NCBI GenBank assembly: GCA_003142595.1
Contig: PLMU01000003.1
Coordinates: forward strand, 132,501 to 196,500
Length of the DNA stretch: 64,000 bases
Direction of reading: 5' to 3'
Source of the DNA: Phycisphaerales bacterium
GTDB lineage: Bacteria > Planctomycetota > Phycisphaerae > Sedimentisphaerales > UBA12454
Positions 1 to 64,000 of the stretch are shown piece after piece. Made by a program: the position numbers and the translations under genes. Under the pieces are notes generated by a model. That model had not been told where the DNA came from. It was given only the letters and a program-made list of their open reading frames with translations, and searched no databases. Positions within the stretch are counted from its first letter, which is position 1, and each line of letters opens with the position of its first letter.

Positions 1-1733
1 ACGCCGGCTTTTCTGGCGTCGCTGCCGTCTTTTGTGCGGGACATTTTTTCGAGAATTTCGGGCGGAACGACAACGCCGGGGACTTCATTGGCCATAAACT
101 CGGCGTTTTTATAGTTTGTAAACGGCCAAATGCCGGCGATTACAGGAATTTTACAGTCTTTTGTCAGCTCAAGGAATTTAAATAAACTTTTTTCATCGAA
201 GACCGGCTGAGTAATCGCAAATTCGGCGCCGGCGGCGACTTTTTTTTTGTATCTTTGAATTTCCCTGTCTAAATCGGAGGCGACGGGATTTGCGCCAACG
301 CCAATGACGAGCGAGGTCGGGATAGAAAGGCTGTTGCCTGCGATATCGACGCCGTGGTTCAAATCGCTGACTACTTTTGTGAGCGTAATCGAATCAAGGT
401 CGAAAACGGCAGTGGCGTCCGGATATTCCCCGAGTTTCGGCGGGTCGCCTGTGATTATCAGGACATTTTGTAAATCAATCGCCTGGATGCCGAGCAGGTC
501 GGACTGCATCGCAATGATATTTCTGTCGCGGCAGCAGAAATGCAAAATTGTTTCGATATCGCAAAGCTGTTTTATTTTTATGGCCGTTATCATTGCGCTT
601 AATCTCGAACTTGCGCGTGGGCCGTCTGGAATATTTACCGCATCAATGCCCATTTGGGCGCAGAGTTTTACTTTTTCGATAAGGCCTGAAACATCGGTGC
701 CTCTTGGCGGAGAAATCTCTATCGTATAAATTTTCTGGCCTGCGGCGAGTTTTGCACCGAGTTTAGATTTATTTTTCAGCTCAACTGGTTTTTGCCTTGG
801 GGCCTGCTTTTGAGAAGGTTTAATTTCTATTACGGCAGAGCTTAAATCGGCTTTGTGCAAAGGCCTGACGGCTTTTACCATTTGTTTAATATGTTCGGGA
901 GTTGTGCCGCAGCAGCCGCCGAGAATTCTAACGCCCTTTTCGTAAAATCTTTTTGCGTATTCTGCCATATATTCCGGCGTACACATATAAATGGTTCTGC
1001 CGTCGATGTTCTGGGGCAGGCCTGCGTTTGGCTGAATCGATATCGGTTTTGTCGTCGCTTTTTTAATTAACTCAATGTTTTCGAGCATTGCGGCCGGGCC
1101 GATAGTGCAATTCAGACCAACGGCGGCAACGTGTTTAAACTCGGAAGCTTTTGCGAGGGCAAATTCGATTCGGTCGCCATAGAGCGTTTCGCCATTTTCG
1201 TTTACCGCCATTTGCGCTACAATCGGAAGAGAGCAAACATCGGCAGCAGTTTTTATTACCAAAAGCAACTCGGCCAGATTGCCAAAAGTTTCCAAAAGCA
1301 GGAAATCAACGCCTGCATCAGCAAGAGCTTTTATCTGTTTTGTGAAAGCATCGATAATTTGTTTTTCAGTTATCAGGCTGCCGGCGGCGATATCGATACC
1401 AAGCGGTCCGAGAGCTCCGGCGACAAGGACTTTGCCTGCGGCGGATTGTTTTGCGATTTTGACGGCGGAAGTATTAATTTGGACGGTTTTGTCGGCAAGG
1501 CCGAATCTTGCGAGCCTGAACTCGTTTGCACCGAAGGTATTTGTCTCGATAAAGTCGCTGCCGGCGGAAATATATAAGTCGTGGATTTGGCCGACGAGCT
1601 GGGGGCGGGAAATATTTAGCTCTTCAAAGCAGGTATTGATAAATACGCCCTTTGTGTAGAGCATTGTGCCCATCGCGCCGTCGCCAAAGACGAGCTGCTT
1701 GCTTAAAAGGTCTGTTAATTTATTTTGTATCAT
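1..1733 (-). CDS. Bifunctional homocysteine S-methyltransferase / methylenetetrahydrofolate reductase (partial, runs off left edge)
   Basis: Two enzymes of the methionine/one-carbon cycle are fused. The N-terminal part (about residues 1-290) is a homocysteine methyltransferase barrel, with the three zinc cysteines visible as Cys209 (GLNC) and Cys274-Cys275 (GGCCGT). From about residue 320 the reading continues into a MetF-like barrel (IEISPPRG, ITGDPPKLGEYPDA, ending at the window edge near GIWPFTNYKNAEFM). The arrangement is that of the YitJ-type fusion. The 3' end is outside the window, about 577 codons are seen. The start is ATG 1733 (MIQNKLTDLLSKQ). There is no Shine-Dalgarno sequence, and a TTGAAC-16-TATAAT promoter would place the transcription start at about the ATG. 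Whether the methyl donor is methyl-folate, SAM/SMM or betaine cannot be read from sequence. Confidence 0.93.
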   Translation of the reverse strand, partial: MIQNKLTDLLSKQLVFGDGAMGTMLYTKGVFINTCFEELNISRPQLVGQIHDLYISAGSDFIETNTFGANEFRLARFGLADKTVQINTSAVKIAKQSAAGKVLVAGALGPLGIDIAAGSLITEKQIIDAFTKQIKALADAGVDFLLLETFGNLAELLLVIKTAADVCSLPIVAQMAVNENGETLYGDRIEFALAKASEFKHVAAVGLNCTIGPAAMLENIELIKKATTKPISIQPNAGLPQNIDGRTIYMCTPEYMAEYAKRFYEKGVRILGGCCGTTPEHIKQMVKAVRPLHKADLSSAVIEIKPSQKQAPRQKPVELKNKSKLGAKLAAGQKIYTIEISPPRGTDVSGLIEKVKLCAQMGIDAVNIPDGPRASSRLSAMITAIKIKQLCDIETILHFCCRDRNIIAMQSDLLGIQAIDLQNVLIITGDPPKLGEYPDATAVFDLDSITLTKVVSDLNHGVDIAGNSLSIPTSLVIGVGANPVASDLDREIQRYKKKVAAGAEFAITQPVFDEKSLFKFLELTKDCKIPVIAGIWPFTNYKNAEFMANEVPGVVVPPEILEKMSRTKDGSDARKAG

Positions 1734-1740
1734 TTCGATA

Positions 1741-1768
1741 ATTATACATATATAATTGGAAAGTTCAA
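1741..1768 (-). promoter_or_regulatory. Sigma70-type promoter of the methyltransferase/MetF fusion
   Basis: On the minus strand TTGAAC (1768-1763) is followed after 16 bases by TATAAT (1746-1741). The expected start point, about 7 bases further on, is 1734 or 1735, next to the ATG at 1733. This fits a leaderless mRNA and the absence of a ribosome binding site. Confidence 0.5.
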
Positions 1769-1801
1769 ATTCAGAGTAAATTATTTATAATGAGGCGATT
1801 T

Positions 1802-2239
1802 ATGGGCTTAAGATTTAAAGTCAATCTGCTACCATCGCTTATGCCGGGAGAGACGGTGCTTTTCTTCAAAAAATGGATATGGTATTGTTCGGCTAAATCT
1901 TTTCCGAATTACCGGATTTTCTTTTCTTTGCCGCCATTGTGGGACGGCGCGGTATATATTACAAACAGGCGAATACTTTTTGTCGGTTATCTTTTCAGGC
2001 TTATAAATCAGGAATTCGATCAGTGGTTCGAAACAAAAGAAAAACCCTCCGATACCGAGATTATCAAAGAGGTGAAGGTTGGAAAAAATCGGCTGCTTGG
2101 CTCTTACCTGGAGATTATTTCTGAAAACCCGGTGAAGCACTGGTACAGGTCGCCCAAAGTTCGCATCAGGTTATATATGAAGAATGCGGAATCCTTACAC
2201 AAAATCATCGCAGATAACTGCCTTAACAGCAGAGCCTAA
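1802..2239 (+). CDS. Small PH/GRAM-like domain protein, function unknown
   Basis: A 145-residue soluble protein. The segment around LMPGETVLFFKKW followed by GAVYITNRRILFVGYLF resembles bacterial PH (YdbT/GRAM-like) domains, in which a 'GE.v' strand is followed by 'yvTnrRil'. The protein carries one such domain and little else, with no signal peptide and no obvious membrane span. I chose ATG 1802 because GAGG lies 6 bases upstream; a start at 1790 would add four residues and put the SD inside the gene. It is divergent from the methyltransferase fusion and upstream of accB with a 101-base gap. A second PH-like protein lies at 47784-48476. The function is unknown and the fold assignment is inferred from motif similarity only. 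Confidence 0.6.
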   Translation: MGLRFKVNLLPSLMPGETVLFFKKWIWYCSAKSFPNYRIFFSLPPLWDGAVYITNRRILFVGYLFRLINQEFDQWFETKEKPSDTEIIKEVKVGKNRLLGSYLEIISENPVKHWYRSPKVRIRLYMKNAESLHKIIADNCLNSRA

Positions 2240-2256
2240 TTCATTTTAAAATTCAT

Positions 2257-2284
2257 TTGCAAAAATATCCAATTTCACTATACT
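2257..2284 (+). promoter_or_regulatory. Promoter of accBC
   Basis: TTGCAA (2257-2262), a 16-base spacer and TATACT (2279-2284) lie upstream of accB. A GAGGA ribosome binding site sits 7 bases before the accB ATG at 2341. Confidence 0.5.
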
Positions 2285-2340
2285 AACCGAGCGTAAATTG
2301 TGCATTTTTTGCGAATAAAAACCATTTTGAGGACTCAATA

Positions 2341-2808
2341 ATGGGCGATGAAAAAAAATACGATTTAAAAAAGGTCAAGGAAATCATCGATATAATGGTC
2401 GAGAACGACCTTGTAGAGGTGGAAATAGTCGATGGCGACAGTAAAATCCATCTGAAGCGGCCCGGCTCGGCAGGAGTTATAACTCATACTGCTGCTCCGC
2501 TGCCGATTATGGCACCGGCGGCGGCTTATCCAGGCGCTGCACCGGCGGCTCCGACGGCCTCTGATAACCTGGCCGATATTAAATCACCAATAATCGGAAC
2601 TTTCTACTCGGCACCAAGTCCCGATTCACCGCCTTATGTAAAAGCCGGCGACCATGTAACGCCTGATACGGTGGTATGCATTGTCGAGGCGATGAAAGTA
2701 ATGAACGAAATAAAGGCTGAAACAAGCGGCACAATCGAAAAAGTTTTAATCACAAACGGCCAGGTAGTGGAATTCGGCCAAGTAATATTCAAGGTCAGGC
2801 CGGATTAA
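2341..2808 (+). CDS. accB: Biotin carboxyl carrier protein of acetyl-CoA carboxylase
   Basis: Carries the biotin that shuttles CO2 between biotin carboxylase and carboxyltransferase in malonyl-CoA formation for fatty acid synthesis. The protein has 155 residues, the usual AccB length. It has an N-terminal assembly segment (residues 1-40), an Ala/Pro-rich flexible linker (about 50-75) and a C-terminal biotinyl domain with the motif EAMKVMNE, in which Lys119 is the biotinylated residue. It lies 30 bases upstream of accC and is surely co-transcribed with it. The carboxyltransferase genes accA and accD are not in the window. Start ATG 2341 has GAGGA upstream. Confidence 0.97.
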   Translation: MGDEKKYDLKKVKEIIDIMVENDLVEVEIVDGDSKIHLKRPGSAGVITHTAAPLPIMAPAAAYPGAAPAAPTASDNLADIKSPIIGTFYSAPSPDSPPYVKAGDHVTPDTVVCIVEAMKVMNEIKAETSGTIEKVLITNGQVVEFGQVIFKVRPD

Positions 2809-2838
2809 TGGCGGGACCGGTTTTCTTCGGATAAATTC

Positions 2839-4179
2839 ATGTTTTCAAGAATTCTCATAGCCAACAGAGGCGAAATAGCATTACGAATAATTCGTGCCTG
2901 CCGCGAAATGGGCATCGAAACGGTGGTTGTCTATTCCGAGGCGGACAGGAACGCTTCTTATATCGAACTTGCGGACCAGGCGATTTGTATCGGGCCGGCA
3001 AGTCCGACGCATAGCTATCTTAATATCCCGGCAATTATCAGCGCGGCAGAAGTTGCCGATGTCGATGCGATTCATCCGGGTTACGGATTCCTGGCGGAAA
3101 ACGCTCACTTCGCGCAGATATGCGCCGATTGCGGAATAATTTTTATCGGGCCGCGGCCGGAATCAATGAGAATGCTCGGCGATAAAGTCGCTGCGAGAGA
3201 GCTTGCGAAAAAAGCGCACGTTCCCGTTGTGCCCGGTTCGGATGGACAGATTAAAGACGATAAAGAAGCAATCAAACTGGCGAATAAAATCGGATATCCT
3301 GTCATTGTAAAGGCGGCGGCGGGCGGCGGCGGGCGAGGAATGAGAGTCGCTCATAACGATATCAGCCTGCGAAACGCATTTGCGACTGCAAAGACCGAAG
3401 CTGAGGCGGCATTCAAGGACGGGACGGTTTATCTGGAAAAATATATTGTCGAGCCACGACATGTCGAGGTGCAGGTTATGGCTGATAAGTCCGGCAATAC
3501 GCTGCATTTTTTTGAGCGCGATTGTTCAATCCAGCGCAGACATCAGAAATTGATTGAAGAATCGCCCTGCCCGATACTTGACGAACGTACACGCGAAGAA
3601 TTGTGCAAGTCGGCCCTTAAAGTTATAAAAGAAGCAAATTATGAAAATGCCGCGACAGTAGAATTCCTGCTCGACCGCAATAAGAAATTTTATTTTATCG
3701 AGGTCAATACGAGAATCCAGGTTGAGCATCCGGTTACGGAAATGGTGACGGGCATCGACCTGATAAAGATGCAGCTTAAAATTGCCGGCGGGCAGAATAT
3801 AAATTTAAAACAAAAAGATATCAAGCACAGCGGCGTGGCAATAGAATGCCGCATTAACGCCGAAGACCCGGAACGTAATTTTTCGCCGTGCCCGGGAAAA
3901 GTTGATAAGTTTATCCTGCCCGGCGGAATGGGCGTAAGAGTTGACACGCATATCTTCCAGGGCGCAGTGGTTTCGCCTTATTACGATTCGATGATCGCAA
4001 AACTGATTGTGCATCGGCCGACAAGAGACGAGGCGATAATTACTATGAAACGCGCGCTGAGCGAATTCAGAATCGGGCCTATAAAGACCACAATTCCCGC
4101 CTGCTTAAAAATCCTCTCGCATAACCTGTATCTGCAAAACAAAGTCGATACAAGTTTCATCGAACAGCATCTTACCTAA
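2839..4179 (+). CDS. accC: Acetyl-CoA carboxylase, biotin carboxylase subunit
   Basis: ATP-dependent carboxylation of the biotin on AccB. At 446 residues it is full length for AccC. An N-terminal biotin carboxylase domain opens with [20 protein letters not shown]; the ATP-grasp domain has the glycine-rich loop [13 protein letters not shown] near residue 160; HQKLIEESP and [16 protein letters not shown] carry the ATP/Mg and bicarbonate site residues; the C-terminal domain ([13 protein letters not shown] onward) closes the fold. It forms an operon with accB. Its stop lies only 4 bases from the stop of the convergent trpA, with no room for a terminator between them. Confidence 0.97.
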
Positions 4180-4183
4180 CAGT

Positions 4184-5005
4184 TTATTTTGCCTCAATCG
4201 CTTCTTTAATTTGCGACAGAAATTCTTTTACTTTCGCGGGAATGGATTTTTTGTCATTCAAATTATCTTCGATGATTTTTACAATTCTTGAGCCAATGAT
4301 AACACCATCTGCGCCGGCTTTTGCTAATTCAACTGCGTGCTGGGGCGTGCTTATGCCAAAACCCACACAAACCGGAACATCAGTAATAGATTTTAATCTG
4401 CTTATCAGAGGCTTAATCATATCGGACAGGGTATCTCTGCCGCCGGTGACGCCGAGCAGCGAAACGGTATAAATAAATCCTGTGCATTTTTCGGCGATTT
4501 TTTTAGCGCGCTCGATTTCGGTATTCGGCGTTACCATAAAAACGGTATCAAGGCCCGCTTTTCGAGCGGGAGCGTAAATTTCATCTACATCGTCAATGCT
4601 CAAATCTGCGATAAGAACGCTGTTTACGCCTGCCCTTGCGAAATCGACAAAAAACTTTTCTGTGCCGTATTGATAAATAAGGTTGTAATACATCAAAAGA
4701 CCAATAGGAATATCTTTGTAAGATTTAATTTTTCTGATTAGATCTTTGGCTTTTTCAATATTAATGCCGGAGGCAAGAGCGCGAATATCGGCTTTCTGGA
4801 TTGTCGGACCGTCGGCGATAGGATCGGAAAAGGCTACGCCAAGCTCGAGAATGTCAACGCCAGCGTCAATCGCGGCTTTTATGATTTCAAAACTGGTATC
4901 GAAGTCCGGGTCGCCAATGACAAAAAAAGGTATCAATGCGGCACGTTTTAATCCGCTATGAGATGCCTTACGGCACTCGGCAAATGTCTGCTTATATGTT
5001 TTCAC
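4184..5005 (-). CDS. trpA: Tryptophan synthase alpha subunit
   Basis: Cleaves indole-3-glycerol phosphate to indole and glyceraldehyde 3-phosphate; the indole is channelled to TrpB. The protein is a 273-residue TIM barrel. Catalytic residues are recognisable as Glu54 ([12 protein letters not shown]) and Asp65 (PIADGPTIQ), matching Glu49 and Asp60 of the enteric enzyme. The phosphate site GFGIS and [12 protein letters not shown] are present near the C-terminus. It is the last gene of the trp operon and overlaps trpB by 4 bases (ATGA), so translation is probably coupled. Confidence 0.97.
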
Positions 5006-6171
5006 TTCCTGTTCCTTTCGACTATATCAACATCTTTATCGCCCCGGCCGGAAAGATTGACAACAACAGTAGTATCGGCAGGCAGTTTTCCTTTCTGGCT
5101 GTAAACCCACGCAAGAGAATGCGAGCTTTCCAGAGCAGGAAGAATACCTTCGCATTTTGTAAAGATATCGAAAATATCGAGAACGTCTTTATCCTCAACT
5201 GCGACATACTGCGCCCTGCCGGTGTCCTTCAGCAGACAATGCTCCGGGCCAACGCCGGGATAATCAAGACCGGCGGAAATAGATTCGGTGTCAAGAATCT
5301 GGCCTTCCTTATTCTGCATAAGATACATTTTAGTGCCGTGCAAAATACCGACTTTGCCGGCATTTAACGGAGCGGCGTGCTTGCCGGTTTTAATGCCTTT
5401 GCCGGCCGGTTCTACGCCTATAAGTTTTACATTTTTATCGTCGACAAATGCGCTGAAGATTCCGATAGCGTTGCTTCCGCCGCCGACGCAGGCGGTAACG
5501 ATGTCGGGCAATTTTCCCATTTTTTCAAGGCACTGTGCTCTGGCTTCTATTCCGATACAGGATTGAAAATGTTTTACAATGGTCGGATAGGGATGCGGGC
5601 CGCAAGCAGTTCCGAAAAGATAAAATGTATCTGCGACATTCGCTGTCCAATAGCGAAGAGCCTCGTTAATCGCATCTTTTAATGTTTCCGTGCCGCCTTT
5701 GACAGGGATGACTTCCGCCCCGCAGAGTCTCATTTTGTGAACGTTTACGCTTTGGCGTTCAACGTCGATTGTGCCCATAAATATTTTTGTCTGCATTCCG
5801 AACAACGCGCCAACCATAGAAGTCGCAAGGCCGTGCTGGCCTGCGCCGGTTTCGGCAATCAATTTTGTCTTTCCCATATATTTGGCAAGCAAACCCTGAC
5901 CGAGGCAGTTGTTTACCTTGTGTGCTCCGCCGTGCAAAAGGTCTTCGCGCTTTATATAAACCTTAAAACCAACAAGTTCGCTAAAACGTGTAGCATAATA
6001 TAAAGGAGTCGGCCTGCCTGCGTAGTCGTGATAAAGAACATCAAGCTCGGTAGTAAATTTTTTATCCTTGTAATATTTATAAAAGGCTTTTTCCATTTCC
6101 TCAAGAGCCAGAATAAGCACCTCGGGCACATAAAAGCCGCCGAATTGTCCGAATCGTCCGCCGTATTTCAT
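5002..6171 (-). CDS. trpB: Tryptophan synthase beta subunit
   Basis: PLP enzyme joining indole and serine to give tryptophan. With 389 residues it is the TrpB1 type that pairs with TrpA. The PLP lysine is Lys85 in [11 protein letters not shown]. The catalytic glutamate region is AETGAGQHG, and the phosphate-binding glycine loop is GGGSNAIG. It overlaps trpF upstream and trpA downstream by 4 bases each. The N-terminus [14 protein letters not shown] is typical, which supports ATG 6171. Confidence 0.97.
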
Positions 6172-6818
6172 CGTTCACCTTTACCTGATAAAATAGTTCT
6201 TAAATTTTTGAAAAGCTTAGTCATTTTTTTATGGTCCTTTTTGCCGGGAGAGCTTTCGATCCCGCTGCAAACATCGATGCCGTAAAAACTCTGACTGATG
6301 GCCTCGATTACATTTTCCGGATTTATCCCGCCAGCCAGAAACGTTCTGCCGAGAATATGGCCGGTAAGTTCCGGAAGCGATTTCCAGTCGAATCGCTCGC
6401 CTGTTCCGCCATAAAGCGACGGATGAAAAGCGTCCAGCAGCAATGCGTCGGTGGCGAAATTTTTCGCGTATTCGATATCTTTAGGAGTTTTAATTCTTAT
6501 AGCCTTCATAATCTGCGCAGTCATACTATTAAGCGACTGGCAGAACTGCGGGCTTTCATCGCCGTGAAGCTGCACCCAGTCGAGCATCAGACGGCCCGCT
6601 GTTTTGCGGATTGTTTCCGCATCGGCATTTACAAATACTCCGACTATTTCAACAAACGCAGGCAGCTTTATAATAATTTTTTCAGCTTCCTCGGGCTTGA
6701 TATATCTTGGGCTTTGGGGATAAAAATTTAACCCGAGCATATCGGCACCGAGCTGAACAGCGGCGACAGCGTCGTCGGCATTTGTTATTCCGCAAATTTT
6801 AATTTTAGGCCAAATCAT
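6168..6818 (-). CDS. trpF: Phosphoribosylanthranilate isomerase
   Basis: Amadori rearrangement of phosphoribosylanthranilate to the deoxyribulose form. The protein is a 216-residue barrel. It opens with [13 protein letters not shown] (catalytic Cys in KICGIT), has [20 protein letters not shown] and [11 protein letters not shown], and ends with the phosphate-site segment [16 protein letters not shown]. It is encoded as a separate protein, not fused to TrpC. It starts 11 bases after trpD ends and overlaps trpB by 4. No trpC lies between trpD and trpF, where many operons have it. Confidence 0.95.
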
Positions 6819-6829
6819 AATTTCAGCGA

Positions 6830-7852
6830 TTACCTTTTCCTGTTAGAAATTTCGATCAGTTTTTCCAGACATCCAATTGCGGCGCCGGAATCCACGGACT
6901 GGCCGGCTTTTTTGAAACCATCCTTGAGATTTTCTGCAAGGCCGGCGACCATTATAGCCGCTGCCGAATTTAAGAGTATCATATCGCGGGCAGGGCCTTT
7001 GTTTTTGCCGTGTAAAACTTCTTTTATCATTCCGGCATTATATTCTGCGTTACTGCCGACAAGTTCGGCCATTTTCGGCGAGGAGATACCGAAATCCTTA
7101 GGATGAATTTCGTAGGAGGTTTTTTTCTTATCCTTAATTTCCACGACTTTTGTCGTCGATGTAATACTGATTTCGTCGAGACCGCTGCCGTGAACAATCA
7201 TCGCCCGTTTAATGCCGAGAATTTTGAATGTCTCGGCAATTCTGTCGAGCAGAGATTCCTGCGGCACGCCCATAACCTGAGCCTGCGCACCGGCAGGATT
7301 TGCAAGCGGCCCTAAAATGTTAAACGCTGTGCGGAAATCGAGGCTCTTACGGATAGGCTGAACAAATTTCATCGCAGGATGAAACATCGGGGCAAACATA
7401 AAACCTATATGCGCATTTTCGATACATTCTGCGACGACGTCGGGCGGGCAATCAACTTTTACGCCCATCGCTTCCAAAACATCGGCAGAGCCGCATTTGC
7501 TCGTAATGCCGCGGTTGCCGTGTTTTGCGACATAAGCTCCTGCACCGGCGGCGACTAATGCAGCCGCTGTCGAAACATTAAATGTTTTTAAAGGCGCTCC
7601 GCCAGTTCCGCAGGTATCAACGAGGTTTGTAATTTTCGTGTTGACCTTTACGGCGTGGTCCCGCATCGATTGAGCAAGGCCTGCGAATTCTTCGGCAGTC
7701 GCTTTTTTCATTCTCATCGCAGCCAAAAATGCTGCAATCTGAACCTCGGCAACATCGCCTTTTAAAACCAGATCCAACAGGTCTTTCGCCTGGTCATATT
7801 TAAGGTCGCCGCCTTCAAGAAGAATTTCAAGGTATTCAGTTATTTTAGTCAT
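6830..7852 (-). CDS. trpD: Anthranilate phosphoribosyltransferase
   Basis: Transfers phosphoribose from PRPP to anthranilate. It has 340 residues, the normal length. The PRPP/Mg site signature DTCGTGGAPLKTFNVSTAAA and the segment AKHGNRGITSKCGSADVLEAMG are both present, as is the anthranilate-site HPAMKFVQPIRKSLDFRTAFNILGPLANPAG. It is a stand-alone protein, not a TrpGD fusion. Its start overlaps the trpG stop by 4 bases. Confidence 0.97.
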   Translation of the reverse strand: MTKITEYLEILLEGGDLKYDQAKDLLDLVLKGDVAEVQIAAFLAAMRMKKATAEEFAGLAQSMRDHAVKVNTKITNLVDTCGTGGAPLKTFNVSTAAALVAAGAGAYVAKHGNRGITSKCGSADVLEAMGVKVDCPPDVVAECIENAHIGFMFAPMFHPAMKFVQPIRKSLDFRTAFNILGPLANPAGAQAQVMGVPQESLLDRIAETFKILGIKRAMIVHGSGLDEISITSTTKVVEIKDKKKTSYEIHPKDFGISSPKMAELVGSNAEYNAGMIKEVLHGKNKGPARDMILLNSAAAIMVAGLAENLKDGFKKAGQSVDSGAAIGCLEKLIEISNRKR

Positions 7853-8487
7853 AGCGATACTTTCCTGTTCTTCAACGATATCGTTAAAAGGTTCTGTATT
7901 ATTTTCCCGCCGGTCGGGGTAAGGATACTTTCCGGATGAAACTGCACTCCATAAATCGGTTTCTGTTGGTGCTGAATGGCCATCACAATATCTTCATACG
8001 TTGCTGTTACTTCCAGGCAATCGGGGACTTTTACGGCACAAAGACTGTGATACCTGCCGGCCTGAAGCGGATTTTCCACTCCTTCAAAAATTCCTTTCTC
8101 GTTGTGCGTTACTTTCGAGGCCTTGCCGTGCATAACTTTCGACGCGTGACTGATTGTGCCGCCGAAATATTGGACGATTGCCTGATGGCCGAGACAGACG
8201 CCGAAGATGGGAAGCTTGTCCTGGAAATAACCGATTGCCTCGAGCGTAACACCCGCGCTGGAAGGATTGCCGGGGCCGGGCGAAATAACCAGCAGGTCCG
8301 GTTTAAAATCTTCAGCAATTTTTTTGAGACTTTCCAGCGGCGTATCTGCGCGATAGACCTTTGCCTGGCAGTCTCTCTTGCGAAAATCATCCACAAGGTT
8401 GTATGTAAATGAATCGAAATTATCTATAAAAAGAACTTTTAGTTCGGCAACGCTGGCTACAGGTGTATTCTGATTCGTATCATTCAT
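7849..8487 (-). CDS. trpG: Anthranilate synthase glutamine amidotransferase component
   Basis: Supplies ammonia from glutamine to TrpE; it may also serve para-aminobenzoate synthase, as often happens with PabA/TrpG proteins. Class I amidotransferase with the nucleophile in FGVCLGHQ (Cys98 from this start) and the His-Glu pair in VQFHPESI. SPGPGNP and the N-terminal FIDNFDSFTYNLVD are diagnostic. I chose ATG 8487 (MNDTNQ) because GGGGG lies 8 bases upstream; a GTG at 8493 would overlap the trpE stop but leaves only 2 bases after the SD. Confidence 0.94.
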   Translation of the reverse strand: MNDTNQNTPVASVAELKVLFIDNFDSFTYNLVDDFRKRDCQAKVYRADTPLESLKKIAEDFKPDLLVISPGPGNPSSAGVTLEAIGYFQDKLPIFGVCLGHQAIVQYFGGTISHASKVMHGKASKVTHNEKGIFEGVENPLQAGRYHSLCAVKVPDCLEVTATYEDIVMAIQHQQKPIYGVQFHPESILTPTGGKIIQNLLTISLKNRKVSL

Positions 8488-8489
8488 AG

Positions 8490-10094
8490 TCACTTCCCCC
8501 TTACTGCCCGCAGGCAGGAGTTTGCTTTGTGCTGCGTTTCCTCGAATTCTGTTTTTGGGACACTGTCATAAACAACGCCTCCGCCTGCACGGATATAGGC
8601 CGTATGGTCTTTTATCTGCAGTGAGCGTATAGTTATACAGCTATCGAACTGGCCGTCAACAGTTAAATACATCACCGCCCCGCCGTAATAGCCGCGTTTG
8701 TTTTTTTCGAGCTGGCGGATAATTTTCATAGCCTCTATTTTCGGCGCGCCGGTAAGAGTGCCCATATTCATCGTGGCAAGATAAGCGTTTAAAGCGTCGA
8801 ATTCATCGGCAAGGATTCCTTTGACGTTGCTGACAAGGTGCATTACCGATTCGTATTTTTCCACAATCAAAAGTTCATTGACTATTCGCGTGCCTTTTTG
8901 CGTAACTCTTGCGATATCGTTTCTCGCAAGGTCAACGAGCATCATATGCTCTGCAAGCTCTTTTCTGTCGAGTTTCAATTCCGCCTCATACCGGAAATCG
9001 GTGTCCGGGTCTATTTTACCGTCGATTTTTCCGCGAGGCTTCGTGCCTGCAATCGGACGAATTTCAACCTGGCGAATTTTTGTTCCGCTAACGCGCAGAT
9101 TAAGTTCGGGGCTTGCTCCGGTCAAAATAGTGCTGGGCGAATTAATGTAAAACATATAAGGCGACGGATTAAGCAGCCGAAGTCTTTTATAAACATCCAG
9201 CGGCTCATCGGGGCATGGTTCAATAATAGTTCTGCTGGGGACAACCTGAAAAATATCGCCGTCAACGATATGTTTCTTGGCGGTCTCTACCATTTTTATA
9301 TATTCGGGCAGTTCGGTGTCGGTGCCGGCTTGGGGCAGAGGGCCGGTATATCTTACAGGCTTTGGCATTTCTGTTTGAAGCGTCTTAAAATAATAATCAA
9401 AACAGCTTTCGGCATCGGCGATAATCTGGTTCCTGTCGTCGTTGGTAATAATTACATTGACAACAACGTAAGATTTTTGCGTTTTATGGTCCATCAGGAA
9501 AATATTGTCCGCAAAATAAAGTTCGTAATCCGGCACATCGAGCAGAGCATTTTTGTTTGCGGGGAGTTTTTCAAACTGGTCGATAAAATCATAACTTATC
9601 GCGCCGAGCATTCCGCAGGTAACGCGGAAAGGAGGACCGGAAAGTTCAAAGGCGAAATTAACTGCCCTGATTACGTCCATTTGATTTACAGATTTTAATC
9701 GAGCCTGTTCGTCGATGATATCGTGGTCTGGATTGAGCCGGCCGGTAATACTTTCTTTCTTAAAATTGATTTCTTTGCAGAAGTCGAACCTGTTGCGCCC
9801 GGTGGTCGCGAAATATTTAATCATTCTTTGCCCAGTCGGACTCAGCGCAACGATTTGAAAATCATCGCCCTTTCCGGAAATATACAACGCCGGCCGTGCG
9901 GTGCCGAAAGTCAGTTCGCCCTGGCTTTTTTCCGCCAGGTGGTCTTTCGACTCAAGCAGACAGCAGTGTTTTTGCCTGCCGTAGTCGCTAAGTTTGGCAA
10001 AGAAATCCACCGGCTCGGTAACGTCAATCTGCCTGACGAGCGGAACGATTTGGCCTACTTTGGCCTCAGTTATTTTTTTGTTTAATTCCATCAT
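8490..10094 (-). CDS. trpE: Anthranilate synthase component I
   Basis: Converts chorismate and ammonia to anthranilate. The protein has 534 residues. The C-terminal chorismate-binding domain shows IFQVVPSRTI, RLLNPSPYMFYI, GASPELNLRV, EIRPIAGTKPRG, LVDLARNDIARV and the final TGAPKIEAMKIIRQLE...RGYYGGAVMYL. The N-terminal region (about residues 15-130) would hold the tryptophan feedback site, and the conserved LLES element is seen in HCCLLESKDHL. First gene of the trp operon, about 30 bases downstream of an intrinsic terminator that ends the leader; expression is therefore expected to depend on attenuation. The last codons lie in a small palindrome near 8507-8519. Confidence 0.97.
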   Translation of the reverse strand: MMELNKKITEAKVGQIVPLVRQIDVTEPVDFFAKLSDYGRQKHCCLLESKDHLAEKSQGELTFGTARPALYISGKGDDFQIVALSPTGQRMIKYFATTGRNRFDFCKEINFKKESITGRLNPDHDIIDEQARLKSVNQMDVIRAVNFAFELSGPPFRVTCGMLGAISYDFIDQFEKLPANKNALLDVPDYELYFADNIFLMDHKTQKSYVVVNVIITNDDRNQIIADAESCFDYYFKTLQTEMPKPVRYTGPLPQAGTDTELPEYIKMVETAKKHIVDGDIFQVVPSRTIIEPCPDEPLDVYKRLRLLNPSPYMFYINSPSTILTGASPELNLRVSGTKIRQVEIRPIAGTKPRGKIDGKIDPDTDFRYEAELKLDRKELAEHMMLVDLARNDIARVTQKGTRIVNELLIVEKYESVMHLVSNVKGILADEFDALNAYLATMNMGTLTGAPKIEAMKIIRQLEKNKRGYYGGAVMYLTVDGQFDSCITIRSLQIKDHTAYIRAGGGVVYDSVPKTEFEETQHKANSCLRAVRGK

Positions 10095-10123
10095 AATTTC
10101 TTCTCACAATTTAATAATATACA

Positions 10124-10157
10124 TAAAAAAACGGCCTGTCGCTACCCGACAGGCCGT
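10124..10157 (-). terminator. Attenuator terminator of the trp leader
   Basis: On the minus strand an 11-bp perfect stem (10157-10147 with 10141-10131, loop of 5) is followed by seven T residues. It lies between the leader peptide and trpE, in the correct direction to stop transcription before trpE. The 5' arm carries GCCTGTCGG, complementary to the antiterminator segment upstream. Confidence 0.93.
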
Positions 10158-10223
10158 GAAAATTTATTTTTATATAGTTTTAAATGCAAAAAGAGGTTCA
10201 CAACCTGTCAGCTATTGGACAAG
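10131..10223 (-). promoter_or_regulatory. Mutually exclusive 1:2, 2:3, 3:4 pairings of the trp attenuator
   Basis: Reading the minus strand: segment 1, CTTGTC (10223-10218), directly follows the Trp codons; segment 2, CTGACAGGT (10211-10203), directly follows the leader stop; segment 3 is the terminator 5' arm; segment 4 is its 3' arm. Segment 1 can pair with GACAGG of segment 2 (protector), and segment 2 can pair with GCCTGTCGG of segment 3 (nine pairs including two G-U), which would break the terminator. A ribosome stalled on the Trp codons covers segment 1 and frees segment 2. A small competing hairpin (10194-10206) lies in the same region. Confidence 0.85.
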
Positions 10224-10265
10224 CCACCACCAACCAAAATAATACTTAGAATAGTTTTGAACCAT
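10212..10265 (-). CDS. trpL: trp operon leader peptide
   Basis: A 17-residue peptide, MVQNYSKYYFGWWWLVQ, with three consecutive TGG codons (10232-10224) close to its stop TAG. Position between a strong promoter and a terminator hairpin in front of trpE, plus the placement of the alternative pairings relative to the Trp codons, mark it as the sensing peptide of a transcription attenuator. No Shine-Dalgarno sequence precedes the ATG, and the predicted transcription start is only 3-4 bases upstream, so it is probably translated as a leaderless or near-leaderless message. Confidence 0.9.
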   Translation of the reverse strand: MVQNYSKYYFGWWWLVQ

Positions 10266-10275
10266 AATTAACTAA

Positions 10276-10304
10276 ATAATACCATAATAACGCGTTTTTG
10301 TCAA
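10276..10304 (-). promoter_or_regulatory. Promoter of the trp operon
   Basis: A consensus -35 TTGACA (10304-10299), a 17-base spacer and TATTAT (10281-10276), with TGG just before the -10 giving an extended -10. The expected start point is about 10268-10269, 3-4 bases before the leader peptide ATG. I see no clear operator dyad over the promoter, so TrpR-like control is not supported by the sequence. Confidence 0.88.
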
Positions 10305-10331
10305 GCGGTTAATTTTGGCAATTTTCAATAC

Positions 10332-10360
10332 TTGCATAAAAACCGATTTATGCTTATATT
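10332..10360 (+). promoter_or_regulatory. Promoter of ahcY operon
   Basis: TTGCAT (10332-10337), a 17-base spacer and TATATT (10355-10360). It is divergent from the trp promoter within the same 334-base gap. The 68 bases from here to ahcY contain no SAH-riboswitch-like structure that I can see. Confidence 0.6.
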
Positions 10361-10395
10361 ATTGCCCGATTATAGGAAATTGTTAAAATAGTTAA

Positions 10396-11853
<1,458 letters not shown>

Positions 11854-11880
11854 TATATCTAAAATACGGCGGGCTCTGGT

Positions 11881-12288
11881 ATGTGGGAGCATTTTGCACA
11901 TCAGGCTGATATCGGCATAAAAGCAACTGCCGAGAGCATAAGCAAGGCGTTTGAAGACGCCGCTTTGGCCCTAACGGCAATTGTTACTGACCCGAAAAAA
12001 GTCGATGCCGTAGAATGCGTGGAAATTGAATGTTCCGCCGAGGAAGATGAACTTTTGTTTATTAACTGGCTCAGTTCTATTATATACGAGATGGATGTCA
12101 GGAAAATGCTTTTCAGCAGATTCGAGGTTCAAATTGAAAATTTGACCGTTCACGCGAAAATATGGGGCGAAAAGATTAATCAAATTAAGCATTCTCCTGC
12201 TGTTGAACCAAAGGCTGTTACTTATAATCAATTGAGCGTAAAAGAAGAAAATGGCAAATGGACTGTTCAATGTGTGATTGATGTTTAA
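11881..12288 (+). CDS. Archease, activator of RNA ligase RtcB
   Basis: A 135-residue protein of the archease family. It starts with the characteristic MWEHFAHQADIGI (acidic metal-site residues in HxADIGI) and continues with AFEDAALALTAIVTD, LLFINWLSSIIYEMDVRKM and a C-terminal GKWTVQCVIDV. Archease promotes multiple-turnover guanylylation of RtcB. The downstream rtcB overlaps its stop by one base (TAATG), which supports joint function. The gap from ahcY is 27 bases. The short C-terminal end is normal for the family. Confidence 0.93.
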   Translation: MWEHFAHQADIGIKATAESISKAFEDAALALTAIVTDPKKVDAVECVEIECSAEEDELLFINWLSSIIYEMDVRKMLFSRFEVQIENLTVHAKIWGEKINQIKHSPAVEPKAVTYNQLSVKEENGKWTVQCVIDV

Positions 12289-13718
12289 TGGTAAAACCTC
12301 CACTTAAACGAGTTGGCGAATATTGCTGGCGAGTCGAGCCTTTCGGCAGAATGACTGTGCCTGGTATAATTTTTGCCGACAATAATTTAATAAACGATAT
12401 TGACGAAAAAACTATATCGCAAGTCTGCAACGTTGCTGCACTGCCGGGAATCGTTAAGGCATCGTTCGCAATGCCTGATGCGCACATGGGTTATGGCTTT
12501 TGTATCGGAGGCGTTGCGGCTTTTGACCCTGACGATGGCGGAGTAATTTCCGGCGGAGGCGTCGGATTCGATATCGCCTGCGGCGTTAGGACATTTCACA
12601 CGGGTTTAACAGTCGATGAAATTGAAGGCTTGAGAGAAAGACTGGCTGAATCTCTTTTTCGAGATATTCCAGCGGGCGTCGGCAGCACAGGAAATATTAT
12701 TCTGACTTCCGGCAAACTTGATGATATGCTCGCGGGCGGCGCGATCTGGGCGGTTGAAAAAGGATTCGGCACAAAAGAAGATTTGGATTTTATAGAAGAG
12801 CACGGCCGTATGAAAGGCGCGATGCCGGAAAAAGTTTCACCTCAGGCAAAAAAAAGACAGCAGGAACAAATGGGCACGCTCGGTTCCGGAAATCATTATC
12901 TTGAAGTGCAGAAAGTTGTTGAAATTTATGATAACGCGATTGCCGAAGGATATGGTTTGAAAAAAGGCGACGTAATGGTTAGCGTTCACTGCGGCTCTCG
13001 CGGACTTGGCCATCAAATCGGCACGGATTATCTTAGAGAAATGGCGTCGCAAGCAGGAAGTTTCGGAATTGAACTGCCGGACAGGGAGCTTGCATCAGTA
13101 CCTGTAAATAGTCCGCTTGGTCAGGATTATCTCGGCGCGATGCGGGCGGGTGTTAATTGTGCTCTTGCCAACAGGCAGATTCTCACTGCGCTTATCAGAA
13201 GAGTTTTTTCAGAAATATTTCACAAGGCTCAATTAAAAATGCTTTACGATGTAAGCCACAACACCGCGAAAATGGAAGAGCACGAAGTAAACGGCAAAAT
13301 AAAAATGCTTCTGGTTCATCGCAAAGGTGCGACGCGGTCTTTCGGGCCGGGAAGCAGCGATTTGCCGCCCCGCTATAAGTCCTTTGGCCAGCCAGTGTTA
13401 ATAGGAGGAACAATGGGGACATCTTCATATATTCTTGCAGGCTCAACCCAAAGCGAATCTCTTGCGTTCAGCTCTGCCTGCCACGGCGCGGGTCGAAGTA
13501 TGAGCAGAACGGCGGCGACAAAAAGATGGCAAGGCAGTCAGATTGTCAAAGAACTTGCCGGGCGAAGAATAATTATCAAATCGAGATCAATGAGGGGCCT
13601 GGCTGAGGAGGCCCCGGATGCTTATAAGAATGTCAGCGCAGTGGTCGAGGCGACGGCAAACGCAGGCCTGGCAAAAAAGGTCGCAAAGTTATTGCCCATT
13701 ATTTGCGTTAAGGGCTGA
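12288..13718 (+). CDS. rtcB: RNA-splicing ligase RtcB (3'-phosphate/5'-OH ligase)
   Basis: Joins 2',3'-cyclic phosphate or 3'-phosphate RNA ends to 5'-OH ends with GTP, in RNA repair or tRNA maturation. It has 476 residues, close to the archaeal type (about 480) rather than the shorter E. coli type. Seen motifs: AMPDAHMGYGFCIGGVAAFD, GGVGFDIACGVRTF (metal Asp/Cys), GTLGSGNHYLEVQ, VHCGSRGLGHQ, YDVSHNTAK, and SACHGAGRSMSR in which His399 is the guanylylated histidine. Pairing with archease fits the GTP/Mn-dependent ligase. No RtcA or RtcR is nearby, so the stress regulation known in enterics is not suggested here. Confidence 0.97.
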   Translation: MVKPPLKRVGEYCWRVEPFGRMTVPGIIFADNNLINDIDEKTISQVCNVAALPGIVKASFAMPDAHMGYGFCIGGVAAFDPDDGGVISGGGVGFDIACGVRTFHTGLTVDEIEGLRERLAESLFRDIPAGVGSTGNIILTSGKLDDMLAGGAIWAVEKGFGTKEDLDFIEEHGRMKGAMPEKVSPQAKKRQQEQMGTLGSGNHYLEVQKVVEIYDNAIAEGYGLKKGDVMVSVHCGSRGLGHQIGTDYLREMASQAGSFGIELPDRELASVPVNSPLGQDYLGAMRAGVNCALANRQILTALIRRVFSEIFHKAQLKMLYDVSHNTAKMEEHEVNGKIKMLLVHRKGATRSFGPGSSDLPPRYKSFGQPVLIGGTMGTSSYILAGSTQSESLAFSSACHGAGRSMSRTAATKRWQGSQIVKELAGRRIIIKSRSMRGLAEEAPDAYKNVSAVVEATANAGLAKKVAKLLPIICVKG

Positions 13719-13719
13719 T

Positions 13720-14169
13720 TTGTCTGAAGATAATGCCTTATCGTATTTTCGCAGCAGAATGCCGCGAATAGTTGCGGCTGTGCCAAGCGCAGCCGATTAC
13801 GCGGATGGGATTATTCCGCTGCTGAAAAAAAATCTCAAACAGCATCGCGAACCGATTCAGAAGGATTTCGCACAGGAACTTCTGGCTAAGATTCAGAAAG
13901 CTGAACAGCAGAAAGTGCTTGCCAAAGTCGTCTGGCAGGAAAGATTGGCCTTTGCAGCATTTATATTACTGTCGATAGGAGCAATAGTGATAATGTTTGC
14001 TTTTCCAAATTTAGTAATTGCACCTATCCGGCTGGCGGAAAAACTATATCCGCTGATTAAACTGGCAGTTACAAGTTTTGTAACTCATTGGCAATTATGG
14101 GTTTGTTATATTCTCGCCGCAGCGGCCTGTTTGTATGCCTTCTACGAGTCGCTTTTGCGCGAAAATTAA
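13720..14169 (+). CDS. Small membrane protein of unknown function
   Basis: About 149 residues. The soluble N-terminal part (about 85 residues, charged, ending in a helical segment rich in Gln/Lys) is followed by two hydrophobic spans, around AFAAFILLSIGAIVIMFAF and WVCYILAAAACLYAFY, with the linker IAPIRLAEKLYPLIKLAVT. I chose TTG 13720, which follows the rtcB stop at once and has AAGGG 6-8 bases upstream; an ATG at 13618 in the same frame would lie inside rtcB and adds a peptide with no domain character. Another option is ATG 13759 (MPRIV). The layout resembles anti-sigma-like or Zn-finger-less membrane anchors, but no recognised motif supports that. Its stop overlaps the stop of convergent lysA. 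Confidence 0.6.
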   Translation: MSEDNALSYFRSRMPRIVAAVPSAADYADGIIPLLKKNLKQHREPIQKDFAQELLAKIQKAEQQKVLAKVVWQERLAFAAFILLSIGAIVIMFAFPNLVIAPIRLAEKLYPLIKLAVTSFVTHWQLWVCYILAAAACLYAFYESLLREN

Positions 14170-15449
14170 TACGGCTTCTCCGGCGCAACCATTTCTTCGT
14201 AGCTTTGGCGTTTGCGGATAACCTTGAAATTTTTGCCGTCAACGAGCACCTCTGCAGGCAACGGCCGGGCGTTATAATTACTGGCCATAGTGAAACCATA
14301 AGCGCCTGCGGTGAAAATTGAAATCAAATCGCCGCGCTGGACAGGCGGAATGGCACGGTCTTTTGCGAAAAAGTCTGTTGCTTCGCAAATCGGCCCGACA
14401 ACATCGACAAACTCAAGCCCTTTGATATCGAGCTTATCGGTTCTTTTCAGAAATGAAAATTTTTCTTCAACTTTGGCCGGCCAGATAAAGTGAAAAGCCT
14501 CGTAAAGGCTCGGCCGGATTAAATCATTCATTCCCGCATCGACAATAACGAATTTTTTACTGCCGCCCTGCTTGAGATATAAAACTTTCGTAAGCAAAAG
14601 GCCGGCATTAGCCATAATGCTTTTGCCGGGTTCGAGAATAAGTTTAAGATTTTTATCTTTCAGCAGCGGCACAATTCCCTGGGCATAATGCGCAGCAGTG
14701 GGAACAGTATCAGTTTGATAATCTGCTGCGTATCCGCCGCCCAAATCGAGAGCTTCGATTTTGAAGCCTTTACTTCGCAGCGTGTCAATAAGCGGCAGAA
14801 TTTTTTTAATCGCCTCACAATACGGGTCAATAGTCTTGCCGCCTGAGCCTAAATGGATATGAATGGCACAGAGGTTTACATATTCATTTTTGCCGAATTG
14901 CTCAAAAACTTTTCCCGCGCGCTCAATATCAACACCGAACTTGGCTTCTTTTGTGCCGGTAGTGATGTGTTTATGAGTTTTCGGATCAACATCGGGATTG
15001 ACTCTTAAAGCGGCTTTTGTTTTTTTGCCGGTCTGTTTAGCAAGTGCGATAAGATTTTCAAGTTCAGCTTCGGATTCGATATTAAAATAGCCAATCGGCG
15101 CTTTGAGAGCAGCGATAATTTCCTCATCGGTTTTGCCGACTCCCGCAAAAACCGTTTTTTTCATATCGGCTCCGGCCTGCTGTGCGCGGTAAAGCTCACC
15201 GCCACTTACAATATCAAAGCCGCTTCCGGCCCCGGCCAGTATTTTTAAAATATTTATATTGCCGCAGGCTTTGATTGAATAGCAGACGGTAGTATCGAGT
15301 CCGGAAAAAGCTCTTTTAACTTTTTCAAAATGGTCGAGTATTGTCGCCTTGCTGTAAACGTAAACAGGCGTCCCAACCATCTGAGCGATTTTCTCTACAT
15401 TAACGTCTTCGGCAAACAATTCGCCTTTGTTGTATTTGAAATAATCCAT
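14166..15449 (-). CDS. lysA: Diaminopimelate decarboxylase
   Basis: PLP enzyme making lysine from meso-diaminopimelate, the last step of lysine synthesis. It has 427 residues. The barrel opens with TPVYVYSKATI, the PLP lysine lies in VCYSIKACGNINIL, HIHLGSGG and EALDLGGGYA bind the phosphate, and EPGKSIMANAG and the Cys of GPICEATDFF complete the active site, followed by GAYGFTMASNYNARP. It follows hypB by only 3 bases, so it probably shares the hyp transcript. The stop overlaps that of the convergent membrane protein (shared TTAA). Confidence 0.96.
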   Translation of the reverse strand: MDYFKYNKGELFAEDVNVEKIAQMVGTPVYVYSKATILDHFEKVKRAFSGLDTTVCYSIKACGNINILKILAGAGSGFDIVSGGELYRAQQAGADMKKTVFAGVGKTDEEIIAALKAPIGYFNIESEAELENLIALAKQTGKKTKAALRVNPDVDPKTHKHITTGTKEAKFGVDIERAGKVFEQFGKNEYVNLCAIHIHLGSGGKTIDPYCEAIKKILPLIDTLRSKGFKIEALDLGGGYAADYQTDTVPTAAHYAQGIVPLLKDKNLKLILEPGKSIMANAGLLLTKVLYLKQGGSKKFVIVDAGMNDLIRPSLYEAFHFIWPAKVEEKFSFLKRTDKLDIKGLEFVDVVGPICEATDFFAKDRAIPPVQRGDLISIFTAGAYGFTMASNYNARPLPAEVLVDGKNFKVIRKRQSYEEMVAPEKPY

Positions 15450-15452
15450 ATT

Positions 15453-16097
15453 TTACCTTTTCGCATTTATAAGCCAATTAAACCAGCCTTGCATACCTTT
15501 AGCTGTTTTAGCAGATATTTCAAATATTTTCAAATCTTTATTTAGCTTTTTCGCGTCGCGTTTTACTCTGCTTATATTGAAATCCAGATGCTTGACAAGG
15601 TCTATTTTATTAATTAAAAGCACATCGGCCTGCGCGAAAGCCTTTGGGTATTTTGCGCATTTGTCATCGCCTTCGGCTGTCGAAAGCACAACTGCCCGTG
15701 CCGTTTCGCCGAGGTCGAAATCCGACGGGCAGACAAGATTACCGACATTTTCTATAACGACAATATCAAGTTTATCAGTGTCTAATTGATGGAGCGCCTT
15801 TGTAATCTGCTGGGCACTCAAATGGCAGGCGCCTTTAGTCTCAATCTGCACCGCAGGCAGGCCGGTCTTGCGGATTCTGTCGGCGTCAAATTCGGTATAA
15901 AGGTCTCCCTCAATAACGGCGATGTTAATTTTATTTTTTAAGGCCTTTGCGGTTTTTTCAAGTATGGTCGTCTTGCCGCTGCCCGGCGAAGAAATCATAT
16001 TTATACAAAAAATATTTTTCTTTTTGAAAAATTTTCTGTTCGATTCGGCGAAATCCTCGTTTCTTTCGAGAATTTTTTTGTTTACCTTTATTTTCAT
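15453..16097 (-). CDS. hypB: Hydrogenase/urease nickel chaperone GTPase HypB
   Basis: GTPase that, with HypA, inserts nickel into the large subunit of [NiFe]-hydrogenase. 214 residues. P-loop SSPGSGKTTILEK, switch segment VIEGDLYTEFDADRI, the metal-site region KGACHLSAQQI, DIVVIENVGNLVCPSDFDLGE and the guanine-specificity NKID in LLINKIDLV are all present. The N-terminal His-rich stretch and the CxxCGC motif of some HypB proteins are absent, so it probably has no nickel-storage role. It overlaps hypA by 4 bases. Confidence 0.96.
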   Translation of the reverse strand: MKIKVNKKILERNEDFAESNRKFFKKKNIFCINMISSPGSGKTTILEKTAKALKNKINIAVIEGDLYTEFDADRIRKTGLPAVQIETKGACHLSAQQITKALHQLDTDKLDIVVIENVGNLVCPSDFDLGETARAVVLSTAEGDDKCAKYPKAFAQADVLLINKIDLVKHLDFNISRVKRDAKKLNKDLKIFEISAKTAKGMQGWFNWLINAKR

Positions 16098-16441
16098 TGT
16101 TGTTCCTCAAATTCTATTTCTTCCAACAGCAGCGGCGCGTCATCGCCAAGAGAAAAATCGCTTTTGCCGCATTTGGAACACTTTGGATTATACAAATCAA
16201 AATCAAATTTTTTATGGCAGTTTTTGCATACGGCTTTGAGCGGAATATGTTTTATTTTGAGTTTCGCTCCCTGACAAATAGTCCCGGCCGAGGCCATCTC
16301 GAAGCCAAATTTTATCGCTTCATCGTTAAGTGCGTTTATCTGGCCGCAGCTAATTACAACACGGGTAACTTTTCCGCCTTTTTTCGGAGCCTGGGCAACA
16401 GCCGTATCAACAATATTCTGAGCGACAATAGCCTCGTGCAT
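16094..16441 (-). CDS. hypA: Hydrogenase nickel insertion protein HypA
   Basis: Nickel-binding partner of HypB. 115 residues. I chose ATG 16441 because it gives the conserved N-terminus MHEAIVAQNIV, whose Met-His-Glu start binds nickel; the TTG two codons earlier would spoil this. The structural zinc site is CKNCHKKFDFDLYNPKCSKC (two CxxC). The start overlaps the hypE stop by one base (TGATG) and the stop overlaps hypB by 4, as expected for tightly coupled chaperones. Confidence 0.95.
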   Translation of the reverse strand: MHEAIVAQNIVDTAVAQAPKKGGKVTRVVISCGQINALNDEAIKFGFEMASAGTICQGAKLKIKHIPLKAVCKNCHKKFDFDLYNPKCSKCGKSDFSLGDDAPLLLEEIEFEEQQ

Positions 16442-17457
16442 CAGCAAATCCTCGGCAATTCTCTGCCGTAAGGCATTTGAACAATCCGTCTGCCTTTAAT
16501 TTTCGTTTCAAGCTCAACCAGCGGCTCACCGCTTTTGGAAACCTCTCCTATTATCGCGGCATCTTTGCCGTTTTCGCAGCTTCGGCAGATTTCAAGGCAC
16601 TTTTGTGCTTTTTGCTGCGAGACAACAATTACGACTTTTCCCTCATTTGCGATTTCCAGGATATCGAAGCCCAGCATATCCGCAGCCGCTCTTACCGTAG
16701 GATTTACGGGTATTTGGCTTTCCTGTATTTCAATTCCCAATTCAATTTGATTGACAATTTCATTTAAAGTCGCTGCCAGTCCTCCGCGCGTCGGGTCTCT
16801 CATAAATTTTATATCGTCGCCTAAAGCTTCTATAACTTTCCCACAGATTTGTGCAACAGAGCCGCAATCGCTTTTCATTTCAGACTCAAATTTCATGCCT
16901 TCTCTGTGCGACATAATTGTCATACCGTGGTCGCCGATAGTGCCGCTTACGATAATTTTATCGCCGGCAGTAATCCTTTCGAAACCGATGTCGGCTTTGA
17001 GGAGTTTTAATCCTATGCCGGAAGTGTTTATGAAAAGCTTGTCGGCAGAGCCAGCCTCGACCACTTTCGTATCGCCGCAGACGATTTCGATATTTTCTTC
17101 TTTTACCGCTCGCGCGGCGCTGTGCAAAACTTTTCGCAATACTTCTATTTCGAGGCCTTCTTCCAAAATGAGAGATAAACTCAGAACAAGCGGTTTTGAC
17201 CCGCTGACGGCAAGGTCGTTAATCGTGCCGCAGACAGCGAGTTTGCCGATATCTCCGCCGTTAAAGAATAACGGCTTTACAACAAAGCTGTCGGTCGTGA
17301 AACATATATTGGTTTGTCCGATTTTAATTTCAGCCGAATCGGTAAGTTTATTAAGTGAATAATTTCCAAGAGTCGAGAGGATTACATTGCGGATAAGTTC
17401 ATCGGTTAATCTGCCGCCTCCGCCGTGCGCAAGCAGGATTTTATTGTTAGCTGACAT
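16441..17457 (-). CDS. hypE: Hydrogenase maturation protein HypE (carbamoyl dehydratase)
   Basis: Dehydrates the carbamoyl group delivered by HypF to a thiocyanate on its C-terminal cysteine, the source of the cyanide ligands of the Ni-Fe site. 338 residues of the PurM/AIR-synthase fold. LLAHGGGGRLTDELI, VCGTINDLAVSG, MRDPTRGGLAATLNEI are typical. The C-terminus ends exactly in PRIC, with the required last cysteine. It overlaps hypD by one base. Confidence 0.97.
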   Translation of the reverse strand: MSANNKILLAHGGGGRLTDELIRNVILSTLGNYSLNKLTDSAEIKIGQTNICFTTDSFVVKPLFFNGGDIGKLAVCGTINDLAVSGSKPLVLSLSLILEEGLEIEVLRKVLHSAARAVKEENIEIVCGDTKVVEAGSADKLFINTSGIGLKLLKADIGFERITAGDKIIVSGTIGDHGMTIMSHREGMKFESEMKSDCGSVAQICGKVIEALGDDIKFMRDPTRGGLAATLNEIVNQIELGIEIQESQIPVNPTVRAAADMLGFDILEIANEGKVVIVVSQQKAQKCLEICRSCENGKDAAIIGEVSKSGEPLVELETKIKGRRIVQMPYGRELPRIC

Positions 17458-18536
17458 TATTTCTGCCTTTTTCTCCGGGCATATTTAAACCATGCTGCGC
17501 AGGCTCCTTCACTGCTGACCATACAAGGGCCGACCGGAGTGTCCGGCGTGCATTGCTTTGCGAACAGTCCGCATTCAGGCGGGTCTATTAAACCACACAG
17601 AACCTGCCCGCATCGACAGCCGGTAAGGTCCTCTTCAGGTATGAACTCAACTCCAAGCTGCTTTTCCGCATCGAGACTGCTGAACTTTTCTTTTAGTTTC
17701 AAAGTGCTCTTGCTGATTTGGCCCAGTCCCCGCCAGTATCCGTCAACGGCATCGAAAGTTTCATCAATTATTTTTTGCGCTGTTTTGTTGCCGGCGCCTG
17801 TTACCACGGCAGAGTAAAGAGAACAAGCCTGAGGTTTTCCTTCCACAATTTGCCGGCAGATTTCCGCTAAAGCCTCAATTATCTGCATCGGCTCAAAACC
17901 TGCCACAACACAGGGTTTCTTGAACTGCTCAACAACGGGCTTATATGCATCGGAACCGATTATAACACTCACATGGCCGGGACACAGAAACGCATCGATT
18001 TTGTTGTTCTTGTCCAATAAAAGCGCCTGCATCGCGGGCACGACGAGCTTATGATTGCTGAAGATAAAAAGATTTTTAATCCCCTGCTGCATCGCTTCGT
18101 TGACTACAATCGCCGTTGCCGGCGCGGTCGTCTCAAAACCCACGGCCACGAACAAAACCTTTTTGCTGGGATTTTGTTTCGCGAGGTTCAATGTGTCCTG
18201 GGCGCTCAAAATTATTTTTATGTTTCCCCTGGCGGCTTTCTGCTCGAGCGAACCTTTTCTGCCGGGCACGCGAATCATATCGCCGTAAGTGGCGATTAAA
18301 CAATCTTCTCTTTCGGCAAGCGACAGAACAACATCTATATATCCCTGGTCTGTAACGCAAACCGGACAGCCGGGTCCGCTTAGAAGTTTTAGGCCTTTGG
18401 GAAATGCTTCTCTAAGGCCGGCGCGAAAAACGCTTACCGTATGCGTACCACAGACCTCCATTACGTTTATCCTGCGGCCGAGAACCTTGTGGGCCTTGTC
18501 TATCTGTGAATATGCTTTGTTTATTCTTTCAAGCAT
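17457..18536 (-). CDS. hypD: Hydrogenase maturation protein HypD
   Basis: Fe-S scaffold protein that, with HypC, assembles the Fe(CN)2CO group. 359 residues. Diagnostic motifs: MEVCGTHT, LLSGPGCPVCVT, AVGFETTAPATA, CPGHVSVIIG and a C-terminal cysteine cluster (CRCGQVLCG, PPECGLFAKQCTPDTP, GPCMVS) that holds the 4Fe-4S centre. It lies 14 bases after hypC. Confidence 0.97.
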   Translation of the reverse strand: MLERINKAYSQIDKAHKVLGRRINVMEVCGTHTVSVFRAGLREAFPKGLKLLSGPGCPVCVTDQGYIDVVLSLAEREDCLIATYGDMIRVPGRKGSLEQKAARGNIKIILSAQDTLNLAKQNPSKKVLFVAVGFETTAPATAIVVNEAMQQGIKNLFIFSNHKLVVPAMQALLLDKNNKIDAFLCPGHVSVIIGSDAYKPVVEQFKKPCVVAGFEPMQIIEALAEICRQIVEGKPQACSLYSAVVTGAGNKTAQKIIDETFDAVDGYWRGLGQISKSTLKLKEKFSSLDAEKQLGVEFIPEEDLTGCRCGQVLCGLIDPPECGLFAKQCTPDTPVGPCMVSSEGACAAWFKYARRKRQK

Positions 18537-18550
18537 CTTTGTTTCGCCTT

Positions 18551-18793
18551 TTACCCTGAAACTCTCTTGTCGGTTTTGGAAAAGTTATCCAGGTCTGCCA
18601 GAAGCTGCCAAGTTTTTTGGGCTTCTTCTTCATCTATAATCGCTATCGCAAAGCCCGCGTGGATAAGAACAATATCTCCCAACTTTGCGCCGGGTACAAG
18701 CGTAGTTTTCGCCTGGATATGATTGCCTATCGCGTCGGCAACCGCATTGTCGCCATTTAATTCAATTATTCTTGCAGGAACAGCAAGACACAT
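18551..18793 (-). CDS. hypC: Hydrogenase maturation chaperone HypC
   Basis: Small chaperone that forms the HypC-HypD complex and guides the iron centre to the hydrogenase large subunit. 80 residues, starting MCLAVPARI with the essential Cys2; DIVLIHAGFAIAIIDEEEAQ is the family-typical second half. It lies between hypF (4-base gap) and hypD. Confidence 0.96.
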   Translation of the reverse strand: MCLAVPARIIELNGDNAVADAIGNHIQAKTTLVPGAKLGDIVLIHAGFAIAIIDEEEAQKTWQLLADLDNFSKTDKRVSG

Positions 18794-18797
18794 AAAT

Positions 18798-21092
18798 TTA
18801 TCCTTTCTTAGCAGTCCTTGCGGCTATTATCGCCTGTCCCAGTGAAATACCGCCGTCATTGGCGGGCAAAAGCCGATTAGATAATACATTAAAGCCGTCA
18901 TTTTGCAACAGTTCTGTCAGCCTTTCCGAAAGAAATTTATTGCAAAACACTCCGCCGCTTACCGCGACAGTGTTAATGGCTGTTTCTTTTTTAGCCAGTC
19001 TCGCCAGGGCAAGGAAAAACTCGGCTATTGTATTATGGAATTTTGCCGAGATAACGCCTTTAGCGACTTTGCCGATTCTGTCGGCTGCGATATCTTCGAG
19101 CATATTTCCAATCTCAATTATGGTAATTCGATTTTCTTTTTTCAGTTCAAATGGATAACACTCAGTTACTCGCTTATTGGCCATCGCTTCAAGTGCCATC
19201 GGAAGCTGCGCCTCGAAATTATTACGACTTCCAAGACCGCAAAGAGCTGACGCGGCGTCGAACAATCTGCCAAGGCTCGATGTTTGAACAGTATTGATAT
19301 TTTTTTCAATCTGCTGCTGAATAGCGAATCTTTTTTCTTTGTCCGGCTCAATTTCATCAAGTATTTCCTGCGGAACGGCAAAATTATATTTTTTCATCAG
19401 TCCCATTATCGGCCGAATCGCTTCTTTCGCTGCCGAATCACCACCGGCCAGCAGATAATACGCCAGATGTCCGAACCGCACAAATTCATCGAGCGAGGCA
19501 ATAAGGCACTCGCAGCCCCAGATTGCCCCGTCGGTGCCGTAGCCTGTGCCGTCGGCGACAAGGCCGATTACCTTTTCATCAATATTATGCTCAGCAAGAA
19601 CAGATGCTATATGAGCCCAATGATGCTGGACTTCGATGAGTTTATCTTTTTTAGCTTTTTTGGCGTATTGACTCGAAAAATAATTGGGATGTAAATCGCA
19701 AACAAAAATGGACGGCTTGACATCGAGCAGATTCTTCAGATGCTCTATTGAACTTAGCCAGTGTTTGTAAACGCTCGCGTCCTCCATATCGCCTATATGC
19801 TCACTGACAATGAGTCTGTTCTTCTTCACAAAGCAAAAAGTGTTTTTTAAATCCGCACCTGCCGCGAATATATCCGCATCGGCGGAAATTTTAGAAATAA
19901 ACGCCTGCGGCACAAATCCTCTCGACCGCCGCAGTAATACAGGCTCATTATTAATTATATTAACGACAGAATCGTCAACCTGGCGGTAAATTTCCCGGTT
20001 ATGCATCAAAAATACATCGGCTATCTCTGCAAGTTTTTTAATCGCCTCGTCATCCTTGCATATCAAAGGCTCATCGGAGATATTTCCGCTGGTCATCACA
20101 AGTGCATTAATATTTTTCTCGGCAAATATAAGATGATGCAGCGGCGTATATGGCAGCATAAAACCAAAGGTATTAACACCTGTTGCGATAGACCTTGCTA
20201 TTGTATTTGGCTCTTTTTTTGGCAAAAGCACAATCGGCGATTCGATGCTTTGCAGAATTTCCCGGGCTTTTTCATCTACATCGGCAAATCGTCTGATTTT
20301 TTCAATACTTCCTGCCATCATCGCAAATGGTTTATCATCGCGCATCTTTCGCAGCCGAAGCTGTTTTACCATTTCGTCATTTTCCGCATCGCAGGCAAGA
20401 TGAAAACCGCCAAGCCCTTTAATCGCCGCGATTTTCCCTTCTTTCAATAATCGCGCCGTTTCTGAAATGACTTTATTCGAATCATCTTCTATTATCTTTC
20501 CTTTGGTATCGCAAAGATATATTTTAGGCCCGCATACGGGACAGGCAACCGGCTGGGCGTGAAATCGTCTGTCCTCGACATTTTCATACTGCTGTTTGCA
20601 TTTATCGCACATCGCGAAAGCGGACATCGTAGTGTTGGGCCTGTCATAAGGTATTGTTTTTATGATTGAATAACGCGGCCCGCAGTTTGTGCAGTTTATG
20701 AACGGATAACGATACCGAAAATCGTTTTTATCGAATAGTTCTCTGAGGCAATCTTTGCAGGTTGCGATATCGGCGGTAACTTCTGCGCTAACTGTTCCTT
20801 TTGCCTGGCTGTGTTTTATCTCAAAATAATGCTCGTCGCCAACTGCTGCTATATTATTGATATCCATTGAGATGATTTTAATAAGAGGTTTTTCCTTGTC
20901 CGCATGTTTTAACCTCTGGATGAATTTCTCAGCATTTTCTTCGCTGCCCTGGATTTCTATTATCACTCCCTGGGTAAAATTATAGACAAAACCAGTTAAA
21001 TTATATTCCGCGGCCAGTCTGAAAACATGCGGGCGAAAACCTATCCCCTGTACCTGTCCCTGTACCGTTATTTTTTTTCTTATATTTTGCAT
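18798..21092 (-). CDS. hypF: Carbamoyltransferase HypF
   Basis: Makes the activated carbamoyl group from carbamoyl phosphate and ATP and passes it to HypE. 764 residues with the full domain order: N-terminal acylphosphatase (VQGQVQGIGFRPHVF), two zinc fingers (CKDC...CTNC and CDKC...CPVC), a YrdC-like domain (IAAIKGLGGFHLACDA), and a C-terminal Kae1/HypF domain (HHWAHIASVLAEH, VADGTGYGTDGAIWGCE, VAVSGGVFCNKFL). Three bases separate it from the upstream glycosylase gene. No hydrogenase structural gene is present in the window. Confidence 0.97.
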   Translation of the reverse strand: MQNIRKKITVQGQVQGIGFRPHVFRLAAEYNLTGFVYNFTQGVIIEIQGSEENAEKFIQRLKHADKEKPLIKIISMDINNIAAVGDEHYFEIKHSQAKGTVSAEVTADIATCKDCLRELFDKNDFRYRYPFINCTNCGPRYSIIKTIPYDRPNTTMSAFAMCDKCKQQYENVEDRRFHAQPVACPVCGPKIYLCDTKGKIIEDDSNKVISETARLLKEGKIAAIKGLGGFHLACDAENDEMVKQLRLRKMRDDKPFAMMAGSIEKIRRFADVDEKAREILQSIESPIVLLPKKEPNTIARSIATGVNTFGFMLPYTPLHHLIFAEKNINALVMTSGNISDEPLICKDDEAIKKLAEIADVFLMHNREIYRQVDDSVVNIINNEPVLLRRSRGFVPQAFISKISADADIFAAGADLKNTFCFVKKNRLIVSEHIGDMEDASVYKHWLSSIEHLKNLLDVKPSIFVCDLHPNYFSSQYAKKAKKDKLIEVQHHWAHIASVLAEHNIDEKVIGLVADGTGYGTDGAIWGCECLIASLDEFVRFGHLAYYLLAGGDSAAKEAIRPIMGLMKKYNFAVPQEILDEIEPDKEKRFAIQQQIEKNINTVQTSSLGRLFDAASALCGLGSRNNFEAQLPMALEAMANKRVTECYPFELKKENRITIIEIGNMLEDIAADRIGKVAKGVISAKFHNTIAEFFLALARLAKKETAINTVAVSGGVFCNKFLSERLTELLQNDGFNVLSNRLLPANDGGISLGQAIIAARTAKKG

Positions 21093-21095
21093 TAA

Positions 21096-21755
21096 CTAAT
21101 CTGTTTCCAACTGATGAGGCAATTTTTCAAGCGGACAGCCGCTGCATCTGGCCTGAGGTTTGCAAAATTCCTTGCCCACTCGGACGAGCAAGGCGTGATA
21201 TTCGTTAAACAATTTTACATCGCTTTCAAGATTATCCTCAAAAAGACTTCTAAGCCCTTCATAATCACATTCACGCTCAATCAACTGATGTCTTGTCGCG
21301 ATTCTATAAGTATACGCATCGACAACGAAAACAGGTCGCTGGAAAGCGTAAAGAAGAATCGAATCGGCCGTTTCTCTGCCGACACCGTTTATCTGTAAAA
21401 GTTCTTCACGAAGAGCATCGGTTTTTATAGATTCAACCTCTTTTAGTGAACCATTATGCTGCTCGAAGAGCCATTTCAAAAGAGATTTTAGTCTCTTTGC
21501 CTTTATATTGTAATAGCCGGCAGGCCTGATGAGCTGAGCCAATTGCTCCTGTTCGATGGAATATAACTTTTCAAGACTTACCAGAGACGCTTTTTTCAGA
21601 TTCAAAATAGCCTTTTCGACATTTTGCCAGTTGGTGTTCTGGGTCAGGATAGCGCCGATAATAATTTCATCGGTGGTTTCGCCCGGCCACCAGTGCTGAG
21701 GCCCAAACCGTTCAAAAAGCAATTTGTATATCTGTTGTAGCTTTTGTCCTGTCAT
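21096..21755 (-). CDS. Endonuclease III-related DNA glycosylase (COG2231 type)
   Basis: HhH-GPD base-excision protein, 219 residues from ATG 21755, which has AGGAA just upstream; a TTG at 21845 would add 30 low-complexity residues. Seen: WWPGETTDEIIIGAILTQNTNW, IRPAGYYNIKAKRLKSL, the hairpin LLQINGVGRETADSIL and the catalytic aspartate in VVDAYTYRI. The lysine that gives Nth its lyase activity is Glu here (GRETAD), so a monofunctional glycosylase, like MagIII-type enzymes, is more likely than a true Nth. The C-terminal cluster C-x5-C-x2-C has only three cysteines. Substrate is unknown. Confidence 0.88.
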   Translation of the reverse strand: MTGQKLQQIYKLLFERFGPQHWWPGETTDEIIIGAILTQNTNWQNVEKAILNLKKASLVSLEKLYSIEQEQLAQLIRPAGYYNIKAKRLKSLLKWLFEQHNGSLKEVESIKTDALREELLQINGVGRETADSILLYAFQRPVFVVDAYTYRIATRHQLIERECDYEGLRSLFEDNLESDVKLFNEYHALLVRVGKEFCKPQARCSGCPLEKLPHQLETD

Positions 21756-21844
21756 ATTTCCTGCGGCATTATCAAATACTTTTTTGCTGACGTCAAATGA
21801 TATGTTTTGCTTTTTTTGTTTGCTTCTGTTAAACTTCAGCGGCA

Positions 21845-22801
21845 ATGGCTCGAAAGGATTCGAATAAAAACGGTAACCACACTAATGCCATCGGGGCGGC
21901 AAAGACAGGTTATTTTGCCAGGACCGCCCGGCCGGTTTATGCCCTTATTTTTCTCCTGCCCGTTATCGTCATTTATGAAATTCTCGTTCTTGTGGTCAAT
22001 CCTCAGCTTCTCAGTGAGCCTGTCAATAATATCCGCGGCGGAGTCGTAGCATTTGTCTGGATACAGAACTTTTTGCTGTATATCGGCCTGGACGCCAAAA
22101 ACTCCTGGCTCTGCGCTCCGCTTGTCATAATCGTAATACTTCTGCTTTTGCAACTTACTTCAAGGAAACAATGGAAAATTATATGGTCTGACTTTTTGGT
22201 TATGGCCTGTGAATGTATCGCAATATCGCTGCCTCTTATTGTTCTGGCAATGGTTCTTAACCGGCCCGCTCAGCAGCGGCAGCCGGCGAGTTTCGCCGCT
22301 AATAGAATAATTGTCTGCAGCAGCCGAACCCAATCAAAAACTCCCGCACCTGTGCCGCAGGCAAATATTCCCAATCATAAAACGGACAACGGCAAAACTG
22401 TTTCTAATGCCGATAAACTTACCCATCATAGCTTTTTAATGGACATTATTACCGGCATTGGAGCCGGTATTTACGAAGAGCTTATTTTCAGGCTTGTTCT
22501 TATCGGTTTGCTTATGCTGTTTTTCGAGACAATTCTTGGTATAGAAAAAACAAAGGCGATTGTTATATCCGTTCTTGTCTCAGCGATTTTATTCAGTCTG
22601 CACCATCACTTTGTCTTTTTAAACGGCAGATTCGCCAAGGCTGAGCTTTTAACAATGGCTCCGTTTATTTTCAGGACAATTGCCGGCGCTTATTTTGCAG
22701 TGGTTTTTGCCGTTCGCGGATTCGGCGTTGTCGCCGGCGCTCATATTTTTTATGACATTATCGCAACAATTTTGAATGTTTGTTTATTCAACCAGTACTA
22801 A
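21845..22801 (+). CDS. CPBP-family intramembrane metalloprotease (CAAX/Abi type)
   Basis: 318 residues with several membrane spans. The family motifs are visible: GAGIYEELIFR with Glu211-Glu212 and Arg216 (EExxxR), FSLHHHFVF in a later helix, and AHIFYD near the C-terminus. Members are intramembrane glutamate proteases or protease-like immunity proteins. Residues about 138-195 form a polar loop containing no recognised domain. ATG 21845 has no good SD. It is divergent from the glycosylase gene and its own role is not shown by neighbours. Confidence 0.88.
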   Translation: MARKDSNKNGNHTNAIGAAKTGYFARTARPVYALIFLLPVIVIYEILVLVVNPQLLSEPVNNIRGGVVAFVWIQNFLLYIGLDAKNSWLCAPLVIIVILLLLQLTSRKQWKIIWSDFLVMACECIAISLPLIVLAMVLNRPAQQRQPASFAANRIIVCSSRTQSKTPAPVPQANIPNHKTDNGKTVSNADKLTHHSFLMDIITGIGAGIYEELIFRLVLIGLLMLFFETILGIEKTKAIVISVLVSAILFSLHHHFVFLNGRFAKAELLTMAPFIFRTIAGAYFAVVFAVRGFGVVAGAHIFYDIIATILNVCLFNQY

Positions 22802-22954
22802 ATCTTTTCAAAAAAAACAAAAAAAATCATCTTTTCTGCATTTATTTGAAAAAATCTTAAAATTTACAACATTCTTTATCCCTGCTGTTTTATGAATTTG
22901 TGTAATAATCGTCCGATAAGACCTTAAAACCGCGTTTCCAATACTGATAATGCC

Positions 22955-22983
22955 TTGTATTTAATGAGCATTTCTGCTAAAAT
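22955..22983 (+). promoter_or_regulatory. Promoter upstream of the DUF2617 gene
   Basis: TTGTAT (22955-22960), a 17-base spacer and TAAAAT (22978-22983), 37 bases before ATG 23021. The remainder of the 219-base gap from 22802 is A/T-rich and I see nothing else in it. Confidence 0.5.
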
Positions 22984-23020
22984 AACATCATAGAAACAGG
23001 CAAAATTTACTGCTTATGAA

Positions 23021-23578
23021 ATGAGCTTTATGATGGATACACCCAATACAAATGTTGTTGTCAGCGAGTTGACCTTTACCCTTTACCAAAGGCCGCTTCA
23101 TCCGGAACTTTTCAGCATCTACGAAAAACGCACAATCAAGACCGACAAATATGAAGCGATTATCTGGGCAACGGGCGGTTCACACGTAGTAAGTGTTTTC
23201 TCTAACGACCTTTGTCTGTCGGAACTTATAAGCTCACCGATGCAGCTTCTGCCACGGCGCGGCCTGATAGAAAGATTCAGATTCGCCGGCCAGAGAAATC
23301 ATAAATGCACGCTGGCCAAAGGCCTTAGCTATATGACCGATTTCCAGGTCGAAAAGATGAGCCCAAATCTCTATCGTCAGAGTCATACCGACCTTGAAAG
23401 ATTTGCTCGTAATCGCGGCATATTTGTGAAGTTCCCGAAACTCGCCATCGGCGGTCTTGAGCCATTCAGCTACATCGACTTCGAGGCAAGACGGGACGAA
23501 CTGCATATTCACGCGTTCCACGCATATCCCGACCAGGTTACAATTATCAAGACCCAGTCGCTGTTCGATATGCACTAA
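23021..23578 (+). CDS. DUF2617 family protein
   Basis: 185 residues, soluble. LTFTLYQRPLHPELFSIYEKRTIKTDKYEAIIWATGGSH is the signature opening of DUF2617, a family I know mainly from planctomycetes, with no known function. The C-terminal half (FSYIDFEARRDELHIHAFHAYPDQVTIIKTQSLF) matches the family's ending. It precedes the metallo-beta-lactamase gene by 83 bases and is in the same direction. Confidence 0.8.
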   Translation: MSFMMDTPNTNVVVSELTFTLYQRPLHPELFSIYEKRTIKTDKYEAIIWATGGSHVVSVFSNDLCLSELISSPMQLLPRRGLIERFRFAGQRNHKCTLAKGLSYMTDFQVEKMSPNLYRQSHTDLERFARNRGIFVKFPKLAIGGLEPFSYIDFEARRDELHIHAFHAYPDQVTIIKTQSLFDMH

Positions 23579-23661
23579 ATTCAGTCGTCCGATTCCATAT
23601 CTAATTGACGCACAGATAAAGTCTGTCTATACTAATGCTTTCTCTATTGCGAAGGTATCGG

Positions 23662-24447
23662 ATGCCATTACATTTTCAGTCTTTGAGAAGCAGCAGTTCA
23701 GGCAATTGTCTTGTTGTCAGGACGCAGAAAACTACGGTAGTCATAGACTGCGGCTTAGGCTCAATAAGAGCAACCAGAGAAATTCTCGGCCAGAGTATCG
23801 CCAGTCTGAAAGACATTGATTTAGTGTTAATTTCCCATCTTCATTCAGACCATATCAGCCATTATCCTCTTAGAGTTCTCGAAGATGAAGGCATTAAGCT
23901 TAAGGTTCATCATAATTGCATAGAGAATTTAATAAATAAACATCTTTATGGAACCGGATCAAAAAAACTAAAGCTTGAAGAATATGATACGAAAAAATTT
24001 AATGTCGGCGACCTTGTAATAGAGCCTTTTGAAATTCCGCATCATCCGGATTACCTGACCTGCGGGTTTGTCATTTATCATAACGATAAAAAAATTGTAA
24101 TAGCGACGGATTTCAAAGATTGGGACGGTCAATTAGATTATTTTGCCGATGCGGATTTTATATTCGTCGAATCGAACCACGACCTGGAATTACTGAGAAT
24201 GCATTTCAATCCAAACAGTCTTTATCATATGCCTAATCCGAAAACAGCACAGCTTTTGTGCATGGCGGTTAAAAAGAGCAAAAAGATTCCCAAATGCATA
24301 ATGCTGGGACATCTTAGCAACCAGAGAAACACTCCCCAAATCGCCATTAAAGAAATCAAAACAGCGTTTAAAAAAAATGGCATTGATAACGGTTTGAAAT
24401 TATTGACGGCACCGCCGTATGAATGCAGTGAAGTAATTAATCTGTAA
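23662..24447 (+). CDS. Metallo-beta-lactamase-fold hydrolase (YycJ/WalJ-like)
   Basis: 261 residues from ATG 23662, which has GAAGG 6 bases upstream; ATG 23635 would add nine residues ahead of the conserved start FQSLRSSSSGNCLVV. The zinc site HLHSDHISH (HxHxDH) is present, followed by IPHHPDYLTCGFVI, IATDFKD and MLGHLSNQRNTP, the usual later ligands. The family includes exonuclease-like WalJ proteins and other phosphoesterases. The substrate is not deducible. It is convergent with mlaD. Confidence 0.88.
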   Translation: MPLHFQSLRSSSSGNCLVVRTQKTTVVIDCGLGSIRATREILGQSIASLKDIDLVLISHLHSDHISHYPLRVLEDEGIKLKVHHNCIENLINKHLYGTGSKKLKLEEYDTKKFNVGDLVIEPFEIPHHPDYLTCGFVIYHNDKKIVIATDFKDWDGQLDYFADADFIFVESNHDLELLRMHFNPNSLYHMPNPKTAQLLCMAVKKSKKIPKCIMLGHLSNQRNTPQIAIKEIKTAFKKNGIDNGLKLLTAPPYECSEVINL

Positions 24448-24456
24448 GGTACCTTA

Positions 24457-25350
24457 TTAAAAGATTTTTACCTGTATTCCTTTCTCGCTTGTTTTATCGA
24501 GGGTCTTTTTCAATTTTTCAATCGCTACCTTGAGCTCTTCGCTGCTGTCAACCAGATTATTATATAGTTTGTCGTCATTGACAAGTTTTCCTACGGTGCC
24601 CTGGCCGTTATTGACTTTGTTAAGTATTCTTCGCAGCTCGATGAGCGTTTCGCCAAGCTCTTCGCTGGTTTTCGTACCCGACTGGGAAAACTCTCTTATC
24701 CGCTGCAAAGTCGTGATTGATTCTTCCGTTGCCTTGGAAACATTCGCGAGCGTATTTTTCAGATTGGTCTTGTTCTGCTGATCACCTACAATCTGATTTA
24801 AGTTATCAACCAGTATGGTAATCTTTCCAACAAATCCTTTAATGTCGTTCTGAAGGTCTTCAGGGATTAAATCATTCCCGCCGCCTCTTGAACCCTGCAA
24901 AACCATTCCCTGCTTGATATATTTAGTCTCCAGGGCATTAATATCCGCCGTTGTCATCGGCGGTGCGCTTATCTCTATATAACTGCTGCCCATTCCTCGC
25001 CGAAAAAGCTTGATCGTCGCGTTGGACGGGATGTCACTATATTTTTTGGATATTGCCATTTCCACTGCAACCTGATGGATTATCCTGCCCTTTTCGTCCT
25101 GGGATGGCTCCGGCGGATAAACGTTCGTTACCTTGCCTATCTGGTAACCGCAATACTGCACAGGCGTATCTGCCTCGACTCCCGGCGCGAAAGGAAACAT
25201 TACCTTTACGGTAAACGATTTGAATTTGGCCGTTACGACGGGAAGTTCGCCGAAGAGAAAAACCATATAGATAAAAACACATACTCCCACAATAACGAAC
25301 GCCCCGACAATCATATTCCGTTTTTGCTGTAAATAATCATAATCGCTCAT
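24457..25350 (-). CDS. MCE/MlaD-type lipid transport protein
   Basis: 297 residues. One N-terminal membrane anchor (IVGAFVIVGVCVFIYMVFLFG) followed by the MCE domain (VKVMFPFAPGVEADTPVQYCGYQIGKVTNVY) and a long helical C-terminal part (about residues 165-297, with heptad-like KNTLANVSKATEESITTLQRIREF) that would hexamerise and bridge the periplasm. It is the substrate-binding part of an Mla-type ABC system for lipid traffic between membranes. Its expected partners mlaE and mlaF lie 34 kb away at 59383-61049. It follows the MerR gene by 11 bases. Confidence 0.92.
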   Translation of the reverse strand: MSDYDYLQQKRNMIVGAFVIVGVCVFIYMVFLFGELPVVTAKFKSFTVKVMFPFAPGVEADTPVQYCGYQIGKVTNVYPPEPSQDEKGRIIHQVAVEMAISKKYSDIPSNATIKLFRRGMGSSYIEISAPPMTTADINALETKYIKQGMVLQGSRGGGNDLIPEDLQNDIKGFVGKITILVDNLNQIVGDQQNKTNLKNTLANVSKATEESITTLQRIREFSQSGTKTSEELGETLIELRRILNKVNNGQGTVGKLVNDDKLYNNLVDSSEELKVAIEKLKKTLDKTSEKGIQVKIF

Positions 25351-25361
25351 GAACCGGTTCC

Positions 25362-25613
25362 TTATATTTCCAGTCTGCCTTCGAGAAAAAGTTCGCGTAT
25401 CGCACGAAGCGGATAGCCCGATTTATTAAGTTTTTTTATAAGCTTTATTCGCTCTACCGCTTTGTCGTCAAATAATCGTCTGTTTGTCTCGCTTATCGAT
25501 GACGGCTTTATCAGGCCGACCATTATATAATATTGCAGCGACTGTGTCGAGACATTGGCCAATTTAGCCGCTTTACCAATCGACATATACTTTTCTTTAG
25601 CCTTATCCTTCAT
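25362..25613 (-). CDS. Minimal MerR-type DNA-binding protein
   Basis: About 83 residues, consisting of little more than a MerR winged HTH: YMSIGKAAKLANVSTQSLQYYIMVGLIKPSSISETNRRLFDDKAVERIKLIKKLNKSGYPLRAIREL. The usual C-terminal coiled coil and effector domain are missing. ATG 25613 overlaps the end of yidD by 11 bases; ATG 25586 (MSIGK) and TTG 25629-25631 are alternative starts. Effector-less MerR proteins occur but usually depend on another factor. The target is unknown; the position before mlaD makes envelope genes a candidate. Confidence 0.85.
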   Translation of the reverse strand: MKDKAKEKYMSIGKAAKLANVSTQSLQYYIMVGLIKPSSISETNRRLFDDKAVERIKLIKKLNKSGYPLRAIRELFLEGRLEI

Positions 25614-25860
25614 AATTTTTCGGGGGATCAAACCCGCTTGAGCCGAAAGGATGGCATCTAAGGATTCTTTTTACCGCCAGCAAAGACCCTTTTATCGCAC
25701 CAAATTGTCTGACCGATTCAATGGCATATTGGCTGCAGGAAGGCACAAATCTGCATTGTCCGCCAAGAAACTGTCCAACGCTCGATTGATAAAGTCTTAT
25801 TGTCAGTACAATCGCTTCTTTTGCAATACAGCTTATCTCATTTATTACGTTCTTTTTCAA
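25603..25860 (-). CDS. yidD: Membrane protein insertion efficiency factor YidD
   Basis: 85 residues from TTG 25860, which has GAGGG about 10 bases upstream; a TTG at 25890 would add ten. Contains the family core LTIRLYQSSVGQFLGGQCRFVPSCSQYAIESVRQFGAIKGSLLAVKRILRCHPF with the conserved Cys residues. It is thought to assist YidC-mediated insertion. It overlaps rnpA by 23 bases, the classical rnpA-yidD order. Confidence 0.94.
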   Translation of the reverse strand: MKKNVINEISCIAKEAIVLTIRLYQSSVGQFLGGQCRFVPSCSQYAIESVRQFGAIKGSLLAVKRILRCHPFGSSGFDPPKNYEG

Positions 25861-26230
25861 AACGCTTGTGCCCTCGCTTTGCAAGTTCAATAAAACTCTG
25901 CAGCACCTGCTTTAATGTAGTTTTCTTTATATCAGAATTGGGCCTCTTCGACAACATTACAGAATAAATTAAAAAGTAATCGAATCCATTCGCAATTTCA
26001 CTTCGACTCAAGCGGAACGCCTCTCTGGCGAGCCTTTTAAGCCTGTTTCTGACCGCTGCAGGAGCGATTTTAGAGCTTATAGATACGGCAAATCTCGACT
26101 TTTCGGTGCCATTTGGAGCTATATATAATTTCATTAACTCATTTTTAATAAAGCACTTAGAATCCAATATCGTTCTGAAGTCTTTTTTTGAATGAATTCG
26201 TGTTATTTTGGGAAATTTGAAATTAGCCAT
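25838..26230 (-). CDS. rnpA: Ribonuclease P protein component
   Basis: 130 residues, the protein subunit that helps the RNase P RNA mature tRNA 5' ends. RFAVSISSKIAPAAVRNRLKRLAREAFRL holds the RNR motif; the N-terminal RIHSKKDFRTIL is usual. In most bacteria rpmH lies directly upstream; here the 73-base gap from 26231 to 26303 holds no L34 coding sequence, and the upstream gene is the lipoprotein at 26304. Confidence 0.95.
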   Translation of the reverse strand: MANFKFPKITRIHSKKDFRTILDSKCFIKNELMKLYIAPNGTEKSRFAVSISSKIAPAAVRNRLKRLAREAFRLSRSEIANGFDYFLIYSVMLSKRPNSDIKKTTLKQVLQSFIELAKRGHKRFEKERNK

Positions 26231-26303
26231 AAAACAAGACTAAAAAATACATTACTATTCATTTGGATTTAAAGACATTAAAAATCCAAAACGTGGTTAT
26301 AAA

Positions 26304-27410
26304 CTATTTTTTCACTCTGATGTAATAAACAATTTTTGCGCAAAATTGCTGGTATTCCGGCTCGAGTTGTTCGATGTCCTGGCCAATATAAATACTAAAC
26401 AATTTCTGGGCCATATAACTGTTCCACTGCGCCGTAAGGGGAACACTTCTATCGGAAGCGATTTTCGCCTCTGTCTGGTCGATAGGCCAGGTGCCGTTAA
26501 GCGCCCCCAGCAGCATCTGATGATAATTGCCAAGCCTCTTGCCGTAATTTTCCTCGCGCAAAAATCGCACAAGCGCATACGACTCAGAATAAAATGCCAT
26601 CACGGCTATATCGGGTTCTTCCCCTTGCACTACTTCTCCGGGATTTAAAGAAATAAGATTCCGCAATGGAATCATTTTGCGGTCCTCCATAACGAGTTTC
26701 AAAGAGCCGAGTTTCGCATAATTTTTTGATGGCTGGAAAGTAAACTGGCCGTTTTCGAAATCGCTTTGTTCGAAAAGCTGGGCGATACCTTCATCCAGCC
26801 AGCTCGGCAGGCGATATTTGAAATACTTGTCGCAGAACTGATGCCATCCTTCGTGGCCGAGCACGCTGAATGTCCGGCTTCTTCCGATATTGTATGCGAC
26901 GCAGGTGCCATTTAAAAAATATGCGCCTTTTTTAATTTTCAAATAAATCGGCCATTGCTCGCCCGCGAATTCCTTCGTGAATTGCTCCCACTGCGCACGT
27001 TCCTTGAAAAGATACATTACAAATTCGCCTTGGCCTTCGACCGGCACAGGAAGCTGGTTTTGATACTGCCGCCATACCGCTTCGACAAACGCAGGGATTT
27101 GTCTGAGCATTAACGGTTCAAGCATTGTCGTGTAAACCTTGTAGTGTTTCGTTTCTATCGTTATACCCTCGCCGTAGACACTGTCCCATCTTTCGACTTT
27201 TTTCACGGCAGGCAAAGGCGCTACGTATTGAATTATGCCATCGACAGTTGACAGTGCCCCGCCAACCGGGGCCGGACTTTGGGCCAGACTTGGAGCCGGA
27301 TTACTGAAGGGGCTGGGGGGCAATGTTGATAAGCCGCTTCGCTTCGACGATTTGTTTTCATTGCAGCCGACGATAAATATCAAAGACAGTGCGAGAAGTA
27401 TTTTTTTCAT
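26304..27410 (-). CDS. HExxH-containing lipoprotein (DUF1570-like peptidase)
   Basis: 368 residues from ATG 27410, which has GGA upstream and gives a lipoprotein signal peptide, KKILLALSLIFIVGCNENK; a longer frame to 27512 adds 34 unrelated residues. After a Pro/Ser-rich linker there is a gluzincin-like zinc motif, HEGWH at residues 186-190 with a probable third ligand at Glu207 in PSWLDEGIAQ. This matches DUF1570-type proteins common in planctomycetes. It is expected to be a membrane-anchored protease facing the periplasm, with unknown substrate. It lies between AMMECR1 (34-base gap) and rnpA. Confidence 0.82.
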   Translation of the reverse strand: MKKILLALSLIFIVGCNENKSSKRSGLSTLPPSPFSNPAPSLAQSPAPVGGALSTVDGIIQYVAPLPAVKKVERWDSVYGEGITIETKHYKVYTTMLEPLMLRQIPAFVEAVWRQYQNQLPVPVEGQGEFVMYLFKERAQWEQFTKEFAGEQWPIYLKIKKGAYFLNGTCVAYNIGRSRTFSVLGHEGWHQFCDKYFKYRLPSWLDEGIAQLFEQSDFENGQFTFQPSKNYAKLGSLKLVMEDRKMIPLRNLISLNPGEVVQGEEPDIAVMAFYSESYALVRFLREENYGKRLGNYHQMLLGALNGTWPIDQTEAKIASDRSVPLTAQWNSYMAQKLFSIYIGQDIEQLEPEYQQFCAKIVYYIRVKK

Positions 27411-27444
27411 TTTTTTTCCAGTATAAGATTTTAAAGCGATGATT

Positions 27445-27996
27445 TTATTTTTCTTCTTCAATAATTTCCGCGGTGAATAAATAAACTTCCGTTCCTTTAT
27501 CTTTCCATGCATCCGGCTTCAATCCTGCCTTGTGAGCGCAGCAGTATGACAGGAATTCTTCTTTGCTCCAGCCGGTCTCGGTCGCGACCTGCGGCAGAAA
27601 ACAGCCGCTGGCGTAACCATTTTTTATATATATTCCATCGACTCCGAGCTGCAGGCTTAACGGGTCGGCGGTTTTCTTCAATGGCGACAAAACTGAAATT
27701 TCGATATCGAGGTTGTCCACTTCCTTCGATGTAATGCGGTCGGCAAAAAATCTTGGGTCGCCTGTCGCCGAGGCAACTGCCATTTCGCTGACAAGCTGTA
27801 TCAAAGGCACATCCGACACGAATTGGCCGATACAGCCGCGAAGCTCGTCTTTGTTTTTTAATGTAACGAAACATCCGCAATGAGCGTTTAATTCCGCATC
27901 CTGCGATTGAGGTTTTGGCATTGGGCGGCCATTTATGGCAGCTTCAACGGCGTTGCGGGCGATTTTGAGGAGGATATGTTTTTGTTCATCGTTCAT
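27445..27996 (-). CDS. amrA: AMMECR1-domain protein (AmmeMemoRadiSam component A)
   Basis: 183 residues forming one AMMECR1 domain. Seen: CGCFVTLKNKDELRGCIGQF with the family LRGCIG motif, ATGDPRFFADRITSKEVDNLDIEISVLSPLK and the C-terminal SKEEFLSYCCAHKAGL. AMMECR1 proteins cluster with Memo and a radical-SAM enzyme as the AmmeMemoRadiSam system, whose reaction is not established. A likely start of the radical-SAM partner is at the far right of this window (63951); no Memo gene is seen. It overlaps DedA by 11 bases. Confidence 0.93.
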   Translation of the reverse strand: MNDEQKHILLKIARNAVEAAINGRPMPKPQSQDAELNAHCGCFVTLKNKDELRGCIGQFVSDVPLIQLVSEMAVASATGDPRFFADRITSKEVDNLDIEISVLSPLKKTADPLSLQLGVDGIYIKNGYASGCFLPQVATETGWSKEEFLSYCCAHKAGLKPDAWKDKGTEVYLFTAEIIEEEK

Positions 27997-28621
27997 TGTT
28001 TTTTTGTCTTTTGGCTTTTATTATTTCTATAACTATCGGCAAAAACGAAATTGCGATAATCGCCAAAATTGTAAATGTGAAATTGTTCTTTACGACAGGA
28101 ATATTTCCAAAGAAAAATCCGCTAAACAGGCATACGCCAATCCAAAGCGCGCCGCCTGCCAGGTCGTACGGCAAAAACTGCAGGTATCTCATTGTGCCAA
28201 CCCCGGCAACGAAAGGCGAAAAAGTTCGCACTATCGGCACAAACCGAGCGATGATGATGGTTTTGACACCGTATTTTTCATAGAATTTGTGGGTTTTTTG
28301 CAGATGCTCTTCTTTTAGAATCTTTCGTTTTAATATGAATAAGCCGAAGTATCTGCCTATGGTGTAATTGGTGTTGTCGCCAAGCACGGCTGCTGCGAAG
28401 AGCATGACAAACAAACCGCCGATATTCAAAGAACCTGCGGCGGCCAGCGAACCAAGTGCAAAGAGCAGCGAATCTCCCGGAAGAAACGGCGTTACCACAA
28501 GTCCGGTCTCCGCGAAAATAACAATGAAGAACAGCAGGTAGCACCAGGTGCCATAACTTTGCAGAATAGAAATCAGGTGCGTATCGAGATGAAGGACGAA
28601 ATCGATAAAATTACTTATCAC
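27986..28621 (-). CDS. DedA-family membrane protein (VTT domain)
   Basis: 211 residues with about five hydrophobic segments. The DedA signature is clear: FIVIFAETGLVVTPFLPGDSLLFALGSLA near residues 35-60, NTNYTIGRYFG, and ARFVPIVRTFSPFVAGVGTMRYLQF with the conserved arginines. DedA proteins act in envelope homeostasis and in some cases flip undecaprenyl phosphate or phosphatidylethanolamine. It overlaps the AMMECR1 gene. Confidence 0.94.
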   Translation of the reverse strand: MISNFIDFVLHLDTHLISILQSYGTWCYLLFFIVIFAETGLVVTPFLPGDSLLFALGSLAAAGSLNIGGLFVMLFAAAVLGDNTNYTIGRYFGLFILKRKILKEEHLQKTHKFYEKYGVKTIIIARFVPIVRTFSPFVAGVGTMRYLQFLPYDLAGGALWIGVCLFSGFFFGNIPVVKNNFTFTILAIIAISFLPIVIEIIKAKRQKNNER

Positions 28622-28640
28622 TGAATTACTCCTTTTAATA

Positions 28641-28680
28641 AATAAGGCACTTTGTCGGCTTTACCGGAAAGTGCCTTATT
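28641..28680 (-). terminator. 13-bp hairpin, probable terminator or attenuator
   Basis: Arms 28641-28653 and 28668-28680 are perfectly complementary (AATAAGGCACTTT and its reverse), with a 14-base loop. It lies downstream of the small membrane protein (28729) and upstream of DedA. There is no long T tract on the minus strand, so termination is likely but not certain. Confidence 0.55.
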
Positions 28681-28728
28681 TTACGATAAAATGGCTTTTT
28701 AGCAAGACTTTAATTGGCAATTATTCTC

Positions 28729-28938
28729 TTATTTGCCGAAGTAATTTGCCTTTACCCAGTTGAAATTCAATATAATGTGCGCGGCAATAAGACAAAGTAA
28801 TATCGCTCCACCGGTTTTGTGGAAAAATCCGAAGGTCTCGAAACTGATATTATCGCGGAAGATTACCGTCAGTGCCTGATTGATAAAAAACAACACTAAA
28901 ATCGGATTCAAAATCTTAAGAACAGTATTTCTCTTCAT
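28729..28938 (-). CDS. Small two-span membrane protein
   Basis: 69 residues with two hydrophobic segments: ILNPILVLFFINQALTVIF and GGAILLCLIAAHIILNFNW. The pattern 'FFHKTGGAILLCLIAAHIILNFNWVK' with spaced His residues (His46-like and the HIILNFNW His) recalls DUF4405 or cytochrome b561-like helices, where such His residues can bind haem. That is a suggestion only. It follows the DUF5684-type gene by 36 bases and shares its direction. Confidence 0.65.
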   Translation of the reverse strand: MKRNTVLKILNPILVLFFINQALTVIFRDNISFETFGFFHKTGGAILLCLIAAHIILNFNWVKANYFGK

Positions 28939-28974
28939 AATAATTGCCTTCCAATAAATATCGTAAATAAATTA

Positions 28975-29334
28975 TTAATTTGCGCCGGGTTGTGAAACGG
29001 TGACGGGCATAACAGCGCTTCTATATTGCGCCTCGCCGAAAGCGAGGATGGGAAAGAAAATAAAGCACAGGAAAAACAAGCCTGTGGCAAAACCAGCCCC
29101 TTTCCCAAAATTCTCTGCAACGCCCATGCACGCTATAAATGCTATGACAAGATTGGCTATCGGAATAAACATAAGTATCAGCCACCAGCCTGGCTTGCCT
29201 GCAACCTTCAAAAGAATATACCAGTTGTAAATCGGGATTATAGCTGTCCAGCCGGGCTGGCCGGCCTTTTCAAAAACCTTCCATAAAGCCACTATCATAA
29301 GAACTAAAACGGCAGGTTTAATTAGTAAAAACAT
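28975..29334 (-). CDS. DUF5684-type membrane protein
   Basis: 119 residues, four hydrophobic segments. The first half, ALWKVFEKAGQPGWTAIIPIYNWYILLKVAGKPGWWLIL, is the sequence hallmark of DUF5684-like proteins that occur next to signal peptidase or alone in many bacteria. No function is known. It is positioned 35 bases after DUF4139 in the same direction. Confidence 0.8.
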   Translation of the reverse strand: MFLLIKPAVLVLMIVALWKVFEKAGQPGWTAIIPIYNWYILLKVAGKPGWWLILMFIPIANLVIAFIACMGVAENFGKGAGFATGLFFLCFIFFPILAFGEAQYRSAVMPVTVSQPGAN

Positions 29335-29369
29335 TTTAAAATCCCTTCAAAAAAGTTTTTAATTTTTAA

Positions 29370-30764
29370 CTACCATTTCTGCGTCGCGGAATATTCAAGA
29401 GTTGCCGTGGCATTAGCGGCAATTTCTACTGTAAAGCGAGCAGTCGTCGCGTTTTTCTTTACATAAGGATGAGTTGATTCTTCAATTTTCCAGTTAACCC
29501 ACGATGGAAACTTCTCATCGACAAAAACTGTTACTGCTGAATCTTTGCGGTTTCGCAGCTCGATTGAATGTTTGTCCCATCGCGTCCTGCGGTCAATCTT
29601 TTGGTCAACTGCTTTATACTCAACAGCTATATCAAAGGCGTCGCCGATATAGAGCGACAGCTCTTCATCTTTCGGCGTATGGTCAATCAAATCTTCGCCG
29701 ACAAATTCCAGCGAGCCGTCTGTGTCCTTCTTAAAGACGCGAACCTTGCCCTTGGGCAGTGCCATACCAAGGCCGGTTTCCTTTTTATTTTCAAATTCAA
29801 ATTTTATCTGAACTTTTTTGTCGTTTTTGTCGCGCTCATAGAGATATATTTTTTTTGCAGGGACATTTTGAACAGGAGTTATAAATTCAATCTGCTTGGT
29901 CTGATTATTATTAATTGTGCTCGGCCTGCCAAGCGTATAAATATGATATTCCATAAAAGGCTTTTCCTCAAATGGTGCTGCCTCGGCAGCCATCCCGGCC
30001 GCCCTGTATTTCATCATTTCTCTGATTACTTGAGGTTCTTCAATACGTCTTACATCGCCAGCGATAAGTTTAATTTTCGCATCTTTGTATGCCGCGCCGC
30101 TTTTGTTGTCGATTGTTACCCAGCCGCTGATATCGAAAGCGTTTTCAGCATCGTTAAGAATCGCAGAATAGTCCGCCTTCCAGCTAATATCGGAAGTGGT
30201 ATATGTAACCTGACATCGCTCCTGGCCTTTTGTTTCCGACTGGGCCAGCCAGACAAGAGTCGGCTTTGTAACAAGGTCACCGGGAAGCTGTTTGAGCGAA
30301 ATATTATCGATGCTGCCCTCTGAAATTATTTCTATCATTCCGCTGTCATTTTTGATTATCAGGTTGTTATCTCTGGCGGCAAGGAGAGTGCCGTTTACAA
30401 GATTGCCTTTATCGGCGCCGCTGCCTTTGACCGAAACAGAAACGGATTTATCGAGATAGCGGTTAAGCAGACTTGATGTGCCGACAAGGTCGTATTCATA
30501 ATTCTGCTCAAGAATAGCAATTTTGCCCGGTGCAGATAAACACTGAAAACTTACACTTGTGGCATCGATTGATGATGCGACATCGGTAAATCGGATTGTG
30601 TTAAGGCCTTTATCAAAAACAATCGGCCGCTGTTCTTTAACTACGCCGAAATTAGCGTTATAAACCGTAACCGCTATTGCATTGGCATCGGCCGGCGGCT
30701 CTTTGGCTGCAAAAAGACAACTGGAAAGAAAAAGAATGGTTAGGATTGAAAGTATCGTTCTCAT
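29370..30764 (-). CDS. Exported DUF4139 domain protein
   Basis: 464 residues from ATG 30764, which has GGAG 9 bases upstream (a start at 30779 is in frame). Signal peptide RTILSILTILFLSSCLFAAK, then a DUF4139-type architecture: an N-terminal domain (VTVYNANFGVVKEQRPIVFDKGLNTIRFTDV) and a C-terminal beta-rich half (AEAAPFEEKPFMEYHIYTLGRP and following). The signal ends in a Cys, so it might be a lipoprotein (LSSC). Function unknown; members are secreted or outer-membrane associated. Confidence 0.88.
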   Translation of the reverse strand: MRTILSILTILFLSSCLFAAKEPPADANAIAVTVYNANFGVVKEQRPIVFDKGLNTIRFTDVASSIDATSVSFQCLSAPGKIAILEQNYEYDLVGTSSLLNRYLDKSVSVSVKGSGADKGNLVNGTLLAARDNNLIIKNDSGMIEIISEGSIDNISLKQLPGDLVTKPTLVWLAQSETKGQERCQVTYTTSDISWKADYSAILNDAENAFDISGWVTIDNKSGAAYKDAKIKLIAGDVRRIEEPQVIREMMKYRAAGMAAEAAPFEEKPFMEYHIYTLGRPSTINNNQTKQIEFITPVQNVPAKKIYLYERDKNDKKVQIKFEFENKKETGLGMALPKGKVRVFKKDTDGSLEFVGEDLIDHTPKDEELSLYIGDAFDIAVEYKAVDQKIDRRTRWDKHSIELRNRKDSAVTVFVDEKFPSWVNWKIEESTHPYVKKNATTARFTVEIAANATATLEYSATQKW

Positions 30765-30837
30765 TTTGTGTATCTCCATAAATGAACATAGATATTTTTA
30801 CACAAAAGAGAATGGGCGTAAAGAAAAATCCGGATAA

Positions 30838-31815
30838 CTAAAGAGGGATTTGTGTTGCCAAAATGGTAAGTTCTTTCATCGCCGATGCCGCTTGATTGGA
30901 ACCGAAACTATCAAGGGCAGTCAGAGCTTTTTGCTGATATTGAACAGCCTGAGATTTGGCATAGTCAATGCCTTTTACAGAATCGAGAATCGACACGATG
31001 CGGCCCATATCCGGTTTTTCGGCGGTAAATAATTGGTGCAGCTCATTTTTTTTCGCCGCAGGCAGTTTATTAAGTGCGAAAATAGCGGGCAGCGTCAAGG
31101 TTTTGCTGCCAAAGTCTCTGCCGCCGGTTTTGCCGGTTTGGTTTTCAGTCCCGACAATGTCAACAAGGTCGTCGATAATCTGAAAAGACAGGCCCAGGTT
31201 GAGCCCGAAGTCGTATAATCCGCTGCAGGTTTTTTCATCGGCGCCGGATATAATTCCGCCAAGAAGCGCACAGTTGGCGAAAAAAACCGCCGTCTTTTTT
31301 TCGATAATATCGATATACTGCTCTTCAGTCAGGCTAAAATCGCCTCGCCAGGCGTTCTGAAGCATTTCGCCCCGGCAGATTGTCTCGGCCGTTTCAGATA
31401 GAATCCGGTTAATATCGTCTCTTTGTGCAGATGCGGCAGTCAAAAAAGCTCTGCTTAAAAGATAATCGCCCAGCAGCACAGCGAAATTTGCGCCCCACAG
31501 ATTATTCGCAGTCGCGTGGTATCTGCGCCTGCATCCGTCGTCTATAACATCATCGTGCAGAAGTGTAGCGGCGTGAATCATCTCGACAACCGCGGCTATC
31601 CTGATGTGCAGCGCGGTCATCTGGCCAAACAGTTTGCCGCTCAGCAGTAAAACAGAAGCACGAAGCATTTTTCCCTGCTGCTGGCCGACATAATCGATAA
31701 AAGGCCTGAGCTTGTCGTCGCTGCATTCGAGCTGCTTGAACAGAAAATTCTGTGTCTGCGCAAGCTCATCAGCTATTAGCGCAGAACAGGCGGATGATGA
31801 GTTTTCTACGGTCAT
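30838..31815 (-). CDS. Trans-polyprenyl diphosphate synthase
   Basis: 325 residues from ATG 31815, one base after the end of the aminotransferase gene; a longer frame to 31968 would run back through that gene. Both aspartate-rich motifs are present: TLLHDDVIDDGCRRR and FQIIDDLVD. It lengthens isoprenoid chains for quinone or undecaprenyl-type carriers; the residues before the first motif do not let me fix chain length, but the family member type (IspB/HepT-like) makes menaquinone or ubiquinone side chains likely. It is the last gene of the fba-lysS-lol group. Confidence 0.92.
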   Translation of the reverse strand: MTVENSSSACSALIADELAQTQNFLFKQLECSDDKLRPFIDYVGQQQGKMLRASVLLLSGKLFGQMTALHIRIAAVVEMIHAATLLHDDVIDDGCRRRYHATANNLWGANFAVLLGDYLLSRAFLTAASAQRDDINRILSETAETICRGEMLQNAWRGDFSLTEEQYIDIIEKKTAVFFANCALLGGIISGADEKTCSGLYDFGLNLGLSFQIIDDLVDIVGTENQTGKTGGRDFGSKTLTLPAIFALNKLPAAKKNELHQLFTAEKPDMGRIVSILDSVKGIDYAKSQAVQYQQKALTALDSFGSNQAASAMKELTILATQIPL

Positions 31816-31816
31816 T

Positions 31817-32683
31817 TTATTTCGACCGGCCGTGTGCATATTCGAAAAACTTTTTGCGCAGAAGCTGCGTAACCGGACCGGGTTTACCGTCGGAAATCTT
31901 CCTGCCGTCAATCTCGACAACGCCGATAACCTCTGCTGCGGTGCCTGTAAGGAACAACTCGTCGGCAACGTAAAGGTCGAAACGCGTCAGGTTCTTTTCG
32001 CAAATCTGCATTTTTTCCTGGGCCGCAAGACGGAAAACAACCCCTCTTGTAACGCCTTCAAGAGAGCCGGCCTGAATCGGCGGAGAACAGACAACGCCGT
32101 TCTTAACGATAAATACATTATCTCCGGTGGCTTCGGCAACGAAACCTTCGTGATTGAACATAATCGCCTCAGGAACGCCAGCATCGAGCGCTTCCATCTT
32201 GGCAAGAATATTATTCAGATAATTAAGGCTCTTGACCTGCGGCGGTATCGCAAGCGGATGATTGCGAATCGTACAGGCACTTATAACCTTCATTCCCGTA
32301 TCGTAAAGTTCCTGCGGATAAAGCTGAATGCTGTCAGCGATGATAATAATACCGGGCTTTTCGCAATTGAACGGACTTATGCCCAGCGAGCCGACGCCGC
32401 GGGTAACGATTAGACGAATATAGCCGTCAATTATGTTGTTTGCCTTGACAGTCTCCTTTGTCGCTTCGGCAAGCTGCTTCGGCGTCATACCTATATCGAG
32501 CCTTATGACTTTCGCCGACTCGTAAAGCCTTTTAAGATGAGCGTCAAGCTCAAACACCTTCGAGTTGTAAACGCGAATGCCTTCAAAGACTCCGTCGCCG
32601 TAAAGCAAGCCGTGGTCAAAAACACTGATTTTAGCATCCTGCTCCGCGACCAGTCCGTCGTTCATCCAGATTTTCAATGCCAT
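31817..32683 (-). CDS. ilvE: Branched-chain amino acid aminotransferase (class IV)
   Basis: 288 residues, PLP fold type IV. Start ATG 32683 has GGAG 6 bases upstream. DHGLLYGDGVFEGIRVY is the diagnostic opening, the PLP lysine lies in IPPQVKSLNYLNNI, and EATGDNVFIVKNGVVCSPP with LEGVTRGVVFRLA are typical. IlvE is most likely given the branched-chain pathway enzyme cimA at 48.6 kb, but D-amino acid aminotransferase cannot be fully excluded from motifs. It lies 31 bases after lolD. Confidence 0.88.
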   Translation of the reverse strand: MALKIWMNDGLVAEQDAKISVFDHGLLYGDGVFEGIRVYNSKVFELDAHLKRLYESAKVIRLDIGMTPKQLAEATKETVKANNIIDGYIRLIVTRGVGSLGISPFNCEKPGIIIIADSIQLYPQELYDTGMKVISACTIRNHPLAIPPQVKSLNYLNNILAKMEALDAGVPEAIMFNHEGFVAEATGDNVFIVKNGVVCSPPIQAGSLEGVTRGVVFRLAAQEKMQICEKNLTRFDLYVADELFLTGTAAEVIGVVEIDGRKISDGKPGPVTQLLRKKFFEYAHGRSK

Positions 32684-32714
32684 AAAAAACTCCGCTAATT
32701 TTTCGCCGACCCAA

Positions 32715-33422
32715 TCACGCCACAGGCGGATTGATTTTGCCGTCGGCAAGCCTGATTATTCTCGAGGCTTTTTCCGCTATCCGGTCATCGTGAGTAACCA
32801 TTACTATCGTCTGGCCGGCATTATGCAGTTTTTCAAAGACCCTTAGAATATCATTTCCTGTCTTAGAGTCAAGGTTTCCTGTCGGCTCATCTGCCAGAAT
32901 TACATCAGGCTCATTTATCAGTGCCCTGGCGATAGCGGCCCTTTGCCGTTCGCCGCCGGAGAGCTGATAAGGCCTGTGTTCCGCACGTTCGGCAAGGCCG
33001 AGCTCTCCTAACAGCTGAGCAGCGGTTTTTTTCGCTTTTGCCGAATGGAGCAGCCATCCGATTGCCCCCATCTGCACCATTGGGGCAAGCAAAACATTCT
33101 GCAGCACTGTTAATTCGTCAAGTAAATGATAAAACTGAAATACAAATCCAATTTTTTTGTTTCTGAATTCGTTGATTTTTCTGCCGCTGAAAGCTGCGAT
33201 GTTTTTTCCTTCGAAAAGAACTTTACCTTTATCGGGCTTATCGAGCGCGCCGAGTATATGCATAAGCGTACTTTTGCCGCTGCCGGATGCGCCCTTGACG
33301 GCGACAAATTCGCCTTTTGCGATGTTGAGGTCTATTCCCTTAAGAACCTCAAGACGCGTAGCGCCCATCTGATAAGACTTATAAATCTGTTCACAGGTCA
33401 ATATATAATTATTTTGTTTCAT
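32715..33422 (-). CDS. lolD: LolD-type ABC transporter ATPase
   Basis: 235 residues from ATG 33422 (overlap ATGA with the permease gene). Walker A is GASGSGKST, the signature is YQLSGGERQRAAIARAL and Walker B is VILADEPTGNLDS, with His switch THDDRI. The LolD/MacB subgroup works with FtsX-like permeases; in lipoprotein release it extracts outer-membrane lipoproteins from the inner membrane. The upstream pair of permeases supports this. Confidence 0.92.
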   Translation of the reverse strand: MKQNNYILTCEQIYKSYQMGATRLEVLKGIDLNIAKGEFVAVKGASGSGKSTLMHILGALDKPDKGKVLFEGKNIAAFSGRKINEFRNKKIGFVFQFYHLLDELTVLQNVLLAPMVQMGAIGWLLHSAKAKKTAAQLLGELGLAERAEHRPYQLSGGERQRAAIARALINEPDVILADEPTGNLDSKTGNDILRVFEKLHNAGQTIVMVTHDDRIAEKASRIIRLADGKINPPVA

Positions 33423-34771
33423 ATCTGATTTACCCGCAGAGTATCGACGCAGTTCTGCCTTGCCGCTTTTATTGTCGGCAGCAGCGCACCGAGCAGACAA
33501 GCGATTACCGCCGCGGCCGCAACTTCAATCGGCAGAGCAACTCCCGGCCGGTCCGGTATGGCGCCTATCGCGTAAATTTCTCTGTTCCACATCTGAAAAC
33601 CAAATTTCACATACAGCCAGTTTTCAAGGCCGTTGATATTGTCGAGAAAAACAAGCGCCGCCGCGATGCCGATTGCCGCTCCGACAAGACCCGTCAGAAC
33701 CGCATATCGCAGAAAAACCCGCATAATACCCAGCTGCGAAACACCAACGCTTTTCAATATCCCGATATCTCTGTTTTTTCCGCCTACAATCATATAGAAA
33801 ATAACGAAAATAATAAAGACAGTAATCACGCCGACAAGCAGAAAAAGCAGAATCATCATCGTCTGTTCCTTTTCCATCGGCGCTATCGTTTCCCTGCGAT
33901 AACTCCTGAAATCCTGAACATTTACGTTTTTAAACAGCCCCGAAATTTCGGAATTTGAATTTCGAGCGACGAAATCTTTCCACAACGCTGCTGTCTTTTC
34001 GACGGACTTATTTAAATCAGCGCCTTTTTTGAATTTTATAAATATTGCGCTGGTTCTCTTTGGGCCGATATCCATTCCCGCCAAAGACTGTAATTTTTCA
34101 AACGGCAGGTAAACATAAGTGCTGTCAACCCTCGCAAGACCCGAATTGGAATTGTCGCTGTAATAAAAAGTTCCGGTATTCGCTGAAACCGAAGTTCCTG
34201 TTTTTACAAGTGTTCCTTTTGGTGTTAGCGGAAAACAGGTGATGCCGTAAGACCATCTCGGCAGATAAGGCGATTGTTTATATATTCCCCACTGGTCCCG
34301 TTCAACAAGAAGGTCGATTCCGAGCACGCAGCCCGGGAGTTGGGGATTATACGACGGCGAAAAAGCAAGCGATGGTTTATCTTTGCGATAATACAGGCTC
34401 TTGGCAAAATCAGTCGTCTTTTCGTGAGATTCAAGTTCAATGCCCATAAGACTCAGCGCAGCGTTTTTGCCGGACGAATTGGATTTCACAAGCCCGAAGG
34501 TATTTATCACGGGCGTAACACTCTCGACGAAATCGCTCGACCGCAGGGTATTCTCAAATTCATCGTAATGGCCGAACCCAACCAGAGAATCCGTAGAGAT
34601 TACGCAGTCTGAAAAAAAACCGTGATTCATATCGATAAAATCTGTCACAAGACCATTCATTACCGTCATTACAACAATCACTACAAAAACACAGACGGCA
34701 ACCGCCGCGACGGCAAGAATTGTCAGCCTGCTTGTTTTAAATAGTTTTAACGGCAATATTACATCGTACAT
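33419..34771 (-). CDS. LolC/LolE-type ABC permease (first of two)
   Basis: 450 residues. An N-terminal membrane helix (TILAVAAVAVCVFVVIVVMTVM), a large periplasmic domain, and three C-terminal spans (ILLFLLVGVITVFIIFVIFYMIV, AVLTGLVGAAIGIAAALVFL, AAAAVIACLLGALLPTIKAA) form the FtsX/LolCE layout. GGKNRDIGILKSVGVSQLGIMRVFLRYAVLTG is the characteristic coupling segment. It overlaps lolD by 4 bases and abuts the second permease with no gap. Whether it is LolC or LolE cannot be told. Confidence 0.9.
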   Translation of the reverse strand: MYDVILPLKLFKTSRLTILAVAAVAVCVFVVIVVMTVMNGLVTDFIDMNHGFFSDCVISTDSLVGFGHYDEFENTLRSSDFVESVTPVINTFGLVKSNSSGKNAALSLMGIELESHEKTTDFAKSLYYRKDKPSLAFSPSYNPQLPGCVLGIDLLVERDQWGIYKQSPYLPRWSYGITCFPLTPKGTLVKTGTSVSANTGTFYYSDNSNSGLARVDSTYVYLPFEKLQSLAGMDIGPKRTSAIFIKFKKGADLNKSVEKTAALWKDFVARNSNSEISGLFKNVNVQDFRSYRRETIAPMEKEQTMMILLFLLVGVITVFIIFVIFYMIVGGKNRDIGILKSVGVSQLGIMRVFLRYAVLTGLVGAAIGIAAALVFLDNINGLENWLYVKFGFQMWNREIYAIGAIPDRPGVALPIEVAAAAVIACLLGALLPTIKAARQNCVDTLRVNQI

Positions 34772-36112
34772 TTATTCATACCTCAGGATTTTTACCGGCG
34801 AAGTTTTGGCCGCGATTAAGGAAGGCAAAAATGCGCCGAGAACTGAAGCTACTACCGCGGCGATAAAAAACCATATCGCCCAGGACCAGTCGAACTGGCT
34901 CGGAATTTTTGTAAACATATAAACACTGCTGCTCCACAGTTTTAATCCCAGCATCTGCCCGATAGCCTGTTCGATTGCGTTCACATAATGGGTAACGACA
35001 AAACCGATACCCACTCCCGCAGCCGCTCCGATAAGGCCTATAAACAAACCAAACAATAAAAAGACAGAAGTGATATCTGTCGCCGAACCTCCGATGGCTT
35101 TTATAATTGCAAGGTCTTTCTGCTTGGCTTTGACTATCATATAAAAAATACAGAATACCAGGATTATTACGCCTGCGCTTATAATTCCGAATATCAAAAG
35201 CAGAACGCCCATTTGCTTGCGAAGTTCGGCGGCATATTGCGCCTGTTTTTCTATTGCGGTCACAATCTCTGTGTCGGCAACGGAATACGCCGGCCATTCG
35301 AGTTGCTGCGAGGCAAATTCAGTCCATATTTTGCGGACAATCGAAACTGTCTGGTCGGGAGTGAAACCGGCTTTGCATTTGATATGAATAATATCCGCCG
35401 CCTTGTTCTGACTGTCCGAAGGAAACAAAAGGCCGGCCAATGCGTCTATCGGCATAAAAACAAATTTCTTGTCTATGTCGTAAACCGATGTGAAAACTAT
35501 ATCTGAAATTACCGCTTGCGCAGACCGCGAACGAGCCAGGCTGACTAATTCATTGCTGCTGGATTCCGTTGTGCCTGTGGTTATTACAGCTTTTTTCCCG
35601 ATAGAACTTTCGGCAAGAGAAAAATCGTATTGGTCTGTTTTCGGGTCCGGCTCCGATAGTATCGCGATGCCTATATAAATAGGTATGTTGTTTGCCTCGT
35701 CATATTTGAACTGCGGCACAGAAGGCAGTCTTTTTTGTCTTAACAGGTTGTCTTTTAAATTTGTAACCCGGCTTCGGCTCACCGGCTCTATCCCCCAGAT
35801 ACTAACGGCTTTTACATTTCCCGCTCCCAGATGAATAAGACCGCTGGCGGAAAGCACCGGCGTGGCGGAATCGATTTCTTTGGCCTGGAGGAGTTTTTCG
35901 ATAAGAACGTCGTATTGAGTAAATCGGTTCGGCGGCTCAAGAACTATATCGCCGAGATATTCCGATGCGCTCGTTTCTATCGCCCCGATGAACGCAGTAA
36001 AAAGACTTGATACCGTAACAAGCAGCGCCGTCGAAAGCGCTACCGCTGCGATACTGAGAAAAACGATTTTCCGCTTCTTAAGATACCGCAGTGCCAAAAA
36101 AAACTTGAGCAT
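34772..36112 (-). CDS. LolC/LolE-type ABC permease (second of two)
   Basis: 446 residues with the same layout as its downstream neighbour: an N-terminal helix (IVFLSIAAVALSTALLVTVSSLF), periplasmic domain, and three C-terminal spans. The coupling segment is KAKQKDLAIIKAIGGSATDITSVFLLFGLFIGLIG. Two diverged permeases plus one ATPase match a LolCDE complex; no lolA or lolB is seen nearby. It follows lysS by 17 bases. Confidence 0.9.
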   Translation of the reverse strand: MLKFFLALRYLKKRKIVFLSIAAVALSTALLVTVSSLFTAFIGAIETSASEYLGDIVLEPPNRFTQYDVLIEKLLQAKEIDSATPVLSASGLIHLGAGNVKAVSIWGIEPVSRSRVTNLKDNLLRQKRLPSVPQFKYDEANNIPIYIGIAILSEPDPKTDQYDFSLAESSIGKKAVITTGTTESSSNELVSLARSRSAQAVISDIVFTSVYDIDKKFVFMPIDALAGLLFPSDSQNKAADIIHIKCKAGFTPDQTVSIVRKIWTEFASQQLEWPAYSVADTEIVTAIEKQAQYAAELRKQMGVLLLIFGIISAGVIILVFCIFYMIVKAKQKDLAIIKAIGGSATDITSVFLLFGLFIGLIGAAAGVGIGFVVTHYVNAIEQAIGQMLGLKLWSSSVYMFTKIPSQFDWSWAIWFFIAAVVASVLGAFLPSLIAAKTSPVKILRYE

Positions 36113-36129
36113 TTATTTTATCCCGCAGA

Positions 36130-37590
36130 TTATTTTTCCGGCTTCAATAAAGGAAACAGGATAACATCTCTAATATTCGTTGTGCCGGTAAGCAGCATAA
36201 TAAGCCTGTCAATTCCGATACCCAGTCCGCCGGCAGGAGGCATTCCATATTTAAGTGCAGTTATAAAATCCTCATCGAGGCTTCGGAAAGTATTCTCATC
36301 TTCGCCGGCACCTTTGACCTGCGATGTAAAGTTCTCATACTGCACTAAAGGGTCGTTAAGTTCTGTATAGGCGTTTGCTATTTCCATTGCCCCTATATAA
36401 AGTTCGAATCGTTCCGCGTAATCCGGTTTTTCTTTGCTGCGCTTGGTAAGCGGGCACAATTTGCCGGGATAATCAATTACAAAAGTCGGATTGACAAGAT
36501 TCGATTCCACCTTTTCTTCGAAAAGTTTATTTATAATAACCTCGTCGTCCATTTTTGCTTCTTCAAAGCCGATTTCTTTCGCCTTTTTGCGAATCGCTGC
36601 GATATCGTGTATTTCGCATCCGCAGTATTGATTGAAAAGCTCGGCGTATGGAATCTTTTTCCAGGGGCGCGAAAAATCAATCGTATATTCGCCGAATTGC
36701 ATTGTTGAGCTTTCGCAGTGCTTCTTGACAATCGAACAGATAAGCTCTTCGGTGAGTTCCATCATTATATTATAGTCGGCGTAAGCCTGATAAATTTCCA
36801 TCATTGTAAATTCCGGATTATGACGCGGACTCAAACCTTCGTTGCGGAAATTACGGTTTATCTCGAAAACTTTTTCGATGCCGCCTACAAGCAGTCTTTT
36901 TAAAAACAATTCCGGTGCGATTCGCAAATACAAATCGATATCGAGCGCGTTATGATGAGTAATGAACGGCTTTGCCGCCGCACCGCCGGCGATTGTCTGC
37001 ATCATCGGCGTTTCAACTTCATAAAATCCCCGCTCCTGCAAAAATCCGCGAATGGTAGATACTATCGCAAGTCTTTTTTTGAATCTCTGCATCACTTCCG
37101 GATTTGCCCACAAATCCACATACCGCTGACGATATCGGAGTTCCGTATCCGCAAGGCCGTGGAATTTCTCCGGCGGCTGCAAAACAGACTTGGCAAGAAG
37201 CGTGAATTTATCCACCCATATCGTAAGCTCGCCCGTTTTTGTTAGGCCGAGCTGTCCTTCTGCTCCGATTATATCGCCCAGCTCAATCAGTTTTATCAGT
37301 TCCCATTGAGTTTCAAGAAGCTTTTTACTAAGACCAAGCTGAATGGTTCCACTGCTGTCTCGCAAAGTAATGAATATCAATTTGCCGATGTCGCGAAGCA
37401 GAACTATTCTGCCTGCGCATATCGCTCGCTGTGGAGGCTGAATATTTGTATCGAATTTCGCCCTTACAGTTCCTGCCGGTTCGACATTATCGAGCCTGCC
37501 GCCATACGGGTCGACTCCGAGCCGTTTAATTTTCTCGAGTCTTTCTACTCGTTGCTGTTCGAGTTTGCTTGTTTCGACTGGTTCTGTCAT
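36130..37590 (-). CDS. lysS: Lysyl-tRNA synthetase, class II
   Basis: 486 residues, aminoacylates tRNA-Lys. The N-terminal OB-fold (about 55-150) binds the anticodon; the class II motifs are visible as motif 1 ([18 protein letters not shown]), motif 2 ([34 protein letters not shown]) and motif 3 ([27 protein letters not shown]). It overlaps the S41 peptidase by 4 bases and precedes the Lol permeases. Confidence 0.97.
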
Positions 37591-39893
37591 TGCTGAATTC
37601 CTGATTCGATAAGTTTTGCTTTCGCGACAAGAATCGCTACGGCAAGCTGACTGTCGGCATCGAGAGTTTCCTCAAGATTGTGCCTTTTCAGTTCCCGTTT
37701 ATTCTGGTCGTGTCCCGCCGCGGCCAGAACATCGTTATCCCTCTCGAAATCGAGCATCTTTTTGATTTCGTCACTGATTAGCTCTACTTTCACATTCGGC
37801 ATAATGCCCCAGTCTGTCTTGCCGGCTTTTTCCTTCGCCCAGCGGTCGTTGACTCTCTGGCCCGATGGAAGATGATAGTATGCCATTGTATATTTTAGCT
37901 GTGCTCCGCCGCCCGGATAGTTGATGACTTGCTGAACGCTTCCTTTGCCGTAACTTTGCTCACCCACAAGCGTTGCTCTTGAAAATGCTTTGTCCGCAAG
38001 GGCGCCCGCCACAATTTCAGATGCGCTTGCAGAACCTGCATTTATCAGTATCACAAGCGGATAATAAGGATGCGTCCCTTTCTTTTGAGCCGTCTCCCAT
38101 GTCGGCAGACCAACTCTCGGCTGAGTGCTTACAATTGTGCCTTTTTCAACAAAAAAATCCGCGATATTTGCTGCGCTTTGAAGATAGCCGCCGCTATTGT
38201 ATCTCAAATCAAGAATAAGAGCTTTCATACCCTGACCTTCAAGCCGGGTAAGAACTGCATCAAGGTTTGGCGCCGTTGTTTCTGAAAACTGCGTAACCTT
38301 GACATAACCTATCTTATCCTTATCGTTAACGAAGTATCGCCAGCTGCCCGAACTGTCTCTGCCCCAGCCGCGGGTAGTAGGCACTATGATTTTTGCCCTG
38401 GTGATTTCTACATCAAATGTTTTTTCTTCGCTTGGCCTGCGGATTGTAAGTTTGACTTTCGTGCCCGCCGGACCGGTAATTTTGCTCACTGCGCAGGTGA
38501 CTGTCATATCCTTGGTGCTTTCGCCGTTAACGGCATCTATTATATCGCCCGCGTCAATACCGGAATTATATGCAGGCGTATCAGGAACTAAACTTTCAGC
38601 CTTTAGCGGCCCGTCTTGCTTGGATATTTCAACGCCTATTCCAGTAAATTCGTTCGTAATATTCTTTTCAAAATCGTCAACTTGTTTCGGCCAGATTATC
38701 ATCGTATGCGGGTCAAGCGTATTCAGGCAGGCATCCGCAATGTGCCATATTATTATTTGTTCCGGCAGTTTTATCGTCGCCGAATTCAGAGCGAGGATGT
38801 GTTTGAAAAATCTCTCGAACTGGTCCTTGCTCAAACTTGCCGGCCCGCCCAATGGCGAGGCCCCCTCAGCCTTATAATCCTTTTCCAGTGATGAAAGCCC
38901 CATCACAAACTGCGGTATTTTATCTTTTTCGAACTTAATTTTTAAATTTTTATCTAATTCCTTCGAAAGACTCAGCACTTCCGCAAGATACCGGCATCGC
39001 TCGAACGTTTTCTCGACCATATCGCTGTAATAAAAAGGCTCGACATAACCATACTCAAGAACATCGAGACTGCGAATAAACATATCTGGTTTTATCTTTT
39101 CGTATCGGTCTGTGGATGTTTCACAGGGACTGTCTATCAGCGAACTTTTGATTATCGCCTTTTCCTCAAGCTCTTTTCTTTTGTCGGAATATTCTTTGTT
39201 ATCCTTGTAAAGGATATCGAGCCAGCTATAACAGTAAATCATCGCGTCGAGCCATTCGCCTTTAGATTCGTAATCTTCGCCGGCTTTTTTCGCCCTTTCA
39301 ATGGTAGCCTTTACAAATGGCTCGTCTAAAATTTCCGTCTTATGTTTTTCGTCGGCGGATTCCTGGGCTTTGACGATCACTGGAAATACTTCCAGCAGAT
39401 TAGGCTCGCCTTCAACCCTTCTGGAGCTAATCAGAAAAATCTCCGACAGGTTAGACTTGCCTTCGGTCTGCAGCCAGTCATCTTCAAGCCATTTGGTAAT
39501 AATCGAGAAAATCGTCGATAAATTAGGTTCATTCGTTTCGGGCTGCAATTTGAATTTTTCAAGCTCCGCTATTTTTTGCTCGTAAGTTTCTTTTCTTGCC
39601 TGCTCTCTCGACTGCTGAATTTTATCGTACTGCGAAATTATCTTCAAAAGAGACTTCGACGGGGGACTATTTACGTCAGCCTGTTTAATAGTGCGCTGTG
39701 CCTCGGCAAAATTGCCGTCACATATCTCCTGTATGGCGGCTTTTACAGAAGGTGTTAAGGGAACATTGCTCTCCGTCTGCTGCCCAGCCGAAACCCTGGT
39801 CTCATGCCGGGAAGCCTCCGGAGCGGTTGACATCGAAAATGCAGACGTTAAGGTAAGATGCAGTGCTAAAATAAATACTATTAATTTTTTCAT
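37587..39893 (-). CDS. S41-family carboxy-terminal processing peptidase with PDZ domain
   Basis: 768 residues. Signal peptide [19 protein letters not shown], a long N-terminal region (to about residue 330) with three imperfect repeats of the type NLSxIFxI near residues 110-170, then a PDZ domain ([27 protein letters not shown]) and an S41 domain with the catalytic Ser in [19 protein letters not shown] and the Lys in [11 protein letters not shown]. CtpA-like proteins process or degrade exported proteins. Its N-terminal extension is longer than the usual 400-residue CtpA. It is 30 bases downstream of fba. Confidence 0.92.
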
Positions 39894-39923
39894 TATTTTT
39901 AAATTTTCAATTTTAAATTTTTC

Positions 39924-40874
39924 TTACAGGCATTCGCCGGCTTTACCGGTGCAGCCCAGGACGTCGAGTTTATGCGATACCATTGCCTTTATCGCGTCTC
40001 TTGCCGGGCCAAGATAATTTCTCGGGTCGAACTCCGAAGGCTTCTCGGCAAATACCTGGCGAATCTTGGCTGTCATTGCCATACGCAGGTCGGTATCGAT
40101 ATTAACTTTGCAAACCGCCATTTTCGCCGCTTTGGAAATAGCCGCTTCCGGCACGCCCATCGCGTTGGGCATCTTGCCGCCGTATTTATTAATAAGGTCG
40201 ACAAATTCTTTCAACACTGAACTTGAACCGTGCATCACCAGAGGATAGCCGGGTAGTTTGTCCGCGACAGCCTGCAGTACGTCAAAGGCAAGCTTGGGTT
40301 CGGATTTGAACTTGAAAGCGCCGTGACTTGTTCCGCAGGCGACGGCAAGCGAATCGCAACCGGTCTTTTCGTAAAATTCGACGACCTGGTCAGGGTCTGT
40401 CAGGTGTTTGGAAACATCATCGTGGCTCACCCCGACAACGTCTTCTTCGATACCGCCCAGTTGTCCTAATTCGGCTTCGACAGTAACGTTGTATTTATGA
40501 GCGTAATCGACGACCTGTTTTGTAACCTTGATATTCTCCGCAAAAGGATTATGCGATGCATCAATCATAACAGACGTAAAACCGTCATCGACGCACTGTT
40601 TGCACAACTCGACGGTATCGCCGTGGTCTAAGTGCATACAAATCGGAATGTCCGGATTTTCACGAACCGCTACGTCGATAATCGCCCGCAAATAACTCAT
40701 AGAGGCGTATTTTCTCGCGCCGCGCGATATCTGCAGAATTACAGGAGCCTTCTTTTCAGCAACGGCACTGATAATGCCCTGCGTAATCTCCATATTGTTG
40801 ACATTAAACGCCCCTATCGCATAGCCGTTCTTATAGGCCATTTTGAACATCTTTTTCGTATTAACCAATGCCAT
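39924..40874 (-). CDS. fba: Class II fructose-bisphosphate aldolase
   Basis: 316 residues, zinc-dependent glycolytic/gluconeogenic aldolase. ICMHLDHGDTVELC carries the zinc His and catalytic Asp; MIDASHNPFAEN and VTVEAELGQLGG hold the second metal and phosphate-site residues; HGSSSVLKEF and VNIDTDLR close the active site. AAGGA lies upstream of ATG 40874. First gene in the tight minus-strand run. Confidence 0.95.
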   Translation of the reverse strand: MALVNTKKMFKMAYKNGYAIGAFNVNNMEITQGIISAVAEKKAPVILQISRGARKYASMSYLRAIIDVAVRENPDIPICMHLDHGDTVELCKQCVDDGFTSVMIDASHNPFAENIKVTKQVVDYAHKYNVTVEAELGQLGGIEEDVVGVSHDDVSKHLTDPDQVVEFYEKTGCDSLAVACGTSHGAFKFKSEPKLAFDVLQAVADKLPGYPLVMHGSSSVLKEFVDLINKYGGKMPNAMGVPEAAISKAAKMAVCKVNIDTDLRMAMTAKIRQVFAEKPSEFDPRNYLGPARDAIKAMVSHKLDVLGCTGKAGECL

Positions 40875-40963
40875 TTTATCGTTTCCTTAAAAAAATTTAT
40901 AGACTAAAATACCATACACTAATTAACGGCATAAAAAAACCATTGTTTTCTGCGCCATTTGGA

Positions 40964-43900
40964 TTAATAATTGCGATCCATCGGGGCATCCACGTTGCCA
41001 AGCGACCTCATTTTGCCGGAACCCATTTCGCCGATTCCCTCCGGCCATATAGTAAACATTATAGTGCGCCTGTCAAGAGTTTCGTCTACGCTGTAGGTAA
41101 TACCGTAACAGAGCCTGTGGTATCGCCTGATAAGAGAAACTTGTGTAAGTGTTCTTCCATCGCGCTTGAAATCGTACTGCTCCGCAAAGGCAAGGGTGTA
41201 ACGTGGGTTGATTTTATATGTCGCTGCGAAAGTAAGGGCCTCTGAGCCTTTATCCCCATCAACTACTATACTTCTCATATACCGTGTGCCGATGTAATAA
41301 CTCAAATTCGGCCAGACAAGCCGGGATAGTCCTACATTGAACTGCTCTATCTTATTATCCTGCACGTCATAATCCAGGTCGCTCAGGATTGCCGTTGTAT
41401 CGCTTAGTCTCCAGATATAATCCGCATTTACACTGTCGCGCTGCGGCCCATACAGCCCAAAGGTTCTGTAAGTGCTGCCCAGGTCGCTGTTGAATATGCT
41501 TGGCATCGCTATCGTGGAAAGAGGCGCAAACGGATTATTCCACAAAGGCCTGTCGGCTCGTCTTAAATTGGAAGGATCGCTGACCTTTGTATATGACACG
41601 TCCAAACGCATCAAGTCGAGAATCCTTTCCTTCTCGCCCTGGCCTCGTTTGGTCTGCCATCGCTGCAATAGGCCTAAAGTGTAATTATTTCTCTGCTTGA
41701 CCAATTCGGTGCTCTCGGCAAAAACCGCTGCGTTGACATACGGTTTTACAATATGACGAATGCCGTTGATATCCCAGAACTTCGAATGGATATTGTAGTT
41801 TTTCCAGTACTGAGTGGAAGCCCTTACACCGGCCTCCCCAATGAAAACCTCTTTTTCGCCAAAGCCGGTGCCTGTGCCGATGGCCGTAGCACGGTCAAAA
41901 CCGGTTCTGTCGTCATATCCGAATGTGCCGGCTACATAAGGCACGATATTGCCGGTTTTAAATTTGAGCGGTAAATCGAGCTCGTTGCGGGTCGAACCGA
42001 ATGTGAAATATTCGTTTGGAATGGTCAAGTCGTGGTCCTTGCCCGTTAGCTGGCGGAATCTGCCGGCCATGCTGTCGCTGTATAAGGTAAACTTGTCGTT
42101 GAATAGCGACTGGCCCGTTAAATGATACTGCGCTGATGGAAGGTCTTCAAGCTGGTCGGCAAAATTATTTATCCTGAATCTGCCAAGCACTGCAAATGCC
42201 TGGTTGTCCTTCAGCCATTTCAGTTGCGCGCTGGTTTCCTGGCCTCCGCCGGACAAATATTTATCCCGGTGAAAAGATTCGAGATAATTTTCATCCGACA
42301 TATAGCTGGATTCCAGCGTTAACTGCCAGTGATTTGGCAAAAATTGCCTGTGCTGGAAATTCAGCATCCCTCTTAAAGTATTTGGAGGCACCAGGTTTTG
42401 CCTGTCTCTGCTCAGGTCGTCTTTGCCGTGGTCGTCTATTATATATCCGTTAATATTTCCGTAATATTTGTCTCTTTGATATGATATATCAGCACCTATT
42501 CCTGTGCCGCGCTTTGAGTAGCTATCAACCATAAGAGTCGAATCCACGCCTTTTGGTTCGCGAAGACCCAGAACTCTTGTAAGATACCATGCTGACTCTA
42601 TCGATGTGCCGAATGTTTTGTCGCGGCTGACCTGTAGACTCTTAAGAGGCATATCAGTCCTCTCAAGGTTAGTCCGGAAATACGGCCACCAAAACACCGT
42701 CCGGTCGTCAACTTTCATCTTCACATTTTTCGCCATTACATCGTAACTGTGCTTGTCGAGTTGGCCGGCCTCCTGGTCGATTGCTGTGCTATCGGCGATA
42801 TAAATCTCCGAAGCTGTCATGGAAATCTTGGGTACGTAAAATTCGCTGCTGGTAACTGTAACGTTGTTGCCTGCGAATTTATTTTCCGCGACTTGCTTGA
42901 GTTTGTCCGCTCTTACATAAATCGGAATTCCACGCATCGGGTCGAATGTCCGCATATTGGCATTTATGACAAGTGCCTGCTTTTTCTGAAAATCGTAATA
43001 GACCTCATCGGCGCGAATCGTCCTGTTGCTCTCAGTCATTACTATATTGCCGCGGAAATAAATCGCCTTGACCGTGTTGTCGGCCGGCAAAATATCAGAA
43101 GTTTTATTCGGCTCGTTTGTTTTGCGCGTATAAAATATAACCGCACAGTCTGCCTGGAACTCAAGCAGTTTGCCTAGTTCATCCTGCTTTTGCCACAGAT
43201 AAAACCTGTTCATAACCGTTGCTATGCTCGTATTATCGGGCAGATTTTCATTTGTGATTTTTATAGGCTCTTCTGTCGCGCTACTTATGTTGACTGGATA
43301 TTGAAATTTCGGTGCAGGCGCCAAAGGCACCACTGGTGCCGGCGGCGCAGCTTGCTTGGCGGATGATTTTTGCTGACCGGCTGTTTTGCCCTGGCCGAAA
43401 GCTCTTTTAAAAATTCCCGGCTTAGGACCTTGCGGCTGTTGCTGTCCCGGTTGCAATTGCTCCGGTTGTTGCTGCTCCTGTAATTGCCCCTGCTGTTGCT
43501 CCTGGGCGGCAACGGCTTTTCCTTCCGCAGAAGGAACAGGAGGAGCAGGAGGTTTTATCTGACCTGTCGCCATAAGTGCATTTTGATAAACCTGACTTGT
43601 TCGCGGGTCTTCTTCGATTCGCTCTTTAGCTGTCGCGAAAATTTCCCCAAGCACCACAAAATTGGCAACCATCGATTCGACACCTTCAACCATCGGCTTT
43701 TCTATAGCAAGGCCCGATGTCTTTGAACCGCTGCCGGAGCTGACCGTTACTTTACCCTGGAGATAAACGGTTACCTTATGGTCGACATTTGTACTGCCGC
43801 GATGCTCGGAGACAACGCTGTTTATCCAGACAACAGCCTCTTTGCTTTTTAATTGATTATCGCCAAGAACAAAATTGAAACCATCGCTAAATACGAGGAT

Positions 43901-44056
43901 CTGTTCGCCGTTCGAGACCTGGAAGCTTGTCATTGTCCCGCCGCCAAGATGGAGGTCGTCGGCGCCGAAAAATTGTGCCTTGCCGGAATCTATTCCACAA
44001 AAGCCTTCCGTGCAAAAAAACAATACCGCTACAAGGCAGATAAGTTGTTTACGCAT
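40964..44056 (-). CDS. lptD: LPS-assembly outer-membrane protein LptD, long form
   Basis: 1030 residues from ATG 44056, which has GGAAG upstream and gives the signal peptide RKQLICLVAVLFFCTEGFCG; a frame to 44110 adds 18 residues. The N-terminal region has OstA/LptA-like beta-jellyroll repeats (KAQFFGADDLHLGGG and again from about 340, VMTESNRTIRADEVYYDFQKK), separated by a Gln/Pro-rich linker (about 195-265). The C-terminal half is a beta-barrel with LGSTYRTFGLYGPQRD, YYIGTRYMRS, YRISRRYH-like strands and ends in a long barrel. LptD inserts LPS in the outer leaflet. It is at the 3' end of nothing else: no LptE seen. Confidence 0.85.
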   Translation of the reverse strand: MRKQLICLVAVLFFCTEGFCGIDSGKAQFFGADDLHLGGGTMTSFQVSNGEQILVFSDGFNFVLGDNQLKSKEAVVWINSVVSEHRGSTNVDHKVTVYLQGKVTVSSGSGSKTSGLAIEKPMVEGVESMVANFVVLGEIFATAKERIEEDPRTSQVYQNALMATGQIKPPAPPVPSAEGKAVAAQEQQQGQLQEQQQPEQLQPGQQQPQGPKPGIFKRAFGQGKTAGQQKSSAKQAAPPAPVVPLAPAPKFQYPVNISSATEEPIKITNENLPDNTSIATVMNRFYLWQKQDELGKLLEFQADCAVIFYTRKTNEPNKTSDILPADNTVKAIYFRGNIVMTESNRTIRADEVYYDFQKKQALVINANMRTFDPMRGIPIYVRADKLKQVAENKFAGNNVTVTSSEFYVPKISMTASEIYIADSTAIDQEAGQLDKHSYDVMAKNVKMKVDDRTVFWWPYFRTNLERTDMPLKSLQVSRDKTFGTSIESAWYLTRVLGLREPKGVDSTLMVDSYSKRGTGIGADISYQRDKYYGNINGYIIDDHGKDDLSRDRQNLVPPNTLRGMLNFQHRQFLPNHWQLTLESSYMSDENYLESFHRDKYLSGGGQETSAQLKWLKDNQAFAVLGRFRINNFADQLEDLPSAQYHLTGQSLFNDKFTLYSDSMAGRFRQLTGKDHDLTIPNEYFTFGSTRNELDLPLKFKTGNIVPYVAGTFGYDDRTGFDRATAIGTGTGFGEKEVFIGEAGVRASTQYWKNYNIHSKFWDINGIRHIVKPYVNAAVFAESTELVKQRNNYTLGLLQRWQTKRGQGEKERILDLMRLDVSYTKVSDPSNLRRADRPLWNNPFAPLSTIAMPSIFNSDLGSTYRTFGLYGPQRDSVNADYIWRLSDTTAILSDLDYDVQDNKIEQFNVGLSRLVWPNLSYYIGTRYMRSIVVDGDKGSEALTFAATYKINPRYTLAFAEQYDFKRDGRTLTQVSLIRRYHRLCYGITYSVDETLDRRTIMFTIWPEGIGEMGSGKMRSLGNVDAPMDRNY

Positions 44057-44273
44057 ATCTTCCAGTAAAATCCATTTAATTGCTGTGATTATAGCTATAC
44101 TGAAACACAAATCCAGTTATAAATCCGTGAAAACCTTGATATTAATACTGATATCGGCATTTTGTAACTTACGGTCCCATAAAATGTTGCAAAAATAATT
44201 TTATAGTTGCTATTCGCCGCCTAAAAGCTATAAGTCGTTGTTAAATAAAATGATATGATAGGATAATCCTAAA

Positions 44274-44540
44274 ATGGCAAAAGAGTTCTCGGGTTTTCAG
44301 AGAAAAGTTATAAACGATTATTACAGGAACCTCGACAAAATCGCGCTGACAAGGCTTCAGGAACTGGTGACAGAAATTTATCTTACCGAAACTGAGGAAA
44401 AGAAATCCAAACTATGGCAAAGGGTCGAAAAGGCTTTGAACCAGTTGAAAATTCCTCAGCCCATCGCTGGGCACATATTAAAACAGCAGGATCCGCAGCT
44501 CCTGGCCAAAAACATTAACGATTGGCTGAAATCTTGTTGA
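44274..44540 (+). CDS. Small helical protein of unknown function
   Basis: 88 residues, charged and helical throughout, no signal peptide, no Cys cluster (one C-terminal Cys). KVINDYYRNLDKIALTRLQELVTEIYLTETEEKKSKLWQRVEKALNQLKIP looks like a two-helix bundle. AGGATAATCCT, with AGGA as a weak SD, precedes ATG 44274. It is followed by the PEP-CTERM gene by 34 bases. I do not recognise a family; it may be a planctomycete-restricted protein. Confidence 0.65.
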   Translation: MAKEFSGFQRKVINDYYRNLDKIALTRLQELVTEIYLTETEEKKSKLWQRVEKALNQLKIPQPIAGHILKQQDPQLLAKNINDWLKSC

Positions 44541-44574
44541 ATCTCGCCGTTATCGTCCTATAATAAAGCCTGTT

Positions 44575-45207
44575 ATGGACTATCACAGCAAGAGATTGTG
44601 CGCATTATTTGCGGGCGGAGTATTTGTTGTCATATCTCAAATGTCCGCCTTCGGAGCAAATTATTTCTCCTTTGGCAAAAGCGTTAATCAGTCTTTCGGT
44701 CCGGCCGACACCAAGGACAGCTGGGTTTCCACGAGTATTTTCGTACCTGTTAGCGGAACAATTCAAAATATTGACCTTGCTCTCAACCTGCAGCATACGA
44801 GTTTTTGCGACCTCTGGATTTATATTGATAGCCCATCTGGCACAACGGCGTGCATCAATAGCTATGACAAGAACAATTTTGTTGCACACAGAAATATCAA
44901 TGGCTGGATAGTATTTGATGAAGAAAGTCTGTTTGGAATCGACAATACATCCCAGTTTAATATGGGGCTTTTCAGGTCAAACGGCCCCGATAGCCTTAGT
45001 AAGTTTTATGGTGAGCAAAGTTATGGCACCTGGCAGGTGCGAATCCAGGATGTCCGTTATAATGACACGGGGATATTAAAAGATGTAAGATTCGATATGC
45101 TCATAGACCCGGAACCGTTAAACCCTCTTTTTGTTCCCGAGCCCGCGACACTACTTTTGGCAACGGCCGGTGCCGCTTTTCTATTGAGATTCAAAAGGAA
45201 TGTTTGA
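44575..45207 (+). CDS. PEP-CTERM sorted exported protein with P-domain
   Basis: 210 residues. Signal peptide (LCALFAGGVFVVISQMSAFGA), a beta-sandwich that resembles a proprotein-convertase P domain (IFVPVSGTIQNIDLALNLQHTSFCDLWIYIDSPSGTTACI, and GEQSYGTWQVRIQDVRYNDTGILKDVRFDMLI), and a C-terminal sorting signal VPEPATLLLATAGAAFLLRFKR: the PEP motif, a hydrophobic helix and a basic end. Such proteins are processed by an exosortase; none is in this window. Function unknown, probably cell-surface or extracellular. Confidence 0.88.
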   Translation: MDYHSKRLCALFAGGVFVVISQMSAFGANYFSFGKSVNQSFGPADTKDSWVSTSIFVPVSGTIQNIDLALNLQHTSFCDLWIYIDSPSGTTACINSYDKNNFVAHRNINGWIVFDEESLFGIDNTSQFNMGLFRSNGPDSLSKFYGEQSYGTWQVRIQDVRYNDTGILKDVRFDMLIDPEPLNPLFVPEPATLLLATAGAAFLLRFKRNV

Positions 45208-45315
45208 GTTGGAGAAAAAACTCCTCTTTTGCCGATAATAATTTTATATGGAATTACGCGGAAATTATGCGCATTGTATAAAAAAATCGTTTTTATAGGA
45301 CTTGTGAGGTGAACA

Positions 45316-47778
45316 TTGGATAAACCGGTGAACTTAAGCTTAAAAGCTCTGCAGGTAATTGCTTTGGCAGTTATGGTGATGTTATTTTTTAGTTGTTTAA
45401 GTTTCAATATCGGCGACTTTCCCAGCAGATATGTCTGGCCTAACAATCACCCTTCCGCCAACTGGTGCGGCTTTGTCGGCGCTTTTTTTGCTTATTATCT
45501 GATGTATTACATCGGGCCGGGAGTGTTCATCGCGCTCGCCTCGGCAATTACCGCTATTTTTGTAAGACTTGCAAACAGGGAAATAAACCAGCCGATTATA
45601 CGATTCGTCGGAATGCTGCTCGTAACCGCGGCGGTATCGTCTGTCATTTATATGCTCTGGCCCAATCCCGCTTCGGCTCTTCCTACCGGCAGCGGCGGAA
45701 TTCTCGGCGCCGGCGCGGTTTTATTTTTAAAGAAAAATTTCTCGCTGCTCGGCACTGTCATTATCGTCCTGAGCAGTTTTATCGTTGGTGCGATTCTGCT
45801 TGCCGATGCGATTGTCATTGGTGTTCTCCATTTATGCGGCGCACTGTTTACCCGCTCCGGCGGCGTTTTCGCTCCGGCCTGGTCAGCGGCAAGAGACCAT
45901 TCACGAAGTCTTTCGAAAATATGGAAAAAATTAAGCGTCAAAAAACCTCAGCCGACTGTGGCACAGCTCCTTGCCGAAGAAGCGCAGCAGATTGTCCAGC
46001 AGGCCCCGCCGCAGCAGCAAATTGTTAAGAACGATGAGGCTATCGAAGACCACCTCGATAAAAAACCTTTGCTTGACACTGTAACTGTAGAGACTAAAGA
46101 CGATAGCAGGCCCAAGGACATCGAACAAGCCTACGAATCGGAATGCTACGAAGGCTATCAGCTTCCACCGCTGGATTTGCTTATGGAGCCTGAATATAGT
46201 TTCGGCTCTGTGCAGGAAAAAATCATCAAGGCAAAATCCGTCGCTCTCGAGCAGGTTCTCACCGAATTTGGAATCGAAGCGCACGTCGTCGGCTCAGAGC
46301 CCGGCCCCACGATAACAATGTTTGAGCTGGCTCTCGCCCCCGGCGTTAAAGTCAGCCAGATATCGAATCTCTCCAATGATATAGCCCGTGCCCTGGGAGC
46401 GCTTGCCGTGCGAATCGTTGCTCCTCTGGCCGGCAAACATACAATCGGAATTGAAGTGCCGAACAGCCAGAAGGAAACCGTCCGGCTCAAAGATCTGGTT
46501 GTTCGCGCAGGTGAAAGCTACAAAAAAATGGAGATGCCTTTGTTCCTCGGCAAAGACTCTTCCGGCCAGGCCATCGTCAGTGACCTTACGACTATGCCTC
46601 ACCTTCTTATTGCCGGCACTACCGGCTCGGGCAAAAGCGTCTGCATTAATAGTATCATAATGAGTATTATGCTCACAAAAAGACCTGACGAGGTTAAACT
46701 TGTTCTCGTTGACCCGAAAATGGTCGAGATGACGGCCTTTTCCAAAATCCCGCATTTGATGGCCCCGATTGTAACGGAAATCAGCAAGGCCGAACAGATT
46801 TTCGAATGGGCCACGATGAAAATGGACGAACGTTACGCCCTCTTTGCCGAAGCAGGCGTCAAAAATATCGCAGGCTACAATTTGCTCGGCACCGAGGAAA
46901 TCATACGAAGATTTAATCCACAAAGTCCCGAAGAAGAAGCAAAGATTCCAAAACGTCTGCCGTATTTTATGATTATCGTCGACGAACTGGCCGACTTGAT
47001 GATGACCTCCTCAAAAGAAATAGAAGCTTACATTGTTCGCATCGCTCAAAAGAGCCGTGCCGTTGGAATTCATGTTGTCCTTGCTACTCAGCGCCCGCAG
47101 GCAACCGTCGTTACAGGCCTTATCAAGGCAAACCTGCCGAGCCGAATAAGTTTCCGCGTCGCATCTCGAATGGACAGTCGAATCGTCCTCGACCAGAACG
47201 GCGCCGAAACACTACTCGGCCAGGGTGATATGCTCTTCCTTAAACCCGGCACAAGCGACCTTGTCCGCGCTCAGGGCGCCTTCGTGGACGAATCCGAAGT
47301 CCGCAAAGTCGTCCAGCACCTCGCCGAGCAGGCCGAGCCGCAGTTCCATCCGGAGCTTATGCAGCTTAATAGACTCGACGCCGCCGCGGCAGGCAAGGAT
47401 GAAATGTTCGACCAGGCCGTGCGGATTATTCTCGAATCCCAGCGAGGCAGCGTTTCTCTGCTCCAGAGAAAACTCAGCATAGGCTACGCCCGCGCAAGCA
47501 GAATTATCGAAGCGATGGCCGCTTCCGGCATCCTCGGCGAATACAAAGGCAGCCAGGCCCGCGAAGTTACTATGACCCTTGAAGAATACGAAAGACTCAA
47601 AGAACAAATGGACACCGACAAAGCCGCAGGATTCTCTGATATGCAGGACGACCAGTCGGCAGATGACAATAATAAAGACGATGATGACGCTCCATCGGAT
47701 AAAGCTCCGCACAGCGTTAAGGAAGTCGATTATGATTATTCTCCGCCGCCGCAGCAACAGGAGACTATTAATTCATAA
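45316..47778 (+). CDS. ftsK: DNA translocase FtsK
   Basis: 820 residues. Four N-terminal membrane spans (about residues 15-165), a linker of about 150 residues rich in Gln/Lys, then the motor domain: Walker A GTTGSGKSV near residue 434, Walker B MIIVDELADLMM, and the wIHwing-like gamma domain at the C-terminus (FDQAVRIILESQRGSVSLLQRKLSIGYARASRIIEAMA). It pumps chromosome DNA toward the septum. Start TTG 45316 is chosen because GAGGTGA lies just upstream with good spacing; a later ATG would cut the first span. Confidence 0.97.
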   Translation: MDKPVNLSLKALQVIALAVMVMLFFSCLSFNIGDFPSRYVWPNNHPSANWCGFVGAFFAYYLMYYIGPGVFIALASAITAIFVRLANREINQPIIRFVGMLLVTAAVSSVIYMLWPNPASALPTGSGGILGAGAVLFLKKNFSLLGTVIIVLSSFIVGAILLADAIVIGVLHLCGALFTRSGGVFAPAWSAARDHSRSLSKIWKKLSVKKPQPTVAQLLAEEAQQIVQQAPPQQQIVKNDEAIEDHLDKKPLLDTVTVETKDDSRPKDIEQAYESECYEGYQLPPLDLLMEPEYSFGSVQEKIIKAKSVALEQVLTEFGIEAHVVGSEPGPTITMFELALAPGVKVSQISNLSNDIARALGALAVRIVAPLAGKHTIGIEVPNSQKETVRLKDLVVRAGESYKKMEMPLFLGKDSSGQAIVSDLTTMPHLLIAGTTGSGKSVCINSIIMSIMLTKRPDEVKLVLVDPKMVEMTAFSKIPHLMAPIVTEISKAEQIFEWATMKMDERYALFAEAGVKNIAGYNLLGTEEIIRRFNPQSPEEEAKIPKRLPYFMIIVDELADLMMTSSKEIEAYIVRIAQKSRAVGIHVVLATQRPQATVVTGLIKANLPSRISFRVASRMDSRIVLDQNGAETLLGQGDMLFLKPGTSDLVRAQGAFVDESEVRKVVQHLAEQAEPQFHPELMQLNRLDAAAAGKDEMFDQAVRIILESQRGSVSLLQRKLSIGYARASRIIEAMAASGILGEYKGSQAREVTMTLEEYERLKEQMDTDKAAGFSDMQDDQSADDNNKDDDDAPSDKAPHSVKEVDYDYSPPPQQQETINS

Positions 47779-47783
47779 AAAAT

Positions 47784-48476
47784 ATGGATGAACCCAAACA
47801 AACGCAGCCGCCTTTACCGCAGGGCACAAAACAGTGTCCGTATTGTGCCGAGATAATTCTCGCCGCAGCGATAAAGTGCCGTTACTGCGGCGAATTCCTC
47901 AATAAACCCATCAAAGATTCTCCTGGCGAAAAAACGCCAGACGAAAAAAAACAAACAGGCCCGCTTTTCGAGGCCTCGCCTTCTCTGTGGATTCTCACTC
48001 CAAGCTTCTTGAAAACAGCTATTGCGATTGCTGTTTTATATTTTCTGGCGTTCTGGCCGGCAGACAAACTGCTGACGCAACTTAAAATTAATCCTAATGA
48101 GATTGCGGCGATACAAAAGTATAGAGTTATCGTGGGTCTTTCGCTGATGGCCGCGGCTTTACTTGTCTATTTATTCAAAATTATCAAACTCAAAAGTACT
48201 CGCTATCGCATATCAACCGACAGAATCGAATGGTCAAGAGGCCTGCTTGGAAAACGAATTGATAATATTGATATGTTCCGCATTATCGATATGAGTCTGA
48301 ATCGCGGTTTTTTTGACGGCCTTGTCGGGATTGGCATTGTTGTGCTGATTACCACAGACAAAACCGACCCCGAATTCAGATTTGAAAAAGTCTCCAGAGC
48401 CAAACAGCTTTACGACATCATCAAAAAAGCAAGTCTCGACGCCGACGGCAAAAGAAGCGTCGTCCACCTCGAATAA
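47784..48476 (+). CDS. Zinc-ribbon and PH-domain membrane protein
   Basis: 230 residues. CPYCAEIILAAAIKCRYCGEFL (two CxxC, residues 18-38) is a double-CxxC zinc ribbon. Two membrane spans follow (LKTAIAIAVLYFLAFWPAD and VIVGLSLMAAALLVYLF), then a bacterial PH domain (YRISTDRIEWSRGLLGKRIDNIDMFRIIDMSLNRGFFDGLVGIGIVVLITTDK). The composition matches known planctomycete zinc-ribbon/PH proteins without assigned function. It follows ftsK by 5 bases and may share its transcript. Confidence 0.85.
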   Translation: MDEPKQTQPPLPQGTKQCPYCAEIILAAAIKCRYCGEFLNKPIKDSPGEKTPDEKKQTGPLFEASPSLWILTPSFLKTAIAIAVLYFLAFWPADKLLTQLKINPNEIAAIQKYRVIVGLSLMAAALLVYLFKIIKLKSTRYRISTDRIEWSRGLLGKRIDNIDMFRIIDMSLNRGFFDGLVGIGIVVLITTDKTDPEFRFEKVSRAKQLYDIIKKASLDADGKRSVVHLE

Positions 48477-48505
48477 ACCGGCCATTTGCCGGCAGCTATT
48501 TTTTC

Positions 48506-48534
48506 TTTACTTTTCGCCTCTTCTTAAATAGAAT
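48506..48534 (+). promoter_or_regulatory. Promoter of cimA
   Basis: TTTACT (48506-48511), a 17-base spacer and TAGAAT (48529-48534), 35 bases before ATG 48570. No leader peptide or riboswitch-like structure is visible in the 93-base gap. A short CCGGC/GCCGG hairpin with a T run at 48478-48505 may terminate the upstream transcript. Confidence 0.45.
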
Positions 48535-48569
48535 TGTATGTGTGTTTGTTTATTAAAAACAGGCAGACT

Positions 48570-50144
48570 ATGGAAAAAATAAAAATCTACGATACGACTC
48601 TTCGCGATGGAATGCAGGCTGAGGGCATCAGTTTTTCGCTCGATGATAAGCTGGCTATCGCCAGGCATCTCGACAATCTGGGTTTCGACTATGTCGAAGG
48701 CGGTTATTCCTCGAGCAACCCAAAGGAAATGCAGTTCTTTGTTGAGGTTGCCAAATTCGGCTTGAAGGGAACAAAAATCGCCGGCTTCGGCAACACCAGA
48801 AGAGCCGATGCGACCGTCCAAAATGACGCCTCGTTAAACGCCATTCTCGCCTGCAAAACCTCCGTTGCCACTCTTGTCGGCAAATGCTGGGACATGCACG
48901 TTACAGAAGTCCTGCGATGCAGCCTCGAAGATAATATCAAAATCTGCGCCGAATCTGTTGAGTATATGAAATCAAAAGGATTGGAAGTGATTTTCGACGC
49001 CGAGCATTTCTTCGACGGCTTCAAAAAAAATCCCGATTACGCGATGAAGGTGCTTGCCGCCGTTGTCGATGCCGGCGCCGATGTGCTCGCTCTTTGCGAA
49101 ACCAATGGCGGAGCTCTGCCGCAGGAAGTTTACGACATTACAAAAGCCGTAAAACAAAAATTCGGTAAAGTATCTCTCGGCATTCATTGTCATAATGATA
49201 CAGATTGTGCGGTTGCAAATTCTCTTGCCGCCGTCCACGCAGGCGCCCGCCACGTCCAGGGCACAATCAATGGCCTGGGCGAAAGAACCGGCAATGCCAA
49301 CCTCTGCACGATTATTCCGAATCTCGCATTGAAAATGGGCTATGAGGTTTTAAGCTCCGACAAAATAAAAATGCTGACAGAGATTTCGCGTTTCGTTTCT
49401 GAAATTGCCAATCTTTCGCCTGCTTCGAATATGCCCTACGTCGGCGAAAGTGCATTTGCCCACAAAGCGGGTCTGCACGTCGATGCCCTGCGAAAAAATA
49501 AAAAAACTTATGAGCACATCGACCCGTCGCTTGTCGGGAATGAGCGAAGATTTCTAATCTCCGAGTTGTCCGGCAAGGCCAACGTTCTTGCCAAACTGGA
49601 AAAAGCGAATATCACACAGGACCCGCATCTTGCCCGCAAAATCCTCAACGAAGTTCAGAACCTCGAAAACAAAGGTTATCAGTTTGAGGCCGCCGAGGCC
49701 AGTTTCGAATTGCTGGTCAAAAAAATGATGGGCACTTATAAACCGTTTTTCAAACTGGAAAAATTCCACATCACCGTCGAAAAGGACCTTTACGGAAAAA
49801 TGGTCAGCCAGGCCACCGTCAAGCTCATTGTCAACGGTTCTGTCGAACACGTTGTAAACGAAAGTGACGGCCCTGTCGATGCTCTTTACGGCGCGCTGTG
49901 TAAATCGCTCGAAAGAATTTACCCCTCCGTCCGCGAAATGCACTTAATCGATTATAAAGTTCGCATCGTCAACCCCGCCGCCGCTACCGCCGCCACAACA
50001 AGAGTTGTCATAGAGACTCGCGACAAGGACGCAATCTGGGGTACTGTCGGCGTGTCGGAAAATATTATCGAAGCAAGCTGGCAGGCGCTTGTTGACAGCG
50101 TCGAATACAAACTCATCAAAGACGGCAAAATTCCTCAAGACTAA
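48570..50144 (+). CDS. cimA: Citramalate synthase
   Basis: 524 residues from ATG 48570 (MEKIKIYDTTLRDG), with AGG upstream. Condenses acetyl-CoA with pyruvate to (R)-citramalate, the first step of a threonine-independent route to isoleucine. The HMGL-like barrel shows DTTLRDGMQAEG, GGYSSSNPKEM, FDAEHFFDGFKKNP and HCHNDTDCAVANSLAAVHAGARHVQGTINGLGERTGN; the C-terminal regulatory half (GMTVTVEKD-like segments to LIDYKVRIVNP) is the length of CimA. It is assigned to CimA rather than LeuA by the TTLRDGMQAEG/GGYSSSNPKE form. Convergent with dnaE. Confidence 0.93.
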   Translation: MEKIKIYDTTLRDGMQAEGISFSLDDKLAIARHLDNLGFDYVEGGYSSSNPKEMQFFVEVAKFGLKGTKIAGFGNTRRADATVQNDASLNAILACKTSVATLVGKCWDMHVTEVLRCSLEDNIKICAESVEYMKSKGLEVIFDAEHFFDGFKKNPDYAMKVLAAVVDAGADVLALCETNGGALPQEVYDITKAVKQKFGKVSLGIHCHNDTDCAVANSLAAVHAGARHVQGTINGLGERTGNANLCTIIPNLALKMGYEVLSSDKIKMLTEISRFVSEIANLSPASNMPYVGESAFAHKAGLHVDALRKNKKTYEHIDPSLVGNERRFLISELSGKANVLAKLEKANITQDPHLARKILNEVQNLENKGYQFEAAEASFELLVKKMMGTYKPFFKLEKFHITVEKDLYGKMVSQATVKLIVNGSVEHVVNESDGPVDALYGALCKSLERIYPSVREMHLIDYKVRIVNPAAATAATTRVVIETRDKDAIWGTVGVSENIIEASWQALVDSVEYKLIKDGKIPQD

Positions 50145-50150
50145 CACTCT

Positions 50151-50199
50151 CTGTCATTCTGAACTTTACCCGCCTCTGGCGGAGAAGTGAAGAATCTCG
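50151..50199. repeat. Dispersed intergenic repeat element (GTCATTCTGA ... GAAGAATCTC type)
   Basis: The gap between the convergent cimA and dnaE stops is filled by one element: GTCATTCTGA at one end, GAAGAATCTC at the other, and an inner palindrome CCGCC-TCT-GGCGG (50170-50182). This arrangement is known to me from many environmental genomes as a short, non-coding repeat. Only one copy is present in this window, so the call rests on resemblance. Confidence 0.55.
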
Positions 50200-50213
50200 C
50201 AACAGCTTCCTAA

Positions 50214-53200
50214 TCACCTTGACAACTGAAAATTATTTGTCCCGACGAGATTTTCCATCTGCCTGCAAAAATCTGTTGAAGGATTGACCGCCAGATTTCT
50301 GCTGGCCATAGTCTTTACCTTTATCCCTGTGATTGTTTTAACGGTTATATAAACCGGGCTTTTGCCGCGATGTGCCGAACATATACTTTTTAATGATGCG
50401 ATTTTTTCCTTTGTCGCCTCCGCCTCGTCGAGCAGAATATTCACTTTCGTATTTACCGCCAGTTTCGTCGCCGCGTTTTCAATATCAATCAGTTCTTCGC
50501 AGATTATCTGCGGCGTTTCCCTTGTCAGGTCGATTCTGCCTTTGACAAACAAAATTCTATCGACTTCCAGCATCTGCCCGAACACCGCGAAGCAATCCGA
50601 CCACATCACAACCTCGCAGGTTCCCTGTAAATCCGCCAGCGTAAAGACCGCCATTTTCGCCCCTGCGTTTCTGCCGTTGCGGGTAACAATGCTGCGGATT
50701 TTCTGCACCATCCCGCCGAGTATTATCGGTTTGCCGGAAGTTTCTTCTTTTAGCTGCGATGTATTTGCCGTGCTGTAAACGCTTATCGTATCGGCGTGTT
50801 CGCTTAACGGGTTTTTCGTAACATAAAGTCCAAGCACCTCTTTTTCATACGCCAGCATTTGTGTTTCCGGCCACGCCGGCACATCGGGCAGTTTCTGATG
50901 GTCCTGCGCGTAATCTTTTTCTACTTTATTCGATTCGAAGAGCCCCATTTGTCCGCTTGCACGGTCAACCTGCAGATTTGAACCGGCTTTCATCATCGTC
51001 TCAAGCCCCATCATCATCTGCGATCTGCTTCCGCCAAGTTTATCGAACGCCCCGGCTTTAATCAGCGATTCGATTACCTGTTTATTGACAAGCCGCAAAT
51101 CTACATTCTCGCAAAAGTGGAACAAACTGTGAAATTGTCCAATTTTTTCTCGCGCCGCAATAATCTGTTCAACCGCTTTTTCGCCGACTCCTTTAACTGC
51201 CGCAAGTCCGAACCGTATCAGTCCGCTGTCGGCTTTATGCTCGTGCTGCTCCTGATAAATTACCGTAAAATCTGTGAAGCTTTCATTTATATCGGGCGGC
51301 GCGACTTCGATGCCCATCTGCCTGCATTCCTGGATGTATTCCGCCACCTTGTCCGTATCGACTTTTTCATAAGTCAGCAGCGAAGCCATAAATTCCACCG
51401 GCCAATACGCCTTTAGATACGCCGTCTGAAATGCGATTACCGAATATCGCGTCGCGTGACTTTTATTAAAACCGTATCCCGCGAATCGGTGTATAAGCTC
51501 GAATATTTCATTCGCTTTTTCCTCATTCAATCCTTTATTGCCGCAGCCTTCGATAAATTTATGTTTCTGTTTTGAAATCACCGAAGCCTGTTTTTTGCTT
51601 ATCGCCTTGATTAGCGTATACGCCCCCCGCAGCGGTATATCGCCCAGCTTATTGCAAATCCGCATTACCTGTTCCTGGTAAACCATAATGCCGAAAGTCT
51701 CTTCGAGAACATCCTTCATTATCGGATGCGGCACAGTCCATCTTGCCCCGTGTTTCCTGTCAACAAAATCGCCAATCAGCGCCATCGGACCCGGCCGGTA
51801 AAGTGCGTTCGCCGCGATAAGGTCTTCGATTCGGTCGGGTTTCAATCGCATAAGCAAATCCTGCATTCCGCCGGATTCAAACTGAAACACGCCTTTTGTT
51901 CTGCCCGAAGCAAAAATCTCATATACTTTCGCATCGGCAAGGTCTATTTTTTCAATATCTATTTTTTTGCCATGCGTCGTTTCAACAAGGTCAATCGTAT
52001 GCTGAATGACGCTCAGCGTTCGCAGCCCCAGAAAATCCATTTTCAAAAGACCAATCTTGTCTATCAGCGGCCCTTCAAATTGCGTTATTATGTCTTCGGA
52101 TTTCGAGTCGCGATACAACGGCAGAAAATTCGTCAACGGCTCATCGGCAATCACAACTCCGCACGCGTGAACCGATGCGTGCCGTGTAAGGCCTTCGAGT
52201 CTTTTCCCGATATCGATAACTTTTCTCATCGTCGGATTGCTGTCATAAGCCTTCTTGAAATCAGGCTCCTGCTTCAGCGCATCCTCAAGCGTAATATTTA
52301 AAGTCGCAGGCACAAGTTTCGCCAGCTTGTCCACTTCCGACAGCGGAACGTCGAGCACCCTGCCAACGTCGCGAATCACCGCGCGTGCCTTCATCGTCCC
52401 GAAAGTTATTATTTGCGCGATATGACCGTATTTACTTCTGACGTAATCTAAAAGTTTAGCCCTGCCGTCCTGGCAGATATCAATATCGATATCCGGCAAT
52501 TCGTTTCGCTCCGGGTCCATAAACCGCTCGAACAGCAAATCGTATCGAATCGGGTCGACATTGCAAAGTCCAAGGCAATATCCGACAACCGTGCCGACTC
52601 CGCTGCCTCTTGCTCCGGTTGGAATATTATTTTCCGCTGCGTATCTGCAAAAATCCCATACAATCAGAAAATAACTCGAAAATCCTTTGCTCTCGATAAC
52701 TTCCAGCTCATGGTCGAGCCGCTGTTTTATTTCTTTGGTGATTTTTCCGTATCGTTTCTCCGCACCTTCATAACAGAGTTTCGTGAGAAATTTATCAGCC
52801 GTCGAACCGTCCGCAGGCTTGAAACTCGGCGCGTGCCTGCTCTTCGTATCGATTTCAACATTACATCTTTCCGCAACCAGCAGCGTATTATCGCAAGCCT
52901 CGGGAACATCGGCAAAAAGCTCCCGCATTTCCTTGCTGCTCTTTACATAAACATCAGGCGGATAATGCATCCTGTCGGCATCAGGAACTTTTTTGCCGGT
53001 GCTTATGCAAGTCAGCGCATCGTGCGCTTCATAATCCGATGCATCGAGAAAATGACTATCATTCGTTGCAAGCATCGGCAGCGACATCTTCTTTGCCAAA
53101 TCTATTATCGCCTGCCGAACGTGAGGTACATCGGTAGGTTTGTGGTCCTGGATCTCAAGGAAAAATCGTTTTTCGCCGAAAATTTTCAAATAATCTTCGA

Positions 53201-53684
53201 CTGCTCTTTTAGCCGCCTCGATATCCTGCTTTGCGAGCATCGCATTGACTTCGCCCTTCAGGCACGCCGTTGAGCAGATAAGCCCTTCGTTCAGCTCGGC
53301 AAGAATTTCTTTATCGATTCGCGGCCGGTAGTAAAAACCTTCGGTATATCCGATACTCGCCAGTTTCAGCAGGTTTTTATACCCGGCGTTGTTCTCAGCC
53401 AGCAGGATAAGATGATACGCGGCGTCAGAAATTGAGGATTTTTGTTTGTTATGTCGGCTGTCAGGCGAGATATATGCCTCGATTCCGATGATTGGTTTGA
53501 TATTAGCCGCCCTTGCGGCAAGGTAGAAGTCGATAACGCCAAACATATTGCCGTGGTCGGTTATCGCGGCACTGGTCTGCCCATCGGCAGCGCATCGGGC
53601 GAATAGTTTCTCCGGCACAATCGCCCCATCCAGCAGCGAATACTGCGTATGTAAATGAAGATGACTAAATCCCTTCTCCGACAT
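50214..53684 (-). CDS. dnaE: DNA polymerase III alpha subunit
   Basis: 1156 residues, the replicative polymerase. N-terminal PHP domain (FSHLHLHTQYSLLDGA, AITDHGNMFG), the palm with the catalytic aspartates in ELPDIDIDICQDGR and LLKMDFLGLRTLSVI, KARAVIRDVGRVL, and the fingers region with FNKSHATRYSVIAFQTAYLKAYWPVEFMASLL. The C-terminal part has the OB-fold (PIILGGMVQKIRSIVTRNGRNAGAKMAVFTLADLQGTCEV). The length is normal. Convergent with cimA. Confidence 0.97.
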   Translation of the reverse strand: MSEKGFSHLHLHTQYSLLDGAIVPEKLFARCAADGQTSAAITDHGNMFGVIDFYLAARAANIKPIIGIEAYISPDSRHNKQKSSISDAAYHLILLAENNAGYKNLLKLASIGYTEGFYYRPRIDKEILAELNEGLICSTACLKGEVNAMLAKQDIEAAKRAVEDYLKIFGEKRFFLEIQDHKPTDVPHVRQAIIDLAKKMSLPMLATNDSHFLDASDYEAHDALTCISTGKKVPDADRMHYPPDVYVKSSKEMRELFADVPEACDNTLLVAERCNVEIDTKSRHAPSFKPADGSTADKFLTKLCYEGAEKRYGKITKEIKQRLDHELEVIESKGFSSYFLIVWDFCRYAAENNIPTGARGSGVGTVVGYCLGLCNVDPIRYDLLFERFMDPERNELPDIDIDICQDGRAKLLDYVRSKYGHIAQIITFGTMKARAVIRDVGRVLDVPLSEVDKLAKLVPATLNITLEDALKQEPDFKKAYDSNPTMRKVIDIGKRLEGLTRHASVHACGVVIADEPLTNFLPLYRDSKSEDIITQFEGPLIDKIGLLKMDFLGLRTLSVIQHTIDLVETTHGKKIDIEKIDLADAKVYEIFASGRTKGVFQFESGGMQDLLMRLKPDRIEDLIAANALYRPGPMALIGDFVDRKHGARWTVPHPIMKDVLEETFGIMVYQEQVMRICNKLGDIPLRGAYTLIKAISKKQASVISKQKHKFIEGCGNKGLNEEKANEIFELIHRFAGYGFNKSHATRYSVIAFQTAYLKAYWPVEFMASLLTYEKVDTDKVAEYIQECRQMGIEVAPPDINESFTDFTVIYQEQHEHKADSGLIRFGLAAVKGVGEKAVEQIIAAREKIGQFHSLFHFCENVDLRLVNKQVIESLIKAGAFDKLGGSRSQMMMGLETMMKAGSNLQVDRASGQMGLFESNKVEKDYAQDHQKLPDVPAWPETQMLAYEKEVLGLYVTKNPLSEHADTISVYSTANTSQLKEETSGKPIILGGMVQKIRSIVTRNGRNAGAKMAVFTLADLQGTCEVVMWSDCFAVFGQMLEVDRILFVKGRIDLTRETPQIICEELIDIENAATKLAVNTKVNILLDEAEATKEKIASLKSICSAHRGKSPVYITVKTITGIKVKTMASRNLAVNPSTDFCRQMENLVGTNNFQLSR

Positions 53685-53795
53685 ATGTTATAACCTTATG
53701 AATGATTGCGCCAGTTTTCTATCCGTTGCTTATTATAGAATCAGAAATGAAAAAGAAAAAAGGAAAATAATAATTTGTTTTATTTCGTTGTTTAG

Positions 53796-53816
53796 CCCCC
53801 GGACCTGTGCCGGGGG
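53796..53816. repeat. Short GC hairpin in the dnaE upstream region
   Basis: A 7-bp stem (CCCCCGG with CCGGGGG, loop of 7) lies 112 bases upstream of dnaE. It has no T tract, so its role is unclear. The 216-base gap 53685-53900 otherwise holds the terminator described next and no gene. Confidence 0.45.
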
Positions 53817-53835
53817 TCGTGGTCCGTTTCAATCC

Positions 53836-53886
53836 AAAAACCCGCCGGCCTGCCCTGAACTTATTGAAGGGTTTATCCGGCGGGTT
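53836..53886 (-). terminator. Terminator hairpin built on a CCCTGAA...GAAGGG repeat
   Basis: A 10-bp outer stem AACCCGCCGG (53839-53848) / CCGGCGGGTT (53877-53886) encloses the motif CCCTGAACTTATTGAAGGG (53853-53871), itself a small inverted repeat. On the minus strand the outer stem runs into a five-T tract, 14 bases after the stop of the Cys-rich gene. CCCTGAAC...GAAGGG is a common REP-like motif in many bacteria. Confidence 0.7.
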
Positions 53887-53900
53887 AATCATTTCTTTTG

Positions 53901-54293
53901 CTATTTCTTGGGTTTGCCTTCTTTTTTGTCTTTGTCCATCATTGGGCAACTGGCTTTATTAGGCTCTGACAAACTAGCAGCTCTTTTAGAACACATTGGA
54001 CAGGTACAGCCCGGCTGGCACTTTCCTGCCTCGCCCTTATGTCCAAACCAGCTTTTTTCTCCGCATTCGCCGCGGCCTTCCCTTTCGCCTCTGTCCCAGC
54101 AGACTTCTCTGCCGTAGCCATCACCACCGCATATTCCCATCATATTATGATGGTTGCAGCACATCAGATGCATCATAGTCAGCACATGGCCGAACACTGC
54201 ACCTATCGCCATAAATGCGATTGCGATAAAAAGTGCTTTCCAGCTTTGGCAGCAGCAACAGCTTTTACTATCATGTTTTTCATTTTCGCCCAT
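53901..54293 (-). CDS. Cysteine-rich single-span membrane protein, unknown
   Basis: 130 residues with 14 cysteines, several His and Met. A short N-terminus with CCCC (residues 12-15) precedes one membrane helix (ALFIAIAFMAIGAVFGHVLTMM); a Cys/Met/His-rich stretch follows (LMCCNHHNMMGICGG) and later CQPGCTCPMC and SCPMMDKDKKEG. The SD AAGGAG 8 bases before ATG 54293 supports it as a real gene. Composition suggests binding of soft metal ions or Fe-S/thiol chemistry at a membrane, but no known family is recognised. Its trailing hairpin (53836-53886) fits a single-gene transcript. Confidence 0.75.
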   Translation of the reverse strand: MGENEKHDSKSCCCCQSWKALFIAIAFMAIGAVFGHVLTMMHLMCCNHHNMMGICGGDGYGREVCWDRGEREGRGECGEKSWFGHKGEAGKCQPGCTCPMCSKRAASLSEPNKASCPMMDKDKKEGKPKK

Positions 54294-54392
54294 TTTTAAT
54301 TCTCCTTAAAATTAGGTATTTTCAATGCCGTAATAATACCACAATCCCCCTCAAACTACAATCGTTAAGATGGCCAAGCCATAATCCCGAAT

Positions 54393-54770
54393 TTATTTCA
54401 CAGCAATTACGCTTATTTCAACTCTTCCATCTTTCGGCAAAGCTTTCACTGCAACCGTCACCCTCGCCGGATAAGGCTCGGAAAAATACGTTGCATAGAC
54501 CTCGTTCATTTTTGAAAATTCGCTCATATCCGCAAGATATACATCTGCCTTCACGACATTTGCAAGGCCGCTTCCTGCCGCGGTTAACACTGCCTTTATA
54601 TTTTCAAGTGCCTGTTTCGTTTCTGCGGCAATTCCGCCCTCGGCAAGTTTCCCTGTCTTTGGGTCGAGTCCCAACTGCCCTGACACAAAAATTATTTCTC
54701 CTGCCGAGATTGCCTGTGAATAAGGTCCGATTGCCGCTGGTGCATTTTCAGTATTTATCTTTTTAATCAT
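54393..54770 (-). CDS. ridA: RidA-family reactive intermediate deaminase
   Basis: 125 residues from ATG 54770, which has GGAG 6 bases upstream; two earlier start codons are in frame. APAAIGPYSQAI opens the family fold, with VSGQLGLDPKTGKL, the conserved Arg in YPARVTVAVKALPKDGRVEISVIAVK and the Glu nearby. It hydrolyses 2-aminoacrylate and related enamines. Sixteen bases separate its start from the upstream methyltransferase stop. Confidence 0.95.
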   Translation of the reverse strand: MIKKINTENAPAAIGPYSQAISAGEIIFVSGQLGLDPKTGKLAEGGIAAETKQALENIKAVLTAAGSGLANVVKADVYLADMSEFSKMNEVYATYFSEPYPARVTVAVKALPKDGRVEISVIAVK

Positions 54771-54786
54771 TTTCATCTCCAATCGT

Positions 54787-54850
54787 TTAGTGTCTTCGTG
54801 TCTTCGCTGAAGCGCAGCGGAAGTCCCGACGCATCGGGATGGCTATTGTT
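54787..54850. repeat. Palindromic repeat covering the 3' end of the alkyltransferase gene
   Basis: The stretch contains TCCCGA-CGCA-TCGGGA (54824-54839) and a second stem CTTCGCTG / CAGCGGAAG (about 54801-54822). The encoded C-terminal tail (about residues 176-192 of the alkyltransferase, ending ASAKTRRH) has no match to the family's usual end. This is best explained by an intergenic repeat read into the gene's stop region. Confidence 0.55.
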
Positions 54851-55365
54851 TTTTCATATTCTAACATTTTCTTTTTTGTTTTGCTTCCGCCTGCTGCGCT
54901 GAAATTTCCGATTTTTCCATCGCTGCGAATTACTCTATGACACGGAATCAGCAGTGGCAGCGGATTTTTCGCAAGAACGCTTCCTGCCGCCCTTGCCGCT
55001 TTTTCAAATCCCGCCCGCTGTGCAAGCTGCGAATATGTAATTGTCTGTCCGGCAGGGATTCTTTTGCAGACATTTAATACCTTCTTTGAAAAATCTGTGA
55101 GTTCTTCCCAGTTTAACGCAAATATTACCTTTTTTAACTCGGCATAACATCCGTTATAATAAGACTTTATGCGTTTTTGCATATCCGGATACATTTTTTT
55201 GTCTTCTAAAGCATCCCTAAACATACCGACCAGTAGGTATCTTTTGGCTGTGTCATAATCAGACACCGGCAGAGTCGAATGCAAAAGGCCTTTATTATCG
55301 GCCAATAGTCCGAAAAAACCATCGGCCGTTTTAAAAATAACGTATTTTAAGTCATTTTTCCTCAT
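54787..55365 (-). CDS. Methylated-DNA--protein-cysteine methyltransferase
   Basis: 192 residues. The acceptor cysteine is Cys142 in LLIPCHRVIRSDGKIGNFS, and the helix-turn-helix region ITYSQLAQRAGFEKAARAAGSVLAKNPLPL precedes it. It removes O6-alkyl groups from guanine in DNA. The normal family ending is near residue 175; about 17 extra residues come from the repeat at 54787-54850, probably without effect on activity. It is transcribed ahead of ridA. Confidence 0.9.
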   Translation of the reverse strand: MRKNDLKYVIFKTADGFFGLLADNKGLLHSTLPVSDYDTAKRYLLVGMFRDALEDKKMYPDMQKRIKSYYNGCYAELKKVIFALNWEELTDFSKKVLNVCKRIPAGQTITYSQLAQRAGFEKAARAAGSVLAKNPLPLLIPCHRVIRSDGKIGNFSAAGGSKTKKKMLEYEKTIAIPMRRDFRCASAKTRRH

Positions 55366-55495
55366 TCCCCCATTTTGCCTGATTTTGAAAAAATGTTCAA
55401 AGAAAAAACTTTCTATATGTAAAATTCATTTCTGTTAGTTTATGTGTTCTTTTGTAGAATATGACTTAAATTTCTAACAAAACTGAAAGGCAAAA

Positions 55496-56626
55496 ATGTT
55501 TCACCCAATACAACCGCTGCGTTTGACAATAGTTTTGATGCTCTTGTTCTGTTCTTCTCTATTGGCAGAGCCCAACACCGTCCCCAAAAAAATATCTGAT
55601 TCCAACTCCCAGCGCCGCCAGCGCCATTTCTGGCGAAATCCCTGGGAAGATTTCGCCGCCCAATCTGATGACTGGTATAAAAGTGATGAAGGAATTCAAA
55701 TCGCAAATAATATTCTATCCTGGCAGAGTCCCCGCGGCAGCTGGCCGAAAAACACAAGCACGACAATGGAACCGTTCACAGGCGACCCCAAAACACTTCA
55801 GGGCACTTTCGACAACAACGCAACAATCAACGAAATACGATTCCTCGCCCGCGCCTTCCGCATAACAAAAGACTCTCGTTTCCAGCAGGCGATTCTCAAA
55901 GGTATTGACCACATCTTCAAAGCGCAGTATCCCAACGGCGGCTGGCCGCAGTATTATCCGCCCGGCCGCGATTATTACCCCGCTGACCACCCCCAAGGTC
56001 TGGATTATCCTAAGTACATAACCTTCAACGACAACGCGATGGTTAACGTTATGAATCTCATACGTGATGTCGCTTCATCGCCGGATTTTGCTTTCATTGA
56101 TGCGGACCGCCGCAAATCCGCCCAGAAAAGTTTCGACCGCGGCATTCAGTGCATTCTTAAATGTCAAATTAAAGTCAAAGGCAAACTCACCGTCTGGTGC
56201 GCCCAGCACGACGAAAAAAATCTCAGCCCCCGCATCGGCCGGACTTACGAACTTCCATCCCTCAGCGGCTGTGAAAGCGCCGATATCCTCGAGTTGCTGA
56301 TGAGCCTCGATAAGCCCGGTCCCGAAGTTCGCCGCGCAATCAAAGCCGGCGCCGAGTGGTATGAATCATCGAAGATTACCGGCATTCGCGTCGTTTTCGC
56401 TAATGGCGACCGTGTCGTGCAAAAAGACCCTAACGCCCCGCCGATATGGGCAAGATTTTATGAAATCGAAACTAATCGTCCGTTTTTTTCCGGCCGCGAC
56501 GGCATTAAAAAATACAGTCTTGCCGAAATCGAACAGGAACGCCGCGGAGGCTACGCCTGGTATGGCGACTGGGGCAATAGCGTCGCCAAAGACTACGCCA
56601 AATGGAAAGAAAAGAACAAGCAATAA
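55496..56626 (+). CDS. Secreted pectate lyase (PL10-like)
   Basis: 376 residues. Signal peptide LTIVLMLLFCSSLLA. Conserved PL10-type segments: NNILSWQSPRGSWPKN, GTFDNNATINEIRFLARAF, ILKGIDHIFKAQYPNGGWPQYYPPGRDYYPADHP, YITFNDNAMVNVMNLIRDV, KLTVWCAQHDE and PPIWARFYEIETNRPFFSGRDG. It cleaves polygalacturonate by beta-elimination with calcium and signals plant or algal pectin use. AAAGG lies just upstream of ATG 55496. It lies 19 bases before the pseudouridine synthase gene but the two need not be functionally linked. No obvious PEP-CTERM tag. Confidence 0.9.
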   Translation: MFHPIQPLRLTIVLMLLFCSSLLAEPNTVPKKISDSNSQRRQRHFWRNPWEDFAAQSDDWYKSDEGIQIANNILSWQSPRGSWPKNTSTTMEPFTGDPKTLQGTFDNNATINEIRFLARAFRITKDSRFQQAILKGIDHIFKAQYPNGGWPQYYPPGRDYYPADHPQGLDYPKYITFNDNAMVNVMNLIRDVASSPDFAFIDADRRKSAQKSFDRGIQCILKCQIKVKGKLTVWCAQHDEKNLSPRIGRTYELPSLSGCESADILELLMSLDKPGPEVRRAIKAGAEWYESSKITGIRVVFANGDRVVQKDPNAPPIWARFYEIETNRPFFSGRDGIKKYSLAEIEQERRGGYAWYGDWGNSVAKDYAKWKEKNKQ

Positions 56627-56644
56627 TCTCCCGCGAAATAGAAT

Positions 56645-57340
56645 ATGCCCAATAAAAAACGTTCGACAAATAGACATCTGCCAAAAGACCTGCAAATCCT
56701 CTACGAAGATGATTATCTCCTCGTAGTTGACAAGCCTGCCGGCCTTTTGACCGTTCAGACAGAAACAAACAAAACCCGAACCGCTCAATATCTCCTTACC
56801 GATTACGTGCGTAAAGGCAATTATAAGTCGAGAAATAAAATCTTCACCGTCCACCGGCTCGACCAGTGGACATCCGGCGTGCTCATTTTCGCAAAGAGCG
56901 AAGAAATAAAAATGAAACTACAGGCCCAGTGGAAAGACACCGAAAAAAAATACATCGCGATAGTCCACGGCCGGATGCCGCAGAAGGAAGGCATTATTTC
57001 TTCATACCTTGCCGAGAACAAAGCCTTCGTCGTTTATTCCACAACCGACCCGGCCAAAGGCAAACTCGCTCAGACTGCTTATAAAGTCCTGAAAGAAACG
57101 CCGCAGTTCAGTATGCTCGAAATTAATCTTTTGACCGGCAGGAAAAATCAGATACGCGTTCACCTGACTGATAAAGGCTGTCCGATTATCGGCGACAGAA
57201 AATATGGAAAGGCTCATGATGATTACAAAAGACTTGCCCTTCATTCCAAATCAATTTCTTTTAAGCACCCCGTCACCGACAAACAAATGACATTTGAAAC
57301 CCGCCTGCCCGTTTATTTCCATAACCTGATGAAAAATTAA
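56645..57340 (+). CDS. RluA-family pseudouridine synthase
   Basis: 231 residues. Catalytic aspartate is Asp73 in TVHRLDQWTSGVLIFAKS; LTGRKNQIRVHLTDKGCPIIGDRKYG is the RluA signature. DLQILYEDDYLLVVDKPAGLL precedes it. It modifies uridine in rRNA or tRNA; the specific site is not deducible. Short form without the S4 domain. Confidence 0.95.
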   Translation: MPNKKRSTNRHLPKDLQILYEDDYLLVVDKPAGLLTVQTETNKTRTAQYLLTDYVRKGNYKSRNKIFTVHRLDQWTSGVLIFAKSEEIKMKLQAQWKDTEKKYIAIVHGRMPQKEGIISSYLAENKAFVVYSTTDPAKGKLAQTAYKVLKETPQFSMLEINLLTGRKNQIRVHLTDKGCPIIGDRKYGKAHDDYKRLALHSKSISFKHPVTDKQMTFETRLPVYFHNLMKN

Positions 57341-57364
57341 CCACCCTGTTATTTTGCGCAAAAA

Positions 57365-57389
57365 AAATCCGCTGTTGTACAGCGGATTT
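57365..57389 (-). terminator. Terminator after the cobalamin-domain gene
   Basis: An 11-bp stem (57365-57375 with 57379-57389, loop of 3) is followed on the minus strand by seven T residues. It lies between the convergent pseudouridine synthase and cobalamin-domain genes, 58 bases beyond the stop of the latter. Confidence 0.85.
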
Positions 57390-57446
57390 CTCCCCACATC
57401 GTAGTTAACGCAAAAAAGAAATATTACGCACTTACGGCAAATGGTT

Positions 57447-58169
57447 TCACTTTTTACTGGAAGCAGTCCTTAACTGCTGATATTTTCGTTTTCTGCGGTT
57501 GATTGTTCTTACAGGTTCGATAACCGGTTTTTCGTTTGTGGCCAACTCAACTGCTTCGGCTGGCGTAGCTGCATATAAATCTGCGCCGATTTCTTCCCAT
57601 AAACCTTCGGCTCTGCCGAAAACTCCGCCGCAAAGCATTATTCTCATATTCGGCCAGGCGTTAACTTCCCTGATTCGGTCGATTATGCTGCGGACTTCCG
57701 GCGTTTCCGATGGCTCGGTTCCGTAAATTATTAAAACGTTAGGACTAAATTCGTGAATGTAACTTAAAATGTCGTCGTTACTCAGCCCGCCGCCGGTAAA
57801 TCTGACGCTCCAGCCGGAGCTTTCAAACATATCAGCTATCATCTGCCCGCCAAGTTCACTGATCTCTTTTAATGAACTGCAAATGACAACTCTTTTTTCG
57901 TTCTCCGGCTGTCGGGGCAGCTTGTTCTGCAGTTGGTCGATTATCGTGCGATTAATCCGAGTCGCTAAATGCTCCTGAACCGATGTTATTCTCTCCGCAC
58001 GCCAGAGCTTATCAATCTCCAGCATCATCGGCCATATAACATCGCTGTAAACGCCGACTATAGAAGCATTGTTGTTGTGCAATACATCTTCTATAACTTC
58101 ACGACATGCACGACGATCCCCTATAAGTAACGCTTCCATATACCGCTGCAGATAAGCTTCGTTCAACAT
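57447..58169 (-). CDS. CarH-like cobalamin-binding-domain protein lacking the axial histidine
   Basis: 240 residues without an HTH. The N-terminal four-helix cap domain shows LWRAERITSVQEHLATRI, the W-x9-EH motif (Trp56, Glu66, His67) that lines the adenosylcobalamin site in CarH photoreceptors. The second half is the Rossmann-like B12-binding domain, but at the expected E-x-H-x-x-G it reads E-I-S-E-L-G, so the ligand His is Ser104. FTGGGLSNDDILSYIHEFSPNVLIIYGTEPSETPEVRSIIDRIREV and MLCGGVFGRAEGLWEEIGAD follow the family pattern. A basic tail (RRKRKYQQLR) ends it. It may bind cobalamin differently, bind no cofactor or act as a sensor. Confidence 0.85.
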   Translation of the reverse strand: MLNEAYLQRYMEALLIGDRRACREVIEDVLHNNNASIVGVYSDVIWPMMLEIDKLWRAERITSVQEHLATRINRTIIDQLQNKLPRQPENEKRVVICSSLKEISELGGQMIADMFESSGWSVRFTGGGLSNDDILSYIHEFSPNVLIIYGTEPSETPEVRSIIDRIREVNAWPNMRIMLCGGVFGRAEGLWEEIGADLYAATPAEAVELATNEKPVIEPVRTINRRKRKYQQLRTASSKK

Positions 58170-58479
58170 GTCATTTCTCCAAAAATTAAAGTTATAGAAG
58201 TTAAACTCTTAATATCCAAACACTTATACTCAATATCACTTTATTCCAATTTTAATGCTTTGTTCTACCTTGCCCTGTTAACTTGTTAACTTAGGCAAGC
58301 TATATAGTCTATCGGGATGTTGAATTTAAAATCTTTAGTTAAAATAGGCAAAATAACAAGAATAAGTAAATATTTTTGGAGGAAATTAACAAAAAAATGC
58401 TTAACTTGTTGATGTGGCTAATGTTATGAACAGGCAAATATTACCCAGGCACAGGCCCAAGGTTAAACATTTATAATAA
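58170..58479. other. 310-base gap between the unknown and cobalamin-domain genes
   Basis: A/T-rich. It contains a TTAACTTGTTAAC palindrome near 58279, a short copy CTTAACTTGTT near 58399, and a tiny frame MLNLLMWLML at 58397 with GGAGGA upstream but at poor spacing. The promoter of the cobalamin-domain gene is expected here; no strong -35/-10 pair stands out. No RNA gene is apparent. Confidence 0.4.
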
Positions 58480-59265
58480 TTATGGTGCGGCTTTTATCAA
58501 ATCTGAAATCCACTCTTCGAAGAAGAACGGATAGACGTTAAGCCTGAGGGATTCGCCGGGGAAGGAGCAGCCTTGTTTGGTTAAAGCCTGGTCTATTTTA
58601 TCCTTGTGGTCTGGAAAACCTTCGGCGATTAATTTTAAGAATATATCCTTTAGCAATTCGAGCCGCTGTCTCCTTCTTTTTACTTTAGTATCGTCCTGTT
58701 TGTCGGTTGCTCTGAAATATTCATAGATGGTTTTGATAGGCAGGCCTTTCTTGAAATATTTTTCGAGGTAATGGGGTATTTTTTCGGGCATTGCGTTGTT
58801 GTGGTCGAAAATCAATTCCTGAGTTTCCTGCTGGGTATAATAAAGAAACGGGTCGGCGAAAAATACGGCGGGGACGTAATCGGTTCTTAAATCCGCCAGG
58901 TAGTCCTGAAATGCGCCCATTCCTTTGCTGTGTAATGCATAGCCGCTCGGGCCGTCGCCGATAAGGACTATATGGCAAAAACTATTGGCATCAGGACGAT
59001 TGAATCTTGCTATGTCGCTGTAAGCCTGCTGGAGTCTGGGTTTTGTATGGCTGCGCACATCCATAATCAAAATTTTAGAGTCGGTTGTGTTATGGGCGGT
59101 TTTGAGAATATCTTCGGGTGTAACAGTTTTGCCGCTGCCGGGCATTATTAGCTGGATGGAAGCTGTATCGGGGTAATCGTAGAGTCTTGAGGAAATATCT
59201 TCAGCAAGAATCTTATCGAGGGTGATGATATAAATCGTGTTTTTGCGTTCTCTATAATGAAGCAT
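58480..59265 (-). CDS. Unknown protein
   Basis: 261 residues, no signal peptide or membrane span, function not recognised. It has an early Gly-rich sequence PGSGKTVTPEDI that resembles a P-loop (GxxxGKT), followed by SKILIMDVRSHTKPRL, which could serve as a Walker B-like strand, and CHIVLIGDGPSGYAL. A conserved-looking segment ends in a Pro/Glu-rich C-terminus (FPGESLRLNVYPFFFEEW). It is divergent from mlaE and 310 bases upstream of the cobalamin-domain gene. Start ATG 59265 has weak SD. I see no closer function. Confidence 0.6.
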   Translation of the reverse strand: MLHYRERKNTIYIITLDKILAEDISSRLYDYPDTASIQLIMPGSGKTVTPEDILKTAHNTTDSKILIMDVRSHTKPRLQQAYSDIARFNRPDANSFCHIVLIGDGPSGYALHSKGMGAFQDYLADLRTDYVPAVFFADPFLYYTQQETQELIFDHNNAMPEKIPHYLEKYFKKGLPIKTIYEYFRATDKQDDTKVKRRRQRLELLKDIFLKLIAEGFPDHKDKIDQALTKQGCSFPGESLRLNVYPFFFEEWISDLIKAAP

Positions 59266-59293
59266 TTTTTAAATCTATCCAAAATAGGCAGTT

Positions 59294-59332
59294 AAGTCAA
59301 GCGCCGAAGCGGCCTCGCAATGACAGCGGAAA
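59294..59332. repeat. GTCATTGCGAGGCCGC-type repeat, intergenic copy
   Basis: On the minus strand this reads GCTGTCATTGCGAGGCCGC. The 16-base block 59310-59325 recurs exactly at 63604-63619 inside the oxidoreductase gene. Related blocks are known to me from other bacteria as short dispersed repeats. Confidence 0.6.
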
Positions 59333-59343
59333 TTGTTGACATT

Positions 59344-59352
59344 TGGTATAAT
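59344..59352 (+). promoter_or_regulatory. Extended -10 promoter for mlaE
   Basis: TGGTATAAT (59344-59352) is an extended -10 element; the start point would be near 59359, ahead of ATG 59383. No good -35 is needed for this type. The region 59295-59330 carries a repeat copy. Confidence 0.45.
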
Positions 59353-59382
59353 TATGGATAAAACGGTATGGACAGGGAACTT

Positions 59383-60228
59383 ATGGCACAAACAAAAAAC
59401 CATAACCATGGCAATACGATAGTCCAGGATTTGGGCGCGGCGACGGTTAAAACTATCGGCAACTGCGGCAGATTCTCCAGATTTCAGGCTGATTCTCTTG
59501 TCGCGTCGGTTGCGGCGTGTTTGCGGCCGGAGACTTATCCATTGATATGGAACCAGATGCTCGCCATCGGCGTAAAGTCAGTGCCCGTTGTAATGATAAC
59601 CGGGGCGTTTGTGGGAATGGTGCTGGCGATTGAGGCGTTTGGGCAGCTTTCGGGGCTGGGATTCGAAGAGCATTTAGGCGTGCTGATAAACCTGTCGGTT
59701 GTTAAGGAGCTTGGGCCGGTGCTTGCGGCAATAATGCTTGCGGGCAGAGTCGGCGGAGCTTTGACGGCGGAGCTTGGCACGATGAACGTTACAGAACAGA
59801 TTCTGGCGGTGCGAAGTATGGGGACCGACCCAATACGGTATCTTGTCGCGCCGCGACTGCTGGCGTGCCTGCTGCTTACTCCAATCCTGATTGTTTATGC
59901 GGATTTTCTGGGCGTTATCGGCGGATATCTAATCAGCGTGCCATATCTGGGAATTAACGGCAGAGCATACTGGGCGCTTAGCGCATCAGGCGTCGAGCTT
60001 TGGGATATCACGGCCGGAATCGCAAAAGGATTTTTCTTCGGCGCGGCAATAGCGGGAGTAAGCTGCTATAAAGGATTTCACTGCAAAGAAGGGGCACAGG
60101 GAGTCGGCGAAGCGTGCACGGAAGGATTTGTCGGAAGTTTTATCTTAATCCTGGCAATAGATTTTTTCCTGATAGTGATATTAAAAGCTATTTACGAATC
60201 AATCTGGCCGATTAAGCTCCTGCTCTAA
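59383..60228 (+). CDS. mlaE: Mla-type ABC transporter permease MlaE
   Basis: 281 residues from ATG 59383, with AGGGA 5 bases upstream; ATG 59368 adds five residues. Multi-span permease with VVMITGAFVGMVLAIEAFGQLSGLGFEEHLG, KELGPVLAAIMLAGRVGGALTAELGTMNVTEQILAVRSMGTDP and GIAKGFFFGAAIAGVSCYKGF, the MlaE/YrbE fold. It moves lipids between the membranes together with an MCE protein. It is co-transcribed with mlaF (14-base gap). The MCE partner is likely the mlaD at 24457. Confidence 0.95.
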   Translation: MAQTKNHNHGNTIVQDLGAATVKTIGNCGRFSRFQADSLVASVAACLRPETYPLIWNQMLAIGVKSVPVVMITGAFVGMVLAIEAFGQLSGLGFEEHLGVLINLSVVKELGPVLAAIMLAGRVGGALTAELGTMNVTEQILAVRSMGTDPIRYLVAPRLLACLLLTPILIVYADFLGVIGGYLISVPYLGINGRAYWALSASGVELWDITAGIAKGFFFGAAIAGVSCYKGFHCKEGAQGVGEACTEGFVGSFILILAIDFFLIVILKAIYESIWPIKLLL

Positions 60229-60242
60229 AAAAGGTAAAAACT

Positions 60243-61049
60243 GTGCAAAACGAAGGAATAATCGAACTGAAAGGCCTGACGAAAAGGTTCGGCGAAATTG
60301 TCGTGCTTAATGATATTTCTCTGACTTTCGAGAAGGGCAAAACGACAGTGATAATCGGGCCCAGCGGATGCGGCAAAACGGTTTTGATAAAACATATAAT
60401 AGTTTTACTTCGGCCGAGCGGCGGGGAAGTTTATTTTCATAACCAGAGAATCGATAATCTCGACGAGAAAGAGCTGGGGAAGGTGCGGACGCAGATGGGA
60501 TTTTTGTTCCAGAGCGGCGCGCTTTTCGACAGTATGACGGTGCTGGAAAATGTGGCGTTTCCTGTGCGGCAACATACTCAAATAAAAGACCCGGATAAAA
60601 TCGATGAGCTTGTGAAGATGAAACTAACGCTTGTGGGAATGGACGGGTTTCAAAATTATTATCCGGCAAGACTATCGGGTGGGCAGAGAAAAAGGGTTGC
60701 GCTGGCGAGGGCGATTGCACTTAATCCGGAAGTGATACTTTACGATGAGCCGACGACGGGACTCGACCCTATCAGGGCGGATATAATCAATGAATTGATT
60801 TTGAAGACGCAAAAGGCGCTTGGTATTACGAGCATTGTTGTAACGCACGATATGGGCAGCGCATGTAAAATCGGCGATAGAATAATTATGCTGCATAACG
60901 GCAAAGTGCTTGTCGACGGCAATGCTGATACCATCAAAAACAGCACGCTGCCGGAAGTTCAGCGGTTTATCAAGGGCGAGGTGAGCGAAAAAGATTTGGA
61001 GGGGCTGCAGGTTTCTTTCGAAGATATAAAAATTGACGACAAAAAATAA
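60243..61049 (+). CDS. mlaF: Mla-type ABC transporter ATPase MlaF
   Basis: 268 residues from GTG 60243. Walker A is IIGPSGCGKTVLIKHI, the signature is ARLSGGQRKRVALARAI and Walker B is VILYDEPTTGLDP, with the switch His in VTHDMGS. The QSGALFDSMTVLENVAFP Q-loop is that of MlaF/Ttg2A. It energises MlaE. It follows mlaE and precedes the oxidoreductase by 35 bases. Confidence 0.96.
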   Translation: MQNEGIIELKGLTKRFGEIVVLNDISLTFEKGKTTVIIGPSGCGKTVLIKHIIVLLRPSGGEVYFHNQRIDNLDEKELGKVRTQMGFLFQSGALFDSMTVLENVAFPVRQHTQIKDPDKIDELVKMKLTLVGMDGFQNYYPARLSGGQRKRVALARAIALNPEVILYDEPTTGLDPIRADIINELILKTQKALGITSIVVTHDMGSACKIGDRIIMLHNGKVLVDGNADTIKNSTLPEVQRFIKGEVSEKDLEGLQVSFEDIKIDDKK

Positions 61050-61084
61050 AGTTATAGGTCGGGGAAACAATTCCACAGGGAAAA

Positions 61085-63943
61085 ATGGTCAAAAAAAATT
61101 CACAACAGATTGCCGATGAACTTTCGCGACTGATTTCGGGCGAATGTATGTCCGATATTTTTACACGCGTGGCGTTCAGCACGGACGGCAGCATTTATCA
61201 GATAGTTCCGCAGTGCGTCGTCGCGCCTAAAACTACAGATGATATCGCAGCAGTTATAAAATACGCAGGTGAAAATAATATACCCATCGTCGCGCGAGGG
61301 GCGGGAAGCGGACTTGGCGGCGAATCGCTGACGAGCGGAATTATGCTCGATACGACCCGTTTTATGAACAAAATTATCAGCACAAGCGCTGACGGCGGGA
61401 CGGTTTGCTGCCAGGTCGGAGTCGTGCTCGACGATGTAAATAAACATCTGGCGAAATTCGGCAAAAAAATCGGGCCTGACCCGTCGAGCGGAAACCGGGC
61501 CGTTGTCGGCGGTGTTGTCGCGAATAATTCAACAGGTATGCATTCGCTCAAATACGGATATATCGCTAATTTTGTCGAAAAGATAAAAGCCGTCCTGGCA
61601 GACGGAAGAATCATTGAGTTTATAAATGATGTCGGCAGTGGCGAGAAAAAAATCTCAAGAGATTGCTTCCAATTGCTCAACGAAAACGCCGAACTTATCG
61701 CAAAGGCCCAGCCTGAAACAAAAAGAAACCACAGCGGATACAACATAGCAGGCGTCGTGCATAGCGGCAGAATCGATATGGCAAAACTTCTGGCCGGCTC
61801 CGAGGGAACGCTGGCAGTTTTTTCGGAAGTTACGCTGCGAACGGTCGATATACCTAAAATTTCGGCGGTCATTCAGTTCGAATTCGATTCGCTGGATAAA
61901 ATGGCGCGGGCGGTGCCGATGATTGTCGATTGCGGCGCGGCGGCGTGCGAACTTATGGGCGAAGATTTAATCAAAATCGCAAGAGAGGCGTTCGAGCAAT
62001 ACCATGATATTCTCAATCCTAATTCTGTCGCGAGTCTGCTTGTCGAACAAACGGGCGAAAAGGTCGATGAAATAAAACAGAAAATTGAAAAAACTGTTTT
62101 GGCGGTAGGCGGGCTCTGCTTCGATAAAAAAATTGTCTTCGACCCGGCTATTCAGAAAAGACTTTTTAAATGCCGCAAAGACGCAGTTCCGCTGCTGAGC
62201 AGAAAAAAAGGATTGAAGCAGCCGATACCGTTTATCGAGGATGTTTCGGTCGATAATAAAAAACTGGCTGAATATACGGCGGGTCTGCAGAGAATCGGCG
62301 AAAAATATAAAGTCGATATGGTTTATTACGGGCATGCGGGCGACGGTGAAATGCATGTGCGGCCTTATTTGGATTTGTCCGACCCGGCGGATGTAAAAAA
62401 GATGACGGATATTGCCCATGAGGTTTTTTCGCTGGCACTGTCGCTGGGCGGGTCGCTTAGCGGAGAGCACGCGGACGGTTTGATTCACGCGGCGTTTATG
62501 GAAATGCATTTCGGCAAAGAATACTGCGATATCCTAAGGAAGCTTAAGCAAATATTCGACCCGAAAAATATTCTCAATCCCGGCAAAATTTTCAGCGACA
62601 ACGCAGATATAATGACGCAGAACCTGCGCGGCGAAAATAAAATTATCGATACAAGGATGAAGACGGAACTGAATTTCAGGCCTGATGAATTCAAATTCGA
62701 GATTATTCAATGCACAGGCTGCGGAGTGTGCCGAAGCGGCGAGCCGGCGCTGCGGATGTGCCCGATGTTTCGGGCGACAGGAAACGAACTGTATTCTTCG
62801 CGGGCAAAAGCAAATCTGCTCGCGGCATGGGCAAAGGGACTTTTAACAGAGCAGGACTTCGAATCGGAGAATTTCAAAGAAATTCTGGCGAGCTGTCTAA
62901 ACTGCAAATCCTGCGTGATTGATTGTCCATCGGGCGTGGATGTATCTAAAATGATAATGGAGGCGCGTGCGCAGCTTGCGAAAAGGGGGAAACTGAGCAG
63001 CACGGCTAAGGTTCTGGCGTCCAATCGATATATGAGCATTCTCGCGTCGGCGTTTACGCCGATTAGCAATATTTTTATGAGCAACGCAACAGTTAAACGG
63101 ATTATGCAAAGCCTGACGGGCATTGATAAACGCAGAGCGATGCCGAAGTTCGGCTTTTCGAGTTTTATTAAGAAAGCGAATAAATATCTGGCCGGCATGC
63201 CGAAATTAGAAAATCCAATTGATAAGGTTGCATATTTTACAGATACATTCGCAAATTATAACGACCATGAGCTTGGCTTTGCGGTCATAAAATTTTTGAG
63301 GCATAATAATATCGATGTGATAGTTCCAAAGCAAAGGCCTGCGCCGCTGCCGGCGGTTGTTTACGGCGATATAAAAACGAGCAAAAAAGATTTAGAGTAT
63401 AACGTCAAACATCTAAGCGAAGTGGTGAAAAAAGGCTATGCAATTATCTGTTCGGAGCCGAGCGCGGCGTTGTGCCTGAAAGAAGATTTGAGATTTTTCG
63501 TCGACAGCGCAGAGGCGAACATTGTTTCGAAAAATACATTCGAGCTTTTCGATTATCTAAAAAATCTTATGCAAACGGGTAAGATTGCCGCGGTCGCTGG
63601 CGGCGGCCTCGCAATGACAAAATATGTTCATCATACGCCCTGTCATCTTATCGCACTGGAGAGGAAACCGGCGTCGATAGATATTTTGAAACAACTTGCG
63701 GGAATTGAAGTTAAAGAACTTGACGGCGGATGCTGCGGAATGGCCGGGACATTCGGAATGCAGAAGAAAAATTACGAGCTTTCGACGCAAATAGGCAGGA
63801 AACTGGCCGAGCTAATAGAACAATCAAATGCGGATACTGTTCTAACGGAATGCTCAACCTGCAAAATGCAAATTGAACACCTGACAGGCAAAAAAACCGA
63901 GCACCCAATTATGGTTTTGGTTAAAGCTTACGGCCTGATATAA
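61085..63943 (+). CDS. FAD-binding and 4Fe-4S oxidoreductase (GlcD-GlpC fusion, YdiJ/D-LDH type)
   Basis: 952 residues. The N-terminal FAD_binding_4 domain has IVARGAGSGLGGESLTSG and GPDPSSGNRAVVGGVVANNSTGMHSLKYG, followed by an FAD-oxidase C domain (YGHAGDGEMHVRPYLDLS). Two 4Fe-4S sites begin at about residue 543 (CTGCGVCRSGEPALRMCP) and residue 604 (CLNCKSCVIDCPSG). Two cysteine-rich CCG modules follow, the last HTPCHLIALE...DGGCCGMAGTFG. D-lactate, D-2-hydroxyglutarate or glycolate are family substrates. Residues about 833-846 (GKIAAVAGGGLAMTK) lie in the repeat described at 63581-63621, just before HHTPCHL; I infer this is an insertion. Confidence 0.93.
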   Translation: MVKKNSQQIADELSRLISGECMSDIFTRVAFSTDGSIYQIVPQCVVAPKTTDDIAAVIKYAGENNIPIVARGAGSGLGGESLTSGIMLDTTRFMNKIISTSADGGTVCCQVGVVLDDVNKHLAKFGKKIGPDPSSGNRAVVGGVVANNSTGMHSLKYGYIANFVEKIKAVLADGRIIEFINDVGSGEKKISRDCFQLLNENAELIAKAQPETKRNHSGYNIAGVVHSGRIDMAKLLAGSEGTLAVFSEVTLRTVDIPKISAVIQFEFDSLDKMARAVPMIVDCGAAACELMGEDLIKIAREAFEQYHDILNPNSVASLLVEQTGEKVDEIKQKIEKTVLAVGGLCFDKKIVFDPAIQKRLFKCRKDAVPLLSRKKGLKQPIPFIEDVSVDNKKLAEYTAGLQRIGEKYKVDMVYYGHAGDGEMHVRPYLDLSDPADVKKMTDIAHEVFSLALSLGGSLSGEHADGLIHAAFMEMHFGKEYCDILRKLKQIFDPKNILNPGKIFSDNADIMTQNLRGENKIIDTRMKTELNFRPDEFKFEIIQCTGCGVCRSGEPALRMCPMFRATGNELYSSRAKANLLAAWAKGLLTEQDFESENFKEILASCLNCKSCVIDCPSGVDVSKMIMEARAQLAKRGKLSSTAKVLASNRYMSILASAFTPISNIFMSNATVKRIMQSLTGIDKRRAMPKFGFSSFIKKANKYLAGMPKLENPIDKVAYFTDTFANYNDHELGFAVIKFLRHNNIDVIVPKQRPAPLPAVVYGDIKTSKKDLEYNVKHLSEVVKKGYAIICSEPSAALCLKEDLRFFVDSAEANIVSKNTFELFDYLKNLMQTGKIAAVAGGGLAMTKYVHHTPCHLIALERKPASIDILKQLAGIEVKELDGGCCGMAGTFGMQKKNYELSTQIGRKLAELIEQSNADTVLTECSTCKMQIEHLTGKKTEHPIMVLVKAYGLI
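63581..63621. repeat. Repeat element inserted in frame in the oxidoreductase gene
   Basis: On the minus strand TTGTCATTGCGAGGCCGCC begins the element and GCGGCAATCTT ends it. The 16-base block 63604-63619 is identical to 59310-59325. It encodes about 14 residues between the C-terminal half and the last CCG motif. Confidence 0.6.
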
Positions 63944-63950
63944 TAATGAT

Positions 63951-64000
63951 ATGGCAGAGAATCTAAAAGAAGCCGTTCTGTATGAACCGCTTAAAGATGA
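63951..64000 (+). CDS. amrS: Probable AmmeMemoRadiSam radical-SAM enzyme, N-terminal fragment (runs off right edge)
   Basis: Only 16 codons are visible: MAENLKEAVLYEPLKD. The order 'KEA.LYE.L.D' is the typical start of the AmmeMemoRadiSam radical-SAM protein, in front of its CNLCxHxC cluster. The AMMECR1 partner is at 27445. The stop of the oxidoreductase is 7 bases upstream and there is no good SD, so the call rests on this short match. Confidence 0.5.
   Translation, partial: MAENLKEAVLYEPLKD

Follow-up and report, generated by a model that had tools for sequence, protein, structure and literature searches.

Attenuation of transcription in response to tryptophan is a textbook mechanism that has been described in few phyla. 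Leader-peptide attenuators are on record from Proteobacteria, Actinobacteria and Firmicutes (PMC2965389, PMC1262725), to which Rfam adds the Bacteroidetes, whose Bacteroid-trp element (RF01692) is likewise a Trp leader peptide RNA found outside Proteobacteria. In the enterobacterial prototype, E. coli trpL, a short reading frame with tandem Trp codons precedes four RNA segments upstream of trpE. The actinobacterial attenuators (Corynebacterium, Streptomyces) carry two or three UGG codons and a GC-rich terminator (PMC1262725), and trpL of Sinorhizobium meliloti (rnTrpL, encoding peTrpL), which starts at or beside the AUG of a short Trp-rich frame before trpE, is an established leaderless leader (PMC7298713). 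The initial annotation of the locus studied here took the layout to be known chiefly from Proteobacteria, with some cases in Actinobacteria, a list that omits the Bacteroidetes (RF01692) and, among Firmicutes, the His leaders (PMC2965389). Its statement that no such system had been described in Planctomycetota holds within the open-access literature, where we found no account of trp attenuation in Planctomycetes.

The window, that is, the whole stretch of 64,000 nucleotides that was analysed, contains the following elements directly upstream of trpE.

10299..10304, minus strand: -35 box TTGACA, read from the sequence, the box being kept in relatives
10276..10284, minus strand: extended -10 box TGG-TATTAT (TATTAT itself at 10281-10276), separated from the -35 box by a 17-nt spacer
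10268..10269, minus strand: predicted transcription start, placed 7-8 nt past the -10 box, a spacing kept in relatives
10212..10265, minus strand: leader peptide frame trpL, MVQNYSKYYFGWWWLVQ, 17 codons, ATG at 10265-10263 and stop TAG at 10214-10212; WW/WWW leaders are conserved
10224..10232, minus strand: three tandem Trp codons, TGGTGGTGG (codons 12-14), seen in the sequence and in the alignment of relatives
10218..10225, minus strand: segment 1, GGCTTGTC / GGCUUGUC, pairing with segment 2, and with segment 4 in the minimum free energy (MFE) fold of the window
10197..10211, minus strand: segment 2, CTGACAGGTTGTGAA / CUGACAGGUUGUGAA, 5' arm of the antiterminator, directly 3' of the leader stop codon
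10146..10160, minus strand: segment 3, UUCACGGCCUGUCGG, common to antiterminator (2:3) and terminator (3:4)
10131..10141, minus strand: segment 4, CGACAGGCCGU, 3' arm of the terminator, pairing with 10157-10147
10157-10131, minus strand: terminator ACGGCCTGTCG-GGTAG-CGACAGGCCGT, 11-bp stem, read from the sequence
10125..10131, minus strand: T7 tract of the intrinsic terminator, read from the sequence

The anatomy is that of an attenuator: a short tandem-Trp leader frame lies between the promoter and the trp genes, an intrinsic terminator between the leader and trpE, the 2:3 and 3:4 helices are mutually exclusive, and segment 1, which overlaps and follows the control codons, can pair with segment 2, this last feature being weaker in the window itself. 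Reading the minus strand of 10304-10090 again bore out the extended -10 consensus, matched the 17-codon peptide with its three adjacent Trp codons base for base, and found segment 1 after these codons, segment 2 after the stop and the 11-bp terminator with T7 in front of trpE, all as initially annotated; the complete -35 box, the short distance of 10 nt between -10 box and ATG and a long 2:3 pairing of 13-15 bp had been absent from that reading. Part order, tandem Trp codons, segments 1-4 and the position upstream of trpE agree with E. coli and other enterobacteria, so that the description as a classical enterobacterial layout stands for the order of parts, but not for the start of the message, which is probably leaderless or nearly so. 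The planctomycete leader further differs from E. coli trpL in having three Trp codons rather than two, a -10 box only 10 nt from the AUG, no Shine-Dalgarno sequence and an operon without trpC. S. meliloti belongs to another phylum and has another trp gene arrangement; the actinobacterial attenuators are also of another phylum, and the likeness to them is one of layout. The Rfam model Trp_leader (RF00513) matches the leader over its full length with 23.3 bits (E 0.01), below its gathering cutoff of 41, and Bacteroid-trp (RF01692) reaches 22.5 bits where 49 are required; by these thresholds the leader is a member of neither family. What we describe appears to be a known mechanism in a new phylum and in a new sequence family that lies outside the coverage of Rfam.

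The genes downstream form an operon of the order trpEGDFBA.

8490..10094, minus strand: trpE, anthranilate synthase component 1 (NF010079, 493.5 bits against a cutoff of 471), its ATG at 10094, 30 nt past the T7 tract
7849..8493, minus strand: trpG (HMM)
6830..7852, minus strand: trpD (HMM)
6168..6818, minus strand: trpF (HMM)
5002..6171, minus strand: trpB (HMM)
4184..5005, minus strand: trpA (HMM)

A distance of about 153 kb on one contig separates the detached trpC (L269) from the operon, and no leader was found before it; six matches to four CAY codons in the window genome, collected as possible His-type leaders, include none that resembles an attenuator. On the other side of the trp promoter, a divergent gene (10429-11853, plus strand) looks by eye, from its translation, like an adenosylhomocysteinase. 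TrpE of the window belongs to the enteric-type family NF010079, a proteobacterial-type family and hence a further likeness to E. coli, and its group falls near E. coli-type TrpE in a quick TrpE tree. Of 14 control genomes, only 2 exceeded the NF010079 cutoff, and within the class no more than 8 of 81 genomes did so. The assignment of the host to Planctomycetota holds: its nearest TrpE relatives (66-91% identity) are so labelled, mostly as Phycisphaerae or Sedimentisphaerales, and nearly all are metagenome-assembled genomes (MAGs).

A single scan of GTDB genomes for trpE relatives yielded 80 loci at 66-91% identity, 81 sequences with the window. A leader frame with a run of Trp codons was present in 77 of the 81 (WWW in 42, WW in 32, WWWW in one, interrupted Trp in two), such that 75 of the 77 have WW or longer. 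Among the four others, L023 and L046 have almost no upstream DNA, and L050 and L066 carry the same leader cut to one Trp in place (MNSIVVTQKEYWRRPQA, MNRIVSVQKGYWRRPQA). Together with L116, the latter two belong to a sub-lineage in which the run now reads W-R-R (YWRRPQA), with one Trp codon and the hairpins kept; this is possibly a decaying or weakened attenuator. A frame of the form ATG...WW...stop within 300 nt of trpE occurred in 67 of 78 related loci versus 0.8% of shuffled sequences, which excludes chance, and a simple scan found a terminator between leader and trpE in 67 loci, having missed some that plainly carry one when read. The WW-rich frames and terminators that the initial annotation had proposed to look for before trpE of relatives are therefore there.

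Since 59 of the 77 leaders have a Trp-Pro junction (or W-R/Q-P) after the Trp run, one may ask whether the peptide itself arrests the ribosome, in the manner of TnaC, with the nascent chain sensing free tryptophan and not the charging of tRNA-Trp. We consider this very improbable. The need of segment 1 (GGCCUGC...) to pair with segment 2 fixes its nucleotides, and these account for the WP[AV]G motif. Other leaders of the order read WWRLVENS or WWRPQA, and the N-terminal residues of the peptides vary widely.

The promoter scores well over shuffles and places the predicted start of transcription close to the leader. In the window, the -10 box ends 10 nt from the leader ATG (10265), which predicts a 5' UTR of about 3-4 nt. 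Taking the best promoter of each locus, the box stands 6-11 nt 5' of the ATG in 70 of 77 loci (most commonly 9, followed by 7 and 10), and just 3 of the 77 show anything resembling a Shine-Dalgarno word within the 20 nt preceding the ATG. A spacing of 7 nt would make the A of the AUG the first base of the message in many species (e.g. TATAAT-TGTTTCT-ATG). Because of this geometry, the trpL mRNA is probably leaderless or near-leaderless, its starts being predicted from the promoters, and the leaderless trpL of S. meliloti makes such a start a variant with precedent. The same arrangement of -10 box and ATG recurs at further genes of the window genome (23 pattern matches, as compared to 2 in a reversed control), fitting the view that leaderless translation is ordinary there. 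Used as a finder of other amino-acid leaders, the pattern was of no help, as trpL alone among the 23 matches is recognisably such a leader. Eight paralogues of about 501 aa (MPQQVKKSLVISIYFAL...; L092, L094, L097-L100, L111 and L113) in this genome have near-identical leaderless-type promoters, TTGACA...AATATATT-7 nt-ATG.

Folding of the leader RNA gave a z-score of -4.5 against dinucleotide shuffles. When the two alternatives were compared, as the initial annotation had advised, the MFE structure of the window combined a 15-bp 2:3 helix with 1:4 pairing, and masking by a ribosome shifted the pairing. The 2:3 duplex of the window has -25.1 kcal/mol, versus -8.1 kcal/mol with a shuffled segment 2. 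In constrained folding of the window leader before segment 4 exists, segment 3 was paired upstream with P 1.00 for a ribosome modelled on the Trp codons, and with P 0.06 when the ribosome had reached the stop codon. Seven species were folded, and several of them (e.g. L022, L070) showed a weaker contrast between ribosome positions than the window. At full equilibrium, the terminator won in all masked-ribosome states. Given that it forms in both ribosome-bound states, the decision has to be kinetic in these models, as in E. coli. The naked window RNA prefers 2:3 plus 1:4, so that an untranslated leader may fail to terminate there; 1:2 is a stronger competitor in several relatives, and the outcome may differ between species.

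To assess the pairing across species, we aligned the leaders of 47 species, picked because a terminator had been detected in them and they fitted clearly, keeping in mind that sequence counts among relatives are not independent events. The 3:4 terminator helix was paired in 96.2% of cells with both-side changes at 9 of 10 pairs, the 2:3 helix in 97.4% with such changes at 5 of 9, and the 1:2 helix in 94.9% with changes at 2 of 5, whereas controls with slid partners fell to 16-52%. Because it has a segment in common with 2:3, the 1:2 helix enjoys the least independent support. In 52 of 67 relatives, the 2:3 duplex outperformed shuffles at p<=0.05 (mean -19.6 versus -11.7 kcal/mol), the remaining 15 not being significant. 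Covariation supports all the alternative helices, including the pairings of segment 2 with segment 1 and with the terminator arm that had been claimed at the outset. A failure of the Trp codons and alternative pairing to be conserved, named beforehand as counter-evidence, is not what we see: both are kept across the order with compensatory change.

Of 118 genomes from the order Sedimentisphaerales, 78 contain a match to a covariance model of the leader (R1), with the main match directly upstream of trpE in every genome with known trpE coordinates and a single match in the 2.28-Mb genome of the window. Weak second matches in three genomes of the order (E 0.005-0.009) proved on reading to be terminators of other genes, and marginal matches outside the order (392 genomes of the phylum, E 0.004-0.008) to be ordinary terminators; one discarded match adjoins an apparent tRNA gene. 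Two MAGs labelled Candidatus Kuenenia stuttgartiensis (L045) and Blastopirellula marina (L010) have a Sedimentisphaerales-type trpE with an attenuator of the window type, and are probably misnamed bins.

Another Trp-responsive RNA, be it a T-box, a TRAP site or an aptamer of a new kind, could in principle drive the same terminator, the short frame being incidental; an antiterminator/terminator pair occurs in all of these systems. Such a sensor is extremely unlikely here: no T-box was matched by Rfam at the gathering cutoff in the window, nor at E<=10 in the leader; 10276-10124 holds three dispersed UAG and no GAG, as compared to about 11 clustered (G/U)AG repeats for TRAP; the alignment shows little conservation in the part that links segments 2 and 3; and the Trp-run frames keep position and frame in nearly all species. 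That a degenerate or constitutive terminator merely stands beside chance Trp codons, as the few relatives with one Trp codon (L050, L066, L116) might hint, can be set aside as hardly credible in view of WW leaders in 67 of 78 loci versus 0.8% of shuffles and of compensatory changes in all three helices.

According to these data, namely an anatomy conserved in relatives, conserved leaders, compensatory changes in three mutually exclusive helices and folding consistent with the model, the locus is, with high probability, a classical ribosome-mediated transcription attenuator of trpEGDFBA that senses charged tRNA-Trp, as the initial annotation had proposed for this planctomycete. From the sequences we infer where transcription starts, that translation is leaderless, that the ribosome stalls and how the switch responds to tryptophan, as follows. 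RNA polymerase would start at the AUG of the three-Trp leader peptide or 3-4 nt upstream of it, and the first ribosome would then have to load on a leaderless or near-leaderless mRNA. When charged tRNA-Trp is scarce, the ribosome would stall on UGGUGGUGG and cover segment 1, allowing segment 2 to pair with segment 3 once this is made, such that 3:4 would come too late and transcription would enter trpE. When tryptophan is plentiful, the ribosome would reach the UAG and cover the start of segment 2, leaving segment 3 free to pair with segment 4, and transcription would end at the T7 tract.

Further planctomycete families likewise have Trp leaders with terminators, there in front of TrpE types that differ from that of the window (L185, L187, L191, L192, L201, L204, L129). 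In a joint test of 69 loci, nearly all of them more distant planctomycete trpE, a leader with W.?W and a terminator within 130 nt were found at 11, two of which come from the same genome, compared to 0.03 expected from shuffles. Convincing by eye are the following leaders.

f18: GWWWRHSVIW
f26: RAWWWTPS
f42: NHWWWYYINGRGG
f4: LWWWRPYP and FWWWRNRRG
f3: YWCWLPEK

A WRYWY leader is present in another f3 genome. The distance between the -10 box and the leader ATG is about 20-40 nt in f3 and f4, where GAGG- or AAGG-like words stand ahead of the ATG, and 6 nt in f42. Weak candidates in L118 (f14), L188 (f52) and L189 (f44), with no clear promoter or Trp run, were not counted. In the quick TrpE tree, the leader-bearing TrpEs fall outside the main planctomycete clade, and no Trp attenuator was found among the 36 rows of that clade in our sample. 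This distribution hints that attenuation may move together with trp operons that were replaced, or be rebuilt on them, although the branches are long and the sampling is thin. We tentatively entertain, at slightly less than an even chance, that Trp attenuation arose or was acquired several times in Planctomycetota, each time with an operon whose TrpE lies outside the main clade: the enteric type in most Sedimentisphaerales, a third type in f4 and another clade in f3, f18, f26 and f42. No sequence relation is obvious among the leaders of different families, so that on this view the switch would have been built anew once the operon had been replaced.

Cells of Planctomycetota have unusual inner membranes. 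An attenuator conserved across a planctomycete order, together with unrelated versions elsewhere, would mean that control by coupled transcription and translation works in this phylum. The (near-)leaderless leader would offer a simple handle on initiation without Shine-Dalgarno sequences in a phylum whose transcripts, as far as the open-access literature shows, have seldom been mapped, and the planctomycete attenuators would form a natural series in which to ask whether such switches are inherited, transferred with their operons or reinvented.
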